Assembly (NCBI GenBank): GCA_958510825.1
Contig: CAUEHQ010000002.1
Location: forward strand, 310,001 to 374,000
DNA length: 64,000 nt
Direction of reading: 5' to 3'
Origin: Brachypterus glaber
Lineage: Eukaryota; Arthropoda; Insecta; Coleoptera; Kateretidae
Shown: positions 1 through 64,000 of the stretch, one piece after another
Layout of the letters: each line of letters begins with the position of its first letter
Numbering within the stretch: the stretch's first letter is position 1
Notes under the pieces: generated by a model
Told to the model about the DNA's origin: nothing
The model's input: the letters and a program-made list of their open reading frames with translations, nothing else
Database searches by the model: none
Program-made: the position numbers and the translations under genes

Positions 1-68
1 GGCAACTCAGTTGTATAGTTGTATACTTCAACTAAGAGTTGCCAACTCTTAAGCTGGGATTGTCTCGA

Positions 69-1523
69 CTAAACTGAGTTCAAGTTAAAAATGCTGTGTT
101 CGGCGAAAATCTGGATTTGGCTCTTGAAAGAAACCGTGTTTACTACCCGTTCAGATGAATCTTCTGACCACAACTGTTTTATCACATCGGCAAATGTCTT
201 AATTAAAGCTCCATGCATACTTGATATATTGGTGTTGATGTCCTGCATATAGCTGTCCTTCTTTAAGTATTCCAACAAAAGTTTCGTGTTCGAAAGGCAT
301 GTAATGACCGAGTTCATGAAACAGGTATTCCCGATATTTTTTAACCCTTTAAGACCCAGAGTTTTGACTGGACTTCCGACCTCTGGCTTATTGTTTGTGA
401 TATAGTTTTTCTCGCTGTTATCATCAATATCACTGTAATTTAAACTGTTGTTGGTGTTGTATAATTTATCGTTCATTTCAGAATCATTATCAAATGTTCC
501 CAAGACACTTATAGCATTACCTCTTTGGATGGCCATACTTATGCGTTGTAGAAAGTAAAGACCTTCCAAAGGGTTGCCGGTGGAATCTACCAAGCGTCTA
601 CAAATGTCTTTAAGAAAGGCCTTAGTGATTGGACCATATGAACCATAAGTTTCAATAGCTATGGGAACAAATTCATAGTCTGTTGATAAAAATTTGTATC
701 TCTTGATCTTAATGTTTTCTGCTCGTTCTGCAGCAGAGCCAGCCTTTTCAGAGTTAATAAGAAGATAAGAGGGAGCCACAGTATCCACACAGGTAAAGTC
801 CCACACCAAGCATTTCCCTCTTTTAAATGGAACCAAAGTCATTCCGTCTGGTCTTTTGCCATCGATTCGTGCCATTAAACCTGGAGGTTCTAAAACAGGT
901 TGTAGATCAATAATAGCTAAGGCTCTCTTTATTAGGTTGTTTACTTCTTTGTGTCTAGATAATCTGCCTTTGCTATATCTACAAGAGAGGCCATGTGTTC
1001 CAGATGTATCAACATTTTCACCACAAATACACAAATGGTGGACAACAGTTTTGGTAGATCCCATTCTCAAATTAATAGCTATTCTAAGTAAGTTTCTATT
1101 TAAAAGTAAACCCAGATTTGATGATGGTAAAGTATTCAACCAGTAGCTTGCTTCCTTTTGACATACTGCGTGCATTCGGGATTTATCCTTTTCAGTACAA
1201 GCGGACTCAATTATTTGTTTTGATGCTATTTCTAAAAGAGGAGTGTCCCAAGCAGATTGGTTTGATGTAGTAGGAATATCAGCGTTGGTTTTTATTTTCC
1301 ATATATTTATTGCGTCATCCACGAGATTTAAATTGAGGTCATTAAATTTTATTAATTGAGAATTTATGAGATTCAGACAAGAATTAAATGAGGAAATATA
1401 GCTTGGTAGAGCTAGGTCACTTGAAAGGCGAAGACCAAGGCCACCAAGTCGACAGGGAAGTGAGGCTTGAGACCACTGAATATCAGAAAAGTTAACATTG
1501 GTAATTTCAGAAAGATTTTTTTT
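69..1523 (-). CDS. Chimeric frame: RLE retroelement C-terminus fused to USP2-like catalytic Cys box, copy 1
   Basis: The frame is open from 1523 (just after an in-frame TAA in the A/T spacer) to a stop at 69-71, 484 codons with no ATG at its head, so it is a 5'-truncated fragment. The first part belongs to a non-LTR retroelement: a conserved post-RT stretch (SLPCRLGGLGLR), then a CCHC knuckle CICG...HGLSC, an R-H pair (SRHKE), and GKRPDG followed 15 residues later by the D of VWDFT. That order is the restriction-like endonuclease of R2-type elements. The family part ends near nt 492 with MAIQRGNAISVLGTF. A polar linker follows (GSPVKTLGLKGL), then GLKNIGNTCFMNS with the USP catalytic Cys codon at 321-323, then homology up to KSQIQ.FA at nt 102. 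The last 10 residues come from flanking DNA. The QQDAQEF and His boxes are absent, so deubiquitinase activity is not expected. The upstream RT core is also missing. Confidence 0.85.
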   Translation of the reverse strand, partial: KKNLSEITNVNFSDIQWSQASLPCRLGGLGLRLSSDLALPSYISSFNSCLNLINSQLIKFNDLNLNLVDDAINIWKIKTNADIPTTSNQSAWDTPLLEIASKQIIESACTEKDKSRMHAVCQKEASYWLNTLPSSNLGLLLNRNLLRIAINLRMGSTKTVVHHLCICGENVDTSGTHGLSCRYSKGRLSRHKEVNNLIKRALAIIDLQPVLEPPGLMARIDGKRPDGMTLVPFKRGKCLVWDFTCVDTVAPSYLLINSEKAGSAAERAENIKIKRYKFLSTDYEFVPIAIETYGSYGPITKAFLKDICRRLVDSTGNPLEGLYFLQRISMAIQRGNAISVLGTFDNDSEMNDKLYNTNNSLNYSDIDDNSEKNYITNNKPEVGSPVKTLGLKGLKNIGNTCFMNSVITCLSNTKLLLEYLKKDSYMQDINTNISSMHGALIKTFADVIKQLWSEDSSERVVNTVSFKSQIQIFAEHSIFNLNSV

Positions 1524-1761
1524 TTAGTTTTTTTTTTGAAAATTTCTTTTTTGAATTTTTTTTAATTTTTTCGTTTTTCGTATTTATTTATTTATTACTT
1601 ATTTATTTTTTAAAAAGAAAATAAAAAAAATATTATATTTAAAATTTTAAACATCCCTAAAAAGAAGTCCACAAGATATCCTTTTTATGTCTTTAGGCGT
1701 CCAGACATAATTAAGATCTAAAAAATATATCTTTAAGATATCATGTGATGTCTGGGTCTTA
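1524..1761. other. A/T-homopolymer spacer of the tandem unit
   Basis: Long T runs (1516-1537 and onward) and A/T-rich DNA separate the chimeric frame from the next unit; a second copy lies at 3285-3522. The end of the spacer holds GTCTGGGTCTTA, followed by a hairpin-prone stretch in which GGCAACTC at 1762 pairs with GAGTTGCC near 1797. No coding signal was seen. The T run abutting the 5' end of the open frame marks where retroelement homology stops. Confidence 0.6.
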
Positions 1762-1829
1762 GGCAACTCAGTTGTATAGTTGTATACTTCAACTAAGAGT
1801 TGCCAACTCTTAAGCTGGGATTGTCTCGA

Positions 1830-3284
1830 CTAAACTGAGTTCAAGTTAAAAATGCTGTGTTCGGCGAAAATCTGGATTTGGCTCTTGAAAGAAACCGTGT
1901 TTACTACCCGTTCAGATGAATCTTCTGACCACAACTGTTTTATCACATCGGCAAATGTCTTAATTAAAGCTCCATGCATACTTGATATATTGGTGTTGAT
2001 GTCCTGCATATAGCTGTCCTTCTTTAAGTATTCCAACAAAAGTTTCGTGTTCGAAAGGCATGTAATGACCGAGTTCATGAAACAGGTATTCCCGATATTT
2101 TTTAACCCTTTAAGACCCAGAGTTTTGACTGGACTTCCGACCTCTGGCTTATTGTTTGTGATATAGTTTTTCTCGCTGTTATCATCAATATCACTGTAAT
2201 TTAAACTGTTGTTGGTGTTGTATAATTTATCGTTCATTTCAGAATCATTATCAAATGTTCCCAAGACACTTATAGCATTACCTCTTTGGATGGCCATACT
2301 TATGCGTTGTAGAAAGTAAAGACCTTCCAAAGGGTTGCCGGTGGAATCTACCAAGCGTCTACAAATGTCTTTAAGAAAGGCCTTAGTGATTGGACCATAT
2401 GAACCATAAGTTTCAATAGCTATGGGAACAAATTCATAGTCTGTTGATAAAAATTTGTATCTCTTGATCTTAATGTTTTCTGCTCGTTCTGCAGCAGAGC
2501 CAGCCTTTTCAGAGTTAATAAGAAGATAAGAGGGAGCCACAGTATCCACACAGGTAAAGTCCCACACCAAGCATTTCCCTCTTTTAAATGGAACCAAAGT
2601 CATTCCGTCTGGTCTTTTGCCATCGATTCGTGCCATTAAACCTGGAGGTTCTAAAACAGGTTGTAGATCAATAATAGCTAAGGCTCTCTTTATTAGGTTG
2701 TTTACTTCTTTGTGTCTAGATAATCTGCCTTTGCTATATCTACAAGAGAGGCCATGTGTTCCAGATGTATCAACATTTTCACCACAAATACACAAATGGT
2801 GGACAACAGTTTTGGTAGATCCCATTCTCAAATTAATAGCTATTCTAAGTAAGTTTCTATTTAAAAGTAAACCCAGATTTGATGATGGTAAAGTATTCAA
2901 CCAGTAGCTTGCTTCCTTTTGACATACTGCGTGCATTCGGGATTTATCCTTTTCAGTACAAGCGGACTCAATTATTTGTTTTGATGCTATTTCTAAAAGA
3001 GGAGTGTCCCAAGCAGATTGGTTTGATGTAGTAGGAATATCAGCGTTGGTTTTTATTTTCCATATATTTATTGCGTCATCCACGAGATTTAAATTGAGGT
3101 CATTAAATTTTATTAATTGAGAATTTATGAGATTCAGACAAGAATTAAATGAGGAAATATAGCTTGGTAGAGCTAGGTCACTTGAAAGGCGAAGACCAAG
3201 GCCACCAAGTCGACAGGGAAGTGAGGCTTGAGACCACTGAATATCAGAAAAGTTAACATTGGTAATTTCAGAAAGATTTTTTTT
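1830..3284 (-). CDS. Chimeric frame: RLE retroelement C-terminus fused to USP2-like catalytic Cys box, copy 2
   Basis: This is the tandem duplicate of the frame at 69-1523, shifted by 1761 bp, with the same 484-codon reading. The shared 417-residue C-terminal portion is identical in the two copies. The CCHC knuckle, R-H, RPD...D motif and USP GNTCFMNS box are intact, with the catalytic Cys codon at 2082-2084. Identical coding in both copies cannot by itself show selection, because the spacers are almost identical too. No promoter, start codon or poly(A) signal can be assigned with confidence. Confidence 0.85.
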   Translation of the reverse strand, partial: KKNLSEITNVNFSDIQWSQASLPCRLGGLGLRLSSDLALPSYISSFNSCLNLINSQLIKFNDLNLNLVDDAINIWKIKTNADIPTTSNQSAWDTPLLEIASKQIIESACTEKDKSRMHAVCQKEASYWLNTLPSSNLGLLLNRNLLRIAINLRMGSTKTVVHHLCICGENVDTSGTHGLSCRYSKGRLSRHKEVNNLIKRALAIIDLQPVLEPPGLMARIDGKRPDGMTLVPFKRGKCLVWDFTCVDTVAPSYLLINSEKAGSAAERAENIKIKRYKFLSTDYEFVPIAIETYGSYGPITKAFLKDICRRLVDSTGNPLEGLYFLQRISMAIQRGNAISVLGTFDNDSEMNDKLYNTNNSLNYSDIDDNSEKNYITNNKPEVGSPVKTLGLKGLKNIGNTCFMNSVITCLSNTKLLLEYLKKDSYMQDINTNISSMHGALIKTFADVIKQLWSEDSSERVVNTVSFKSQIQIFAEHSIFNLNSV

Positions 3285-3648
3285 TTAGTTTTTTTTTTGA
3301 AAATTTCTTTTTTGAATTTTTTTTAATTTTTTCGTTTTTCGTATTTATTTATTTATTACTTATTTATTTTTTAAAAAGAAAATAAAAAAAATATTATATT
3401 TAAAATTTTAAACATCCCTAAAAAGAAGTCCACAAGATATCCTTTTTATGTCTTTAGGCGTCCAGACATAATTAAGATCTAAAAAATATATCTTTAAGAT
3501 ATCATGTGCTGTCTGGGTCTTAGGCAACTCAGTTGTATAGTTGTATACTTCAACTAAGAGTTGCCAACTCTTAAGCTGGGATTGTCTCGACTAAACTGAG
3601 TTCAAGTTAAAAATGCTGTGTTCTGATTGGTTGACTGTCAATTAATTG

Positions 3649-3708
3649 ACGATGTTTTAACTTTAAACATGGTTTAAATTTAAACCAAGTTTAAAGTTAA
3701 AACATCGT
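3649..3708. repeat. 60-bp near-perfect palindrome
   Basis: The left arm ACGATGTTTTAACTTTAAAC and its continuation pair with the right arm ending GTTTAAAGTTAAAACATCGT; I see one mismatched pair over the 30-bp arms and no spacer. It lies 26 bp past the point where the third copy of the 1761-bp repeat stops. It could be a tiny foldback MITE or a break-prone cruciform; nothing in it codes. Confidence 0.85.
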
Positions 3709-3905
3709 TGGTTCAAGTGGCAACAGTGTATTGCATACAATGCGTGTTTTTGTTTACGTTTTTCTGTCGTAGAAAACATTGGAAAAAACGGTTAAAAAAA
3801 ACGCGTCCTTCAATCGGTTTGGACTTTTGCTTTCTGTGATTTTGTGTTAGCGTGTGTGAGCAGGTCACTTTGTGCAATATGTAAAGTAAGGAATGTGATT
3901 TATTT

Positions 3906-4145
3906 ATGGCACATAAGAACGTAAGTAAAATATATATTGTACTTTCATTAGGCTTTTTTTTAGATGTTTTACTACGTACAATATATAGACGACGAATCCT
4001 ACCAAACATGGAAAGCAAACATTTTAAGAATCAACCTCCAGCCACCCCTCAGGAAGTTAATCTAAATAAAAAATATCTAGTCTTATGGCCAGAGGAGAAT
4101 TCTTATGTATATTATTATGCCATAATTCTATACATGGCGGGTAAG
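3906..4145 (+). other. Possible exon fragments of an unrecognised gene
   Basis: A short ATG frame at 3906 meets a strong donor-like GTAAGT after AAGAAC. About 45 bp later a T-rich tract and TAG precede ATGTTTTACTAC, and the reading ending ATACATGGCG meets a second GTAAGTG. The ATG at 4009 opens MESKHFKNQPPATPQE, continuing to KKYLVLWPEENSYVYYY. The splice-like signals and protein-like composition are suggestive, but the frames do not join cleanly into one long product and I recognise no family. It may be chance or part of a repeat. Confidence 0.2.
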
Positions 4146-4872
4146 TGTTCATACTACAGTAAATAAATGAGTTTTGTGCATGGCTGGGACTTAAATTTTA
4201 TTTTATTCTTTCTTTTGTGGGATTAAACCTACTGTTTTACTCCTGCATCTGTATTATGCTATGCACGATAGCTGTACACTTTCAACTTAAAAATATTAAT
4301 GTATGTTAATAAATTTAAAATAGCCTGTCAGTTTCGATAGGCTGCAGCATTATTTCATCAAAATTCATATTTTTGTCTGTAACGGAGTACATAGAAATCT
4401 CGGGGTGGTTTTCGTGGGCAAGGATCGTGAATAAAATTTAGAAATTATACTATGGTCGATTTTCATATATTTGTCCAAAATATGTGTTCTATAAAAAAAT
4501 CAAGAAAAAGAGAATTACAAATACAATCTTAGTTAGGTAGCAAAAAATTAATTTTAGTTTAAAATTAATGTTAGTAAAAATCAAATATTAGAAATAACAA
4601 TTTTAGGTACATACCTATAAAAAAATCAGGTACAATTTTAACTACCACTAAGTTGAAAAATTTATGTGTACACTTTGGACTCTTCACACGCACAGAGTAA
4701 ACTGAAATGCCAATAAGCGACTGAAATCGACTATCGTCGCATTCTTTTTAATTCTACAAAAAAAAACTGAAAAATATATAAATTGATAAATTGCGCGAAA
4801 TATGATTTTAGTAGCTGAAGAATAAAGAATGAGTTTATTATCAAATAACAAACTAATTCTTTAAATAAATTT

Positions 4873-5924
4873 TTATTTATTATATTTTGTCTCCAAACTG
4901 CTCCCGAACTTCTGATCATGATGACTTTCATCATTCTCAGGAGTTACATAATGTTTCAAATGACTTGAGTGGAATTTTCCTCGCTCTTCCCCCGTAACTG
5001 GATCTTCCAATACATAAGTTGCTTGACTTACGGCCTTTTTAATTTTAAACGGCCCTTCAAACAGTAGCATAATTTTTTTAGTAGTTTTATTTAATTTATT
5101 AGATATGGGATTTGTTCGCAGCAATACTTTGTCATTTATTTTAAAATCTTTGTAAGGGCGACCAGGATTTAGGGCTTTACGGCGAGCTGCCTTACCAAGT
5201 AAAGTTTCTTTAGCTAGAAATAATTTAATGTTATTATCTAGAAGGCGGCGTTGTAAGGAATCATCATGTACTAGGGGTAGGATAGTTTTTGGGGTTTCAC
5301 CCATTTGTAATTCAAATGGCGTGAAACCTGTAGATTCATGCACTATATTATTTAAAAATTCCACGAATTTGGGAACTTCTAGAGCCCATCGCGTATGTTT
5401 TGAGTAAGAATAGGTGCGGAATAGTCGACCTAGTTCGCGCATCCAGCGCTCACTGGTATTCGCCGCAGGATGTCTTACAGACGAATTATGATTCTTATGT
5501 TTAATTTTTTTAGGGCATTATTCCATTTATCACTAGTAAATTGAGACCCATTGTCTGTCAGGATGGCCTGGGGTTGTGAGAACTGTTCAAAATGTTTTTT
5601 AAGACAATTTAGTACCGATTCCGTAGACGCGATTTTTAGGGAGTATAATGATACATATTTCGTAAAAATGTCGACAACTACCGGTAACGGGCCATATAGG
5701 TCCAGGGCTAAAGTTTCATTTGGCCCATTAGGAATAATGCTTTAAAGCGGCGGGTGCGGCATTTGACAGTGCTTTGTGCGCTGACAAATATAGCAACTTT
5801 TGACAACTTTTTTTACATTCGCATGTAAATTTTTTCCCCATATTTCACTCCGTAATGCGCGCCAGGTTTTATAAACCCCAAAATGACCGATATAGGCATG
5901 AAATATCCTAATAATATTTGCCAT
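4873..5924 (-). pseudogene. Integrase of the gypsy element
   Basis: 5924-5742 encodes the HHCC zinc finger (HAYIGHFGVYKTW then SCYICQRTK). The DDE core is found by translating 5740-5445: LDLYGPLPV, then ILTDNGSQFTSDKW, then a frameshift around 5490, then SERWMRELGR. The frame from 5442 to 4873 continues through HESTGFTPFELQMGE to a C-terminal domain rich in basic and hydrophobic residues (LFEGPFKIKKAVSQATYVL) and HSSHLKHYV. A stop and an indel interrupt the core. Confidence 0.9.
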
Positions 5925-6192
5925 CTCACATGCTCGTACACATAAAAAAGGAGTGTTATATTGTCCCCTGTTTAAGTATAATAAATTGTTATGAATTATG
6001 TACCTGCCATTGATTTTGTAATTCTCTACAAACGTACAAAAAATCGGGATCTTCGCGTTGTTTATCAGGTAAGTCCTGCAAGAAAATTTGATTTTTTTTA
6101 CTTAATTCCTTACTTTCGTGAGCTAACATTTTAAATTCTTTTGACATCGGGGAGGCTAATCTAGGGGATGGATTCCTGGATAGTGTCAGGGA

Positions 6193-6483
6193 CTATATTA
6201 GACTTTCCCGAAATAAACTGTATTTGAATATCAAATTCTTGTAGCACAATATCCAGCGTGATATTCTGGCAGACAGTAGGCGACACGATTTAAGGTAAGT
6301 TAAACTTTTACAATCACTTAACAGTATAAAAGGCTTAGATATTAAATAAATGCGCCATTTTTCTATAGCCCACACGGCCGACAGGGCCTCTTTTTCCGGT
6401 ATGCTGTACCTGCGCTCACGCTCTAAGAGTAACCTGCTTGCATATGCAATTATACGTTTTCTACCCTCAGAATATTTCCACAA
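6193..6483 (-). pseudogene. RNase H domain of the gypsy element
   Basis: The frame reads IIAYASRLLLERERRYS, then EKEALSAVWAIEKWR and LLSDCKSLTYL, giving the E and D positions of a gypsy RNase H placed directly after RT. It ends shortly after GRRLSA-type sequence is lost, before the last catalytic Asp. In the family this domain removes the RNA strand of the hybrid during LTR retrotransposition. Confidence 0.85.
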
Positions 6484-7488
6484 TGTAATGCAAAATCGCT
6501 ACTGTCACTTTGAACATAAAAAATTTGACTATGATCAACTCTATATAGGAGTGTTTCTTGACAAATGACGTTTTACAGTCAAAAGAGTTTTGTTGTGCCA
6601 GAGTCCACTGCCACTTAGTCTTGTTTCTTAATAGTGAAACTAGTGGTTCAGACAAATTGGAAAAATTTGGACAAAACGCCCTGTCATTACATAGCCCTAG
6701 AAATGATTGTAATTGTTTTTTGTCTTTAGGGACAGGAAATTCGTTAATTGCTTGAACTCTACTAGGATCACTTTTAAGGCCCTCGTGGGTTAAACAATAA
6801 CCTAGAAACATGGTCTCTTTCTTAAAAAGGGAACACTTTCGTAACTTTATGGTAAAACCGGCATGATATTATTTTTCTAATAGTTTTTCGATATGTATAT
6901 ATATATGTTCATTAACATTTTTGGAGTGTACGAGCATATCGTCTATATATGGTTTGACAAAATTTCTCAGCGAACTACCCAAAATTATATCTACCCCTCT
7001 ACATATCCCGGAACTTGCGGTTTTAATGCCAAATGGCAAAACTGTAGTGGTAACAACGGCCATTTATTACGAAAGCTGTATACTTTTTTGAGTTTTGGGA
7101 TAAAGGTATTTGCCAATATGAACATGTTAGGTCTATATTTGAAAATATTTTTGATTGGACTAGGTCCTCATCATGTAATAAATCATCTACTGATCTAACC
7201 TGCTCAGAATTGGGTTCCATTTTACTGTTTAATTTTCGCGCATCAAGTACCAGGCGAATTGACTTCTTTTTTTGCTACCACCATTAATGGAGAAGAAAAA
7301 GGTGAGTCACTTCGCTCAATCATTCCGAGTGCCTTCATAGAGTCCAGCTCCTTTTGAACTGCCTCTCTGTAAGCATATGGAATCGGGTATTGCTTTACCT
7401 GAAAGGGAGTTTCGTCCGTCAGTCTAACCTCATGGACATACTCAGTAGTTTTAACTGCTATTTCTGAGAAAACGTCTTGATACTTCAC
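6467..7488 (-). pseudogene. Reverse transcriptase of the gypsy element
   Basis: Broken over at least four frames. 7488-7243 holds the N-terminal thumb approach, with MIERSDSPFSSPLM. A frameshift near 7250 shifts reading into LVLDARKLN. 7220-7023 holds FSNIDLTCSYWQIPL, the first catalytic-Asp motif. 7063-6869 holds VLPFGIKTA and PYIDDMLVHS, the YxDD box. 6811-6467 holds MFLGYCLTHEGLKSDPSRVQ, the connection region. Motif order and spacing fit Ty3/gypsy RT. Catalytic Asp residues are preserved although the frame is ruined, so inactivation is by indels. Confidence 0.9.
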
Positions 7489-7727
7489 TAATAATTTTAA
7501 AAACTGTGCTTTTTTTGCGGGTCAAAATCAGTTTCCTCAACTACAAGGTTAAAATCGGGTGGTATTTCATTTTCCGGTAATTCGCTCTAATTTTTTTTTG
7601 GCGGTAGATTTCTGTTTATCGACTTTATTTTAAAATTTGGGGGTTCAATGGGGGCGTACTCATGTATCAGAACGGTTTCATCTACGACAATATTATGTTT
7701 AGTTAGAAATATTATTTTCGGTTAAAT

Positions 7728-8057
7728 TTACTCGTGCTGAAACTCAATATTTTTAATATGAAAATTAATTAAGATTTGATGGGTGATAGTTCGCCTGGAT
7801 CCCCTGAATGCTCCCGTGACCCTAACCCCGCTAACTGCAAAGTACGGAATATTGTCTAACTGTTTTATCTGATCCCAAACACTGCCCGAAATAGCACAAA
7901 TTTCGCTCCCAGTGTCAATTAAACACGGAAACTCGATATCTAAAATTGAAATTAGAATGACAGGGGCAGAATAATTTGTTGTGTGAATGAAATCGCATTG
8001 ATCATTTAATAAAAAGTCTTTGGTATTGTTTTCTAAAATGGCCCTTTTATTCATCAC
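7728..8057 (-). pseudogene. Retropepsin (aspartic protease) of the gypsy element
   Basis: A 109-residue frame contains PCLIDTGSEICAISG, the D-T/S-G active-site loop of retroviral-type aspartic proteases (Asp at residue 48 of the frame), followed by a hydrophobic flap-like region. The family normally cuts the Gag-Pol polyprotein as a homodimer. It lies just upstream of RT, as in Ty3/gypsy Pol. It is separated from RT by a stretch with several stops (7490-7727), so a continuous Pol is not encoded. Confidence 0.85.
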
Positions 8058-8246
8058 TGTAACATTAGGACCGGATGTCAGTTTTTAGTTTCCCGATTCT
8101 GGCTGTCGGAAACTTACGCCATGATGAGGACTAGGTGATCTAGGTTTAAAAGGACTAGGGGGGCGGCTATAATTTGAAACAGTTGGTCTATTTTCATGTG
8201 CTCTATTTTGACGAAATTTATCTGTATTGTGCGAGTTATTAGAGAA

Positions 8247-8688
8247 TTAACAATACAATTTAAAAATATTAAAGTCAATATTGTATATATCTCTTATTAG
8301 TTCTAATTGTTGTAAATATTCGACTAGGTGAATTGTCCCATCGTTAGAAAATTTTGGAATTAATTTCACATCCAACGTACTAACGTTGCGTAAATTATTT
8401 ATATTTGACGGAATATTTAAATTTTGAAAATTATTTAGGAGCATTATTACTGATAATGTTAGCCTGTGTAGGTCTATTAAAATTCTCAACGTTACTTAAA
8501 TCCTTAGGGTTATTTAAATTATGCAAATTATTTAAATTATGAAAATTATTTAAATTTGGAAAATTTCTATTAAAATTTTCCGGAGGCAAATTGGCTTTAT
8601 TTACTCTATGTTGTTCAGAAAAAATCCTATTGTGATTTGGTAAATTATAAAAATGTTCATTTTCTTCATCATAAACATCCCATCCCAT
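8247..8688 (-). pseudogene. Gag-like region of the gypsy element
   Basis: Two overlapping minus-strand frames. The first begins MGWDVYDEENEHFYN at 8688 and becomes an Asn/Leu-rich, short-period region (NLNNFHNLNNLHNLNN) before a stop at 8431. The second resumes at 8489 and contains PKFSNDGTIHLVEYLQQLE, a gag-like capsid start. A frameshift separates them. Further in-frame pieces rich in Pro/Arg lie between 8225 and 8090 (RPPSPFKPRSPSPHH), as expected of a gag C-terminus, but no CCHC knuckle was seen. Assignment rests mainly on its position upstream of the protease. Confidence 0.55.
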
Positions 8689-9278
8689 CTTTTAAAAAAA
8701 TAAAAACCCTTCACATGATTTTCTATTCAAAAAAGCACGGGGCTCGACTTTTAAGGGGTGGGACCCAAACAATTCCGTAGGTGCTGGGCACCCTAATAAG
8801 CATCCATAACCACAACTTTTAACACCTAGCCCCATATAGATTTCGATGGAAGTGTTTTTCGCTGCACTCTATTGTATATTATTTCATTGATCCAAAACAA
8901 AAGTATATTTTATGGATTCAAAATAGAAATGTTGTATATTTTTTGGAGGTGAGGACCGTTTTTTTTTTTGCTCGTTTACTTTATTGTGGAAGAAAAAAGT
9001 TGTATTTTTAGGCTAAAAAAAGTTATGAATTTTGTATCTTCTCCCTCCCCTCCGAAATCCTCTTCGCTACGGCCCTGATCGTTGCCCCCTCTAGAATTTG
9101 GCTCTCTAAAAAAGGTATTCTTTTAGGGGAAATTGATTGCAGCGCCTCCTGCCTTAAAATAAAAACAATTTTGTTTGTAAAATTATAGGCACTCATGATG
9201 GTCACTTGTTGTCTAAATTTTAAATCAATGTATTTTATAATAACAATTTTGAACAAGAATTAAGTATTATTTTTTCAG
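8689..9278. other. Non-coding stretch upstream of the gypsy element
   Basis: Contains a GC-richer part at 8730-8850 with GGTGCTGGGCACC, and at 9052-9078 CCGAAATCCTCTTCGCTACG ending GGCCCTG, which resembles one end of a hAT-type element in reverse orientation; I could not find its partner. It should contain the 5' LTR or leader of the gypsy element, but no TG...CA repeat shared with 4170-4870 was found. Confidence 0.3.
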
Positions 9279-9959
9279 AAACTTTAAAAAATTTGAAAGA
9301 ATTAATCGAAAATTCAAGACCAAAAAAGAAACCGATAAAATATTTGGAGTCGGAAACAGATGATCCTTCAAATATTTGCTGTCCCATAAATCTAAGTAAA
9401 ATAATTTTAGTCCTTTAAAATTTAGTTTCCTTTATTTCTAAATGCAACCTATGGCAGTGAGAAGTTCCCGCCTCTAATCCCGCATTACAAACAAACGAAT
9501 ATTTTGTGTTTATCGGAAAAGGGGTCTTATGTGAACGTTTGTCTCACTATTAGTTTTGTTTGTGCCATCTTGGTTCTTGAGATATGAAAATTTCCCCTAA
9601 ATTTTCCATATTCCCAAATTTGAAAAGAAAAATACTTGGAATTTTATGCTGAAAAAAAAATCCCGAAACCAATGGGTTAAGCCCCAGGGAGGTATAAATA
9701 TGAGTAAATGTGGTGTGTTTATCTAGTTTTTACCTTTTATGACCCAGTCACAGAAGGGAAAACTTTTTTTAATTTTTCCGTTTTTTGAGAAAATGAAAAC
9801 CTCAATAAAAACGTATTTTTTTCAAATTTTTCTTGGTTGAAAAAAAAATTGTAATTGTTTTACTGTTTTAGTTGTTTAATTTTGCACATCCCTGGATAAA
9901 ATTACCAACTTAAAATTACATATATTTGCAGTCGAAGAAAAATTATAGAGTACAACACG

Positions 9960-10056
9960 TATGGAATAGTCATTCCGCGCTCGCGGGACCATCATACTCG
10001 CCTACCGGCTCGTATGACAAACTTTCCGCTCGCTCGGAATATTGTCTATTCCATAC
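9960..10056. repeat. MITE-like inverted repeat
   Basis: TATGGAATAGTCATTCCG at the left pairs imperfectly with CGGAATATTGTCTATTCCAT at the right, and the centre (TCATACTCGCC / GGCTCGTATGA) is itself inverted. The block is GC-richer than its surroundings. It looks like a small foldback or MITE; no clear target duplication was seen. Confidence 0.5.
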
Positions 10057-10384
10057 TAGTTATAGAATATATTATACTCTAAGAAACATAATTGTTTTTT
10101 AGGCATTTATGAACTTTTTTTTATTAACAAGAGTGAGAATTGTTTGGGCCTGGAACTCAATAAAATTTCCTGGTTCATTTCTACAAAAATTTCTGAACTT
10201 TTTGAACAGAATTAGAAAAGATAAAAAGGTAATATTTCATTTATAATTAACTTTGCCACACTGTTTTGTGGTTTAGTTCAAGGGATTCTATAAAAAAAGT
10301 CCAAACGAGAAAACACTAGATTTTTTATTTTTTTTTAATTACAAAAAAACATTTTATTAGAAATTTCAAAACCTTGTTTGAAAC

Positions 10385-10489
10385 GACGGGTCTGTGCGGG
10401 TATAAATGATGCACAAACGGGACTTGAGAGGATGGAATTTACCCGCTCAGGTCCGGTTTGTGCACCATTTATACCCGCCCAGACCTGTC
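10385..10489. repeat. Hairpin element sharing its end with the satellite-linked terminus
   Basis: The left arm GACGGGTCTGTGCGGGTATA (continuing to 10418) pairs with the right arm 10456-10489, ending ATACCCGCCCAGACCTGTC, with about three mismatches over 34 bp and a 37-bp loop. The right arm closely resembles 15066-15102 (TACCCGCACAGACCCGTCAT), the sequence that ends satellite array 2. It is probably a non-autonomous DNA element end family. Confidence 0.75.
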
Positions 10490-10962
10490 ATTTTTAATAG
10501 GGAAGTTTTTAATTGATAGTATTAAAATAATCCAACCCAACCTGTAGTAAGCAGGGAGCACAACTAGTCTTTTCTTCTTTTAGATATGGACTATAGAGGA
10601 GGATGAAGATGACTCGGCTCAAAATCTATCTGAGCAGTAACAAATTGGATCAAGGCAGCTAGGTTAAAACCCCCAATTATTGACACTAAGAAATTTTCCA
10701 CATATATTTCATTATAACTTATTAAATAGGGTAAAACCCCCAATTATTGGCACTTTAAGAAATTTCCACATATATTTCATTTCATTTTATGTTATCAAGA
10801 ATAAAATATTTTACATCATTTAGTAGTTATTCTAATCTTAATAATACATATAGAAAATGTATATAAACAAAAATAATTTATTAAATGTTAAGAAATAAGG
10901 GCCTACCCATGACATCAGAGTCGCATTCTCAGATTTACACGAGTATAGTTACCGTTATTATT

Positions 10963-11545
10963 GACATTATTATTTATATTACTATTATTAAGGTAATATT
11001 TAGATTATATGCTTTGCTAAGGAAAAATCCAGTATATATTTTTTTATATTTTGACCTTATTTTCCTTTTCTAATAAGCTTTAAATCAATACATGTATGTA
11101 TACAGTAAGGGTTAGAACCTTTTTGTACATCTGATATCATTTTTAATCAAACCAATTCGTGATTGAGCCAAATATCAGCTATACGTAAAGGGTTTAACCA
11201 TTATTCTATTAACTTTTTGACATTATTATTTATATTACTATTATTAAGGTAATATTTAGATTATATGCTTTGCTAAGGAAAAATCCAGTATATATTTTTT
11301 TATATTTTGACCTGATTTTCCTTTTTTAATAAGGTTTAAATCAATACATGTATGTATACAGTAAGGGTTAGAACCTTTTTGTACATCTGAAATCATTTTT
11401 AATCAAACCAATTCGTGATTGAGCCAAATATCAGCTATGCGTAAAGGGTTTAACCCTTATTCTATTAACTTAAAGCTTATCAGAAAAGAAGAACGTCAAA
11501 ATATAAAAAAATAATAGTATCCTAGGTCTGAGCAAAGCATATAAT
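10963..11545. repeat. 256-bp tandem duplication plus an inverted fragment
   Basis: The sequence beginning GACATTATTATTTATATTAC at 10963 recurs at 11219 and both copies run through TACATGTATGTATACAGTAA and GGGTTTAACC. A third, inverted and diverged piece occupies about 11465-11545. A separate shorter duplication lies at 10660-10790 (ACCCCCAATTATTG twice). No coding potential is visible. Confidence 0.8.
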
Positions 11546-12250
11546 TTAAATTTTCCTAAATTTCATAATCCTATGTAAGCTTCGTCCATTTATAATTTAT
11601 AGCATTGTTTTAGCGATTTGGTCTCTTAGGGTCCTACCTAGGGCCTAGGCCGCTTACGAGTATGCAATTTATTAATTATGTAAATTAAAATAGTTTTTTA
11701 AAAAAGTTACTTTTTATTATTTATATTTTAATAATTAAAATTTCCAGTTAAATCCTCTTCTTGAGGTCCTAGTTTTAGGGCATTAAGCCCCTTATTTTTT
11801 TTTTAAAACATTTTAACATATTATGTTAAAAGGACGTTTTTATTTACTGTTAAATATTTTAGAGCATTTATATGATAGGTTACAACTTTTACTAGCCAAT
11901 ATTCGAGAAAACTGTAAATTTTAAAATTAGGTGCCAAATTCAACGAAAAGTTTTCACATATTTTTTTTACTGCACCATGTTTTGAATTTTTTTCAACTAT
12001 TTTCATACTGATCTTTGTATTTTTCGGGTATAATTGCAAAACATCCTATATTCCTCGCACCTTAAAGCTCAAAATTGTCATCTTGACGCATTTTTTTACA
12101 AAAAATGCTTTTTTTACAAAAATATCAAACAAAATTAGGAATTTAGCATTGTTTACTATAAGTAGCAACCCGTTGTTGAGGTACTGACTTGATTTTTACA
12201 ATACAATAAATTTTACGTTTTAATTTTACTTTTATAAATCTTATTGATGT
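11546..12250. other. AT-rich DNA with no recognised feature
   Basis: High A/T, several T runs, no convincing coding frame, tRNA or inverted repeat seen on either strand. Confidence 0.5.
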
Positions 12251-12259
12251 TTATGTGGA

Positions 12260-13010
12260 TCGTGCGAAAAACGTAACGGCTAAGTGCCTTACCGAACTTA
12301 AAACACTTGTGCGAATTTGGCTTGTGCGGTGTTATGCAGACTTGGGCAGACATAACCCGACAAGAACGTATTTATGCGACTTAGGCCGGCATAGATTTGC
12401 AGGTCTGGGCGGATTTGGGCGGACTTGTGACGCGGGAGCAAAAAGCGGACTTAAAACGAATTAAAGCAGACTTGTGCGGATTTGGCTTGTGCGGTGTTGT
12501 GCAGACTTGGGCCGGTATAACTATTTGCAGGTATATAACGCATTTATGCAGACTTGGACTGGTATAGTTTTGCAGGTCTAGGCGGATTTGTGCGGGCTTG
12601 TGACGCGGGTGCATAGACCGGACTTAAAACGTATCAAAACAGACTTGTGCGGATTTAGTTTTTGCGGTGTTACGCGGACTTGGGCAGACATAACCCGACA
12701 AGAACCTATTTCTGCGGACTTCGGCCGGCATAGATTTGCAGGTCTGGGCGGATTTGGGCGGACTTGTGACACGGGCGCAAACAGCGGACTTAAAACGTAT
12801 TAAAACAGACTTGTGCGGATTTGGCTTGTACGGTGTTGTGACGACTTGGGCCGGTATAACTATTTGCAGGCAAATAACGTATTTATGCAGACTTGGGCCG
12901 CTATAGATTTGCAGGTCTGGGCGGATTTGTGCGGGCTTGGGCAGACATAACCCGATAAGAACGTATTTCTGCGGACTTGGGCCGGCATAGATTTGCAGGT
13001 CTGGGCGAGT
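12260..13010. repeat. GC-richer satellite, array 1
   Basis: The landmark ATAG(A)TTTGCAGGTCT recurs near 12391, 12564, 12730, 12903 and 12987, at spacings of 173, 166, 173 and 84 bp. Two alternating monomer types of about 170 bp make a higher-order unit near 340 bp, and the 84-bp step suggests an ancestral half-unit. Words such as GACTTGTGCGGATTTGGC and ACTTGTGACGCGGGTGCA recur. Long frames on both strands are by-products of the repeat, not genes. Confidence 0.9.
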
Positions 13011-14028
13011 AGTAGAACTACCGGGGGATAAACCCACTTTGGTAACCTGAGGAATTATTCAGCTGAAGACATCAGCAAGTCCTGAAAAAAATCCTGAAAA
13101 AAAAAATTACAATTTTTTTTTTTTTTTTTCAGGATTTTTTTTTGTTCTTCCGTTGACGACAATGACCAGAGGGTGTCGCCACCTAGCGGTGTAAGTGAGG
13201 CCAAGGATCAGGACTGCCTATCCAGACAAATCGGTTAAAATAAACAACTTGTTATTCAAATAATATTACCAAAGAACCTTGTTATCTGAAAAGGTCAAGA
13301 TCGTATGCATATATTACAAATTATAATTTATAATTAGGGAGCTGTAGAAAATAATTTTTTAAAAAAGTCTCAGCTGTTGCGGGTTTGAACCGCAGACCTA
13401 TAGTTTGGTAGACGGATACGTTACATACTGCGCCACAGAGCTCTCTGCGATACAAAATAATTTAATTGAAAGCTTGGTATTATAAAATTATTTAATATAA
13501 ACGAAGGAGCCCTGAAAAGTTTAAAATTATTGAAAGCAATGAGTGTCAAACCTAATCAGACTAGCTTGTTAGCCTAAATTATGAGACCAAATTAGTAATA
13601 AATATTAAACATTGACTTTTGTAAACCAAACAAATACAGATACAAATATTCTTTAGAAGTACAAAGAGCCAATACCACGTTTTCGCACAATAATTACCAA
13701 TAGACCAAAATATCAAAGAAAGATTCCGTATTGTTTCCGTAATATCTATAAATTATAAATATATAGTTAATATATGGCGTCTTCACCAAATTCTGTTGAA
13801 ATAGTAATTAAATAAAAATAATTTTAATTTGTTTCATAATTTAATAATTATTACATATTAAAAATTATTCTCAAACACATTTTGCAAAAAAGTTCTCAAA
13901 AAAGTTTAGTATACACAGAAAAAATATTTTCTTAAATCAAGAATATTGTGATTCGTATATAACAATATTGTTGTATATTTGTATATACCACGGTACAATC
14001 AAAATATTATTATTATTATTATTATTAG
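13011..14028. other. Insert between the two satellite arrays
   Basis: AT-rich and unrelated to the satellite. Contains a T-run hairpin at 13084-13145 (AATCCTGAAAAAAAAAATT pairing with TTTTTCAGGATT), a tRNA-like sequence at 13371-13443, and a short (TTA)n run at 14005-14027 that abuts array 2. It interrupts what was probably one array. Confidence 0.6.
13371..13443 (-). tRNA. tRNA-like sequence, probably pseudogene or SINE head
   Basis: On the minus strand TGGCGCAGTATG fits an A box and GGTTCAAACCC a B box, with a perfect 5-bp T stem (TGCGG/CCGCA) closing a TTCAAAC loop. The acceptor arm (AGCTCTG against CAGCTGA) does not pair properly and the anticodon arm is poor, so a working tRNA is unlikely. 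Internal Pol III promoter boxes are intact. Confidence 0.5.
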
Positions 14029-15110
14029 GGCGGATTTGTGAGGACTTGTGACGCGGGTGCAAAGACCGGGCTTGAAACGTATCAAAACAGACTTGTGCGG
14101 AATAGCTTGTGCGGTGTTGTGCCGACTTGGGCCGGTATAACTATTTGCAGGTAAATAACGTATTTATGCAGACTTGGGCTGGTATAGATTTGCAGGTCTA
14201 GGCGGATTTGTGCGGGCTTGTGACGCGGGTGCATAGACCGGACTTAAAACGTATCAAAACAGACTTGTGCGGATTTAGCTTTTGCGGTGTTATGCGGACT
14301 TGGGCAGACATAACCCGACAAGAACATATTTCTGCGGACTTCGGCCGGCATAGATTTGCAGGTCTGGGCGGATTTGAGCGGACTTGTGACGCGGGCGCAA
14401 ACAGCGGACTTAAAACGTATTAAAACAGACCTGTGCGGATTTGGCTTGTGCGGTGTTGTGCCGACTTGGGCCCGTATAACTATTTGCAGGCAAATAACGT
14501 ATTTATGGGCCGGTATAGATTTGCAGGTCTTGGCGGATTTGTGTGGGCTTGGGCAGACTTAACCGGACAAGAACGTATTTCTGCGGACTTGGGCCGGCAT
14601 AGATTTGCAGGTCTGGGCGGATTTGTGCGGACTTGTGACGCGGGTGCAAAGACCGGACTTGAAACATATCAAAACAGACTTGTTCGGATTTGGCTTGTGC
14701 GGTGTTGTGCCGACTTGGGCCGGTATAACTATTTGCAGGTAAATAAGGTATTTATGCAGACTTGGGCTGGTATAGATTTGCAGGTCTAGGCGGATTTGTG
14801 CGGGCTTGTGACGCGGGTGCATAGACCGGACTTAAAACGTATCAAAACAGACTTGTGCGGATTTAGCTTTTGCGGTCTTATGCGGACTTGGGCAGACATA
14901 ACCTGACAAGAACGTATTTCTGCGGACTTGGGCCGGAATAGATTTGCAGGTCTGGGCGGATTTGGGCAGACTTGTGACGCGGGTGCAAAGACCGGACTTA
15001 AAACATATTAAAACACCCTTGTGCGGGTTTGGTGACTTATATGCGTTTTAAGTCCGCGCAAATCCGGTTTGGCCGCAAATATTCATACCCGCACAGACCC
15101 GTCATTTTCA
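14029..15110. repeat. GC-richer satellite, array 2, with terminal sequence
   Basis: Same monomers as array 1, landmarks near 14183, 14350, 14515, 14599, 14772 and 14938 (spacings 167, 165, 84, 173, 166). The array decays after 15010 and ends with 15040-15102, which carries CCGGTTTGGCCGCAAATATT and then TACCCGCACAGACCCGTCAT, the same end as the hairpin at 10385-10489. This suggests the satellite expanded inside a transposable element. Confidence 0.9.
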
Positions 15111-16360
15111 GCAGGGTACATTTAAACATTTCTAGCTTATATTGTAGTTTGGACTTTGGATGCTGTCAAAAATTTCATTTAGGAGGAATTACATGTTCAT
15201 AAACGATATGGTGTTAATATGCCGTGATTGCTAGTGAGAAAACTACAAATGTCATCAATTTGTAGCATATATCTAAATGTCACAACTATTTTTACAAACT
15301 CGAAAGTTTGTAAATTCTAAAGTATACCCTGGTAGAAAAGTACATAAATCTAACAACATAACATTAGATTAGTGACATTTTTATGTATAGTCTCAAACGT
15401 TATACAAAAACGTTAAAATATATAAATCTAACCTTAAAATCTAAAGTTTGACAAAAACGATATAAAATACATAAATCTAACGTTAGTTTCCCAACTAAAT
15501 TAAAACCTTTTTCTAACCTTATTCTAACTTTAAATATTTTTTAAATTTCCTTTATTAATACGTAAGCTATAGTAGAAAATACTCATTTCAGCCAGCTATG
15601 TGCCTAGGTTTGATAATTATTTATTATTTTATTATAAGTTTAAAAAAATATCCCCCAAAAGTCAAAATTATAGTAAGTTTGGCAACGCGAGAGGTATTTA
15701 CGAAGTATAACAGCATATTACACGAAAAATATTTAGGGCCACCTAAAAAGATGGCTATTTTATAAACAAATGTAACGAAATTATGTATAAAAATATTATG
15801 ATTATACATTAAGATTTATTTATATGAATAAATTTGTCTCAAGCTTCCATTTTATGATGCAGGTAGAAATTTTCTAGTTGACCACGCCCCCTCCGAAACA
15901 TAAATTAAAGGTACTTATAACGTATTTCTAACTTAAAAATCTAACGTTAGATTAACTTTTGTAACTATGGTTAGATTTTAACGTTAAAAGGCCGGACAGT
16001 TGTACATATTTTATTACGTACTTTTATACAGCTTCCTAACAAATCAAGTCGTAAGTTTTACTTACTATAATTACGTACCTAAGTTAGTTGAAGTGCGAAA
16101 CTAATGCATTTCTGGGATTTCATACGTATGTACATAAATATTTACAATATCTTATATTTTTTGTAATAAAATGAAGTTTGCAGAAATTTGAGTATGAAAA
16201 TTTACACCTTCTAACCCTCTTGCAAAAACAACAATGACAAGTAATGAGGCGTTACTGATTTGGTGACAATTTCCGACAACGTAACGGAAACGCAAATGAA
16301 TAAATACCCAAGGCTTTGAGAACCAAAGTGGCCTAACCCACAAAATTTTATATTGGGGAA
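15111..16360. other. AT-rich DNA with repeated short words
   Basis: The word ATAAATCTAAC and variants of TAACGTTAGA recur between 15345 and 15985, in both orientations, without forming a clean array. At 16225-16320 there is a diverged copy of the module ACAATTTCCGACAACGTAAC that also appears near 16595 (inverted) and 20490. No gene was found. Confidence 0.5.
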
Positions 16361-16892
16361 TTTTGTCCTTAAATGATAGTAACTATAAAGTCGTGTCATC
16401 TTAAGAATGCGAATGCGGTCCGCATCAAGTAGTGCCCTATATCGGCTGGAGTGTGGATTCGACCAGTGGCATACTAATATTTATAAAATCACAGAAAAAA
16501 TAAATGAAATGACAAAACTACTACTACTACTACGCCCCGGTCACTGATATGCCACTCTGGTTCTCAACGCCTGATTTATTTATTCATTTTCGTTTCCGTT
16601 ACCTTGTCGGCAAATTGCCACCAATTCAGTAATTTCGAATAGGTAAATAATTTTATATGCGTTGCCTACAATGTATACGCAAAAGATTTCCCGTCGGTTG
16701 CCCGTGGGTTACACACAATACGTTACCAGGAAACGTTTCCGCCAACAGACCCGTGCGTTGTCCACAATAAGTATACGCAAAAGATTTGCCGTCGGTTGCC
16801 CGTGGGTTGCACACAATACGTTGTCAGAAAACGTTTCCGCTAATAGACAGCCAAATGGTGGCACCCAACGGACGGAATCTGGTTATCTGGGT
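16361..16892. repeat. Left arm of a long inverted repeat
   Basis: Starts TTTTGTCCTTAAATGATAGT and ends GGAATCTGGTTATCTGGG. Its reverse complement is found at 20185-20911, with about 190 bp extra in that copy. Inside the arm is a tandem pair of a roughly 110-bp module (GTATACGCAAAAGATTT ... GTCGGTTGCCCGTGGGTT ... AACGTTTCCGC). At 16885-16892 the arm meets the truncated reverse-transcriptase start of the enclosed LINE. Confidence 0.85.
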
Positions 16893-18049
16893 GCTGAAGG
16901 AATATATCCAAAAGCTAAACAGGTCCGGAAGATGTGATAAATAGGACTTAAAGTCTCAAGTCCATGCTGAATAAGAGCCGGAAATACTCCAACGCGCACT
17001 TTTAGATGGCCCAAAGGAAGATGCTGCCCATTTTATTCTGTCATCTTCAGCTGTCGGCTGACTGTGGCGTTGTTCCCGGTAATTATTATTTAACTCATGT
17101 TCTTCCTGTACTAAAGAGCCTGGAAAGTGTACATCTACAAGATGTCTAAGGGTATCCGTGCATGAAGTTGTGTAGTTGCCGTCAGGAAGCTTGAGAGCAC
17201 CCAAACGACAAGCTGGGGTTTTCATGAGAATTTTTTTGAGTATGGTTGCTTCAGGAAGATCTGTAATTTCTTCACACAATTTATCCCAATTCTCAAGTTT
17301 CGATTTTTTAATAGCAGATTTGTATCTACGTTGAGTAGATTTGTAAGTTTCCAAGTCATATGGAGTTTGGGTATTCATTGCTCGATTTAGCAGTCTGCGT
17401 GCCTCTTTTCTTAGACCTTCCAGTTCCCTGTTCCACCATTTTGGTTTACAGTTTGGTTTAACTGTTTTAAGACAACAGTTTTTATGGTACGCTGAAATTA
17501 TAGAGGACTGTAACATCTCTACAGATTTTTCCACTTCTTTTATGTTTCTTGGTTTGGTATCTTGGTTTGATTTGATCTTTCAAGTTTTTCGATAAATCAT
17601 CCTTGTATGATTTCCAATTTGTGGTTTTCGAATTTCTATAAGTTACTTTATCCGTAACATAGCTGCCAACATTAAAGAGTATATATCGGTGGTCGGACAG
17701 AGAATCCTCATCTATTAGGAGGCGGATTTGGCGAGTCGTATGGCAAGTAGGTTGATGCGAAGACCACCTCTTTGTTGTCCTTAAACTTGACCCTGATCGC
17801 AGCTTGATCCCTAGAACAGAACTGATTTAACATATTAGCTTTTATATCTCTAGAGGTAAAAATACAAGCCCTGGGGTTCAGTTCAGAGACACCATAATGG
17901 TCCAGCGCTCGAAACTGACCTTTGTAGAATATGTATGGTTTCTGTATTAAAATTATATGTGTGTGCGGTACTGCTAGCTTTCTCCTTAAAGCACTAGCGG
18001 CAGCTTTGCAGTGTTGCAAGTTAATCTGGAGGATATTCAAATGACTCAT
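16893..18049 (-). pseudogene. ORF2 (APE endonuclease and start of RT) of the R1/I-like element
   Basis: 18049-17708 begins MSHLNILQINLQHCKAA, the first motif of APE-type endonucleases of R1/I-like elements, and continues to VFASTYLPYDSP. A frameshift and stops cover 17540-17700. 17534-16956 encodes the EN-RT linker (KPKWWNRELEGLRKEARRL). Reading another frame at 16990-16890 gives FPALIQHGLETLSP and FGYIPSA, the start of the RT domain, cut off at the arm junction. The EN His/Asp end motifs and all RT catalytic boxes are missing or broken. Confidence 0.75.
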
Positions 18050-18065
18050 TATATGATGATGAGCA

Positions 18066-19266
18066 TTAACTATCCTCTTGACCCAGAATTTCTTCCGAAG
18101 AAGATTTCCTGGCTGAGGAGCTCAGGGAAAGGTGAAGGATGGCTTGCGACACAGAAGAGTTGCTGCTCCCTGAACCCGTTGTAGACCTGGGATCCTTTGC
18201 TAAGGACCCTGAGATCGTACCCGAGTCAGAGGCAGTATCTATGGGAGAGGACAGAGCAATAAGCTGTGAAGCAGAGGCAGACACTTGATCCTGGGTAGGA
18301 CCCGCATCCGTATCCTGCCCCACAGGTCCACTGACGACGGTATAGGAAGGGGCAGTGGAAGGGGTTAACTTTTTGTTTCGGACTCTTTTTGAGTGAAAGT
18401 CACGACGCTAGCACCGCAAGGTGCTTTCATTTTTTGGGCCTGAAGGGCTTTCAAAGAGGCACTATCCACACCGAGAGCAACAAAGGTTGTGAATCCTATA
18501 TTGCTCACACGTTGTAGATTTTCCATTGCGAGGTATTGAGACCAACGTTACAGCGAGCCAGCCTTTGCAAGATGACTTCGCCTTTAAGGTTGGCCCCAAT
18601 ATGTCTCGAAACCATCTTGTGCAGCCTTGGAAAAACGCTGACCTCAAGAACTTGAAGGAGCAATGAACTTAAAGGTGATAACTTGTCTACGATGGATTTA
18701 ATCCATGATAGTGTTTCAGCGTTGCTACAAAGTAAACGCAGAGTACCGTTGATGAATTCGCTCTCTTCAATGATGGGCAGGAAATTCCCCACAGGGAACT
18801 ATCTCCTGCGAAAGAAGTTCCTGCACACCATTATAAGCTTGATTGGCGGTCAAAGTCACCGAAGCCAACGGGAGCGATGGCTACTCTTCGGCTATTGATG
18901 ACCGCTTGACTAGATTGTGGGTTGAGGACCTCTGTGCCTTTATGTTTTTTTGCCTCCGATTTGGTGTTTCTAGGAGTATCTCCATCCTGTCTAGGCCTTT
19001 TACGGCTTTCGGGTTCGGCGTTACCCTGAAGAGCTTTTAACCCGAGTTGATATTGTTTTGCACGCTTCCTCTGTGCACCGCAACGACTTTTTTGGCAGCT
19101 TAAAATCAGTGCCCAGATCTGCGTTTTCCACCAAAGTGGTTTCCACCGGAGTGGTAGGTGTTTCAGAAGTGGACCCAAAACGCGGATCCTCAGCTAATTT
19201 ATTAGACGAAGGTCCCTGAGATGGAGCCTCTGTCTTTTTATTTTTATTTTTGAATTTATTTACCAT
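18066..19266 (-). pseudogene. ORF1 (gag-like, DUF4780-type) of the R1/I-like element
   Basis: Starts MVNKFKNKNKKTEAPSQGP at 19266 and breaks into at least four frames. The N-terminal part is basic and Ser/Thr/Pro-rich; a Lys/Arg-rich patch (ESRKRPRQDGDTPRN) may be a nuclear signal. 18792-18505 reads NFLPIIEESEFINGTLRLLC then ETLSWIKSIVDKLSPL, which resembles the DUF4780 domain found in ORF1 of arthropod non-LTR elements. The last piece (18323-18066) is Ser/Gly/Thr-rich and ends 16 bp before the ORF2 start. Function in the family: RNA binding and RNP formation. Confidence 0.65.
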
Positions 19267-19639
19267 GTTATTCCCACGAGTAATCAGGATTTAAAAAGGT
19301 TATGACCTGCAGAGCCTGTTGCAGGTCAAAGGCTTTTACGAGGGGGTGTCGCCCTGTGCCCCCAAGCCATAGTTTGAGGCACTTTAACCCAAGTTCCATT
19401 TATCCCTCGGCACGATTAAATACACCTTAGATTAGAGGATTTGTTTCAGGTTTACTCTCATACGCTTAAGGCCGGGGTAAATTGCTACCGAACCCGTGGC
19501 TTTACTGAACATGGTATGGTCAGTTCCACCACCCCATGCGGGATATTTATGAGGTTTACTCCTCGTCGCTTGGTCCGTGGTGTCGCAACACACCAAATAG
19601 TTACGCTGTCTATCACCCTCTATGAAGGTTATAGATAGC

Positions 19640-20184
19640 GAAACTACCCCTGCGGGGTTGATGGGGTTTTGGTCTTCCAGTTCTATCTTATGCTCGACAA
19701 GGGTAGTTTTTCCAAGGTCAGCTAGGTCCTTTGCAAATACGTCCTCGAATTCTTCTAGAAGTTTCTCGTTCTGCTTTCTAATCCCTACTCAGCTCTTTGC
19801 TGATCTTGTGATCTTCCTTTTGTTTCGTTTTTATTGTTTGTAAATCAGCCATAAGGGCATGGAGTTTCCTCTTGTTCCAACTCTCCTTTAAATAATTTTA
19901 CGGGACCATGTTTCTTAGTGTATAATTTTATGAACGTACCTATCTACGTACCTACATTTGGTTTTAATAAGTAATCTTCTATAACTACTTTACTATTTGG
20001 TTTTACCACGATGTGGTCCTGGGGCTTTTCGGATGTTGAGCTTTTTCCGAGATTCCAGATTTTTCCTAATTCTGAGATTTTTCCGGGAAACTAGGTTTTT
20101 CCTGGTTTTGAGGCTGTATAGTTTCTCCAGATCTGTCCTGAAAGTTTATTTCCTCCTTTCCATAATCTATAACAGCCTTACTAT
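19640..20184 (-). pseudogene. Gypsy Pol fragment beside the LINE
   Basis: Translating the minus strand from about 19775 gives EEFEDVFAKDLADLG then LVEHKIELEDQNPI, the N-terminal edge of a Ty3/gypsy RT. Between 19800 and 20184 the minus strand is Lys/Glu/Pro/Ser-rich over short frames (QNQEKPSFPEKSQN), without clear homology. It ends where the LINE leader begins, so the LINE may have inserted into this gypsy copy. Confidence 0.65.
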
Positions 20185-20911
20185 CCCAGATAACCAGATT
20201 CCGTCCGTTTGTGGGTCTGGCTGTTTGCTCTCAAGTGGCTGCCACCATTTGGCTGTCTATTAGCGGAAATGTTTTCTGACAACGTATTGTGTGCAACCCA
20301 CGGGCAACCGACTAGAAATCTTTTGCTTATACTTATTGTGGACAACGCACGGGTCTGTTAGCGGAAACCTTTCCTGGCAATGTATTGTGTGTAACCCACA
20401 TGCAACCGATGAGAAATCTTTTGCCTATACTTATTGTAAGCAACGAATATAAAATCATTTACCTATTCGAAATTACTGAATTTGGTGGCAATTTGCCGAC
20501 AACGTAACAAAAACGAAATTTTGTCCTAAAATGATTGTTACTATAGTCATGCGATTTTAAGAATGCGAATGGTGGGAATTATCACGGACAAACTTAATAT
20601 TTATTACTATGTCGTATCACGAAGCGAGCGCTAAAGCGTTGATTGAAGTAAGATACACCGTACGTACATAGGAAACTGCGATCACTTTAAAGGACTTCAA
20701 CAAGAATATCAGCGAACGGCGCGTCGTAACTTAAAATGTGTACAGTCAACATCTCATAAGTTTTGTCATTTCATTTATTTTTTCTGTGATTTTATGAATA
20801 TTAGTATGCCACTGGTCGAACTCACACCAGCCGATATAGGGCACTACTTGATACGGACGGCATTCGCATTCTTAAGATGACACTTTTTAGTTACTATCAT
20901 TAAGGACAAAA
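20185..20911. repeat. Right arm of the long inverted repeat
   Basis: Reverse complement of 16361-16892, reading CCCAGATAACCAGATTCCGT at the inner edge and ending ACTATCATTAAGGACAAAA at the outer edge. An extra 190 bp (about 20560-20750) carries a further copy of the end module in direct orientation. Outside it at 20930 gypsy gag sequence starts, so the inverted-repeat element probably landed in that gypsy copy. Confidence 0.85.
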
Positions 20912-20929
20912 TAGGGTAGTACCTTTGTC

Positions 20930-21734
20930 TATCGTCCCTCTGCTGGAACCTTGGCCTGTAATTTTGATTACCTGTTTCCGGCCTCATTGATGTATTTTGA
21001 ATTTGTTGTGCCATTGTTGCTACCATTGTCCTGTCTTTCATATCGCTTAGCCGGAATACAATTTGTTTGATGTCCTCTTTGCTGATTCCTGTTGTACTCA
21101 ACATGCAATAGGGCCTAAGGTATGCCGTGAAGTCCATTTTTAAAGATTTCTCTCAGGCGTTGTCGCTCATGTCAATATCTTCCTGTGCACCCTGTTTCCT
21201 GGAACATAATATAAATTTTAGTTTCCTTGTTACCTATCCGTCGAATTCTTTGACAAAATCTTTTACTATTGCTTCCCATGTGGCTGCCGGCTTTTCATTT
21301 GCGTAGTTATCATACCAACTCTCCGCTGCTCCTATTAGTGAAGCACCGAAATATAAAATTTTAAGAGCATATGTCCATCCGTTCAACATGGCGCATTTTT
21401 CATTTCCTAATGAAGCTTTTCGGGTTTGAACTGAGGGGGTCGAATGCTTCCGGGGCGACGAACTTAGGGGTTGCAGATCTTCTTTCTTCCTGCAGGGCTT
21501 CAGCGATTGTGGTATTTCCTTCAGACATGGCTGCTGCGTTTCCCTCTGGTTCGTCCTGTGTGGTTCTAGCTGGGCTTCTTCTCTCTCGACAATTCTCTCT
21601 TCCGAGATCAGCCTGACCTCATCTGTCTCACTGGGTCTGGAGATGATTACGACACTTGAATGATCTGGTATAAACGTAACACCTGCAGCTTTAACACTTT
21701 TTATGTAAGGACAGAAATTTTTAATTTTAAACAA
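20930..21734 (-). pseudogene. Gypsy Gag fragments
   Basis: 21734-21234 is a 166-residue frame ending with LYFGASLIGAAESWYDNYAN and TWEAIVKDFVKEFDG, the capsid-type pattern of arthropod gypsy Gag (W at the end of helix, then W..F...F). 21137-20844 continues with MDFTAYLRPYCMLSTTG and a Gln/Asn/Arg-rich tail (NYRPRFQQRDDRQRYY) before entering unrelated sequence near 20930. It probably belongs to the same element as the Pol piece at 19640, split by the inverted-repeat insertion. Confidence 0.7.
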
Positions 21735-22765
21735 TATAAAAATATTAATTTATTATTCCATTAATCTATTTTCTAATCATCGTACAGAGTGTAGTCTTGT
21801 GTTTTGAGAAGCCCTGGCATAACTTAGGAATAGGATAGAACTCATATTTTACGCACAGCATCTAATGAATGTGGGATGGGTGGGGGGTAGTGATAGTTTT
21901 ACTCGCTTGAGAGGTACTAAAATTGCGTATGATAACGCAACTCAGGATCGTTATGACACTTCCACCATGTCACGAATAATGGTCTGGGGTTGATTTAATT
22001 GAAACACTTCTTTATAACACACGTTCTTACCAGTTTAGGTTTAAGAGATGTCAATGTTGGTTACTTGCCCAATGGGCACTGCCCACTTTGGGACTATCCG
22101 ACTATCGACTATCAGTTCAATCTGATGATCTAACTTTCTAATTCCTCATCATTTGATCAAAGCATTTATTTATATCAATAATTTATCAATTATTTATATA
22201 TATATTTTATTATAAGTATTTATACCAAGATGTTTTACAAACAAACCTAGTTTATTTAATTTCAATGCTAGTTTACAATAACACTAGAATGCTTGGTGTG
22301 CAAAACATCTGTATGTAATACAAGGTACTAATTTCTAAATAATTAATAAAATTGTTTTATTTAATTTTAGATAAAGCCTGTATGGCTACCTAGCCAACTC
22401 TTGACAATATTTCATGCGAAAAAAAGAAAATTTTCATTTTGGCAAGGCATAAAGATTTACCAGTTTATGTGGAAAATTGTTCTTTTCAAGAACTTAAATA
22501 TTGTAATGGTGATAAATAATATGTTTATCTAAAGAAAAAAAATTGACTAAAATTTATAAATCTATTTTTTAGAAATATGGGTTGAAAACATCGGATTTTA
22601 GATAAAGCATTATTAATGAAGATTCTAAATTCGTATGAAGAATAGCATACGAAGAAATGGATTTTAAAAAAATACTGTGCTAGCTCCAAACCAGTTTATA
22701 TAATAAGAAAATGTCTTCTTGGGCAATAGAAAAATAGAAAAAGAATTATAAGAACAATGCTTATG
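21735..22765. other. AT-rich DNA with no recognised feature
   Basis: Includes a slightly GC-richer part at 21780-22130 and A/T-rich DNA after it. I saw no coding frame, tRNA or inverted repeat that I can support. Confidence 0.4.
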
Positions 22766-22767
22766 TG

Positions 22768-22836
22768 CTGCTAGCTAAATTCGAACCCGGAACCATTAAG
22801 AGTATCACGGCCACTACGCCACAACGGATTCTTACT
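22768..22836 (-). tRNA. Degenerate tRNA-Lys(CTT)-like sequence
   Basis: On the minus strand TGGCGTAGTGG is a perfect A-box type sequence and GGTTCGAATTT a near B box. The anticodon loop reads CTCTTAA, anticodon CTT (Lys). The anticodon stem (TGATA/TGGTT) and acceptor stem pair poorly, so this is probably a pseudogene or the head of a tRNA-derived SINE. Confidence 0.5.
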
Positions 22837-22924
22837 ATGCAGTGTAATATAGTTTTAAAGATGGTTCATATATAATTTCTTTAATATTTTTTTTTCAAAA
22901 AATAACATTATTTTGAAAGTTATA

Positions 22925-23350
22925 TTTTTATACTTCACTTTAATGTGAATTCTCTCATTTTATATATTATTACAAAATTCTGACCTCTAGTTTTGTTTTT
23001 TTTTTATATTGCAGTGGCACTTTCACCATACTTTCAAAGATTTTCTTAATTTTTACTTTTATTTTAAACAAACAAAAATAATTTTAGTTTTTTATTACAG
23101 TATATATAATAAGAACAAAACTTGATGTATAGTTTTTTATGTTACTTCATTAAAAAAAAGAAAATTTAATTTTATTGTTGTCAATAGAAGCTTTTGAGCT
23201 TCATACTAAAAATGAAATTTCCATAAGAAACGTGCCTGTCTAAGAATGCGTAAAAAAAACAATCAACAAAATCTGACAAAGTTGCAGTGTGCAAGTTTGA
23301 GGCGCGTTTATAAACCTTACAAATGCGTCGTTTATGGGGGGAAATTAGGG

Positions 23351-23357
<7 letters not shown>
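22925..23357. repeat. Repeat X, left flank of the (TA)n-bounded units
   Basis: Nearly the same sequence occurs at 31634-32060 (for example AAACGTGC...TCTAAGAATGCG and GTTGCAGTGTGCAAGTTTGA). Here X is followed by (TA)n and the large units; there it runs straight on into sequence Y. Not obviously coding: its short frame is broken in the other copy. Confidence 0.85.

Positions 23358-23418
<61 letters not shown>
23358..23418. repeat. (TA)n tract, left edge of unit 1
   Basis: About 30 uninterrupted TA steps. Equivalent tracts bound the units at 27985-28033 and 31234-31287. Confidence 0.95.
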
Positions 23419-23423
<5 letters not shown>

Positions 23424-24339
23424 CACTATCTATTTTGCTTCATTACATATTGCGGTCAAATTGCGTCCTGCAGAAGGAGCTAGTTTAGACATTATTGACC
23501 TAAAATATATTGTTTAAAAAAGGATTTCGAGTTGATTGGTATATATTTTATTGGAATTATCTTATTTTTCAAATATACATTTTTTTCATTATTGCCAATA
23601 TTTTGACTCCGTTTATATTAGCGATCATTATGAATCCAACTTGTATATCTGGCTTTCATATTACCGACTATTTTACTTCCATTTCAACATACAACTTTCA
23701 TAAGCTGCACTATTTTGCTTCCGCAACGTTGCCAAGCTTAACGTACTATTTTATAAGCAGTTCATTTAAAACACTGACAGACTATTCTGCATATATTTGA
23801 ATATTATATTTTAATGGTTTAATTTATGTTTATTTTTTACCTGTCGTTTTAGTTGCTGGATTACTCATTTTATATACTTGTTCACTCGTTAAAAAACAAA
23901 TAGCGAATAAAAAACCAATATATTAATAGCATCCATCCCTATCCAAAAAATTTAAAGGTACACAACCTGGATTTACACTAGTATAGTCAATTCAAACAAT
24001 AACTATCTTTTTGGGGATTATTAGGGTAGGTTTATTATAATCCCCCCAATGTTCCCGGGGCAACTTAAAACATGACATGTGAACCGGGCACTTTATTGGT
24101 TATTTTAGTTCCAAATTTAAATGTAGCATAGAGTATAAAATCGATTTATGTTGAAGGAAAAATTAAATTATTACCATCAAATATAATTTTTCTCGGGTGC
24201 CCCCTGGTTGTGTTTTTCTAGTGTAATAGAAATGTGAAATTTAACATGGATATGAAGTACTCCATATCCATGAGTTTAATGTTTAATCAATGTAAATTAA
24301 ACAAATATAACATTTATATAAAGTTGGCGCTAAAATTAT

Positions 24340-24455
24340 TATCGGATCTCCGTAATATACGGAGTCAAAATATATTATACGGAGTCAAAATATTATATAC
24401 GGAGTCAAAATAATATATACGGAGTCAAAATATAATATACGGAGTCAAAATAGAA
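24340..24455. repeat. Cluster of CGGAGTCAAAATA words
   Basis: Five head-to-tail copies of a roughly 20-bp repeat, TATACGGAGTCAAAATA with AT spacers, start just after a CTCCGTAATATACGGAG palindrome. Equivalent clusters occur once per 700-bp repeat and at 28970-29065. The regular spacing made me consider a CRISPR-like array, but spacers are just AT variations. Confidence 0.85.
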
Positions 24456-25030
24456 ATAAAAAATATCTATCGTCGATTCAAAGGCAATTGGAAAATTAAT
24501 GGTTTTAAACATTAGGTATAAAAAAACAAGGCATTATTTATATATTTAAAGTATTGTATGTAAAATGAAAAATACTATACTTACCTGTCGTTTTAGATGC
24601 TGGATTACTCATTTTATATCAAAAATAAAGCACTGCACTTGTTCACTCTTTAAAGGCATGCCGAATAAAGAACCACATAACCAAGATTACTAATCCCCAC
24701 ATATTAATCCCCACCCAAAAATTTAAAGTACACCCCCTGGATTTACACTAGTATAGTCAATTAAAACAATAACGATATTTTTGGGCATTATTTGTAATTT
24801 ATACTAAGATATTGTTTATGTGGTTTAAGAACAGTAACAAAAATGAAAACCTATTCAAAAATAATAGTGGCCACCGGGGCACAGTAACCATAACACAATC
24901 TTAAAAAGTATTGCGTTATATTTGGCAGATAACAAAAACCACAACCAGGGGGACAAATTATATTTGATGGTTTAGTCAGATGCTGGCGGCGGTCCGACGT
25001 TGAGCCGATGTAGTATTTCGATTATCATTA

Positions 25031-27120
25031 AGCCGACGGCGGACCGACGTTGAGCTGATTTAGTATTTCAATTATCATTTGCCATCATTTTGCCGACCGA
25101 CGATCAGACGTCATTCCAACGTCAAAAATCGATGATCATTTGCCGCCCATCGGCCGCCGAATTATTTTTTATTGGGTAGGTTTATTATAATAAAAAAATC
25201 CCCCAATGCCCCCGGGGGCACGCTTAAATTATTCTGACGCTTCCAAATAATAATAAAAACTTAAAACATAACGTGGCCCCGGGCACTTTATTAGTTATTT
25301 TACTTCCAAATGTAAAATGTAGCATAGAATATGAAATCAATTTATGTTCAAGGAAAAATAAAAATTATAACCATCAAATATAATTTGTCTCCGAAGTGCC
25401 CCCTGGTTGTGTGTTCTGTTATCTCGTTTTCTAGTATAATAGAAATGTAAAATTTAACACGAATATGGAGTATTTAATGGTTTACGTAACACATAAGTTT
25501 ATATAAAGTTATGTAAAGTTAGCGCCAATATTATTTTCGGGTCTCCGTAATATACGGAGTCAAAATATATTATATGGAGTCAAAATATTATATACGGAGC
25601 CAAAATATATTATTATACGGAGTCAAAATATTATATACGGAGTCAAAATATATTATACGGAGTCAAAATAGAAATAAAAAATATCTAAGGTTAATATAAT
25701 AACTTAAAAAGTATGGCGTTATAATCATTAAGCCGACGGCGGACCGACGTTGAGCTGATTTAGTATTTCAATTATCATTTGCCATCATTTTGCCGACCGA
25801 CGATCAGACGTCATTCCAACGTCAAAAATCGATGATCATTTGCCGCCCATCGGCCGCCGAATTATTTTTTATTGGGTAGGTTTATTATAATAAAAAAATC
25901 CCCCAATGCCCCCGGGGGCACGCTTAAATTATTCTGACGCTTCCAAATAATAATAAAAACTTAAAACATAACGTGGCCCCGGGCACTTTATTAGTTATTT
26001 TACTTCCAAATGTAAAATGTAGCATAGAATATGAAATCAATTTATGTTCAAGGAAAAATAAAAATTATAACCATCAAATATAATTTGTCTCCGAAGTGCC
26101 CCCTGGTTGTGTGTTCTGTTATCTCGTTTTCTAGTATAATAGAAATGTAAAATTTAACACGAATATGGAGTATTTAATGGTTTACGTAACACATAAGTTT
26201 ATATAAAGTTATGTAAAGTTAGCGCCAATATTATTTTCGGGTCTCCGTAATATACGGAGTCAAAATATATTATATGGAGTCAAAATATTATATACGGAGC
26301 CAAAATATATTATTATACGGAGTCAAAATATTATATACGGAGTCAAAATATATTATACGGAGTCAAAATAGAAATAAAAAATATCTAAGGTTAATATAAT
26401 AACTTAAAAAGTATGGCGTTATAATCATTAAGCCGACGGCGGACCGACGTTGAGCTGATTTAGTATTTCAATTATCATTTGCCATCATTTTGCCGACCGA
26501 CGATCAGACGTCATTCCAACGTCAAAAATCGATGATCATTTGCCGCCCATCGGCCGCCGAATTATTTTTTATTGGGTAGGTTTATTATAATAAAAAAATC
26601 CCCCAATGCCCCCGGGGGCACGCTTAAATTATTCTGACGCTTCCAAATAATAATAAAAACTTAAAACATAACGTGGCCCCGGGCACTTTATTAGTTATTT
26701 TACTTCCAAATGTAAAATGTAGCATAGAATATGAAATCAATTTATGTTCAAGGAAAAATAAAAATTATAACCATCAAATATAATTTGTCTCCGAAGTGCC
26801 CCCTGGTTGTGTGTTCTGTTATCTCGTTTTCTAGTATAATAGAAATGTAAAATTTAACACGAATATGGAGTATTTAATGGTTTACGTAACACATAAGTTT
26901 ATATAAAGTTATGTAAAGTTAGCGCCAATATTATTTTCGGGTCTCCGTAATATACGGAGTCAAAATATATTATATGGAGTCAAAATATTATATACGGAGC
27001 CAAAATATATTATTATACGGAGTCAAAATATTATATACGGAGTCAAAATATATTATACGGAGTCAAAATAGAAATAAAAAATATCTAAGGTTAATATAAT
27101 AACTTAAAAAGTATGGCGTT
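25031..27120. repeat. Three tandem copies of a 700-bp repeat inside unit 1
   Basis: AGCCGACGGCGGACCGACGT occurs at 25031, 25731 and 26431, exactly 700 bp apart, and the copies look identical in every part I compared. Each copy has a GC-rich head (GCCGCCCATCGGCCGCCGAA), a CCCCCGGGGGCA palindrome, and a cluster of five to six CGGAGTCAAAAT words. The corresponding place in unit 2 (about 29646-30360) has one copy. Confidence 0.95.
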
Positions 27121-27981
27121 ATATTTTTCGCAATCTATAACACATATATAAAATTCAATTACACTTTTGATACTCTATTTGTTCTATGCTTTTTTTTTGT
27201 GATAACTTCGCCAATGACTAAGGTAAAGTAAAACTTTTTGTTTGAGTTATTTAAGTAAAAAATATATTCCACGATCCCCTTTCTATATAAAGTTCAATTT
27301 GAATTTTGCCACTCTATTTTTATTTTGTGTGTAACAGTTTTTGAGTACCTGTCATTTTAGGCGGTAAAATTGTTCTATGATTCGATTTTTTTGTGATAAC
27401 TTCACCAATAACTATGGTAAAGTAAAACTTTTTGTTTTGTTAGTTTGAACAGGTATATACCTAAGTAAAAAATGTATCCCACGATCCCCTTTCTATTTAA
27501 CTCATTTAAAAGTTAAGAGGGGGCTACTAAACCATTTATAATTTAAATATGTACAACTATTTGTTCTTTTACCAATTCACGAAAGTTAAGAATTCATGTA
27601 CCAAGACAATATTTAACAATACAACGTTGCCAAGCCGTCGGAAACAAATTAGTCGTCAATATGAAAGCGTATATTGATGATTCGTATATTGATCAGCGTG
27701 CGTCAGCGCCTCTATGTTTCAAAAGGTTGAACTAAAACCGACTATTTTGCATCCGATTATACGTTAAATTTACAGGCGTACATACGTCACTCTACAAAAC
27801 TATTAGTATTAGCGGAATAGTTATGATGCTATGTCTCACGTAATATGAAAAAAAGACTTAAATATGGTTTAATGGTCATTTTATAAAGAAAAACTATTTT
27901 GACTCCGATATTCGGAGTCAAAATAATTCCGGAGTCAAAATGTAATGTACAGGAGTAATGTATGGACTCAATTTGGTCGGC

Positions 27982-27984
<3 letters not shown>

Positions 27985-28033
<49 letters not shown>
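27985..28033. repeat. (TA)n tract between units 1 and 2
   Basis: About 24 TA steps joining the end of unit 1 (GGCCGGA) to the start of unit 2 (CATCACACTATC). Confidence 0.95.
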
Positions 28034-28038
<5 letters not shown>

Positions 28039-31000
28039 CACTATCTATTTTGCTTCATTACATATTGCGGTCAAATTGCGTCCTGCAGAAGGAGCTAGTT
28101 TAGACATTATTGACCTAAAATATATTGTTTAAAAAAGGATTTCGAGTTGATTGGTATATATTTTATTGGAATTATCTTATTTTTCAAATATACATTTTTT
28201 TCATTATTGCCAATATTTTGACTCCGTTTATATTAGCGATCATTATGAATCCAACTTGTATATCTGGCTTTCATATTGCCGACTATTTTACTTCCATTTC
28301 AACATACAACTTTCATAAGCTGCACTATTTTGCTTCCGCAACGTTGCCAAGCTTAACGTACTATTTTATAAGCAGTTCATTTGAAACACTGACAGACTAT
28401 TCTGCATATATTTGAATATTATATTTTAATGGTTTAATTTATGTTTATTTTTTACCTGTCGTTTTAGTTGCTGGATTACTCATTTTATATACTTGTTCAC
28501 TCGTTAAAAAACAAATAGCGAATAAAAAACCAATATATTAATAGCATCCATCCCTATCCAAAAAATTTAAAGGTACACAACCTGGATTTACACTAGTATA
28601 GTCAATTCAAACAATAACTATCTTTTTGGGGATTATTAGGGTAGGTTTATTATAATCCCCCCAATGTTCCCGGGGCAACTTAAAACATGACATGTGAACC
28701 GGGCACTTTATTGGTTATTTTAGTTCCAAATTTAAATGTAGCATAGAGTATAAAATCGATTTATGTTGAAGGAAAAATTAAATTATTACCATCAAATATA
28801 ATTTTTCTCGGGTGCCCCCTGGTTGTGTTTTTCTAGTGTAATAGAAATGTGAAATTTAACATGGATATGAAGTACTCCATATCCATGAGTTTAATGTTTA
28901 ATCAATGTAAATTAAACAAATATAACATTTATATAAAGTTGGCGCTAAAATTATTATCGGATCTCCGTAATATACGGAGTCAAAATATATTATACGGAGT
29001 CAAAATATTATATACGGAGTCAAAATAATATATACGGAGTCAAAATATAATATACGGAGTCAAAATAGAAATAAAAAATATCTATCGTCGATTCAAAGGC
29101 AATTGGAAAATTAATGGTTTTAAACATTAGGTATAAAAAAACAAGGCATTATTTATATATTTAAAGTATTGTATGTAAAATGAAAAATACTATACTTACC
29201 TGTCGTTTTAGATGCTGGATTACTCATTTTATATCAAAAATAAAGCACTGCACTTGTTCACTCTTTAAAGGCATGCCGAATAAAGAACCACATAACCAAG
29301 ATTACTAATCCCCACATATTAATCCCCACCCAAAAATTTAAAGTACACCCCCTGGATTTACACTAGTATAGTCAATTAAAACAATAACGATCTTTTTGGG
29401 CATTATTTGTAATTTATACTAGGATATTGTTTATGTGGTTTAAGAACAGTAACAAAAATGAAAACCTATTCAAAAATAATAGTGGCCACCGGGGCACAGT
29501 AACCATATTACAATCTTAAAAAGTATTGCGTTATATTTGGCAGATAACAAAAACCACAACCAGGGGGACAAATTATATTTGATGGTTTAGTCAGATGCTG
29601 GCGGCGGTCCGACGTTGAGCCGATGTAGTATTTCGATTATCATTAAGCCGACGGCGGACCGACGTTGAGCTGATTTAGTATTTCAATTATCATTTGCCAT
29701 CATTTTGCCGACCGACGATCAGACGTCATTCCAACGTCAAAAAGCGATGATCATTTGCCGCCTACCTACCCAATAAAAAATAATTCGGCGGCCGATGCGC
29801 CGAATTATTTTTTATTGGGTAGGTTTATTATAATAAAAAAAATCCCCCAATGCCCCCGGGGGCACGCTTAAATTATTCTGACGCTTCCAAATAATAATAA
29901 AAACTTAAAACATAACGTGGCCCCGGGCACTTTATTAGTTATTTTACTTCCAAATGTAAAATGTAGCATAGAATATGAAATCAATTTATGTTCAAGGAAA
30001 AATAAAAATTATAACCATCAAATATAATTTGTCTCCGAAGTGCCCCCTGGTTGTGTGTTCTGTTATCTCGTTTTCTAGTATAATAGAAATGTAAAATTTA
30101 ACACGAATATGGAGTATTTAATGGTTTACGTAACACATAAGTTTATATAAAGTTATGTAAAGTTAGCGCCAATATTATTTTCGGGTCTCCGTAATATACG
30201 GAGTCAAAATATATTATATGGAGTCAAAATATTATATACGGAGCCAAAATATATTATTATACGGAGTCAAAATATTATATACGGAGTCAAAATATATTAT
30301 ACGGAGTCAAAATAGAAATAAAAAATATCTAAGGTTAATATAATAACTTAAAAAGTATGGCGTTATATTTTTCGCAATCTATAACACATATATAAAATTC
30401 AATTACACTTTTGATACTCTATTTGTTCTATGCTTTTTTTTTTGTGATCTTCGCCAATGACTAAGGTAAAGTAAAACTTTTTGTTTGTTAGTTTGAGTTA
30501 TTTAAGTAAAAAATATATTCCACGATCCCCTTTCTATATAAAGTTCAATTTGAATTTTGCCACTCTATTTTTATTTTGTGTGTAACAGTTTTTGAGTACC
30601 TGTCATTTTAGGCGGTAAAATTGTTCTATGATTCGATTTTTTTGTGATAACCACCAATAACTATGGTAAAGTAAAACTTTTTGTTTTGTTAGTTTGAACA
30701 GGTATATACCTAAGTAAAAAATGTATCCCACGATCCCCTTTCTATTTAACTCATTTAAAAGTTAAGAGGGGGCTACTAAACCATTTATAATTTAAATATG
30801 TACAACTATTTGTTCTTTTACCAATTCACGAAACTTAAGAATTCATGTACCAAGACAATATTTAACAATACAACGTTGCCAAGCCGTCGGAAACAAATTA
30901 GTCGTCAATATGAAAGCGTATATTGATGATTCGTATATTGATCAGCGTGCGTCAGCGCCTCTATGTTTCAAAAGGTTGAACTAAAACCGACTATTTTGCA

Positions 31001-31230
31001 TCCGATTAAACGTTAAATTTACAGGCGTACATGCGTCACTCTACAAAACTATTAGTATTAGCGGAATAGTTATGATGCTATGTCTCACGTAATATGAAAA
31101 AAAGACTTAAATATGGTTTAATGGTCATTTTATAAAGAAAAACTATTTTGACTCCGATATTCGGAGTCAAAATAATTCCGGAGTCAAAATGTAATGTACA
31201 GGAGTAATGTGTGGACTCAATTTGGTCGGC

Positions 31231-31234
<4 letters not shown>
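28034..31234. mobile_element. (TA)n-bounded repeat unit 2 (3.2 kb)
   Basis: Same order as unit 1, with a single 700-bp module and a few indels. At about 29760-29800 it has a local inverted duplication: CCTACCCAATAAAAAATAAT followed by its complement, making a small palindrome around CGGCGGCCGATGCGCCG that unit 1 lacks. It ends GGTCGGCCGGA next to (TA)n. Confidence 0.7.

Positions 31235-31287
<53 letters not shown>
31234..31287. repeat. (TA)n tract, right edge of unit 2
   Basis: About 26 TA steps, followed by sequence Y (TTTTATTTTTTTCTGTCCGG). Tyr-Ile frames over it are microsatellite artefacts. Confidence 0.95.
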
Positions 31288-31290
<3 letters not shown>

Positions 31291-31633
31291 ATTTTTTTCT
31301 GTCCGGATCAATTTTTGGGGTCTTTGTGATGATCTGGGTTTTTTCGGACCCTATTTCAAATACACCGTGTATACAGGGTGTTCCGTATCTTTATATTCAA
31401 ATTTTGTCAGTATATAGCAGACTTAATTCTAAGACAAAAAAAACACAAAAGTAGATCTATTTTTATTCGTAAGAGAGCTACGACCCACAGTGGTTTCAAA
31501 GTGACTTTTTACTGCTACAGCTGAAAGAAAAGTCTTTTTAGGGGTTTTCGGGGTCGCTGATTTCAAATGAGGTAAAAATTTTAAAATTTAAAATGGCGGA
31601 TCCAAGATGACTGAACTTTTTTGGTTTGGACTT

Positions 31634-32330
31634 TTTTATACTTCACTTTAATGTGAATTCTCTCGTTTTATATATTAGAAAAATCTGACCTCTAGTTTTG
31701 TTTTTTTTTTTATATTGCAGTGGCGCTTTCACCAAACTTTCAAAGATTTTCTTATTTTTTACCTTTATTTTAAACAAACAAAAATAATTTTAGTTTTTTA
31801 TTACGAATATATAGAACAAAACTTGATGTATAGTTTTTTTGTTACTTTATTAAAAAAAAGAAAATTTAATTTTATTGTTGGGTCAATAGAAGCTTTTGAG
31901 CTTCATAATTTAGAATGAAGTTTCCATAAGAAACGTGCGTCTAAGAATGCGTAAAAAAAACAATCAACAAAATCTGACAAAGTTGCAGTGTGCAAGTTTG
32001 AAGCGCGTTTATAAACCTTATAAATGCGTCGTTTATGGGCGGAAATTAGGAGTTTTTAAAATATTTATATATTTTTTTTTTCTGGGTTTTATCGGACCCT
32101 ATTTCAAATACACCGTATATCCAGGGTGTTCCATATTCAAATTTTGTCAGTATATAGCAGACTTAATTCTAACACAAAAAAAAAACACAAAAGTAGGTCG
32201 ATTTTTCTTCGTAAGAGAGCTACGACCCACAGTGGTTTCGGGGTTTTCGGGATCGCTGATTTCAAATATGAGGTCAAAATTTTAAAATTCAAAATGGCGG
32301 ATCCAATATGGCTAATTTTTTTTGTTTTTT
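31634..32330. repeat. Second X-Y repeat, a paralogous empty site for the (TA)n units
   Basis: 31634-32060 matches X (22925-23357) and 32080-32330 matches Y (31288-31620), joined by only TAAAATATTTATATATTTTT. Y words shared include GGACCCTATTTCAAATACAC and CAGGGTGTTCC, then AAAATTTTAAAATT.AAAATGGCGGATCCAA. So the block with both units sits between X and Y of one copy and is absent from the other. Confidence 0.8.
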
Positions 32331-32366
32331 TTTTTTGCATTTTTTTTTAAATAGGTAGTCATGGTT

Positions 32367-34030
32367 CTCCTGGATGTCCTGGCTGGTCTTGTCTTTACGG
32401 AATTTTTTTTTTCTGGTTCTTTTTTCTCTGGTAAATCGCCGAACTGATACGAATTTTTGCTTAATTCGCCCAAAGAAATACCGACTGCGCCAATTATATA
32501 CCGAGTTCCCGAAGTTAGGTTTTTAAAAAGGAAAAAAATTATTAATTTATTTAGATAGAAAAATACAACGTTTATTGATCAAAGCTAAGTACAGACTGAA
32601 GTTTTGGTATCTGTCAAATGCTTACAAAGCTATTTCCCAATATAGAAATGTTTATAAATTATAATAAGCAAAAATGATATTTAATATAATAAAGGTGTGA
32701 CTGCAGGTCGTTAACTTATATATAAATAAATAAATTTTCTGTAAAACGGTTGGTTCTATGGTATTATACTAAGAGTAAGTAACTTTTTTTATGTATTTTT
32801 AACTAAAGAATTATATTTTATTGAGAAAATGACAAATTTTTGATGCAGATAACGTGAAAAAAATCTCTTTCTGCAAATTTCTCGAAAACGGTTGGTTCTA
32901 CGGTGTTACACTAAGAGTACCTTTTTATGTATTTTCAACTATTTTATTGACAAAATGTCAAAAAAAGTACAGATAAAAAAGTTTGGGAGCTAACTTTTGC
33001 ACAAATACTCAGCTCAAATCGGGCTGGGGCACTTTTTACCTGTTTACCCTGCTAAGCTCTTTATTTACGAGTTTTTCGCAGATTTCTATAAATCTAGGGA
33101 GTTCTGTTTCTCCCCAAAAATCTGGAATCATATTAATATAGTCCTGTTTAAGGACGGGTACAACAGGTTCGTTTCCTGTAGCCATATCGTTTATATTAAG
33201 GTTTTCAAACGAATTTAAAATTTGTAAACTAAGGATATCAATTAGGGTTATTTCTAAATCTAAGTCTGAGCCTGCACTTGAGCTAGAACTTGAGCTTGAA
33301 ATTTCTTTTCTAGGACCTCTAAAACACATAAGTACTTACAGTAGAATTGTGAAGATCGTCCCCTAGTACATTGGCTGTGACGTTCACTCACACTCCTGGA
33401 TGTCCTGGCTGGTCTTGTCTTTACGGATTTTTTTTTTCTGGTTCTTTTTTCTCTGGTAAATCGCCGAACATACGAATTTTTGCTTAATTCGCCGAAAGAA
33501 ATACCGACTGCGCCAATTATATACCGAGTTCCCGAAGTTAGGTTTTTAAAAAGGAAAAAAATTATTAATTTATTTAGATAGAAAAATACAACGTTTATTG
33601 ATCAAAGCTAAGTACAGACTGAAGTTTTGGAATATACATTTTAGGTATCTGTCAAATGCTTACAAAGCTATTTCTCAATATAGAAATGTTTATAAATTAT
33701 AATAAGCAGAAATGATATTTAATATAATAAAGGTGAGTGACTGCAGGTCGTTAACTATATAAATAAATAAATAAATTTTCTGTAAAACGGTTGGTTCTAT
33801 GGTATTATACTAAGAGTAAGTAACTTTTTTTATGTATTTTTAACTAAAGAATTATATTTTATTGAGAAAATGACAAATTTTTGATGCAGAGAACGTGAAA
33901 AAATCTGTTTAACTGCAAATTTCTCGAAAACGGTTGGTTCTACGGTGTTACACTAAGAGTACCTTTTTATGTATTTTCAACTATTTTATTGACAAAATGT
34001 CAAAAAAAGTACAGATAAAAAAGTTTGGGA
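32367..34030 (-). mobile_element. LTR retrotransposon remnant with two LTR-like repeats
   Basis: Direct repeats 32367-32988 and 33393-34030 both start CTCCTGGATGTCCTGGCTGG and end with GTACAGATAAAAAAGTTTGG, and differ by small indels. Between them only 404 bp remain, carrying a minus-strand gag start. The ends are not a clean TG...CA, and no primer-binding site or polypurine tract is obvious, so the edges may be a few bases off. Most of the internal region has been deleted. Confidence 0.75.
33036..33329 (-). pseudogene. Gag N-terminal fragment in the LTR remnant
   Basis: A 97-residue frame: Ser-rich start (SSSSSSSSAGSD), an acidic and Leu-rich middle, and then NMIPDFWGETELPRFIEICE, the capsid-start pattern of gypsy-type Gag (P.F.G....L..F). 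It stops about 15 residues later where the internal deletion and the other LTR begin. Confidence 0.7.
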
Positions 34031-34578
34031 CAAAAAAGTGATATCACCCTCATTTTGTACGTCCCTGGTTAAAATTACCAAACTAAAAATTATATAAAAG
34101 CCAGCCTTTATCAATGTTGTGCAAAAAATCATTACTGTAGTTCACGGGGTCCCAGAGATATTAAATTAAACTACTTCTCAGATGTACCCTTAGGAGGGTC
34201 CCACAGTGGTTTCAAAACTCAAAAAAAAGTCTTTTTTAGGGGTTTTCGGGATCGCTGATTTCAAATATGAGTTCAAAATTTTAAAATTCAAAATGGCAGA
34301 TCCAAGATGGCCGATTTTTTTTGTGCATTGTTGAAATCTGTCATTAAAAGTCAAAAATTCAAAATGGCGAATCCAGAGTAGAATCGATTTTTTAAATATT
34401 TTGAACGATTTTTATGAAAGTGATTAAGGATCGAGGAATATGGATTTAATATAATAAATCTAAAATTTTAAATGACAAGGACTTTTTGCAATTGTATTTT
34501 TGCACCAAATTGTGTCAGAGTGAAATTTTCTTGTACATTTTCAGATTCAGGTGCAAAAAGTCCCTATAAAACAATATA
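34031..34578. other. Repeat-rich AT DNA
   Basis: Contains more copies of the Y-type words (AAAATTCAAAATGGC.GATCCA at 34285-34310 and 34355-34375) and no coding signal. Confidence 0.5.
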
Positions 34579-35220
34579 CAGAGCGGTTCAAAAGTCACCC
34601 CCCCCCTCTTAACTTTTGAACGAGTTGAGATATCGACTTCAAATTTAGAACTCTTAAATAAGACAACTTAAACTATCTTTTAGCATATATTTAATACTTT
34701 CAGCTATTAAAATGTGGGCATCGGGGCATGGGGGGACATTTTTTTAAATGGAAAGGGGGGTCGTGTGATACATCAATGGGGTTGAAAATGGGTATTAATG
34801 TCAAAATTCCTATAAAAAAAAACAAATAATTTTTTAAAAATGCCTAATTTCATTACAAAAAAATGTTAATTATACTTTTAAACTAATTTTAGTTAAAAAT
34901 TAATAAAAAAAAACCTAAAAAATCAAATGTTTTAGCACAAAAAATTGAAAAATCAAAACCTTAAAAAACATTTTTAAAAAAATTAAAAATTTTAGTTTAA
35001 AAAGAGAATTTTATAAGCTTTAAAATGATGTATCACACGACCCCCCTTTCCGTTAAAAAAATGTCCCCCCATGCCCCCCTGAACACATTCTAAGAGCTGA
35101 AAATATCAAATATATGCCAAAAGATAGTTTAAGTTGTCTTATTTAAGAGTTCTAAATTTGAAGTCGATATCTCAACTCGTTCAAAAGTTAAAAGGGGGGG
35201 GTGACTTTTGGACCGCACTG
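34579..35220. mobile_element. Mariner-like MITE with long inverted repeats, copy 1
   Basis: Starts CAGAGCGGTTCAAAAGTCAC and ends GTGACTTTTGGACCGCACTG, flanked by TA on both sides. The inverted arms extend roughly 190 bp (including TTAAATAAGACAACTTAAAC and its complement). It is 642 bp with no transposase frame. TA target sites and CAG...CTG ends suggest a Tc1/mariner-type mobilising enzyme. A relative lies at 60104-60826. Confidence 0.9.
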
Positions 35221-35794
35221 TATAAAAAATACACATTGGTAATAGCTTTGTCTGGAGAATTTTATTTAAAACACCAAATTACTAATATTAATGATTTTTA
35301 TATAATTTTGTATTCAATCTAATATAACTTTTGATCCAGATCGACCCGCTCAACAACTTCTGTGTCATAATATATAGTTTAAATTCCATAAATAATATTC
35401 TCTACAAAGCCGCAACATTTATTAATAATATGACTTTCCACAAAAGTGCTTGAAAAAAAAAACAATATATAGTTAGTTATTGCTTTCTTAAGCTATTAAT
35501 TTAAAAAGTAAAGGAATGACATGTCGAAACCTTAATTTTAATAATATGGGAATTTTTAAATAACAATCTAAAACTTGGTTGCAAGGAACATTTACAGTAA
35601 CTCTTAATTCTAACCTCGATTCTAATCGATTGTAATATGTAAAGAAATAATAATAAAAAGTACTAATTGTTAATATTAATAGACCTACCCCGCATGAAGG
35701 AAAAGTAAATCAACGCTATACGTTATTAGGTGCGGCATGCATCTATTAAACAACTACAAAAAACCTAACTAACTTATTTTAATTAATAGTTTTT

Positions 35795-36275
35795 TCTACT
35801 TCATCATCAATATCAGATTTTGGCGATAATTTTTTGAATTCTTTCCTCAAACTTGTAATATATGGATCGGAAGATAATAATTAATTGTGTAAAATATATT
35901 CATTGCAAGAGACTCCTAAACATTTTCTGCTATTATAGACGATAATGTTTAAAATCTTTATTACGAGCCTCTTGAGCTTCCTCACATAACTTTTCAATGG
36001 GAAGGAACTCTTTTTTGATTATTTGACTACCATGTATTTTTGTAGTGAGGGCATATAGTACAATTTATAATTTTCATTATAAATAATTGCAGTCTGAAGA
36101 GTATAATTTTCAAAATAAGTAACATCAATTTCTCTACAGGAAGCTAAAGCCCTTAAAATTACTGAAAATCTTTTAATTAAGCTTATTGACTGTGATTTCA
36201 GCAGTTATTTCAGGATTTTCAAAAAACCTTCTGGCAGTATTTCGGTCATTTGTTGTCCCACTTTCTTGTTTACCA
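35795..36275 (-). pseudogene. Remnant of a conserved insect protein of unknown function
   Basis: Translating the minus strand in several frames gives, in order, NDRNTARRFFENPEITAEI, LIKRFSVILRALASCREID, NYKLYYMP, HGSQIIKKEFLPIEKLCEEA with QEARNKDFKHYR, then SSDPYITSLRKEFKKLS. I recall this pattern (SEEAQEARNKDF and LLISSDP) from repeated uncharacterised insect proteins, probably encoded by transposable elements; its molecular function is unknown to me. At least three frameshifts and several stops are present. The upstream part is cut at about 36275, where GC-rich LINE-like sequence starts. Confidence 0.5.
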
Positions 36276-36279
36276 CCAG

Positions 36280-37300
<1,021 letters not shown>

Positions 37301-38489
37301 GAGTTGAAAAAAAAACGTAAAATTTATATTAACTATGTCACTTCAGTCATTAAGACAAATCTTGCTGCCTCAATCATTTAAATCGGTCTAATAATTTGGG
37401 CTGTAGGTGGGAATAAACAAATAAACAAACAAAAATATATACAAAACTCTGATTTTGCGTTGCTGTGGTCGGATTAAATCTACAAATTGCTGTCCACGTG
37501 CCAAAATTTAAAATGGACCGACCTCTCAATAAACCACCCCCAACCTATAACTGCCGAAGTTACTATCTAAATAGTCAGATAAACATTGCCTTATCCATTT
37601 TATTATTTAAAAGATTCTTCCTAATTACGCGAGTGATTTAGGTAATAAAAAAATTGTTGTTTTTTTTCTCGGGTGTTTTGGTACTTTTTGCCATATTTCC
37701 TACGCGATGGCGCACCATTTTGAATTTTAAACTTATAGGTATTGATAAACACAAAAGTTATCATACGAAACCTGCATACCAAATTTTATCAAAATCGGAC
37801 TAAAACAAAACAAAAATTACCACACCAAAAGTACCAAAAATAGTCGTATGCGAAAATTCACATTTTTGACCCACTTTTGTTTTTCAAAGTTCACTGTGCA
37901 TTTTAACAATGTTCCCTTAACTTATGGGAAAAATTGTGGTTATTTTCTGTCTGATAATGATTTAAGGGTCAGAAAAGTTCCGCAGCTAGGCCAAAAATCC
38001 TGACATCCTCCTTCCTGAAAAAACACTGCTGCAAATAGTTCGGGAATTAAGGAACTGATACTTACGTTTACACTATATACTTTATTTATATACATATTTA
38101 TCTTATTTTTGTTTATATAATCCAATTGTATATGTTAAGTTTTGATATTCTATTTTTGTTAATATTTGTAATATTTTGTAAACACGGCTTACGGCTGAAG
38201 GACTTCGGTCAATGGCCTTTTGTGTAACCAATAGAGAACATTATTAATTAATTATCTAAAAAAGCCGATATCTCAAAAACGTTGAGACTTTGTATAAGGG
38301 TATATTTGATCTAATAGACTCAAAATGGGCTCTTCTATCAACCCTTAAAAACTTTACACCTTTTTGAAAAAGTTTCAAAATTTTAATTTAGTAGATCTTA
38401 AAAATGAAGTATAATATATTGTAAGCTTTTAAGCACGAAACATCCTCGTAAAATTATACCGAAGTATAAAATGTATTAACATTTTAATT
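37301..38489. other. AT-rich DNA with no gene
   Basis: No coding frame, tRNA or inverted repeat that I can support. Words such as CATACGAAACCTGCATACCA and AAAATCGGAC look like old repeat debris. Confidence 0.4.
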
Positions 38490-39700
38490 AATCCAGTGAT
38501 GTTGTCAAGCCTTTTTTGAAAATACTAATAAATATTTTGTTTTGTTTTTGGTTTTAAAATTAACTGTTTACCTTAAGCTAACGCTTATACAGGAAAAAAT
38601 ACCGTACAAATACACAAAAGTATAAAAAAAATCTTGTGCTTTTATGGACACGCCTTTTTGAAAAAACTTATGGAGTAATTATTTTGTTTTTGCTGCTAAA
38701 GTACTGTACCTAAACTATCAGAAAATGATAAAAAATAAGTGTGCGTTTTTTATTGTAAAACTGTTATTTCCCGCACACCGTGATTAATGATGATTAATGA
38801 TGATAAAAATTTAAAATGGCTAAAATATATAGTAAACCTAATTTAACGAACAATTTTTGATTCGCCGAAGAGAGGACACTTATATGTATTTTGACCAAAT
38901 TTTGAGAAAAATCAAAGAGGGAGCACTTTTCGAAATATTGAGTTAAAAATAGTTATAAAAAAATGTAAAAAATTATATTTGAAAAAGAAGAAGAGTAAAT
39001 ATTAAAAAAAAAATGATAAAAGATTTCAGATTGATAACATAAAAAAAGTTTCATTAAATCCGCTATATTCAATCACCAAGGTGGTCTGGTTTGGTTTTGA
39101 ACTCCCAGTAGGAACCCAAATACAGATCCGAAGAGTTCTCACCCCACCAGCTTCATCCCCTTTTACTGAAAAACACCCCCAAACGTGACATGACGATTTT
39201 CTGAATTTTTCTCGTAAACCGTTACTCCGAAGAGAATATTTTAAAGGACGTTATATTTTCCATTAAATTCTGCATAAAATTTGTTTTATTTTTTTTGCGT
39301 ATCTCCCACCCAACGCTCATAAATGACGTTGGAAAATAAGCATATCTCTCAGCGAGAAGACAAAAACACTATCCCACAAAATGAATTTTTTGAAGCAAAC
39401 CGAGAAGCATACTTTTTTTCTGACATAATCTATCTTAAAGCATTTTCTCTCCTGGTTCTGAATATTTTTTCAGATTTGGGCTGTGACCCCACAGTTTTTA
39501 TATACAGGGTGTTTTAGAAAAAAAAACACCTTTTTTAAATGTAGAATTCGCTATTATGAATATTTTTTAATTAAATTCGGGTCACATAAAAAAAGGATGT
39601 GCTTTTAAGACGAAGACGAAGATTTTTTTTTTAAATATCTACCTCCATTTTTGTTTACAGTGAAAACAATTTTTTTTCTTGTCAAATTTTCAAAAGATGG
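38490..39700. repeat. Left arm of a giant foldback
   Basis: Reading outward to inward it carries AAGCTAACGC, AAAATATATAGTAAACCTAAT, TTCAATCACCAAGGTGGT, GAACTCCCAGTAGGAACCCA, GTTGGAAAATAAGCATAT, TATACAGGGTGTTTTAG, and AAAAAAGGATGTG. Each has its complement, in reverse order, between 50400 and 44640. The arm is unbroken here. Confidence 0.85.
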
Positions 39701-39963
39701 ATTTTTTAAACGTAACTCCTAGCGTGGAATAGCTTACAAATAGTTCTTTAGTTTTTAAATCAATACTGTGTTAAATATTATGGAATAAAAGATAAAAAGT
39801 ATATCAACGTAATCAGTAGGGTGTGTATTATAAGATTCGTATAAAAAATTTACTAAAAACTACGGCAAACACTTTTGGACAATAATTATATGTAAACAAA
39901 CCGTTATCGTGATATCAACGTCAGTCGGCGAGCTATTCCAAGCTAAACCTGGATTTTAATAAA

Positions 39964-41130
39964 TTGTATGAAAATTTTATAAATTGCACGATGTCTTCGC
40001 AAAATAGTGTATTTTCATGTTGTAAAAGTAAGTTTTTAAATTATGTGTGTATAAACTGTCAAGGTGTCTACCACAAAAGCTGCATTGCAAAATTAAAAAA
40101 TAAGGTTCGTTTTGTTAAACAAAATAAATTAATATGTTGTGAGATTGATGCTTATGAGGAATCGCACAATCAAACTAGTATCCTAGAAAAAACCATATGT
40201 GAATTAAAAGAGGATGGATCACACAAAACAAAACATATTGCTAAGCTAGAAACTCAAAACCAAATTTTGATAAAAGAAGCCTCCATCCTGGAAGATAATT
40301 TACTAGCGCAACTACATACCAAAGAAGAAATTATTCAAAACTTACAAAGTAAACTAGATGTATATATAACGTCGACCAATTCGGTAACAAAAAACGTACG
40401 CACTGATAGTGTTGAAGAGGTAATTTCAAGCGAATCCACCATTAGCTGCGAAAAATGTGACAAATGTGCTACTCTCAAAAGAGATTTAAATAGTTATGCT
40501 CAGGATATTTTTAGAATTTCGGAAATACTGGACGACCTCAAGGCTGATAAATTCTGATAAATTTAACGTTGAATCCTTTATTAAACCAAATGCTGATTTA
40601 AAAAATGTTTCAGAAGACCTTTGTATAATGACGAAGAATTTAACTGATAAAGACTTTATTTTTCTAATGGGAGGAAAACATGACTTTTTAAAGCATGAAT
40701 ACCCCAACATTGAAAATCTTAAAAATCAAATTGAAATTTGTAATAATGTTAATTTGATAATATCTTCAGTGCCATATTCTAAAGATAAAACAATTAACAA
40801 TTTCATATATAAATATAATAAAGCATTGCTGCAGTTAGTTCTTAAACTTGATCGAATTTTGGACCAAAATATATATTTCTATGAAGTCAACAAACATGAA
40901 TACAAAATAAATAAACAAATAAACAACTTACTAAAGATATTCTAAAAATTGTAAATAGTCATCGGGAGCCATTTGAACTTGTAAATTTATGCAACATTGT
41001 GAATTGTGAAGCCTTATCTGATTCTACTAATAACTCTGACTCCAAGTGTGGACCTTTAGTTATAAAGAGTAATATTTTGGGTATATCTACTAGTAATGTA
41101 AGTGATACAGTTTTAGATAATATAAATTTT
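39964..41130 (+). pseudogene. ORF1 of the CR1-like LINE: PHD-like finger, coiled coil, SGNH esterase-like domain
   Basis: From 39964, a Cys/His-rich start FSCCKSKFLNYVCINCQGVYHKSC fits the PHD-like finger of CR1 ORF1 (written here only as motif positions 18-41). A Glu/Lys/Leu coiled coil follows, then a CEKCDKCATL pair of CxxC motifs. At 40540-40560 a 10-bp duplication (GATAAATTCT) shifts the frame. The next frame (to about 40905) contains FIFLMGGKHDFLK and NVNLIISSVPYSK, the GxND-like and strand motifs of SGNH esterases seen in CR1/L2 ORF1; H replaces the usual N in G.ND. A second shift near 40905 restores the first frame, which stays open to 41209, past the ORF2 start. Confidence 0.7.
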
Positions 41131-41132
41131 TT

Positions 41133-44028
41133 ATGGACAACTGCTCTCAATCACATTCCAAAAATAAAGACAGTTTCACTACAAATTTTAAATTTTCAAT
41201 TTTTCATATAAATATCCAAAGTATTATTAGTAATTCTAATCTTTTAGATTTTTTCTTGCAAAAAAACGATGTAGATTTTTTATGTTTAACTGAACATTCT
41301 GTCGGCGAAAAAAATGTAGCTGATTTATGTGTACCTGGTTATAAAATTATATCTAGTTTTGCGAGAAAGTCGCACATACGCGGAGGTTCCTTAATTCTTT
41401 TAAATGATATTCTAAATTTAAATGTAACTGAAATTTTGTATGTTAAGGAGCTTTCTATAGAGTGCCATGTCGAGATATGTGCTGTTTACTGTACCTCTCC
41501 TGCTAAATTTATTTTAATAAACGCGTATAGAGCTCCAGATGGCACTGTTAGTTTATTTTTTGGTCAACTAACATTGGCTTTAAATTATGCATTAAATAAG
41601 ACTCAATCTATTATCTTGTGTGGCGATTTCAACATTGACTTTATTGATTCTTGTTTGGATACGAAACTATTGATGGATTTGTTTAGTTCGTATGGGTTTT
41701 CTTTGCCCCTAGGAGAATATACTCGTGTCTTTACCAATAAAAAGGGAAAGACGAGTAGGTCGTGTATTGACTATATGGTTTTCAACATGCCGTTACAGAA
41801 CCTAGATATTAAGTTGTTAAAACCGAATCTAGCCGACCACTTTGGTCATTTGTTAAAGGCTAATTTTACAAATACCAAAAAAGTCTTAAATAAATGTGAA
41901 TACTATAATAAGAGAATGGTATCCTATACAAATTTAGAGAATTTTAAAGAGGCCATAAACAATATAAGTTGGTCAAACATTTATAAGTTAAGTGTTAATA
42001 ATGGCTTTAAATTTATTATTAATAATTTATCTTTTTATTTTAATATGTATTGTCCCATTAAAAAAATTAAAATAAACAATCAAAAAAAATCTTGGGTCAC
42101 GAAGTCCATAGTTAAGGAAAGTGTAGAATTAAAAAATCTTTCTTGGTTGGTGAATATGTTTGAATGTGGTAAACTTAAGGAAGAGTATAACGATAGGAAG
42201 GCGGTCCACAAAAAAAATATTAAAGATTGTAAAAAAATGTATCTAGAAAAAAAAATATTGAATAGCAATAATAAAACTAAGGAAACTTGGAAAATTATAA
42301 ATACATATCTGGGGCGTAAGGCAAAAAGGGAAACTATACGTTTGAAACTTGACTCAGGTGAGCATTTAACTGATGACTCAGACATTGCAAATAAATTTGC
42401 TGAATACTTTTCCTCCATAGTCATGTCTCGGATGGATAGTCACTTTGGCCAAAATTTATCATTGCCAAGTACTTCTGGCACATATAACTTAACATCGAAG
42501 TTTAACTGTAGTCCTGTCACTGAAAAAGAAGCTTTTAATGCATTTAAAAATATTAAAAGTAAAATTTCTTGTGGAATAGATGGCCTCTCTGTTTCTTCCT
42601 TGTCCCATATATTTAAAAAAATTGTATCCCCATTTGTTTATTTGGTAAATAAATCTTTACGCCAGGGAGTGTTTCCAAAAATATTTAAAGAAGCCCTAGT
42701 AATCCCTCTTTATAAAAAAGGATCTAAAGAAGACGTTGAAAACTATAGACAAATTTCATTACTTTCTTCACTTTCTAAAGTTTTTGAAAAAATTATCTTT
42801 GATAGATTAATGGCACACTTAGAGTTAAACAACATTTTGGCTAATTCACAGCATGGTTTTCGGAAAGGTAGATCGGTAGAGACAGCTTCATATCAGTTTC
42901 TAAATTTTGCATTTTCTAAAATAGACATGGGATTTTATGTTGTGGCTTTACTTTTTGATTTGTCAAAAGCGTTCGACACTGTTTCTCCTGATTTTTTGGT
43001 AGAAAAGATGCGCAAAATGGGGTTTCCTGAATATATTCTGAAATGGATTAAGTCATATATGGAATTGAGATCTATCATATTTAGTATCGGTGATTCAAGG
43101 TCCGAACCACATGGAGTTAATGTTGGAGTACCCCAAGGTTCTATTTTGGGTCCATTGCTATTTCTCATTTTTATTAATGATTTAGGTTTTTTTATCACTA
43201 AAGGTTTACTTACAATTTTTGCGGACGACACCACCATCACAATATTCTCTAAATCCCTTGAAGATTTAACATTACTGATAATTCTCACTATTAATGAACT
43301 AAGTGCGTGGGGTCAACGAAACAAATTAATTTTAAATGCTCAAAAAACAGTTGCTATTAATCTTTTTAACAGAAAACCTGCACCCTTAAACTTTAAAACT
43401 CTTGATAATTTATCATTTGCTGATAAAACTAAGTTTTTAGGCACAATAGTCGACCAAAATTTAAACTGGGAGGGTCATATTGACCATGTTTGCAATAAAT
43501 TAAACAGTGCATATTTCGGAATTTTACAACTTAAAATTATCTGCGCTACTTAATACATATTTTGCCTTAGCCTATCCCACTTGTCATTCAACATTTTATG
43601 TTGGGGTTCTTCCTCTCATTTTGAGCGAGTTTTTATTTTACAAAAAAGACTCATACGTCTAATTTTTAATCTAGGGTATAGAGATAGCTGAAGGGATATA
43701 TTTAAAAGTAACAAGTTACTTACTGCTCCCTCCGTTTACATTTTAAAATGTCTATGTTACACCAAACAAAATCTGAACCAATTTACTTTTATTGCCGACG
43801 AACATAATTATAATACAAGACATGGATTATTAAAAATACCTGCTCATAAAAGAGCTAAATTTCAGAAGTCGCCCATGTACAATTGTATTAGTTTATACAA
43901 TGCACTTCCGCCATTCTTACGCAAAATTGATAATTTTAACCTGTTCAGGGTAAGAATAAAAAATATTTTAACTGACAAATGTATTTATAGTTTGGAAGAG
44001 TACTATTCATGTAATTTTATTTTGTAAT
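41133..44028 (+). CDS. ORF2 of the CR1-like LINE: APE endonuclease and reverse transcriptase
   Basis: An 806-codon frame (41133-43553). The endonuclease starts FSIFHINIQSIISN, then FLCLTEHSV, LCGDFNIDF, and SCIDYMVF with DHFGHL. The RT has SKISCGIDGLS, YKKGSKEDVENYRQIS, LLFDLSKAFDTVS, GVPQGSILGPLLFLIFIND, and FADDTT with the catalytic DD. One frameshift at about 43540-43553 and a stop near 43690 break the C-terminal tail, which continues in another frame (ILCWGSSSHFERVF, YNTRHGLLKIPAHKRAKF) to TAA at 44026-44028. Such proteins nick the target and prime cDNA from it. Endonuclease and RT motifs look intact, but the tail defects make full activity doubtful. Confidence 0.9.
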
Positions 44029-44124
44029 AATTCTGTTCATTTGTAGATATTTATTTATATGTTTTTTGTTTATATTCTTAATCATTTTAAATTATTTTAA
44101 TTGTTTTTTTTGTCCTAACTTATT

Positions 44125-44394
<270 letters not shown>

Positions 44395-44555
44395 TTCGTA
44401 GTTTTAAGTTTTATTTTTTAGCTTTATTGTAAATCAATCTGTGTGTAGATTTATTTATTTTTTTTTATATAACTTGTTATATATATTTTTTTTTAACTAC
44501 ATATAGTTGCATTTATTGACACCATATGTACAATGTACCCACATGGTTTAATAAA

Positions 44556-44601
<46 letters not shown>

Positions 44602-44829
44602 TAAAACATTCTGCATTTACGCATTTTACCTTATTTTGAAAATTTGACAGAATTTTTTTTTTACTGTACAAAAAAAGTGGAGGTCCAAATTTAAAAAAAA
44701 TCTTTAAATCACATCCTTTTTTATAAGTGACAATAATTTGATTAAAAAATACTCATAAAAGCAAATTCTACAGTAATTTTAAAAGAATCCTCAAAAGTAG
44801 AAATTCCCTTAAACAAATTAACTTTAAAA

Positions 44830-47150
44830 GAGAACCTCCACTACATAAAAGAGTAGAATCTAAAGTTTCCGACGGCGATATTCTTGGAGCAATTACTATA
44901 TTGTCATCCAGTGAATCTTTAGCTCCTCATGATGATGACACATTAAGCCAATTAAAGCTTAAACATCCGAAGCCTTCAAGAACTTAAAATTTTCCACAAG
45001 CTACTCCCAGTAGAGAACCAATATCCTTAAATGAAACCGACGTTAGAGCAGGCATTGAACATTTTTCTAATGGATCCGCTGGTGGAATTGATGGTTTGCG
45101 TCCACAGCACTTGAAAGACCCAACGCCCCCAAGCCTTGGAGAAATTGGAGCAAAGCTTTTGTCATCTATTACACGACTTTTAAATTTAATTTTATGTGCT
45201 AATATTAATTCAGATAAAACAAGTATTTTTTATGGTGTTTCCCTTTGTGCTTTACGAAAAAAGGACGGGGGTATCCCCCCAATTGCTGTGGGTACAACTT
45301 TTAGAAGATTGGCAGCTAAATTAGCTTGTAATTTAGTTCCATTGGAAATTACCTTAAGCCTGTAAGTAGGTTTTGGAACAAAAGGAAGTTGTGAAGCTGT
45401 TGTACATGCAGTTTGAAGTTTTGTTCATGAAAATCAATTGACTAATAAGATTTTACTTAAAATTGATTTTAAAAATGCTTTTAATTCCGTAGAACGAGAT
45501 GTAATGCTGAAAGAAGTTTCACAAAATAACCCGAATCTTTTACCTTTTTTATCTGAATGCTATTGTGAACACCTTTATATATATATATAGGTGATCCTGC
45601 TGGACCCATGCTTTTTTGCATGGCAATTCAACCCATAATTACTAAACTAACTTCCGAACTGAATGCTTGGAATTTGGACAATGGTACTTTAGGAGGATCT
45701 CCTGATTCTGTTCTTTCTGATTTTAAGAAATTAGTAGAAAGCTGCCACCACTATAGACTAGAAATAAATCCTCAGAAATGTGAAATATTTTTTTGCTCAT
45801 CCTTTGACAAGGATACTTTACAATGTCGAAAATGTTTCTCCAGGTATTAAATTAGCGACTGACAATCTTATGCTATTAGGATCACCTTTAATTCCAGAAG
45901 CTACCGAATATGTTATGAGCAAAAAACTAACCGAGTTGAAACTTTTGTTTGATCGACTGGAGTCACTAAATGCGCATACTGCTTTTTACCTACTTCGACA
46001 TTGTTTGGCTATACCAAAGCTAACTTACATTTTACGGACCACCACTAAATATTTTTCCAAATATTATTCATATTTTTGACAAGGAAATTTTTACAACCTT
46101 ACAAAAAATTATTAACATCAATATGGATCAAAATCAAATTCAAGTAGCTTCTTTACCGATAAAAGATGAAGGAATTGGTATCAGAAAAGTAAAAGACATT
46201 TATCTACCAGCATTTCTTTCATTTGTAAACACTGTTTCTGGCTTGGCCTTCTCTTTCATGTCTCCAAATAAAGTTGACGGCTTGGCATGGATTTGTGGTT
46301 ATAGTGAATGTTTAAATGCTTGATTTAATATCAATCCTGATCAAACCCCTGCTGAAAAATGTTTACAAAAAAATTGGGATATCATAAACATTACTAGAAT
46401 ATGTGATGGTTTAGGTTTTAATTCAGATGTTGATAAGGCAAGATTTTTCTGATGCCTGGTTAAATGCACTACCTGTTAAAAATCTGGGAACTTTATTAAA
46501 CGTTTTTTCGTATAGCGATTGGACTACGTCTTGGTGTTAATTTATGTGAATCACATATATGCATTTGTGGTGAAAAAGTTGACAGAAAAGGTACTCATGG
46601 TTTATCATGTGTAAAAAGTGCTGGTCGTCATTCTCGGCATAAAGAAATTAATAATATAATTAAAAACGCTTTATCTTCCGTGAACATTCCTTCAATTTTG
46701 GAGCAGGTTGGACTTTGTAGAGGAAAGGGTAAAAGAGTAGACGGTATGACGCCAACTCCTTGGTCTCATGGAGCACATCTTATTTGGGATGCTACTTGTT
46801 CAGATACACTGGCATCTTCCTACATTTCATTTTCTTCAAAGCAACCCAAAATCGTAGCTAAGAATGCGGCTTCCAAGAAAAAGAAATTATACCAGGAATT
46901 AGTGGATCAAGGTTATTGTTTTGTTCCTTTCGCTGTAGAAACTCTTGGGCCCTGGTGCGATAAAGGTAAAGAATTTATAAATTGCCTGGGAAAGAAATTA
47001 ATTTTGTCCACTTAAGTGGCACGCAAGTACTTGCGTGCCCCGCTCTAAGCAATTTAAAAAAATAAATATATTTTGGCAATACAGAATGGAAATGCTGCAT
47101 GTGTTATGGGAACTTTGCCTCCATCGATCGATTTTGAGGAGTTATTATAG
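44830..47150 (+). pseudogene. RT and restriction-like endonuclease of the RLE element
   Basis: Broken into about eight frames. The order is SDGDILGAITILSSSESLAP, then SNGSAGGIDGLRPQHLKD, KKDGGIPPIAVGTTFRRLAAK, LLKIDFKNAFNSVERD, GDPAGPMLFCMAI, and LDNGTLGGSPD, where this family's usual LDDG has become LDNG. The endonuclease part has CICGEKVDRKGTHGLSC, SRHKE, then GKRVDG where the other copies have RPD, and LIWDATCSDT. After a frameshift at about 47015 the tail reads LAIQNGNAACVMGTLPPS to FEELL and a stop at 47148-47150. Loss of one catalytic Asp in RT and of the P in RPD fits inactivation. Confidence 0.8.
47018..47039. repeat. 22-bp perfect palindrome near the end of the RLE coding region
   Basis: GGCACGCAAGT followed directly by ACTTGCGTGCC. 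It lies where the frame is shifted, so it may be an insertion that broke the last part of the protein; the tail coding resumes after it. Confidence 0.9.
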
Positions 47151-47676
47151 TTTTATTTTTTATTTATTAGTTTATTGTTTATTTATATGTATTTTATTAT
47201 TAATGTATTCTATACAGATTTGATTTTAAAAAAGGTGTTTTTTTTTTCTAAAACACCCTGTATATCAAAACTGTGGGTCATAGCCCAAACCTGAAAAAAT
47301 ATTCAGAATCAGGAGAAAAAATGCTTTAAGATAGGTTGTCAGAAAAAAAAGTATGCTTCTCGGTATGCTTCAAAAATATCATTTTGTGGGATAGTGTTTG
47401 CTCCGAGAAATATGCTTATTTTCCAACGTCATTTTTCAGCGTTGGGTGGGAGAATATATTTTTTAATGGAGAATATATTGTCCTTTAAAATTTTCGGAGT
47501 AACGGTTTATGAGAAAAATACAGAAAAGCATCATGAGGTTACGTTTGGGGGTGTTTTTTTAGCAAAAGGGGATGAAGCTCCAACTCTTCGGATCTGTATT
47601 TGGGTTCCTACTGGGAGTTCACAAACAAAATTTTAAAACTATAAATTTTCTTGTATTCGACGTTTTTTTCCTCTAA

Positions 47677-47823
47677 GGGAACGTTCAAGTATTACGTAAC
47701 GCTCCTAGGGGTGGTGGGGGTCATTTTGGAGTGTTACGCCCATGTTAATGGTATAGGAAAATAGCGTTACAGGGGGGGTTCAAAATGATCAAAATTTGCG
47801 TTACGTAGTACTTGAACGTTCCC
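47677..47823. mobile_element. Harbinger-like MITE, copy 1
   Basis: 147 bp starting GGGAACGTTCAAGTATTACG and ending in its complement, with GTACTTGAACGTTCCC at the end. TAA flanks it on both sides (47674-47676 and 47824-47826). The 3-bp TAA duplication and GGG ends fit the PIF/Harbinger pattern. It has no coding capacity. Confidence 0.85.
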
Positions 47824-48439
47824 TAATTTGCTTGAACTATGCCCCTTAAGAAAACTTTTTTTTTGTGTTTAATTATAAAGCATATTTTGCCTCTGATTTT
47901 TTTTTCAAAGCTAATCAAAAGCCAGTAACACACACACTATTTGTTCTGAAAACGTAAGTTGGACCCTATAGACTTTTCTGCTGTCAGAATTTTTCCACCA
48001 CGTCACAGTTTTGTGTAAGAGCTGTTTAAGAACCAAAAGTACGATATTCGTCATTTTGGAAAGGCTCTATTTTTGATATCCTGGCAGATTTCTGCATACT
48101 CATAATTTGAAACTATTCAATCTTAAACTATGCTTATATCAAATAAAAAATATGAAAACTTTTAAAATACAGACATAAGACCAGTTATTTTAAGCCCCTT
48201 ATTTCATCCAAAACCATTGAACTCAACTTTTGCTCACGTCACTAAGACATCAAAATTGATTTGAAAATTTGCAAAATTTATTATTTTTAATTAAAATTAA
48301 TATAAATGGTTATTTGAACAACCAAAATGTGTTTTTTACCCTAGATTTTCATGAGGAATTTAAATATTTACTCAGATTTTTTTAGATTACTTTTAGCACC
48401 ATTTTCCTTTTTGGGTTGATTTTTTAAGCAACACATTAA

Positions 48440-49520
48440 AGCGCTACATTGATATATTTATTCTGGTTGATGCAGTTTTCTCTGCCGAATTCAAATACTC
48501 AATTAGATTTTGTCTAGCTCTTCACAATTTTGCGCAAAAAGCACACAAGTTTCAATTAAAAAAAAATAGGCCTAAGCTAAATTAATTTAATGTGCTGGTT
48601 GTTGCATTTTTTTCTCCCGAATTCAAATATGCAATTAGATTTATTCCAGCACTGTACAATTTCGCTCAAAAAGCGCATAAGTTTCAAAATATAGCAGTGA
48701 AGCCGTCTTTTGCAAGTAAATTAGGCCTAGGCTAAATTAATTTAATATGCTAGGTAAAATATGCTATTTTTATGCAAAAAGTTTCAAAATATCGTTAAAA
48801 TTCCGCATTTTGCAAGATAATTACTCCAAGCTAACTTTATATAATGTGCTCAGTTAGATCAAACATGCTGATCAATGCAGTTTTTGTGCTGAATTCATAT
48901 GCTTTATTATATTTTTTCCAACACACACACAATTTTGCGCAAAAAGCGCATGACTTTCAAAATACTGCGTTTCAATATTTTGAAACTTATAGGTACTCTT
49001 TTTGCGCAAAATTGTTACGTGCTGGAAAAAATATAATTCCATATTTGAGTTCGATAGAAAAAACTGCATCAACCAGAATATTTACCTAGTCGAGTATATT
49101 AAATTAATTTAGCTTAGGCTAATTTACTTGGGCAACATACGATATATTGAAACTTGTAAGCTTTTTGCGCAAAATTGTTAGGTGCTAGAAAAAATCTAAT
49201 TGCATATTTAAATTCAGTAGAAAAAACTGCATCAACCAGCATATTTTGCCTAGTTATTATTATTATATTAAATTAATTTATCTTAGGCCTAATTTACTTT
49301 CAACAGACGGCTTTTCTACGATATATTGAAACTTATGCGCTTTTTGCGCAAAATTGTTAGGTGCTGGAAAAAATCTGATTGCATATTTGGATTCAGGAGA
49401 AAAAACTGCATCAACCAGCATATTTTTACTAGTTGAGCATATTAAATTAATTTATCTTAGGCCTAATTTACTTGCAATAGCCGGCTTTTCTATGATATAT
49501 TAAAATTTATGCTCTTTTTA
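48440..49520. repeat. Inverted array of 160-180-bp repeats
   Basis: Left half: units with ATTTTGCGCAAAAAGC and TAGGCCTA.GCTAAATTAAT in forward order. Right half, from about 48970: TTTTTGCGCAAAATTGTTA.GTGCTGGAAAAA, CTGCATCAACCAGCATATTT and TTAGGCCTAATTTACTT in reverse order, at 48997, 49158 and 49338. The turning point is near 48965. The block interrupts the right foldback arm and belongs to no coding element I know. Confidence 0.85.
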
Positions 49521-49569
49521 AAACCTTTCTATTCACTTCACTTCCATATGGGTATTTCTGTACGAATCC

Positions 49570-51223
49570 ATACCACCTTGGTGATTGAATGTCACGGATT
49601 TTCGTTAAACTTTTTTTATATTATCACCACTCTAATACTAAAAGCCTTATGCAAAAAAAAGAATTAAAAAAAAAATTTTGGCTGATATTTTTTTAAAATT
49701 TTCTAATTTTTCAATTTTTGACGATAAAGAAAACAGCTTTATTTTCAATTTATTACTATAATTCTGACAATTTTAATCCAAATTTGATGAAATTTGGTGC
49801 ACCCATGTAAACTTAGATGACAATCTTAAATTTTTTATAATTTTTTTTAATAGTGGGTTTCTGCTCTTCTTCTTCTTCAAAAATATTTTTTTACGTTTTT
49901 TTATAACTATGTTTAACCCGATTTTTCGTAAAGTGCCCCCCCAACGATTTTTCTCAAATTTTGGTCAAATGTACTTCTAAGTGTCCTTTTTTCAATGAGT
50001 TAAAATTTATTCTGGGCAAATTAGGTTTACTATATATTTTAGCCATTTTAAATTTTTACGACAATGAGGAACTGTGCTGGAAATAGCTGTTTTACAAAAA
50101 AAGGCACATATTATTTTTTATATGTTTTTAATAGTTTAGGTTAAATGCTTAATTTTAAGACAAAAACAAAATAATTAATTTTGGTTTTTTTTTCAAAAAA
50201 GGCGTAAGTCCACAATTTTATTACTTTATTTTTCTATGTATTATGTAGGCTTTTTTTCTGGTGTAAACGTTAGCTTACGTTAAATACTAAGTTTTTAACA
50301 CCAAAACGTATTTTTATTTTTTTTAAACACAATATGTTTTTTTGTTTTGTTTTTGATCTTAAAAATGCCTGAAAGTTGGTAAACTGTCAGAGTAAGACAC
50401 TTTTTTTTTTGTTATAAATATTTTTTTAATTCCCAGCTCAGAGAAAAGTTTTCTATGCCGGGGATAAATCCTTAAAAAAATTAATTTAAAAAATATTAAT
50501 TTATTTAACATACTAATTATTTATTTACAATTTATTTATGTCTTATTATTTAACTTTAATTTATTATACAAAGTTCTTTTTTTATTAAAATCTTTTGATT
50601 TTTTTTTTTATTTAAATAATATGTACCATCTTTTTTGTTTAACCTAACTAAGCCTACTATTTGATTCTCATATATATTTATAACTGTTGGGTTCTCTAAA
50701 AAGGAATAAACATTTTCGTGCTCATTGAAATTATAAATAGCTACATTATAGTACATTATATTATTATAGTTTTCAACGACAAAAATCACAATAAATCAGA
50801 TAAATTCAATTATCTATGAAAAGACGCTAGTGTATTTTGACATATTACATGCATAAACCAATCCAAGGCTTACTGATTTACAATTAAAAAATACCATACC
50901 ATAATAACGCAGATCAAAAAAAGTTTTTCTACGATCTAATAGAAAAGTTAACATTTCTACATAAACAAAAAGTTTACATGGGTTCACCAAATTTCATCAA
51001 ATTTGGATTAAAATTGTCATATTTATAGTAATAAATTGAAAATAAAGCTGTGTTCTTTATCGTCAAAAATTAGAAAATTACAAAATTTTAAAAAAATCAT
51101 ATCTCAGCCAAAAAAATTTTTTAAATTCTTTTTTTTGCATAAGGCTTTTAGTATTAGAGTGGTGCTAATATAAAAAAGGTTAACGAAAATCCGTGACATT
51201 CAATCACCAAGGTGGTATGGATT
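49570..51223. repeat. Second inverted repeat, about 260-bp arms, up to the gap
   Basis: 49570-49830 (TACCACCTTGGTGATTGAAT onward) is the complement of 50960-51223, which ends CAATCACCAAGGTGGTATGG at the gap. The sequence between is AT-rich. Its left arm is also part of the giant foldback, so the same module exists in three places (39070, 49575, 51205). Confidence 0.85.
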
Positions 51224-51423
51224 NNNNNNNNNNNNNNNNNNNNNNNNNNNNNNNNNNNNNNNNNNNNNNNNNNNNNNNNNNNNNNNNNNNNNNNNNNNNN
51301 NNNNNNNNNNNNNNNNNNNNNNNNNNNNNNNNNNNNNNNNNNNNNNNNNNNNNNNNNNNNNNNNNNNNNNNNNNNNNNNNNNNNNNNNNNNNNNNNNNNN
51401 NNNNNNNNNNNNNNNNNNNNNNN
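51224..51423. other. Assembly gap (200 N)
   Basis: Exactly 200 unknown bases, a conventional placeholder length. The gap starts inside a palindrome arm, so the missing sequence is probably repetitive. Frames across it are meaningless. Confidence 1.
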
Positions 51424-51635
51424 AAATATCCTTTATAAAATTGATTAAATAGGCACGTTCCCAATTAAAACTTAAAAATCTGTAAGAGAAAACTCGAAAA
51501 GATCTGGCCATGACAACCTTATAATTAAATTAGATCAATGTTAATATTATACTCTTCACAGCATGTAGTGCTAGAAGAGTATTATATGATACATCGCGAA
51601 GGTTGGTAAATTTTCAAAATCGTCAACAATTACCC

Positions 51636-51639
<4 letters not shown>

Positions 51640-51693
<54 letters not shown>

Positions 51694-51985
51694 GATCTCC
51701 TAGCATTATTGCGTCCTTTCAAAATCAGTGTTTATTGCGTCCACCAGAAAACGTAGAGATTCCTGTGGTTTTATCGCGTATATTGGTTCGTAACATTGCT
51801 ATAAGCTTAGCGCGCATCATAGAACTTGTCTACGCCTATTTTTTAATATTCGCATTTTTTTCCAATGTTGATACCTTATTGACTCCTTTTAAAATCAATA
51901 TGATATCAGCCCCTTATTGGAGTATATTCTACATTATTACGTCCGAGCGATGTTGCCGTGTTGATCGGACGTAATAATATATAAA
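51640..51985. repeat. (TA)n tract followed by a GCGTCC/CGGACG-rich block
   Basis: (TA)n at 51640-51692 runs into CGATCTCCTAGCATTATTGC and the words TTATTGCGTCC, then at 51935-51978 an inverted pair TTATTACGTCCGA / TCGGACGTAATAA. The layout resembles the (TA)n-bounded units at 23419-31234, with a different short word. There is no coding frame I trust. Confidence 0.55.
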
Positions 51986-52179
51986 TTTTGTCTTACAAAA
52001 TAATACAATATATACATACTAAATTCTTTATCGCGAAAAATGTTTAATGTTATTATATTTTGACATTTTGAAAAGTGTGGTTATGTTTGTTTGCTAGTTT
52101 TGAATTGGAATAGAATAAATGAACTGGAATAGAATGAAATAGAATAGTTAGTGTTGAAAACGAATAATATTCGTTTTAT

Positions 52180-52690
52180 ATTATGTTTTAATTTAATTTA
52201 ACAACTAGTTAAACAATTAGCCTAGTTTACCTACATTGTGCTATGTACATAGGATCTTAGTGCCTAAAATCAAGTGGTGTGCTAGCTTAACTAAGTAGGT
52301 TCCAACCATTACTTATTGCCAATTAAAAAATTACATCGAAGAAGATAGGTAATACATAGTCTTTTGAAAGATTTTTGTACTACGTACATAGGATCCCAAA
52401 AGATCTTTGTTCCCTAAACAAAGTGGTGTTGAGTACCACAAAAGCAACCTCCGGATTGCCTTTTTTCTAAAATAAATTGCCTACTTATATAAGCAATATT
52501 GCTAATTAAAAAATTTCATTGAAGGAAATAGTACCACAGTCTTTTGAAAGACCTTTGAACTACGTACATAGGATCCCAAAAGATATTGTTCCTAATACCA
52601 AGTGGTGTTAATTAAGTACCACAAAACCATCGTCTAGATTGGCTTTTGTCTAAAATAAATTACTTATTGTCAAATAAAAAAAAAACATTA
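52180..52690. repeat. Tandem repeats of 140-180 bp
   Basis: The word TACGTACATAGGATC (or TATGTACATAGGATC) recurs near 52243, 52382 and 52561, each followed by AAGTGGTGT and CTAAAATAAATT-type words. The last unit starts the larger duplication described next. Confidence 0.8.
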
Positions 52691-54360
52691 AAGGGAACGT
52701 TCAAGTATTACGTAACGCAAATTTTGATCATTTTGGACCCCCCCCCCCTGTAACGCTATTTTCCTATACCATTAACATGGGCGTAACACTGCAAAATGAC
52801 CCCTACCCCCCCCTAGCAGCGTTACGTAATACTTGAACGTTCCCGAAGGAAGTAGTACTACGTAGTCTTTTGAATAATCTTTGTGTTTAAAATCAACTAG
52901 TGGGATTGCTTTTAAGGATCACCAAATCCTGGAAACAATTTATTATCTTTTGGGGAGATGGGGAAGTCATGGAAAAAAATTATGATAATTATTTTTTATG
53001 TATGTATGTATGGGAAGAGGGGGATGGTTCAACTACTTTTTTGTAAAAAATTCATATCTTTGTAAAATATATAAATAAAAAGTCCAAACTTCAAACCTTT
53101 GTTTATAAATAGGGGGCGACGTCAATTTTCCAATTTTTAGATTTTCCAATAATAATTTTTGCCAAAGTTTATTTTTCCAATCATATATTTTCCAACGATA
53201 AATATAGCCAAATTAATTTTTCATCCAAATGTTCTTGTGTACCAATAAAAATATTTTCTAATAATAATTTTTATCCAATTAGCTTTTTTTCTTAATATTA
53301 TTTCCAAATATTTTATTGTCCTATTTATTTAACTAAAATTAATAATTTCCATTTATTTAATTGATCTAATTATAAATTGATCCAACTTACAATTTAATAC
53401 AAATTAATTTTAGGCCAATTAAATTATTGTTACAATGTTTATTTAAACTAATAAAAAATTGATTCCAATGAATATATTATTACTATTATTTTCCTACCGT
53501 CCTACCTACTTATAAGCAATATTGCTAATTAAAAAATTACATCGAAGGAAATAGTACCACAGTCTTTTGAAAGACCTTTGAACTACGTACATAGGATCCC
53601 AAAAGATATTTTTTCCTAAAACCAAGTGGTGTTAATTAAGTACCACAAAACCATCTTCTGGATTGGCTTTTGTCTAAAATAAATTACTTATTGTCAAATA
53701 AAAAAAATACATTGAAGGAAATAGTACTACGTAGTCTTTTGAATAATCTTTGTGTATAAAATCAACTAGTGGGATTGCTTTTAAGGATCACCAAATCCTG
53801 GAAACAATTTATTATCTTTTGGGGAGATGGGGAAGTCATGGAAAAAAATTATGATAATTATTTTTTATGTATGTATGTATGGGAAGAGGGGGATGGTTCA
53901 CCACTTTTTTGTAAAAAATTCATATCTTTGTAAAATATAAATAAAAAGTCCAAACTTTAAACCTTTGTTTATAAATAGGGGGCGTCAATTTTCCAATTTT
54001 TAAATTTTCCAATAATAATTTTTGCCAAAGCTTTATTTTTCCAATCATATATTTTCCAACGATAAATATAGCCAAAATTAATTTTTCATCCAAATGTTCT
54101 TGTGTACCAATAAAAATATTTTCTAATAATAATTTTTATCCAATCAGCTTTTTTTCTTAATAATATTATTTACAAATATTTTATTGTCCTATTTATTTGA
54201 CTAAAATTAATAATTTCCATTTGTTTAATTGATCTAATTATAAATTGATCCAACTTACAAATCAATACAAATTAATTTTAGGCCAATTAAATTATTGTTA
54301 CAATGTTTATTTTAACTAATAAAAAATTGATTCCAATGAATATATTTTCCAAAACTATTA
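52491..54360. repeat. Tandem duplication, period 1023 bp with MITE, about 866 bp without
   Basis: AAGCAATATTGCTAATTAAA occurs at 52491 and 53514, and the copies match through GGGGAGATGGGGAAGTCATG and TTTTCCAATTTTTA to about 53460 and 54360. The first copy contains a 152-bp MITE that the second lacks. Confidence 0.9.
52693..52844. mobile_element. Harbinger-like MITE, copy 2, with local empty site
   Basis: Starts GGGAACGTTCAAGTATTACG and ends ACTTGAACGTTCCC. Flanks are AAA (52690-52692) and GAA (52845-52847). The duplicate region near 53710 reads ACATTGAAGGAAATAG without the element, so the target was GAA, duplicated on insertion and later mutated on the left. Orientation is opposite to the copy at 47677. 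Confidence 0.9.
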
Positions 54361-55220
54361 TTTTCCAAAAACACCAGGAGCGCTTATGTGCAGCTCTTTA
54401 TGCAGCGTTTTGATAAACTGCGCATGAGCACGCGCATTTTATTTTAAACAGAGACTACAACTCTGTTTATCTCTGTTTTAAATAAAAAACATTTTTTTAC
54501 AAAAAAAAACACTAAACAGACGCCAAACCAACGTTAACGTAAACCAAGGCCCCTCGTTAAAAAAAAAGTCCAAACCAAGAAAAAACCAAAACAAACTCCT
54601 GCACAGAGAGCTGCATTTAGGCGCTTGTAAAACACCAGACGGCGCTAGCAATCCATTATTTACAACCTCAGAGCAATGAAGGAGATAGACTAGGAATGCG
54701 GTAAAAAGTACCTTCATAATTTTGCAATGCCTTATTATATAATAATCAACAAAAACAATAAATATCTCATTTTCCACGCCAAATAAGTATTTATATTTTT
54801 TACTGCATACTACATGGAAATTTGATAGATTTGATAATATGCTAGCTACGTTAAACGTTAACAAACTAAAAAACAAAAATGCCAGCAGTCTATCCCTTCT
54901 TTTGTCTAAGTTTAGACACGATTTGACGTTTATTAAATTTGTACAAATTTTTGGTTTTTGTATATGTCATGTGGTTTTTAAGTATCTAATTAGTGAAAAT
55001 AAGCTTCTAAAGAGTGATTTATGCTTTGATTTCACCTTTAAATGGTCAATGTTGTGTTTTATAAGAAATTCAGGGTGAGTAAATAATTTTTAAACTGTCA
55101 TTTGTAAAATTTGTTGGTTAGTTCAAGAAAATTATGTTTTTATTATTTTTATTATACAGATCCAATCACAGTCGTTTTAATACATAATTAGGCTTTTTAA
55201 CCTGATTAGAATGCTATTCA
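54361..55220. other. Non-coding DNA with weak inverted repeats
   Basis: GAGCGCTTATGTGCAGCTCT at 54368 is partly matched in reverse by GAGAGCTGCATTTAGGCGCT near 54606. A 132-residue minus frame at 54478-54876 has no motif I recognise and is hydrophobic by composition. Confidence 0.35.
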
Positions 55221-55385
55221 CAATGGCTTAGTTTACACCACGGGTACTATATTTTAAGTCAAGGTACCATTTATCTATCTATCTATCTCTGTTTATAGCA
55301 TTTTGTAAACAGAGATAGGAAGATAAAAAGTACCTGCACTTAAAATATTAGTACCCATGTGTAAATTTGTAAACTAAGCCATTGG
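55221..55385. mobile_element. Small MITE with inverted repeats
   Basis: Begins CAATGGCTTAGTTTACACCA and ends TTTGTAAACTAAGCCATTG; inner pairs include GGGTACTATATTTTAAGT with its complement and CTCTGTTTA...TAAACAGAG. It is 165 bp. No clean target duplication was seen. Confidence 0.8.
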
Positions 55386-57718
55386 TCGCAGTGATTTTAT
55401 CTTATCTCTGGTGATTTAAAAGTCACTAAGCTGCCTCAATAAAGCTCTTAATAAATAGAGCCTTATGCCTCACAACCCCACTTGTATTGTAACCCTCAGA
55501 ATACCCACCTATATAACCACTATAAATAACCCAATTAATTAAGCTATTGACCTATACCACTTGTGTGTTTAAAAATCAAAATTAAAAACATTTTTCTTTT
55601 TTTTAGCCTAAAAGTCGAGGAAGGGTATTAACCAGTCCAAAAAAGCAATAGTGAGTTTTTTCATTCCAGACCAAAAGGAACCAGTCAAAATCTCAGAAAG
55701 CAAAAGATCTGGCTTCTATGCACAGCATAGAGGTCACCCAGTTTGGTCGGAGAAGAAAATCCTAAGGACTTTTTCCTTTGGTTATTAAAAGCTTTAGCAG
55801 GTATGGCAGATTTGAAAGGTGTTACAAGGATTTATTAGAAAAAAAGTTTATGAAAATATGATTTTTTGAGCAGAAGGACTTCAGTCGATAGCTCTTGCCT
55901 TGGGAATAAACATTACTTCTACTACTACTATGATGCCCTGGTAAAATGGTTTTAATGGACCCTGCTAACAAAAAAGTCATACTGTTGATTTTGGTAAATA
56001 ATTTACTTTTTAGCTACTTATAGAAATACTATAGAAATACTGCACTCAGCAATAAAACATGTACCTTCTTTGTTAGTGTCTGTAATAAAAGTGAAAACCT
56101 TGGTGAAAACAAAGCTTTTGTTACTAAAATAAAGAAAATAAATAAAATATACAGAAAAATAGAATGTGACATGAGGAAATCGTCCAAAATGTATGAAAAA
56201 TGATATAGATGAGGCAAGAGAAAAAAGTATTAAAGAAAAATGATTTGTAGCAGATTTCAGGCAACAAGAAACAAAATAAAATTAACAGAGTTCAAAATAT
56301 GCAGCGCCCATGGTTGTAGGCTACAAAATTGGGTATTTTGACGTCGAAAAGACAATAATATAACGTGATTGTGGCAAAAAACTCCTTCAGCCAATACTGT
56401 AATCCTATTTTTCTAACTCAAAAAAAAACTTTACCCCTGACCAGCAAATTTTGGTAACAAAAAAAAGGGCCTCACCTCTGAAAAATTCCTAACTCTACCA
56501 TTCCAACTTTCCCAACTAAACAATTTATTGAACAATTTCCCTACTTTATCCCTCAATTTTCCCAACTATCCTGAAAATTTGCGAAATCTGCCAGTCAATT
56601 TTACCAACTGGGCACTGGATTTTCCCAACTCGAGCATGGTTGGGCATGAGAGCACCTCTGAATACATCTTAATTAATGTTGACTTGTACTTATTGTATGT
56701 ATTTATGATACTTTGTATATTTATGTAGTAGATTATTTATTGTTAAAATTATTATTATTATTATTATTATTATTATGTACAACTTTGACAAGCATTAAAA
56801 GTGCAGTTTAAAATTATTTTTGGTCCTTTCAAATATTTCAAACATATATGTTTTCTTTTACAGGGACTATAATTTATAATAAATGTTAATACTTAAGTAA
56901 AGTTAATTAACTTATTTCTCTTACATACAGGTTGTCTCAAATTTTACTTCCCCAGAGAAATATACCTAAACTAATGAAGTATCTTTATTATAAAAAAATA
57001 AGATAAAATTAATTTAGCATTATTTTTTAATACTCATTTTAAAAAAATAAATCCTTTAAACTCTGTTGCCTAAGTCTACTTAGTTTCACACTAAATAGGT
57101 GATTTTTTTTAAAGCGAGGAGCCCTCAAGCTTCCTGCTGTGGCTTAATATACCCCTAGCTAGGCCCCCTACCCTGTTTTTTTTTTAATTTTTTGTTTCTT
57201 AGTTTTTGTGTAGCCCCAAATAGGATGCATTTATTCAGGGCTGGATTAACCCATGGGCCCACTGGGGCACAGGCTTATGGCCAAAGGGGCTCAGTTAACT
57301 GGCAGGTAATTTACTACTTTGCTTTAACCTCCCACAATTTTAGGTTGCCTAGTATTTCCATGAAACACCTTACAAGAGTGAACCCCTTATAAAGGGTTCA
57401 CTTACTTATAAGTAAGGGCCTTTACCTCAAAAAAGCCCAAGGGACTTTTATGGGGTTTATGCACATATTATGAAAATAAAATACAAATTTAATACATATT
57501 TATTACATACTAAATTAAAGTTTTTTACTTTTTTTACTAAGTGTAGTGATGAAAGTAATTTATTATTATTTTTTTTTAATAAAAAAGTATTTAAAATAAA
57601 ATCAATTCTTTTATTTAGTACATACTTCGTTTACACAACTACCGTTGACAGTAATTTATTTTACGTATTAAAAATAAAAAAAAATAAAAAAATACAAATA
57701 TGTATTTATACTTAAACT
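55386..57718. other. AT-rich DNA without a recognised gene
   Basis: Contains short repeated words TTTCCCAACT at 56507-56640, a (TTA)n tract at 56747-56776, and at 57236 CAGGGCTGGATTAACCCATG, which looks like the left end of a hAT element lacking a right end. No coding unit was found. Confidence 0.45.
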
Positions 57719-58225
57719 CAGGCCCGCAACTGGGGGGGGGGTACTAGGGGGTGCACCCCTGGCATAATTTTAAGCACCCCCTAGAAAAATAAAGCCTAAG
57801 CACCCCCGCAGGTGGTGCTCAAGTCAAAAAAGACGCTCCCCTACATAAAAAAATATATTTTTTATTTTTCATTTAAACAACAGTTTAGAACAGTAATTTA
57901 AAGTTCTTTCGGACAATTTTTTTTTTTTTTTTTTGATAAAACAAATAAAAAAAGTAATTAGAAAAATTGTTACATATTTAAAAAAAAGTATTTTTTTTTA
58001 AACACCCTCCCATTTGTCCTAAAATCCTTAAATGCCCTCCTTTTCAGTTTTGACCCTAACTTTCCTCAAATCCTTAAAATTTCCTGCGGCTTACATCTCC
58101 AAAGCCAAGGCTACCGAAACACGAAACTCCGGAACGGCCGATGACACACGCTGTGTGCCATCGGCACTGAACGTGTTAAGTAAGGGTGCTCAGCACCCCC
58201 TGTTTTTTTTTCAGTTACGGGCCTG
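57719..58225. mobile_element. Non-autonomous hAT-like element A
   Basis: Ends CAGGCCCGCAACTG and CAGTTACGGGCCTG are inverted repeats. Flanks CTTAAACT (57711-57718) and TTTAAACT (58226-58233) agree at seven of eight positions, the 8-bp duplication typical of hAT. It is 507 bp with no transposase frame; the interior has GGGGGTGC/GCACCCCC subterminal repeats. Confidence 0.9.
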
Positions 58226-58304
58226 TTTAAACTAATAATAATATAATAAAATAGTTTCTGTGTTCTAAAAATTAAAACATTGCCTTGCCTCTATTCACCT
58301 AATC

Positions 58305-58830
58305 CTAGGTATACGGACGCAATAAAGTTCGGCCTAGTTCGAGAAACTCCATTGCGTCCCTACAACAAAGTAAGTTCTATGTGTCCATAAACCTATACAT
58401 GGTATACGGACGCAATAATTATTCACTTTAAAGTCGTGTTCATATATGATCATATACCTTTATAGAGTCCGAACATTGCCTTGCGTCTCTGTACCTAAAC
58501 CTACGTATACGGACGCAATAAAGTTCGGCCTAGTTCAAGAAAACTCTATTGCGTCCCTATAACAAAGTAAGTTCTATGTGTCCATAAACCTATACATGGT
58601 ATACGGACGCAATAATTATTCACTTTAAAGTCGTGTTCATATATGATCATATACCTTTATAGAGTCCGAACATTGCCTTGCGTCTCTGTACCTAAACCTA
58701 CGTATACGGACGCAATAAAGTTCCTCCCAGTCCAAGAAAACTCTGTTGCTTCCATACCACAGAGTAAGTTCTCTGTGTCCATGTAACCTATACACGGTAT
58801 ATGGACGCAATAAGTATTTATTCACTATTA
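58305..58830. repeat. Tandem 196-bp repeats with GGACGCAATA words
   Basis: GTATACGGACGCAATAAAGT starts near 58309, 58505 and 58702 (period 196-197). Two units are nearly identical and the third diverges after 58720. Each has two or three TACGGACGCAATA or ATTGCGTCC words. A related cluster is at 59095-59140. Confidence 0.9.
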
Positions 58831-59317
58831 AGTTGAATTGTAAAAATAATATACGAATTTGTATATATTTTCCACGCCTCTGTCGGAATTCTGCTGAACT
58901 AAAATATACATTTTTGTACAAAATCGTAATATTGTTGCTTCCGAATTTATTTTTTTGATTTGGCAATATTTCCGAAATCTTTGTAGATAATATCCAGATT
59001 TGATATTATTTCACCTTAAACGTCATGTATGTTTCAGTTTCTGTCCTTATTATCCTAAACATCGTACCGCAAACGCTTAAAAAGGGCTAAAACAATGTTG
59101 CGTCCGATATGCGGTCGCAATAACGCACCGACGCAACAATAAATGTAAAACGGCAATGTATGGACGAAGTTTTTATAATTTAGGTTATATTATGGTAACA
59201 AGCTAAGTCAGTTTGGCTTAGTAAAATGAATAATATTTTACATAAACATAAAAATTGACAAGTTTTAATTGCCTAATTTAAACAAAATAATTTTAAGTGT
59301 CCCACTTTTTTTTTTAA

Positions 59318-59402
59318 AGAAGTGTACGGAGTAGAGTTGTTATGGAGTAGAGATGTTATGCAGTAGGGATGTTAGGGAGTAGAGAAATTTAGAGTAGATA
59401 TG
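59318..59402. repeat. Minisatellite of GGAGTAGAG.TGTTAT
   Basis: About five imperfect copies of a 15-17-bp repeat, without coding meaning. Confidence 0.85.
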
Positions 59403-59600
59403 TTAGTCTGCCATAAATTGCACTGGGTTATAAGAACCCAAAAAAAAAGCCTGCGTCAGTCAGCACCACAAAAACCATTCTCGATGCAAAACAAAAACCA
59501 TGGGAAATGTTGGATTTTGCTAGAACTACTTACTGTAGGTTTGGTTTGCCACAAAAACAAAAAAAAAACTGTGTGCCTTGGTTCTTAAAGGGCCAATAGC

Positions 59601-59815
59601 ATGAAGCTGAAGTTTGCAATGTTTTTTTGCAACGAAAATTAACAAACCTTACCAAAACGACAGTTTTGACTTTTCTTGCTTTTTTATTTATTTATGGATC
59701 CAAAAGGCCTTAATTCGATCTAAAACTACTAACTACCAGTTTTTTATTAAATAGAGTCAGTTTAAAGTTTTTTTAATTTTCGTTGCAAAAAAAACGTTGC
59801 AAACTTCAGCTTCAT
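59601..59815. mobile_element. Non-autonomous hAT-like MITE B
   Basis: 215 bp starting ATGAAGCTGAAGTTTGCAAT and ending AACTTCAGCTTCAT. CCAATAGC is present as a perfect 8-bp duplication on both sides (59593-59600 and 59816-59823). The arms pair through TTTTTTGCAACGAAAATTA. The 8-bp duplication fits hAT, although the ends are not CAG...CTG, so another family with 8-bp target duplications is possible. Confidence 0.9.
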
Positions 59816-60103
59816 CCAATAGCAAAAATAAAATTTTAAGAAAATAGCAATACTACAGACAAACAGACACATCGACAGACATTGGCCCTAGTTACTTAAA
59901 ACCTACATTTATTTCACAAAGCATTGAAATTGGCCTTTTTAGTATAGATCTGAAAATAATATCTTATATCTTACATATGTATTATAAATACTAACATGCA
60001 TAAACACAAAATCAGTTGAATGCATTTTTTGTGTAAGTTCTTTTGTAGAGCTTGCTATAATTGAGAATAATACAGTGGTGGTAACTCTTTGGTTCCTTAC
60101 ATA

Positions 60104-60826
60104 CAGTGCCGTCCAAAAGTCACCCCCCCCCCTCCTAACTTTTGAACGAGTTGAGATATCGATTTAAAATTTAGAACTCTTAAATAAGAAAACTTAAACT
60201 ATCTTTAAGCATATATTTGATACTTTTTTCTCTTAAAATGTGGGCAGGGGGGCATGGGGGGAAATTTTTTTAAATAGAAAGGAGGGTCGTGTGATACCAT
60301 TTTAAAGCCTTTAAAATTCTCTATATAACCATATATTTTAAAATTTTTTAAACATGTTATTTAAGATTTTGATTTTTCAGTTTTTTGTGCTAAAAAAATA
60401 TTTTTTTAAGTTTTTTTTTGTTAATTTTTATTTATGTCAACTAAAATTAGTTGAAAAGTATAATTTACTTTTTTTCATTATGAAATTAGGCATTTTTAAA
60501 AAATTGTTTGGATTTTTTAGAGAAATTTTGACAAAAATACCCATTTTCAACCCTATTTTAAACCCAAAAAAAAATGTTTAAAAAAAATAAAAAATAAACA
60601 GTTAAATGGAGAATTTTATAAGCTTTAAAATGATGTATAACACGACCCACCTTTCTATTTAAAAAAATATCACCCCATGCCCCCCTGCCCACATTTTAAG
60701 AGCTAAAAGTATCAAATATATGCTTAAAGATAGTTTAAGTTGTCTTATTTAAGAGTTCTAAATTTGAAGTCGATATCTAAACTCGTTCAAAAGTTAAGAT
60801 GGGGGGGTGACTTTTGGACCGCTCTG
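60104..60826. mobile_element. Mariner-like MITE with long inverted repeats, copy 2
   Basis: Starts CAGTGCCGTCCAAAAGTCAC, ends GTGACTTTTGGACCGCTCTG, and is flanked by TA. It is 723 bp and related to 34579-35220 along both arms, with a diverged AT-rich centre. A 75-residue frame inside it is low-complexity and not a transposase. Confidence 0.9.
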
Positions 60827-61443
60827 TATAAACTTTTGTACAAGTCGTAAGCAAACCATTTACTTGATGGGTGGACAGATAAATAGTATTTAATAAATAC
60901 ACTTTAGTCATAAAAGAACTTGGACTTTATATAATAGTTTTTCTATAAATAATGGAAATAAACTAGGGAATCTATTTTGTAAAATGTAAATTTGAAAAAC
61001 AATATGGAACGTTTTAAGGTTAAGTAAATATTGTTATTAAAAAGGCATAGACAAAGAAGTTTATTTTGTCTATGTAAAAAGGTCAACTGTTCTTTGCAAA
61101 AAAAATATACTAATAATAATTTTAATCCAAAATAAACTTACCTTAACGTGAACACTTAAAAACAAACATATCCAAGGAAGACACATTTTCCCACTAAATT
61201 TTTTGTTCGTTTGACATGTCTCCCGCGTTTAACGTGGTTGCATAAATCCGAGCAGAAGTTTATTTCATTACGCACAATGGTTAAAATTGTACTGTAACAA
61301 TCAAGAACACATTTTCTTCGAGAAACGATTGCAATTAAATCGAAATATCATAAGCGTATTATTTACAAATATTTTTAAAAAAAATCACAAAACGGGCCAA
61401 TTTTGGGAAAAAATAGGCCCATTATAGAAAATAAATTTACAAG
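60827..61443. other. AT-rich DNA with no recognised feature
   Basis: No coding, tRNA or inverted-repeat structure that I can support. Confidence 0.4.
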
Positions 61444-61451
61444 AAAGTACG

Positions 61452-61959
61452 CAGGGGCGGATCCAGGAAGTGGTCCTCGGGGGGGTAAAATCAAAAAATC
61501 CAATGTTTTTTTATAGATCTTAGCTATAGTTAATTATAATCATGTAATTATTCATTTCTGTTCAGGGAATCGTTATTTTAATACTCCTATTAATTTTAAA
61601 AACACATATTAGTCAAGAAAAAGCCTAAATGGACTACCACCCATTATAATAATAATATAAAATTTTATAATATTTTGTCATAAAACCAGCAGCAAGTAAC
61701 TTTATAAATAATAATGACAAATATAGACATTTGCATTATATTAATAAATATATTTTTTTAAAAGTCCGATAATTGGGACACAACTAGTCCGATATTTAGA
61801 CAAGGTGTTCGATATTTGGTACATTCGTGCTTTTTTATATTTCATTTAATATAAAACTATCAAAAATGAATGTATATTTAGTTAGTTTTTTTGATATATA
61901 AATAAATTTAGAGGTGTCCCTTTGTAAGCCTTAGTAGTTTTTTGGGATGAATAAATCTG

Positions 61960-62058
<99 letters not shown>

Positions 62059-62343
62059 TTGAAAACTAAAAATATATATTTTATAGTTATTAAGGTTCAT
62101 ATGTAATTTTAACACACCATCAAAGTCCGAAATTGCTCTAAAGTGTCCGATATATGGGACAGTTGCCTTATTCTAATTTTAAACCAGCTGGTTTAAATTT
62201 TTAAACAGCTTTATTATTCTAGATTTCACAAAAAATCAAGATTTTTTTAATGAATTTCACGCCCTACCTACAATGTTCTTAAGTTTATAAACTTCTGGGG
62301 GGTAGTTACCCCCCATTACCACCCCCCCTTGGATCCGCATCTG
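61452..62343. mobile_element. Non-autonomous hAT-like element C
   Basis: Ends CAGGGGCGGATCCAGGAAG and CCTTGGATCCGCATCTG form the inverted termini. AAAGTACG is a perfect 8-bp duplication (61444-61451 and 62344-62351). It is 892 bp, with a (TTA)n tract at about 61962-62056 and no transposase frame. Flush G runs near both ends (GGGGGGGTAAAA / TTACCCCCCATT) are subterminal inverted repeats. Confidence 0.95.
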
Positions 62344-62351
62344 AAAGTACG

Positions 62352-63213
62352 TGTACTTTCCGTATACGTCATGGCAGCATAAACAATTTTTTTTTCGATT
62401 TTAGATAATTTAGGCACAAAAAAATAGTTAAAGTGCTCTAAAAGTGAATTAGAGGGTGACTTTAACAGCTAGACCTTATGTTTTACAAAACTGAAAAAAA
62501 ATCGGAAAAAAACGAATTCAAGTGAGTCACATAATAACCCTTTGACAGCCGGGCCGCGAATTAAATTTGTTGTTTTTTTACACCTTACACCTATCGAGAA
62601 ATGTTATTTTAAAAATCCGAATAATAAAGATTTGGAATATTTTGAATTTTAAAATTGCAATTTAACCCATAATGACAAATAATATAACAATAACAAATAA
62701 TAGTCATTATTAATAACAACTTTTTAAATGCCATAAGTATACCTATATACTATAGACGAAATTTTGGCTACGGTTATGTAGACCACCGTGCGTATGTATC
62801 AAGAGAAACAAATAATTTCCTACTTAAATAATAATTTTGCGATGTTGTCAATTTTAGGAAGTCAAAGAATCAAGTAAACAAAAATATTACAAATTAAATA
62901 TACTCGCGCAAAGACACTGGATGTCAAAGCAGCGATTAAGTAAAATTTCCGAGTATACGCATATACGCAACGGGCGCCCTCTACCCAGAATACATCTGAA
63001 ATAGACTATACTCTCAAAGAATTGTTCCAAGCATTTTTTGACCTCCTCGTCTAACTTCGTGTGGGTAATGTAGGTATCATTATTAGAGAAAATAGAGCAA
63101 AAATCGCTTTGACATCCAAAATCGGATGTCGAAGCGTTTTCGGATGTCAAAGTACCGGAATATTTTTATATCGGATGTAGTGCGGACCCGAGCTAAATAT
63201 ATATATAAATATA

Positions 63214-63278
<65 letters not shown>

Positions 63279-64000
63279 TTATATATATATATGTCAAATA
63301 GACATACGCATCCGAAGTATATATACCACCGACGCTTACGGCTCCAAAGCGGAGCCCAATACGTCGAACCCGGAGTCCAATACGTATCCCCATTGAAATT
63401 TTGCCAGCATGTTTAGGATGTCAATAAGCATGCTCTGGCGAAATTTCGTGTGGAGGCCAAAACTACGATATACTTATACATTTTATACAGACTAGTTTAC
63501 GAAAATTCCACCGAAAAGCGCCACGATCGCCATACTTATACATTTAGATGTGAATAGTACGTATAGGCCTCCTACAGAGATGTATATAATTCTAGATGTT
63601 AGAAGCGCGTACTGGTCTCCAGAGTATTGACAACACGGTGAATATTCGTATTTAAGGCGGAAAGACTTAGTGAAAACTATCGAAAGATTAATCGTTCTAC
63701 TGGTAAAAATAATAAGAACGATTTTACTAAAAATTTTGACTACAAATTTTTTATTGGTAAAAATCTAGGATTTGATTCCTAGTAAAATATTTTGTTGTTT
63801 TTATTATTATACTATTCCCAACGCCTGCGCTGGAACAGTATTATACTGTAGTTTCGAATTTTCAAAATAAATCAAAAATCGTTTTGGACAAAAAATTGAT
63901 GTGGGAGAGAAAGGGGTAATAAGAAACACTTGGGGTTTAAAGAAACAGAGCATGTTAGAATTAGGACTTAACATAAAGGCAGAAACTTATTTTTTTTCTA
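62352..64000. other. AT-rich end region with (TA)n and CGGATGTC words
   Basis: CGGATGTC or GACATCC words occur at 63108-63170, with TTTGACATCCAAAATCGGAT as a palindrome core, close to a (TA)n tract at 63195-63290. After it come GCATCCGAAGTATATATACC and an inverted pair GAAATTTTGCC / GGCGAAATTTC at 63397-63445. No gene was found; the last 400 bp show nothing I recognise. Confidence 0.5.

Follow-up and report, generated by a model that had tools for sequence, protein, structure and literature searches.

An R2-like retroelement copy with an in-frame USP tail probably taken from host USP2, and recurrent USP tails in arthropod relatives

Introduction

What is a reading frame that starts as the endonuclease of a retroelement and ends as a deubiquitinase? 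Such a frame lies at the start of the window, the 64-kb stretch of DNA analysed here, where the original prediction described a single open frame joining a CCHC knuckle and an RPD..D restriction-like endonuclease (RLE) to a USP2-like protease. The presence of Ulp1 and OTU proteases in mobile elements has been read as a hint that ubiquitin-type modification plays a part in transposition (PMC2836005, excerpted text). Among open-access titles and abstract openings, we found no report of a peptidase C19 in a retrotransposon. The only statement found that links C19 to a mobile element (PMC2836005, excerpted text) concerns a Trichomonas transposase_11 protein, which belongs to a DNA transposon and not to a retroelement.

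Results

The fusion frame and its tandem array

The predicted frame was confirmed (Table 1); its 484 stop-free codons compare with a longest run of at most 193 codons in 60 simulated windows of equal dinucleotide make-up. It is repeated in a tandem array whose two units differ at 1 base in 1761, outside the frame. Identity extends to the left edge of the window, which starts within the array, and the array may continue beyond that edge. In the third copy, the 101-bp segment meets unique DNA at the same base where the other units meet USP sequence. Except for short A/T-rich matches, no further DNA copies of the 1761-bp unit were found within the 64-kb window. A search of the window against Rfam at gathering thresholds found 0 matches, so the array is explained by no known RNA family, and of 29 pattern matches in viral contigs, 0 were confirmed by tblastn. 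Since the two near-identical units lie at the very beginning of the window and run up to its edge, the array might be collapsed or chimeric at a contig edge, which would make the joint an assembly artefact. We find this hardly credible, as the RLE-USP joint lies inside the unit, distant from the unit junction, and other genomes show the same architecture.

Table 1. Features of the fusion locus and of a second RT-RLE copy in the window (nt positions)
Feature	Position	Strand	Basis or remark
Tandem array, two 1761-bp units	1..3522	.	repeat comparison
RLE-USP fusion frame, copy 1	69..1523	-	484 codons, stop-free
Foreign tail EHSIFNLNSV, derived from the adjacent unit past the tandem junction	72..101	-	USP2 homology ends nt 102
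USP2-derived segment: short upstream linker and first ~85 aa of the catalytic domain	102..437	-	P0169 residues 401-512
USP Cys box GNTCFMN, including the catalytic cysteine	312..332	-	alignment
Joint, RLE C-terminus to USP2-derived sequence	438..458	-	homology ends
R2-like retroelement protein, 3' part: thumb/linker, CCHC knuckle, restriction-like endonuclease	459..1514	-	
Endonuclease core	789..854	-	RPDG and WDFTC
CCHC zinc knuckle CICG..HGLSC, aa 165-181	981..1031	-	motif and alignment
RLE-USP fusion frame, second tandem unit	1830..3284	-	letter-for-letter repeat of copy 1
Third, partial unit: 101-bp segment alone	3523..3623	.	abuts unique DNA
Second, decayed, frameshifted RT-RLE copy of the same superfamily	44745..47162	+	tblastn and by eye

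In the retroelement part a CCHC knuckle precedes a restriction-like endonuclease (RPD..D), as in R2-like RLE elements. The zinc-knuckle columns are almost invariant across 76 sequences, and the endonuclease core contains RPDG (aa 224-227, nt 843-854) and WDFTC (aa 241-245, nt 789-803), which we take to be the catalytic RLE motifs. Structure comparison (VIA-align, covering the folds ranked by Foldseek) gave this part an R2 fold (R2Bm, R2Tg) at 12–16% identity. Its 5' end is a truncation inside the RT region, 3' of the [FY]xDD core that the relatives P0122, P0130 and P0121 possess (RVT_1 with YLDD), and its 3' end is the natural C-terminus. In the RLE tree the window sequence had a long branch (1.44), odd composition and no supported position; a grouping with P0003, P0004, P0016 and P0011 in a quick tree was not confirmed by the careful tree.

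RLE homology stops at nt 459, and USP2 homology begins at nt 437 (Phaedon host protein P0169) or nt 425 (P0155). The joint is thus at most about 7 codons from the natural RLE end, with strand and frame shared. The predicted structure of the window protein is disordered from residue 356 on. The tail belongs to peptidase C19 by its Cys box and its UCH profile match (E 8.6e-13). Among the matches listed, it is closest to beetle USP2s (Leptinotarsa 84%, P0155 82%, Callosobruchus 81%, over 89–91 aa), and in the USP tree it falls within a set supported at 100/97 that includes 19 host genes, of which 16 are from named beetles, so the host of the element is probably a beetle. Since the last USP base is nt 102 and the tandem junction lies at 101/102, the stop before the QQDAQEF box is a tandem-duplication breakpoint, and an early stop by design was rejected. 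The QQDAQEF box, zinc cysteines and His box are missing from the window copy, which ends at this junction. With no RT core and a partial USP, this copy is a fossil that cannot be active.

Two Leptinotarsa USP2 models, P0251 and P0175, differ by a replaced stretch (EYLKK..ALIK), which suggests that introns flank this stretch on both sides. The window segment runs uninterrupted over both places, and so, judged from this one species, the captured segment looks like spliced mRNA.

Several other repeats and elements share the window. Adjoining the array is a near-perfect palindrome (3649-3708, two 30-bp arms, 97%), possibly a foldback element or MITE, and beside the array are minus-strand frames that by eye resemble an LTR-retrotransposon integrase and RT/RNase H (4873-6101 and 6467-6868). 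Degenerate tandem arrays with periods of mostly ~166-415 bp, and a GC content above most of the window, occupy 12298-15030. A ~120-bp block of 20-bp repeats recurs at an exact 700-bp spacing in 25550-27070 (25551, 26251, 26951), a higher-order repeat with related blocks at 24353, 28968 and 30195. An 810-codon plus-strand frame (41121-43553) is apparently a nearly intact LINE of another type: by eye its N-terminus looks APE-like and RT motifs can be made out, and it gave a weak RT match. The second RT-RLE copy reaches residue 1007 of 1007 of P0277 by tblastn, its natural C-terminus, and no USP2 match was found there at E 0.01. Long (TTA)n/(TAT)n microsatellites (44120-44394 and 44556-44599) lie just upstream of this USP-free copy; microsatellites are targets of some RLE elements (PMC4640811, excerpted text).

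Related proteins with RT-RLE and USP

Relatives were collected with three protein searches, taking the best 120 matches of each (287 proteins); as the queries carried USP, this sampling is biased to fusions. With the window included (n=288 best matches), both RLE/RT and USP were found in 16 sequences, USP only in 122 and RLE/RT only in 150. Of the fusions, one is the window sequence, two are Phaedon gene models (P0028, P0241) and 13 are barnacle-type proteins, among them P0121 and P0135 of Amphibalanus amphitrite. A check proposed with the original prediction, the search for full-length elements with a complete USP, turned up near-complete USPs in P0121, P0122, P0049 and P0125. P0122 (1454 aa) contains RVT_1 (65 bits), RLE and UCH (219 bits); P0130 (1328 aa) has the same three domains, with UCH cut at the protein end; and P0121 (1157 aa) has RVT_1, RLE and a complete UCH, its N-terminus being absent. 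A PHD-like finger lies at the N-terminus of P0122 and P0130, below the Pfam cut-off (18.3 vs 24 in P0122). Within the set of 154 proteins with the RLE C-terminal motif, which the queries enriched for USP, tails longer than 45 aa occurred in 15 USP fusions and 2 others (P0057, P0102), and the median tail without USP was 20 aa after the RGN motif.

The tails occur in several genomic contexts. The near-identical USPs of Amphibalanus P0121, P0129 and P0135 lie on separate contigs (242 kb, 99 kb and 1.6 Mb, respectively), and P0121 is 87% identical to the host protein P0126. Phaedon P0028 and P0249 are on different sequences. P0129 is an LCAT-domain protein with a USP tail near-identical to that of P0121, perhaps because an element insertion lacking its 5' end was annotated as host exons. 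In the Phaedon models P0028 and P0241 the Cys box is absent and the USP starts near a host exon boundary; these models may have arisen by gene prediction across a USP2 duplicate and an RLE close by.

Such cases bear on whether the whole pattern is chance juxtaposition, with a processed USP2 pseudogene in frame beside a dead RLE in the window and prediction or assembly joins elsewhere. The broken, tandemly repeated window copy, the Phaedon models, the tail read into the LCAT model and P0135, which resembles two USP pieces in one model, would all fit. We nevertheless consider this explanation unlikely, given a joint so close to the natural RLE end on the same strand and in the same frame, the presence of RT, RLE and complete UCH within single proteins of 1454 and 1157 aa (at the level of protein sequence), and the occurrence of 12 barnacle-type fusions in two RLE subclades with their active-site residues kept.

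Captures and probable exchange of USP types

The original prediction of capture of a host USP2 by an RLE retroelement was supported: the tails nest with USP2 of the same animal group, and the related proteins with near-complete USPs named above back it further. The nine barnacle-type USP2 tails and the Amphibalanus host gene fall together (100/100), the beetle tails lie inside beetle hosts (100/97), and the sister of the Phaedon tails is host Phaedon USP2 (98/97). A single capture for all 12 USP2 tails was rejected as a clade (AU p 1.3e-5), as was a clade of the nine barnacle-type tails excluding the host gene (p 0.0011). Once P0125 and P0130 are set aside, the remaining seven barnacle-type tails form one side of a host-free branch (support 46/68), and by these sequences one capture for those seven is not rejected. 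A clade of the three beetle tails met a borderline rejection (AU p 0.048), two of them having long branches that meet.

On the RLE side, a 99/95 set contains the 12 barnacle-type fusions tested together with four USP-free proteins, and with P0222 alone the fusions form a 90/75 set; they fall in two RLE subclades. P0028 and P0241 sit in separate sets of USP-free proteins (100/98 and 99/98, respectively). These two therefore represent separate RLE lineages, yet their USP tails are sisters (99/89), which may be a false join of two long branches.

The USP tails are of more than one type. P0127 is USP8-like (345 bits to USP8 vs 210 to USP2), P0132 is nearest to USP15/USP8 (198 bits), and P0122 is of the USP2 type (369 vs 252 bits); the other 9 of the 12 fusions were typed by identity and tree. 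Similar RLEs can bear dissimilar USPs (P0121/P0127: RLE 83%, USP 35%; P0049/P0124: RLE 89%, USP 34%), and P0121/P0122 show the opposite pattern (RLE 59%, USP 73%). On the RLE tree the USP type switches four times, a count not below that obtained when labels are shuffled, and RLE clades of the two USP8-like fusions (p 7e-11) and of the two third-type fusions (p 0.0037) were rejected. As the USP types replace one another, the role of the tail would seem to be generic deubiquitination and not one tied to a USP2-specific partner.

The reverse direction, offered as an alternative in the original prediction, would have a duplicated host USP gene gain RLE exons and become a domesticated host protein, and some Amphibalanus and Phaedon fusions are indeed annotated as ubiquitin carboxyl-terminal hydrolase 2 or ubiquitinyl hydrolase. 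It fits poorly with multi-copy tails in different contexts and with the separate intact host USP2 genes (P0126, P0169). The RLE homology of P0122 and P0130 also runs through RT to the element N-terminus, and closely similar RLEs bear three USP types, which together make this direction very doubtful.

Catalytic residues and constraint

At the 11 columns checked in the 16 fusions, each fusion that covers them retains the catalytic Cys, His and Asn/Asp and the four zinc cysteines, and all active-site classes are kept in the near-complete tails (P0049, P0121, P0122, P0124, P0125, P0127, P0131, P0132). The QQDAQEF box is present in the near-complete barnacle-type fusions; in P0124, of the third type, His replaces the second Gln of QQD. 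In the Phaedon protein P0249, which has a USP and no RLE, the His column is occupied by Met. The window covers the Cys box only, and the Asn aligned at a later column belongs to the foreign tail.

Constraint was assessed by comparing differences from the host at columns invariant in 46 hosts with those at variable columns. Among the barnacle-type fusions this covered 8 of the 9 USP2 tails (all but P0135). Relative to the Amphibalanus host, these eight differ at 4–13 invariant columns (of 62–148) and 23–69 variable columns (of 80–196), so that host-invariant columns are spared (P 1.2e-13 to 0.037). The weakest constraint (P 0.037) is that of P0121, the same-species and cleanest case; for the other seven, part of the host-like difference pattern may predate capture and stem from the host gene itself. 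The Phaedon proteins gave 30/127 invariant vs 74/170 variable differences for P0028 (P 2.6e-4), 20/119 vs 65/160 for P0241 (P 1.2e-5) and 22/89 vs 51/130 for P0249 (P 0.018). For the window tail cut at the junction the figures were 3/36 vs 13/53 (P 0.044; 0.011 and 0.098 against two other hosts), and with the foreign tail included the constraint was not significant (P 0.22). End branches measured 0.12–0.89 in 10 of the 12 USP2 tails vs a median of 0.052 over all 58 rows; the remaining two, P0121 and P0135, have a common stem of 0.13.

The original prediction also allowed that the USP part might be limited to binding, or be without function. This stands for the broken window copy alone and fails for relatives that are long enough, which keep the QQDAQEF and His boxes. 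Retention of the tail as a ubiquitin- or chromatin-binding targeting module instead of a protease would accord with the ubiquitin-binding of USP folds, with the existence of non-catalytic USPs and with a window tail that retains only the Cys-box half. We judge it quite improbable, considering that near-complete barnacle-type tails retain the Cys, His, Asn/Asp and zinc cysteines and that swapping of USP types preserves catalysis and not one binding surface.

Discussion

We conclude that the window likely holds a dead, 5'-truncated, tandemly duplicated copy of an R2-like element whose C-terminal USP tail came from host USP2, probably through spliced mRNA, and that such tails (USP2, USP8-like and a third type) recur in arthropods. 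Sequence comparison establishes, at its own level, that beetles and barnacles have R2-like element proteins to which a USP tail of host origin is fused in frame, and that such tails were acquired more than once. A plausible route is that during target-primed reverse transcription (TPRT) the RT jumped to, or recombined with, a host USP mRNA, creating an in-frame RT-RLE-USP protein. In relatives, the aligned tail keeps the catalytic Cys, His and Asn/Asp and the zinc cysteines, and from these residues we infer that it may work as a deubiquitinase in cis. It would then deubiquitinate the element's own protein/RNA particle and prevent its degradation or, alternatively, strip ubiquitin from histones and repair factors at the nick.

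The donors appear to be host USP2 and USP8: the window tail is up to 84% identical to beetle USP2 among the matches listed, and eight barnacle-type tails are 75–87% identical to Amphibalanus USP2. Unlike these host proteins, the tails are fused to RT-RLE, occur in several copies and evolve faster. The matched R2 structures (R2Bm, R2Tg) have no USP, whereas the window element has one at its C-terminus, and the N-terminal PHD-like finger, albeit weak, further sets P0122 and P0130 apart from R2. R2 proper inserts site-specifically into 28S rDNA; the window contains no 3' junction of the element. Dualen/RandI elements likewise bear an RLE, and they carry an OTU protease. Dualen, however, has both APE and RLE (PMC4640811, excerpted text), and Pfam detected no APE or OTU domain in P0122, P0130 or P0121, which separates them from Dualen/RandI. 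NeSL elements and Utopia-1_TSP resemble the fusions as RLE elements with a captured ubiquitin/SUMO-type cysteine protease, but theirs is Ulp1-like and N-terminal (both PMC4640811, excerpted text) and the one described here is C19 and C-terminal, after the RLE. Pfam found no Ulp1 in P0122, P0130 or P0121 (the last without its N-terminus), unlike NeSL. Among DNA transposons, Ginger1 has an OTU/Ulp1 protease that is likewise C-terminal (PMC2836005, excerpted text), and Helentrons, also not retroelements, have an OTU protease (PMC4067079, excerpted text). Protease capture by mobile elements is thus already known; what appears new here is C19 in an RLE retrotransposon, and its recurrence and swapping are the surprising part.

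A broader reading, which we offer tentatively and at somewhat less than an even chance, is that deubiquitinases are an exchangeable C-terminal module of one animal RLE superfamily, with host USP2, a USP8-like protein and a third USP captured independently in beetles and barnacles and swapped. Ubiquitination of the TPRT complex would then be a common host restriction, relieved by any active deubiquitinase in cis. R2 proteins are under development as gene-insertion tools (PMC11331408, excerpted text), and knowing whether ubiquitination limits them would have practical value for such tools. Because the donor genes are recent and identifiable, capture is recurrent and the types are swapped, a direct test is possible of whether a cis deubiquitinase raises retrotransposition, and of what it protects. 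The whole USP of the barnacle relatives, and its seemingly several separate acquisitions, suggest that ubiquitin removal benefits these elements.
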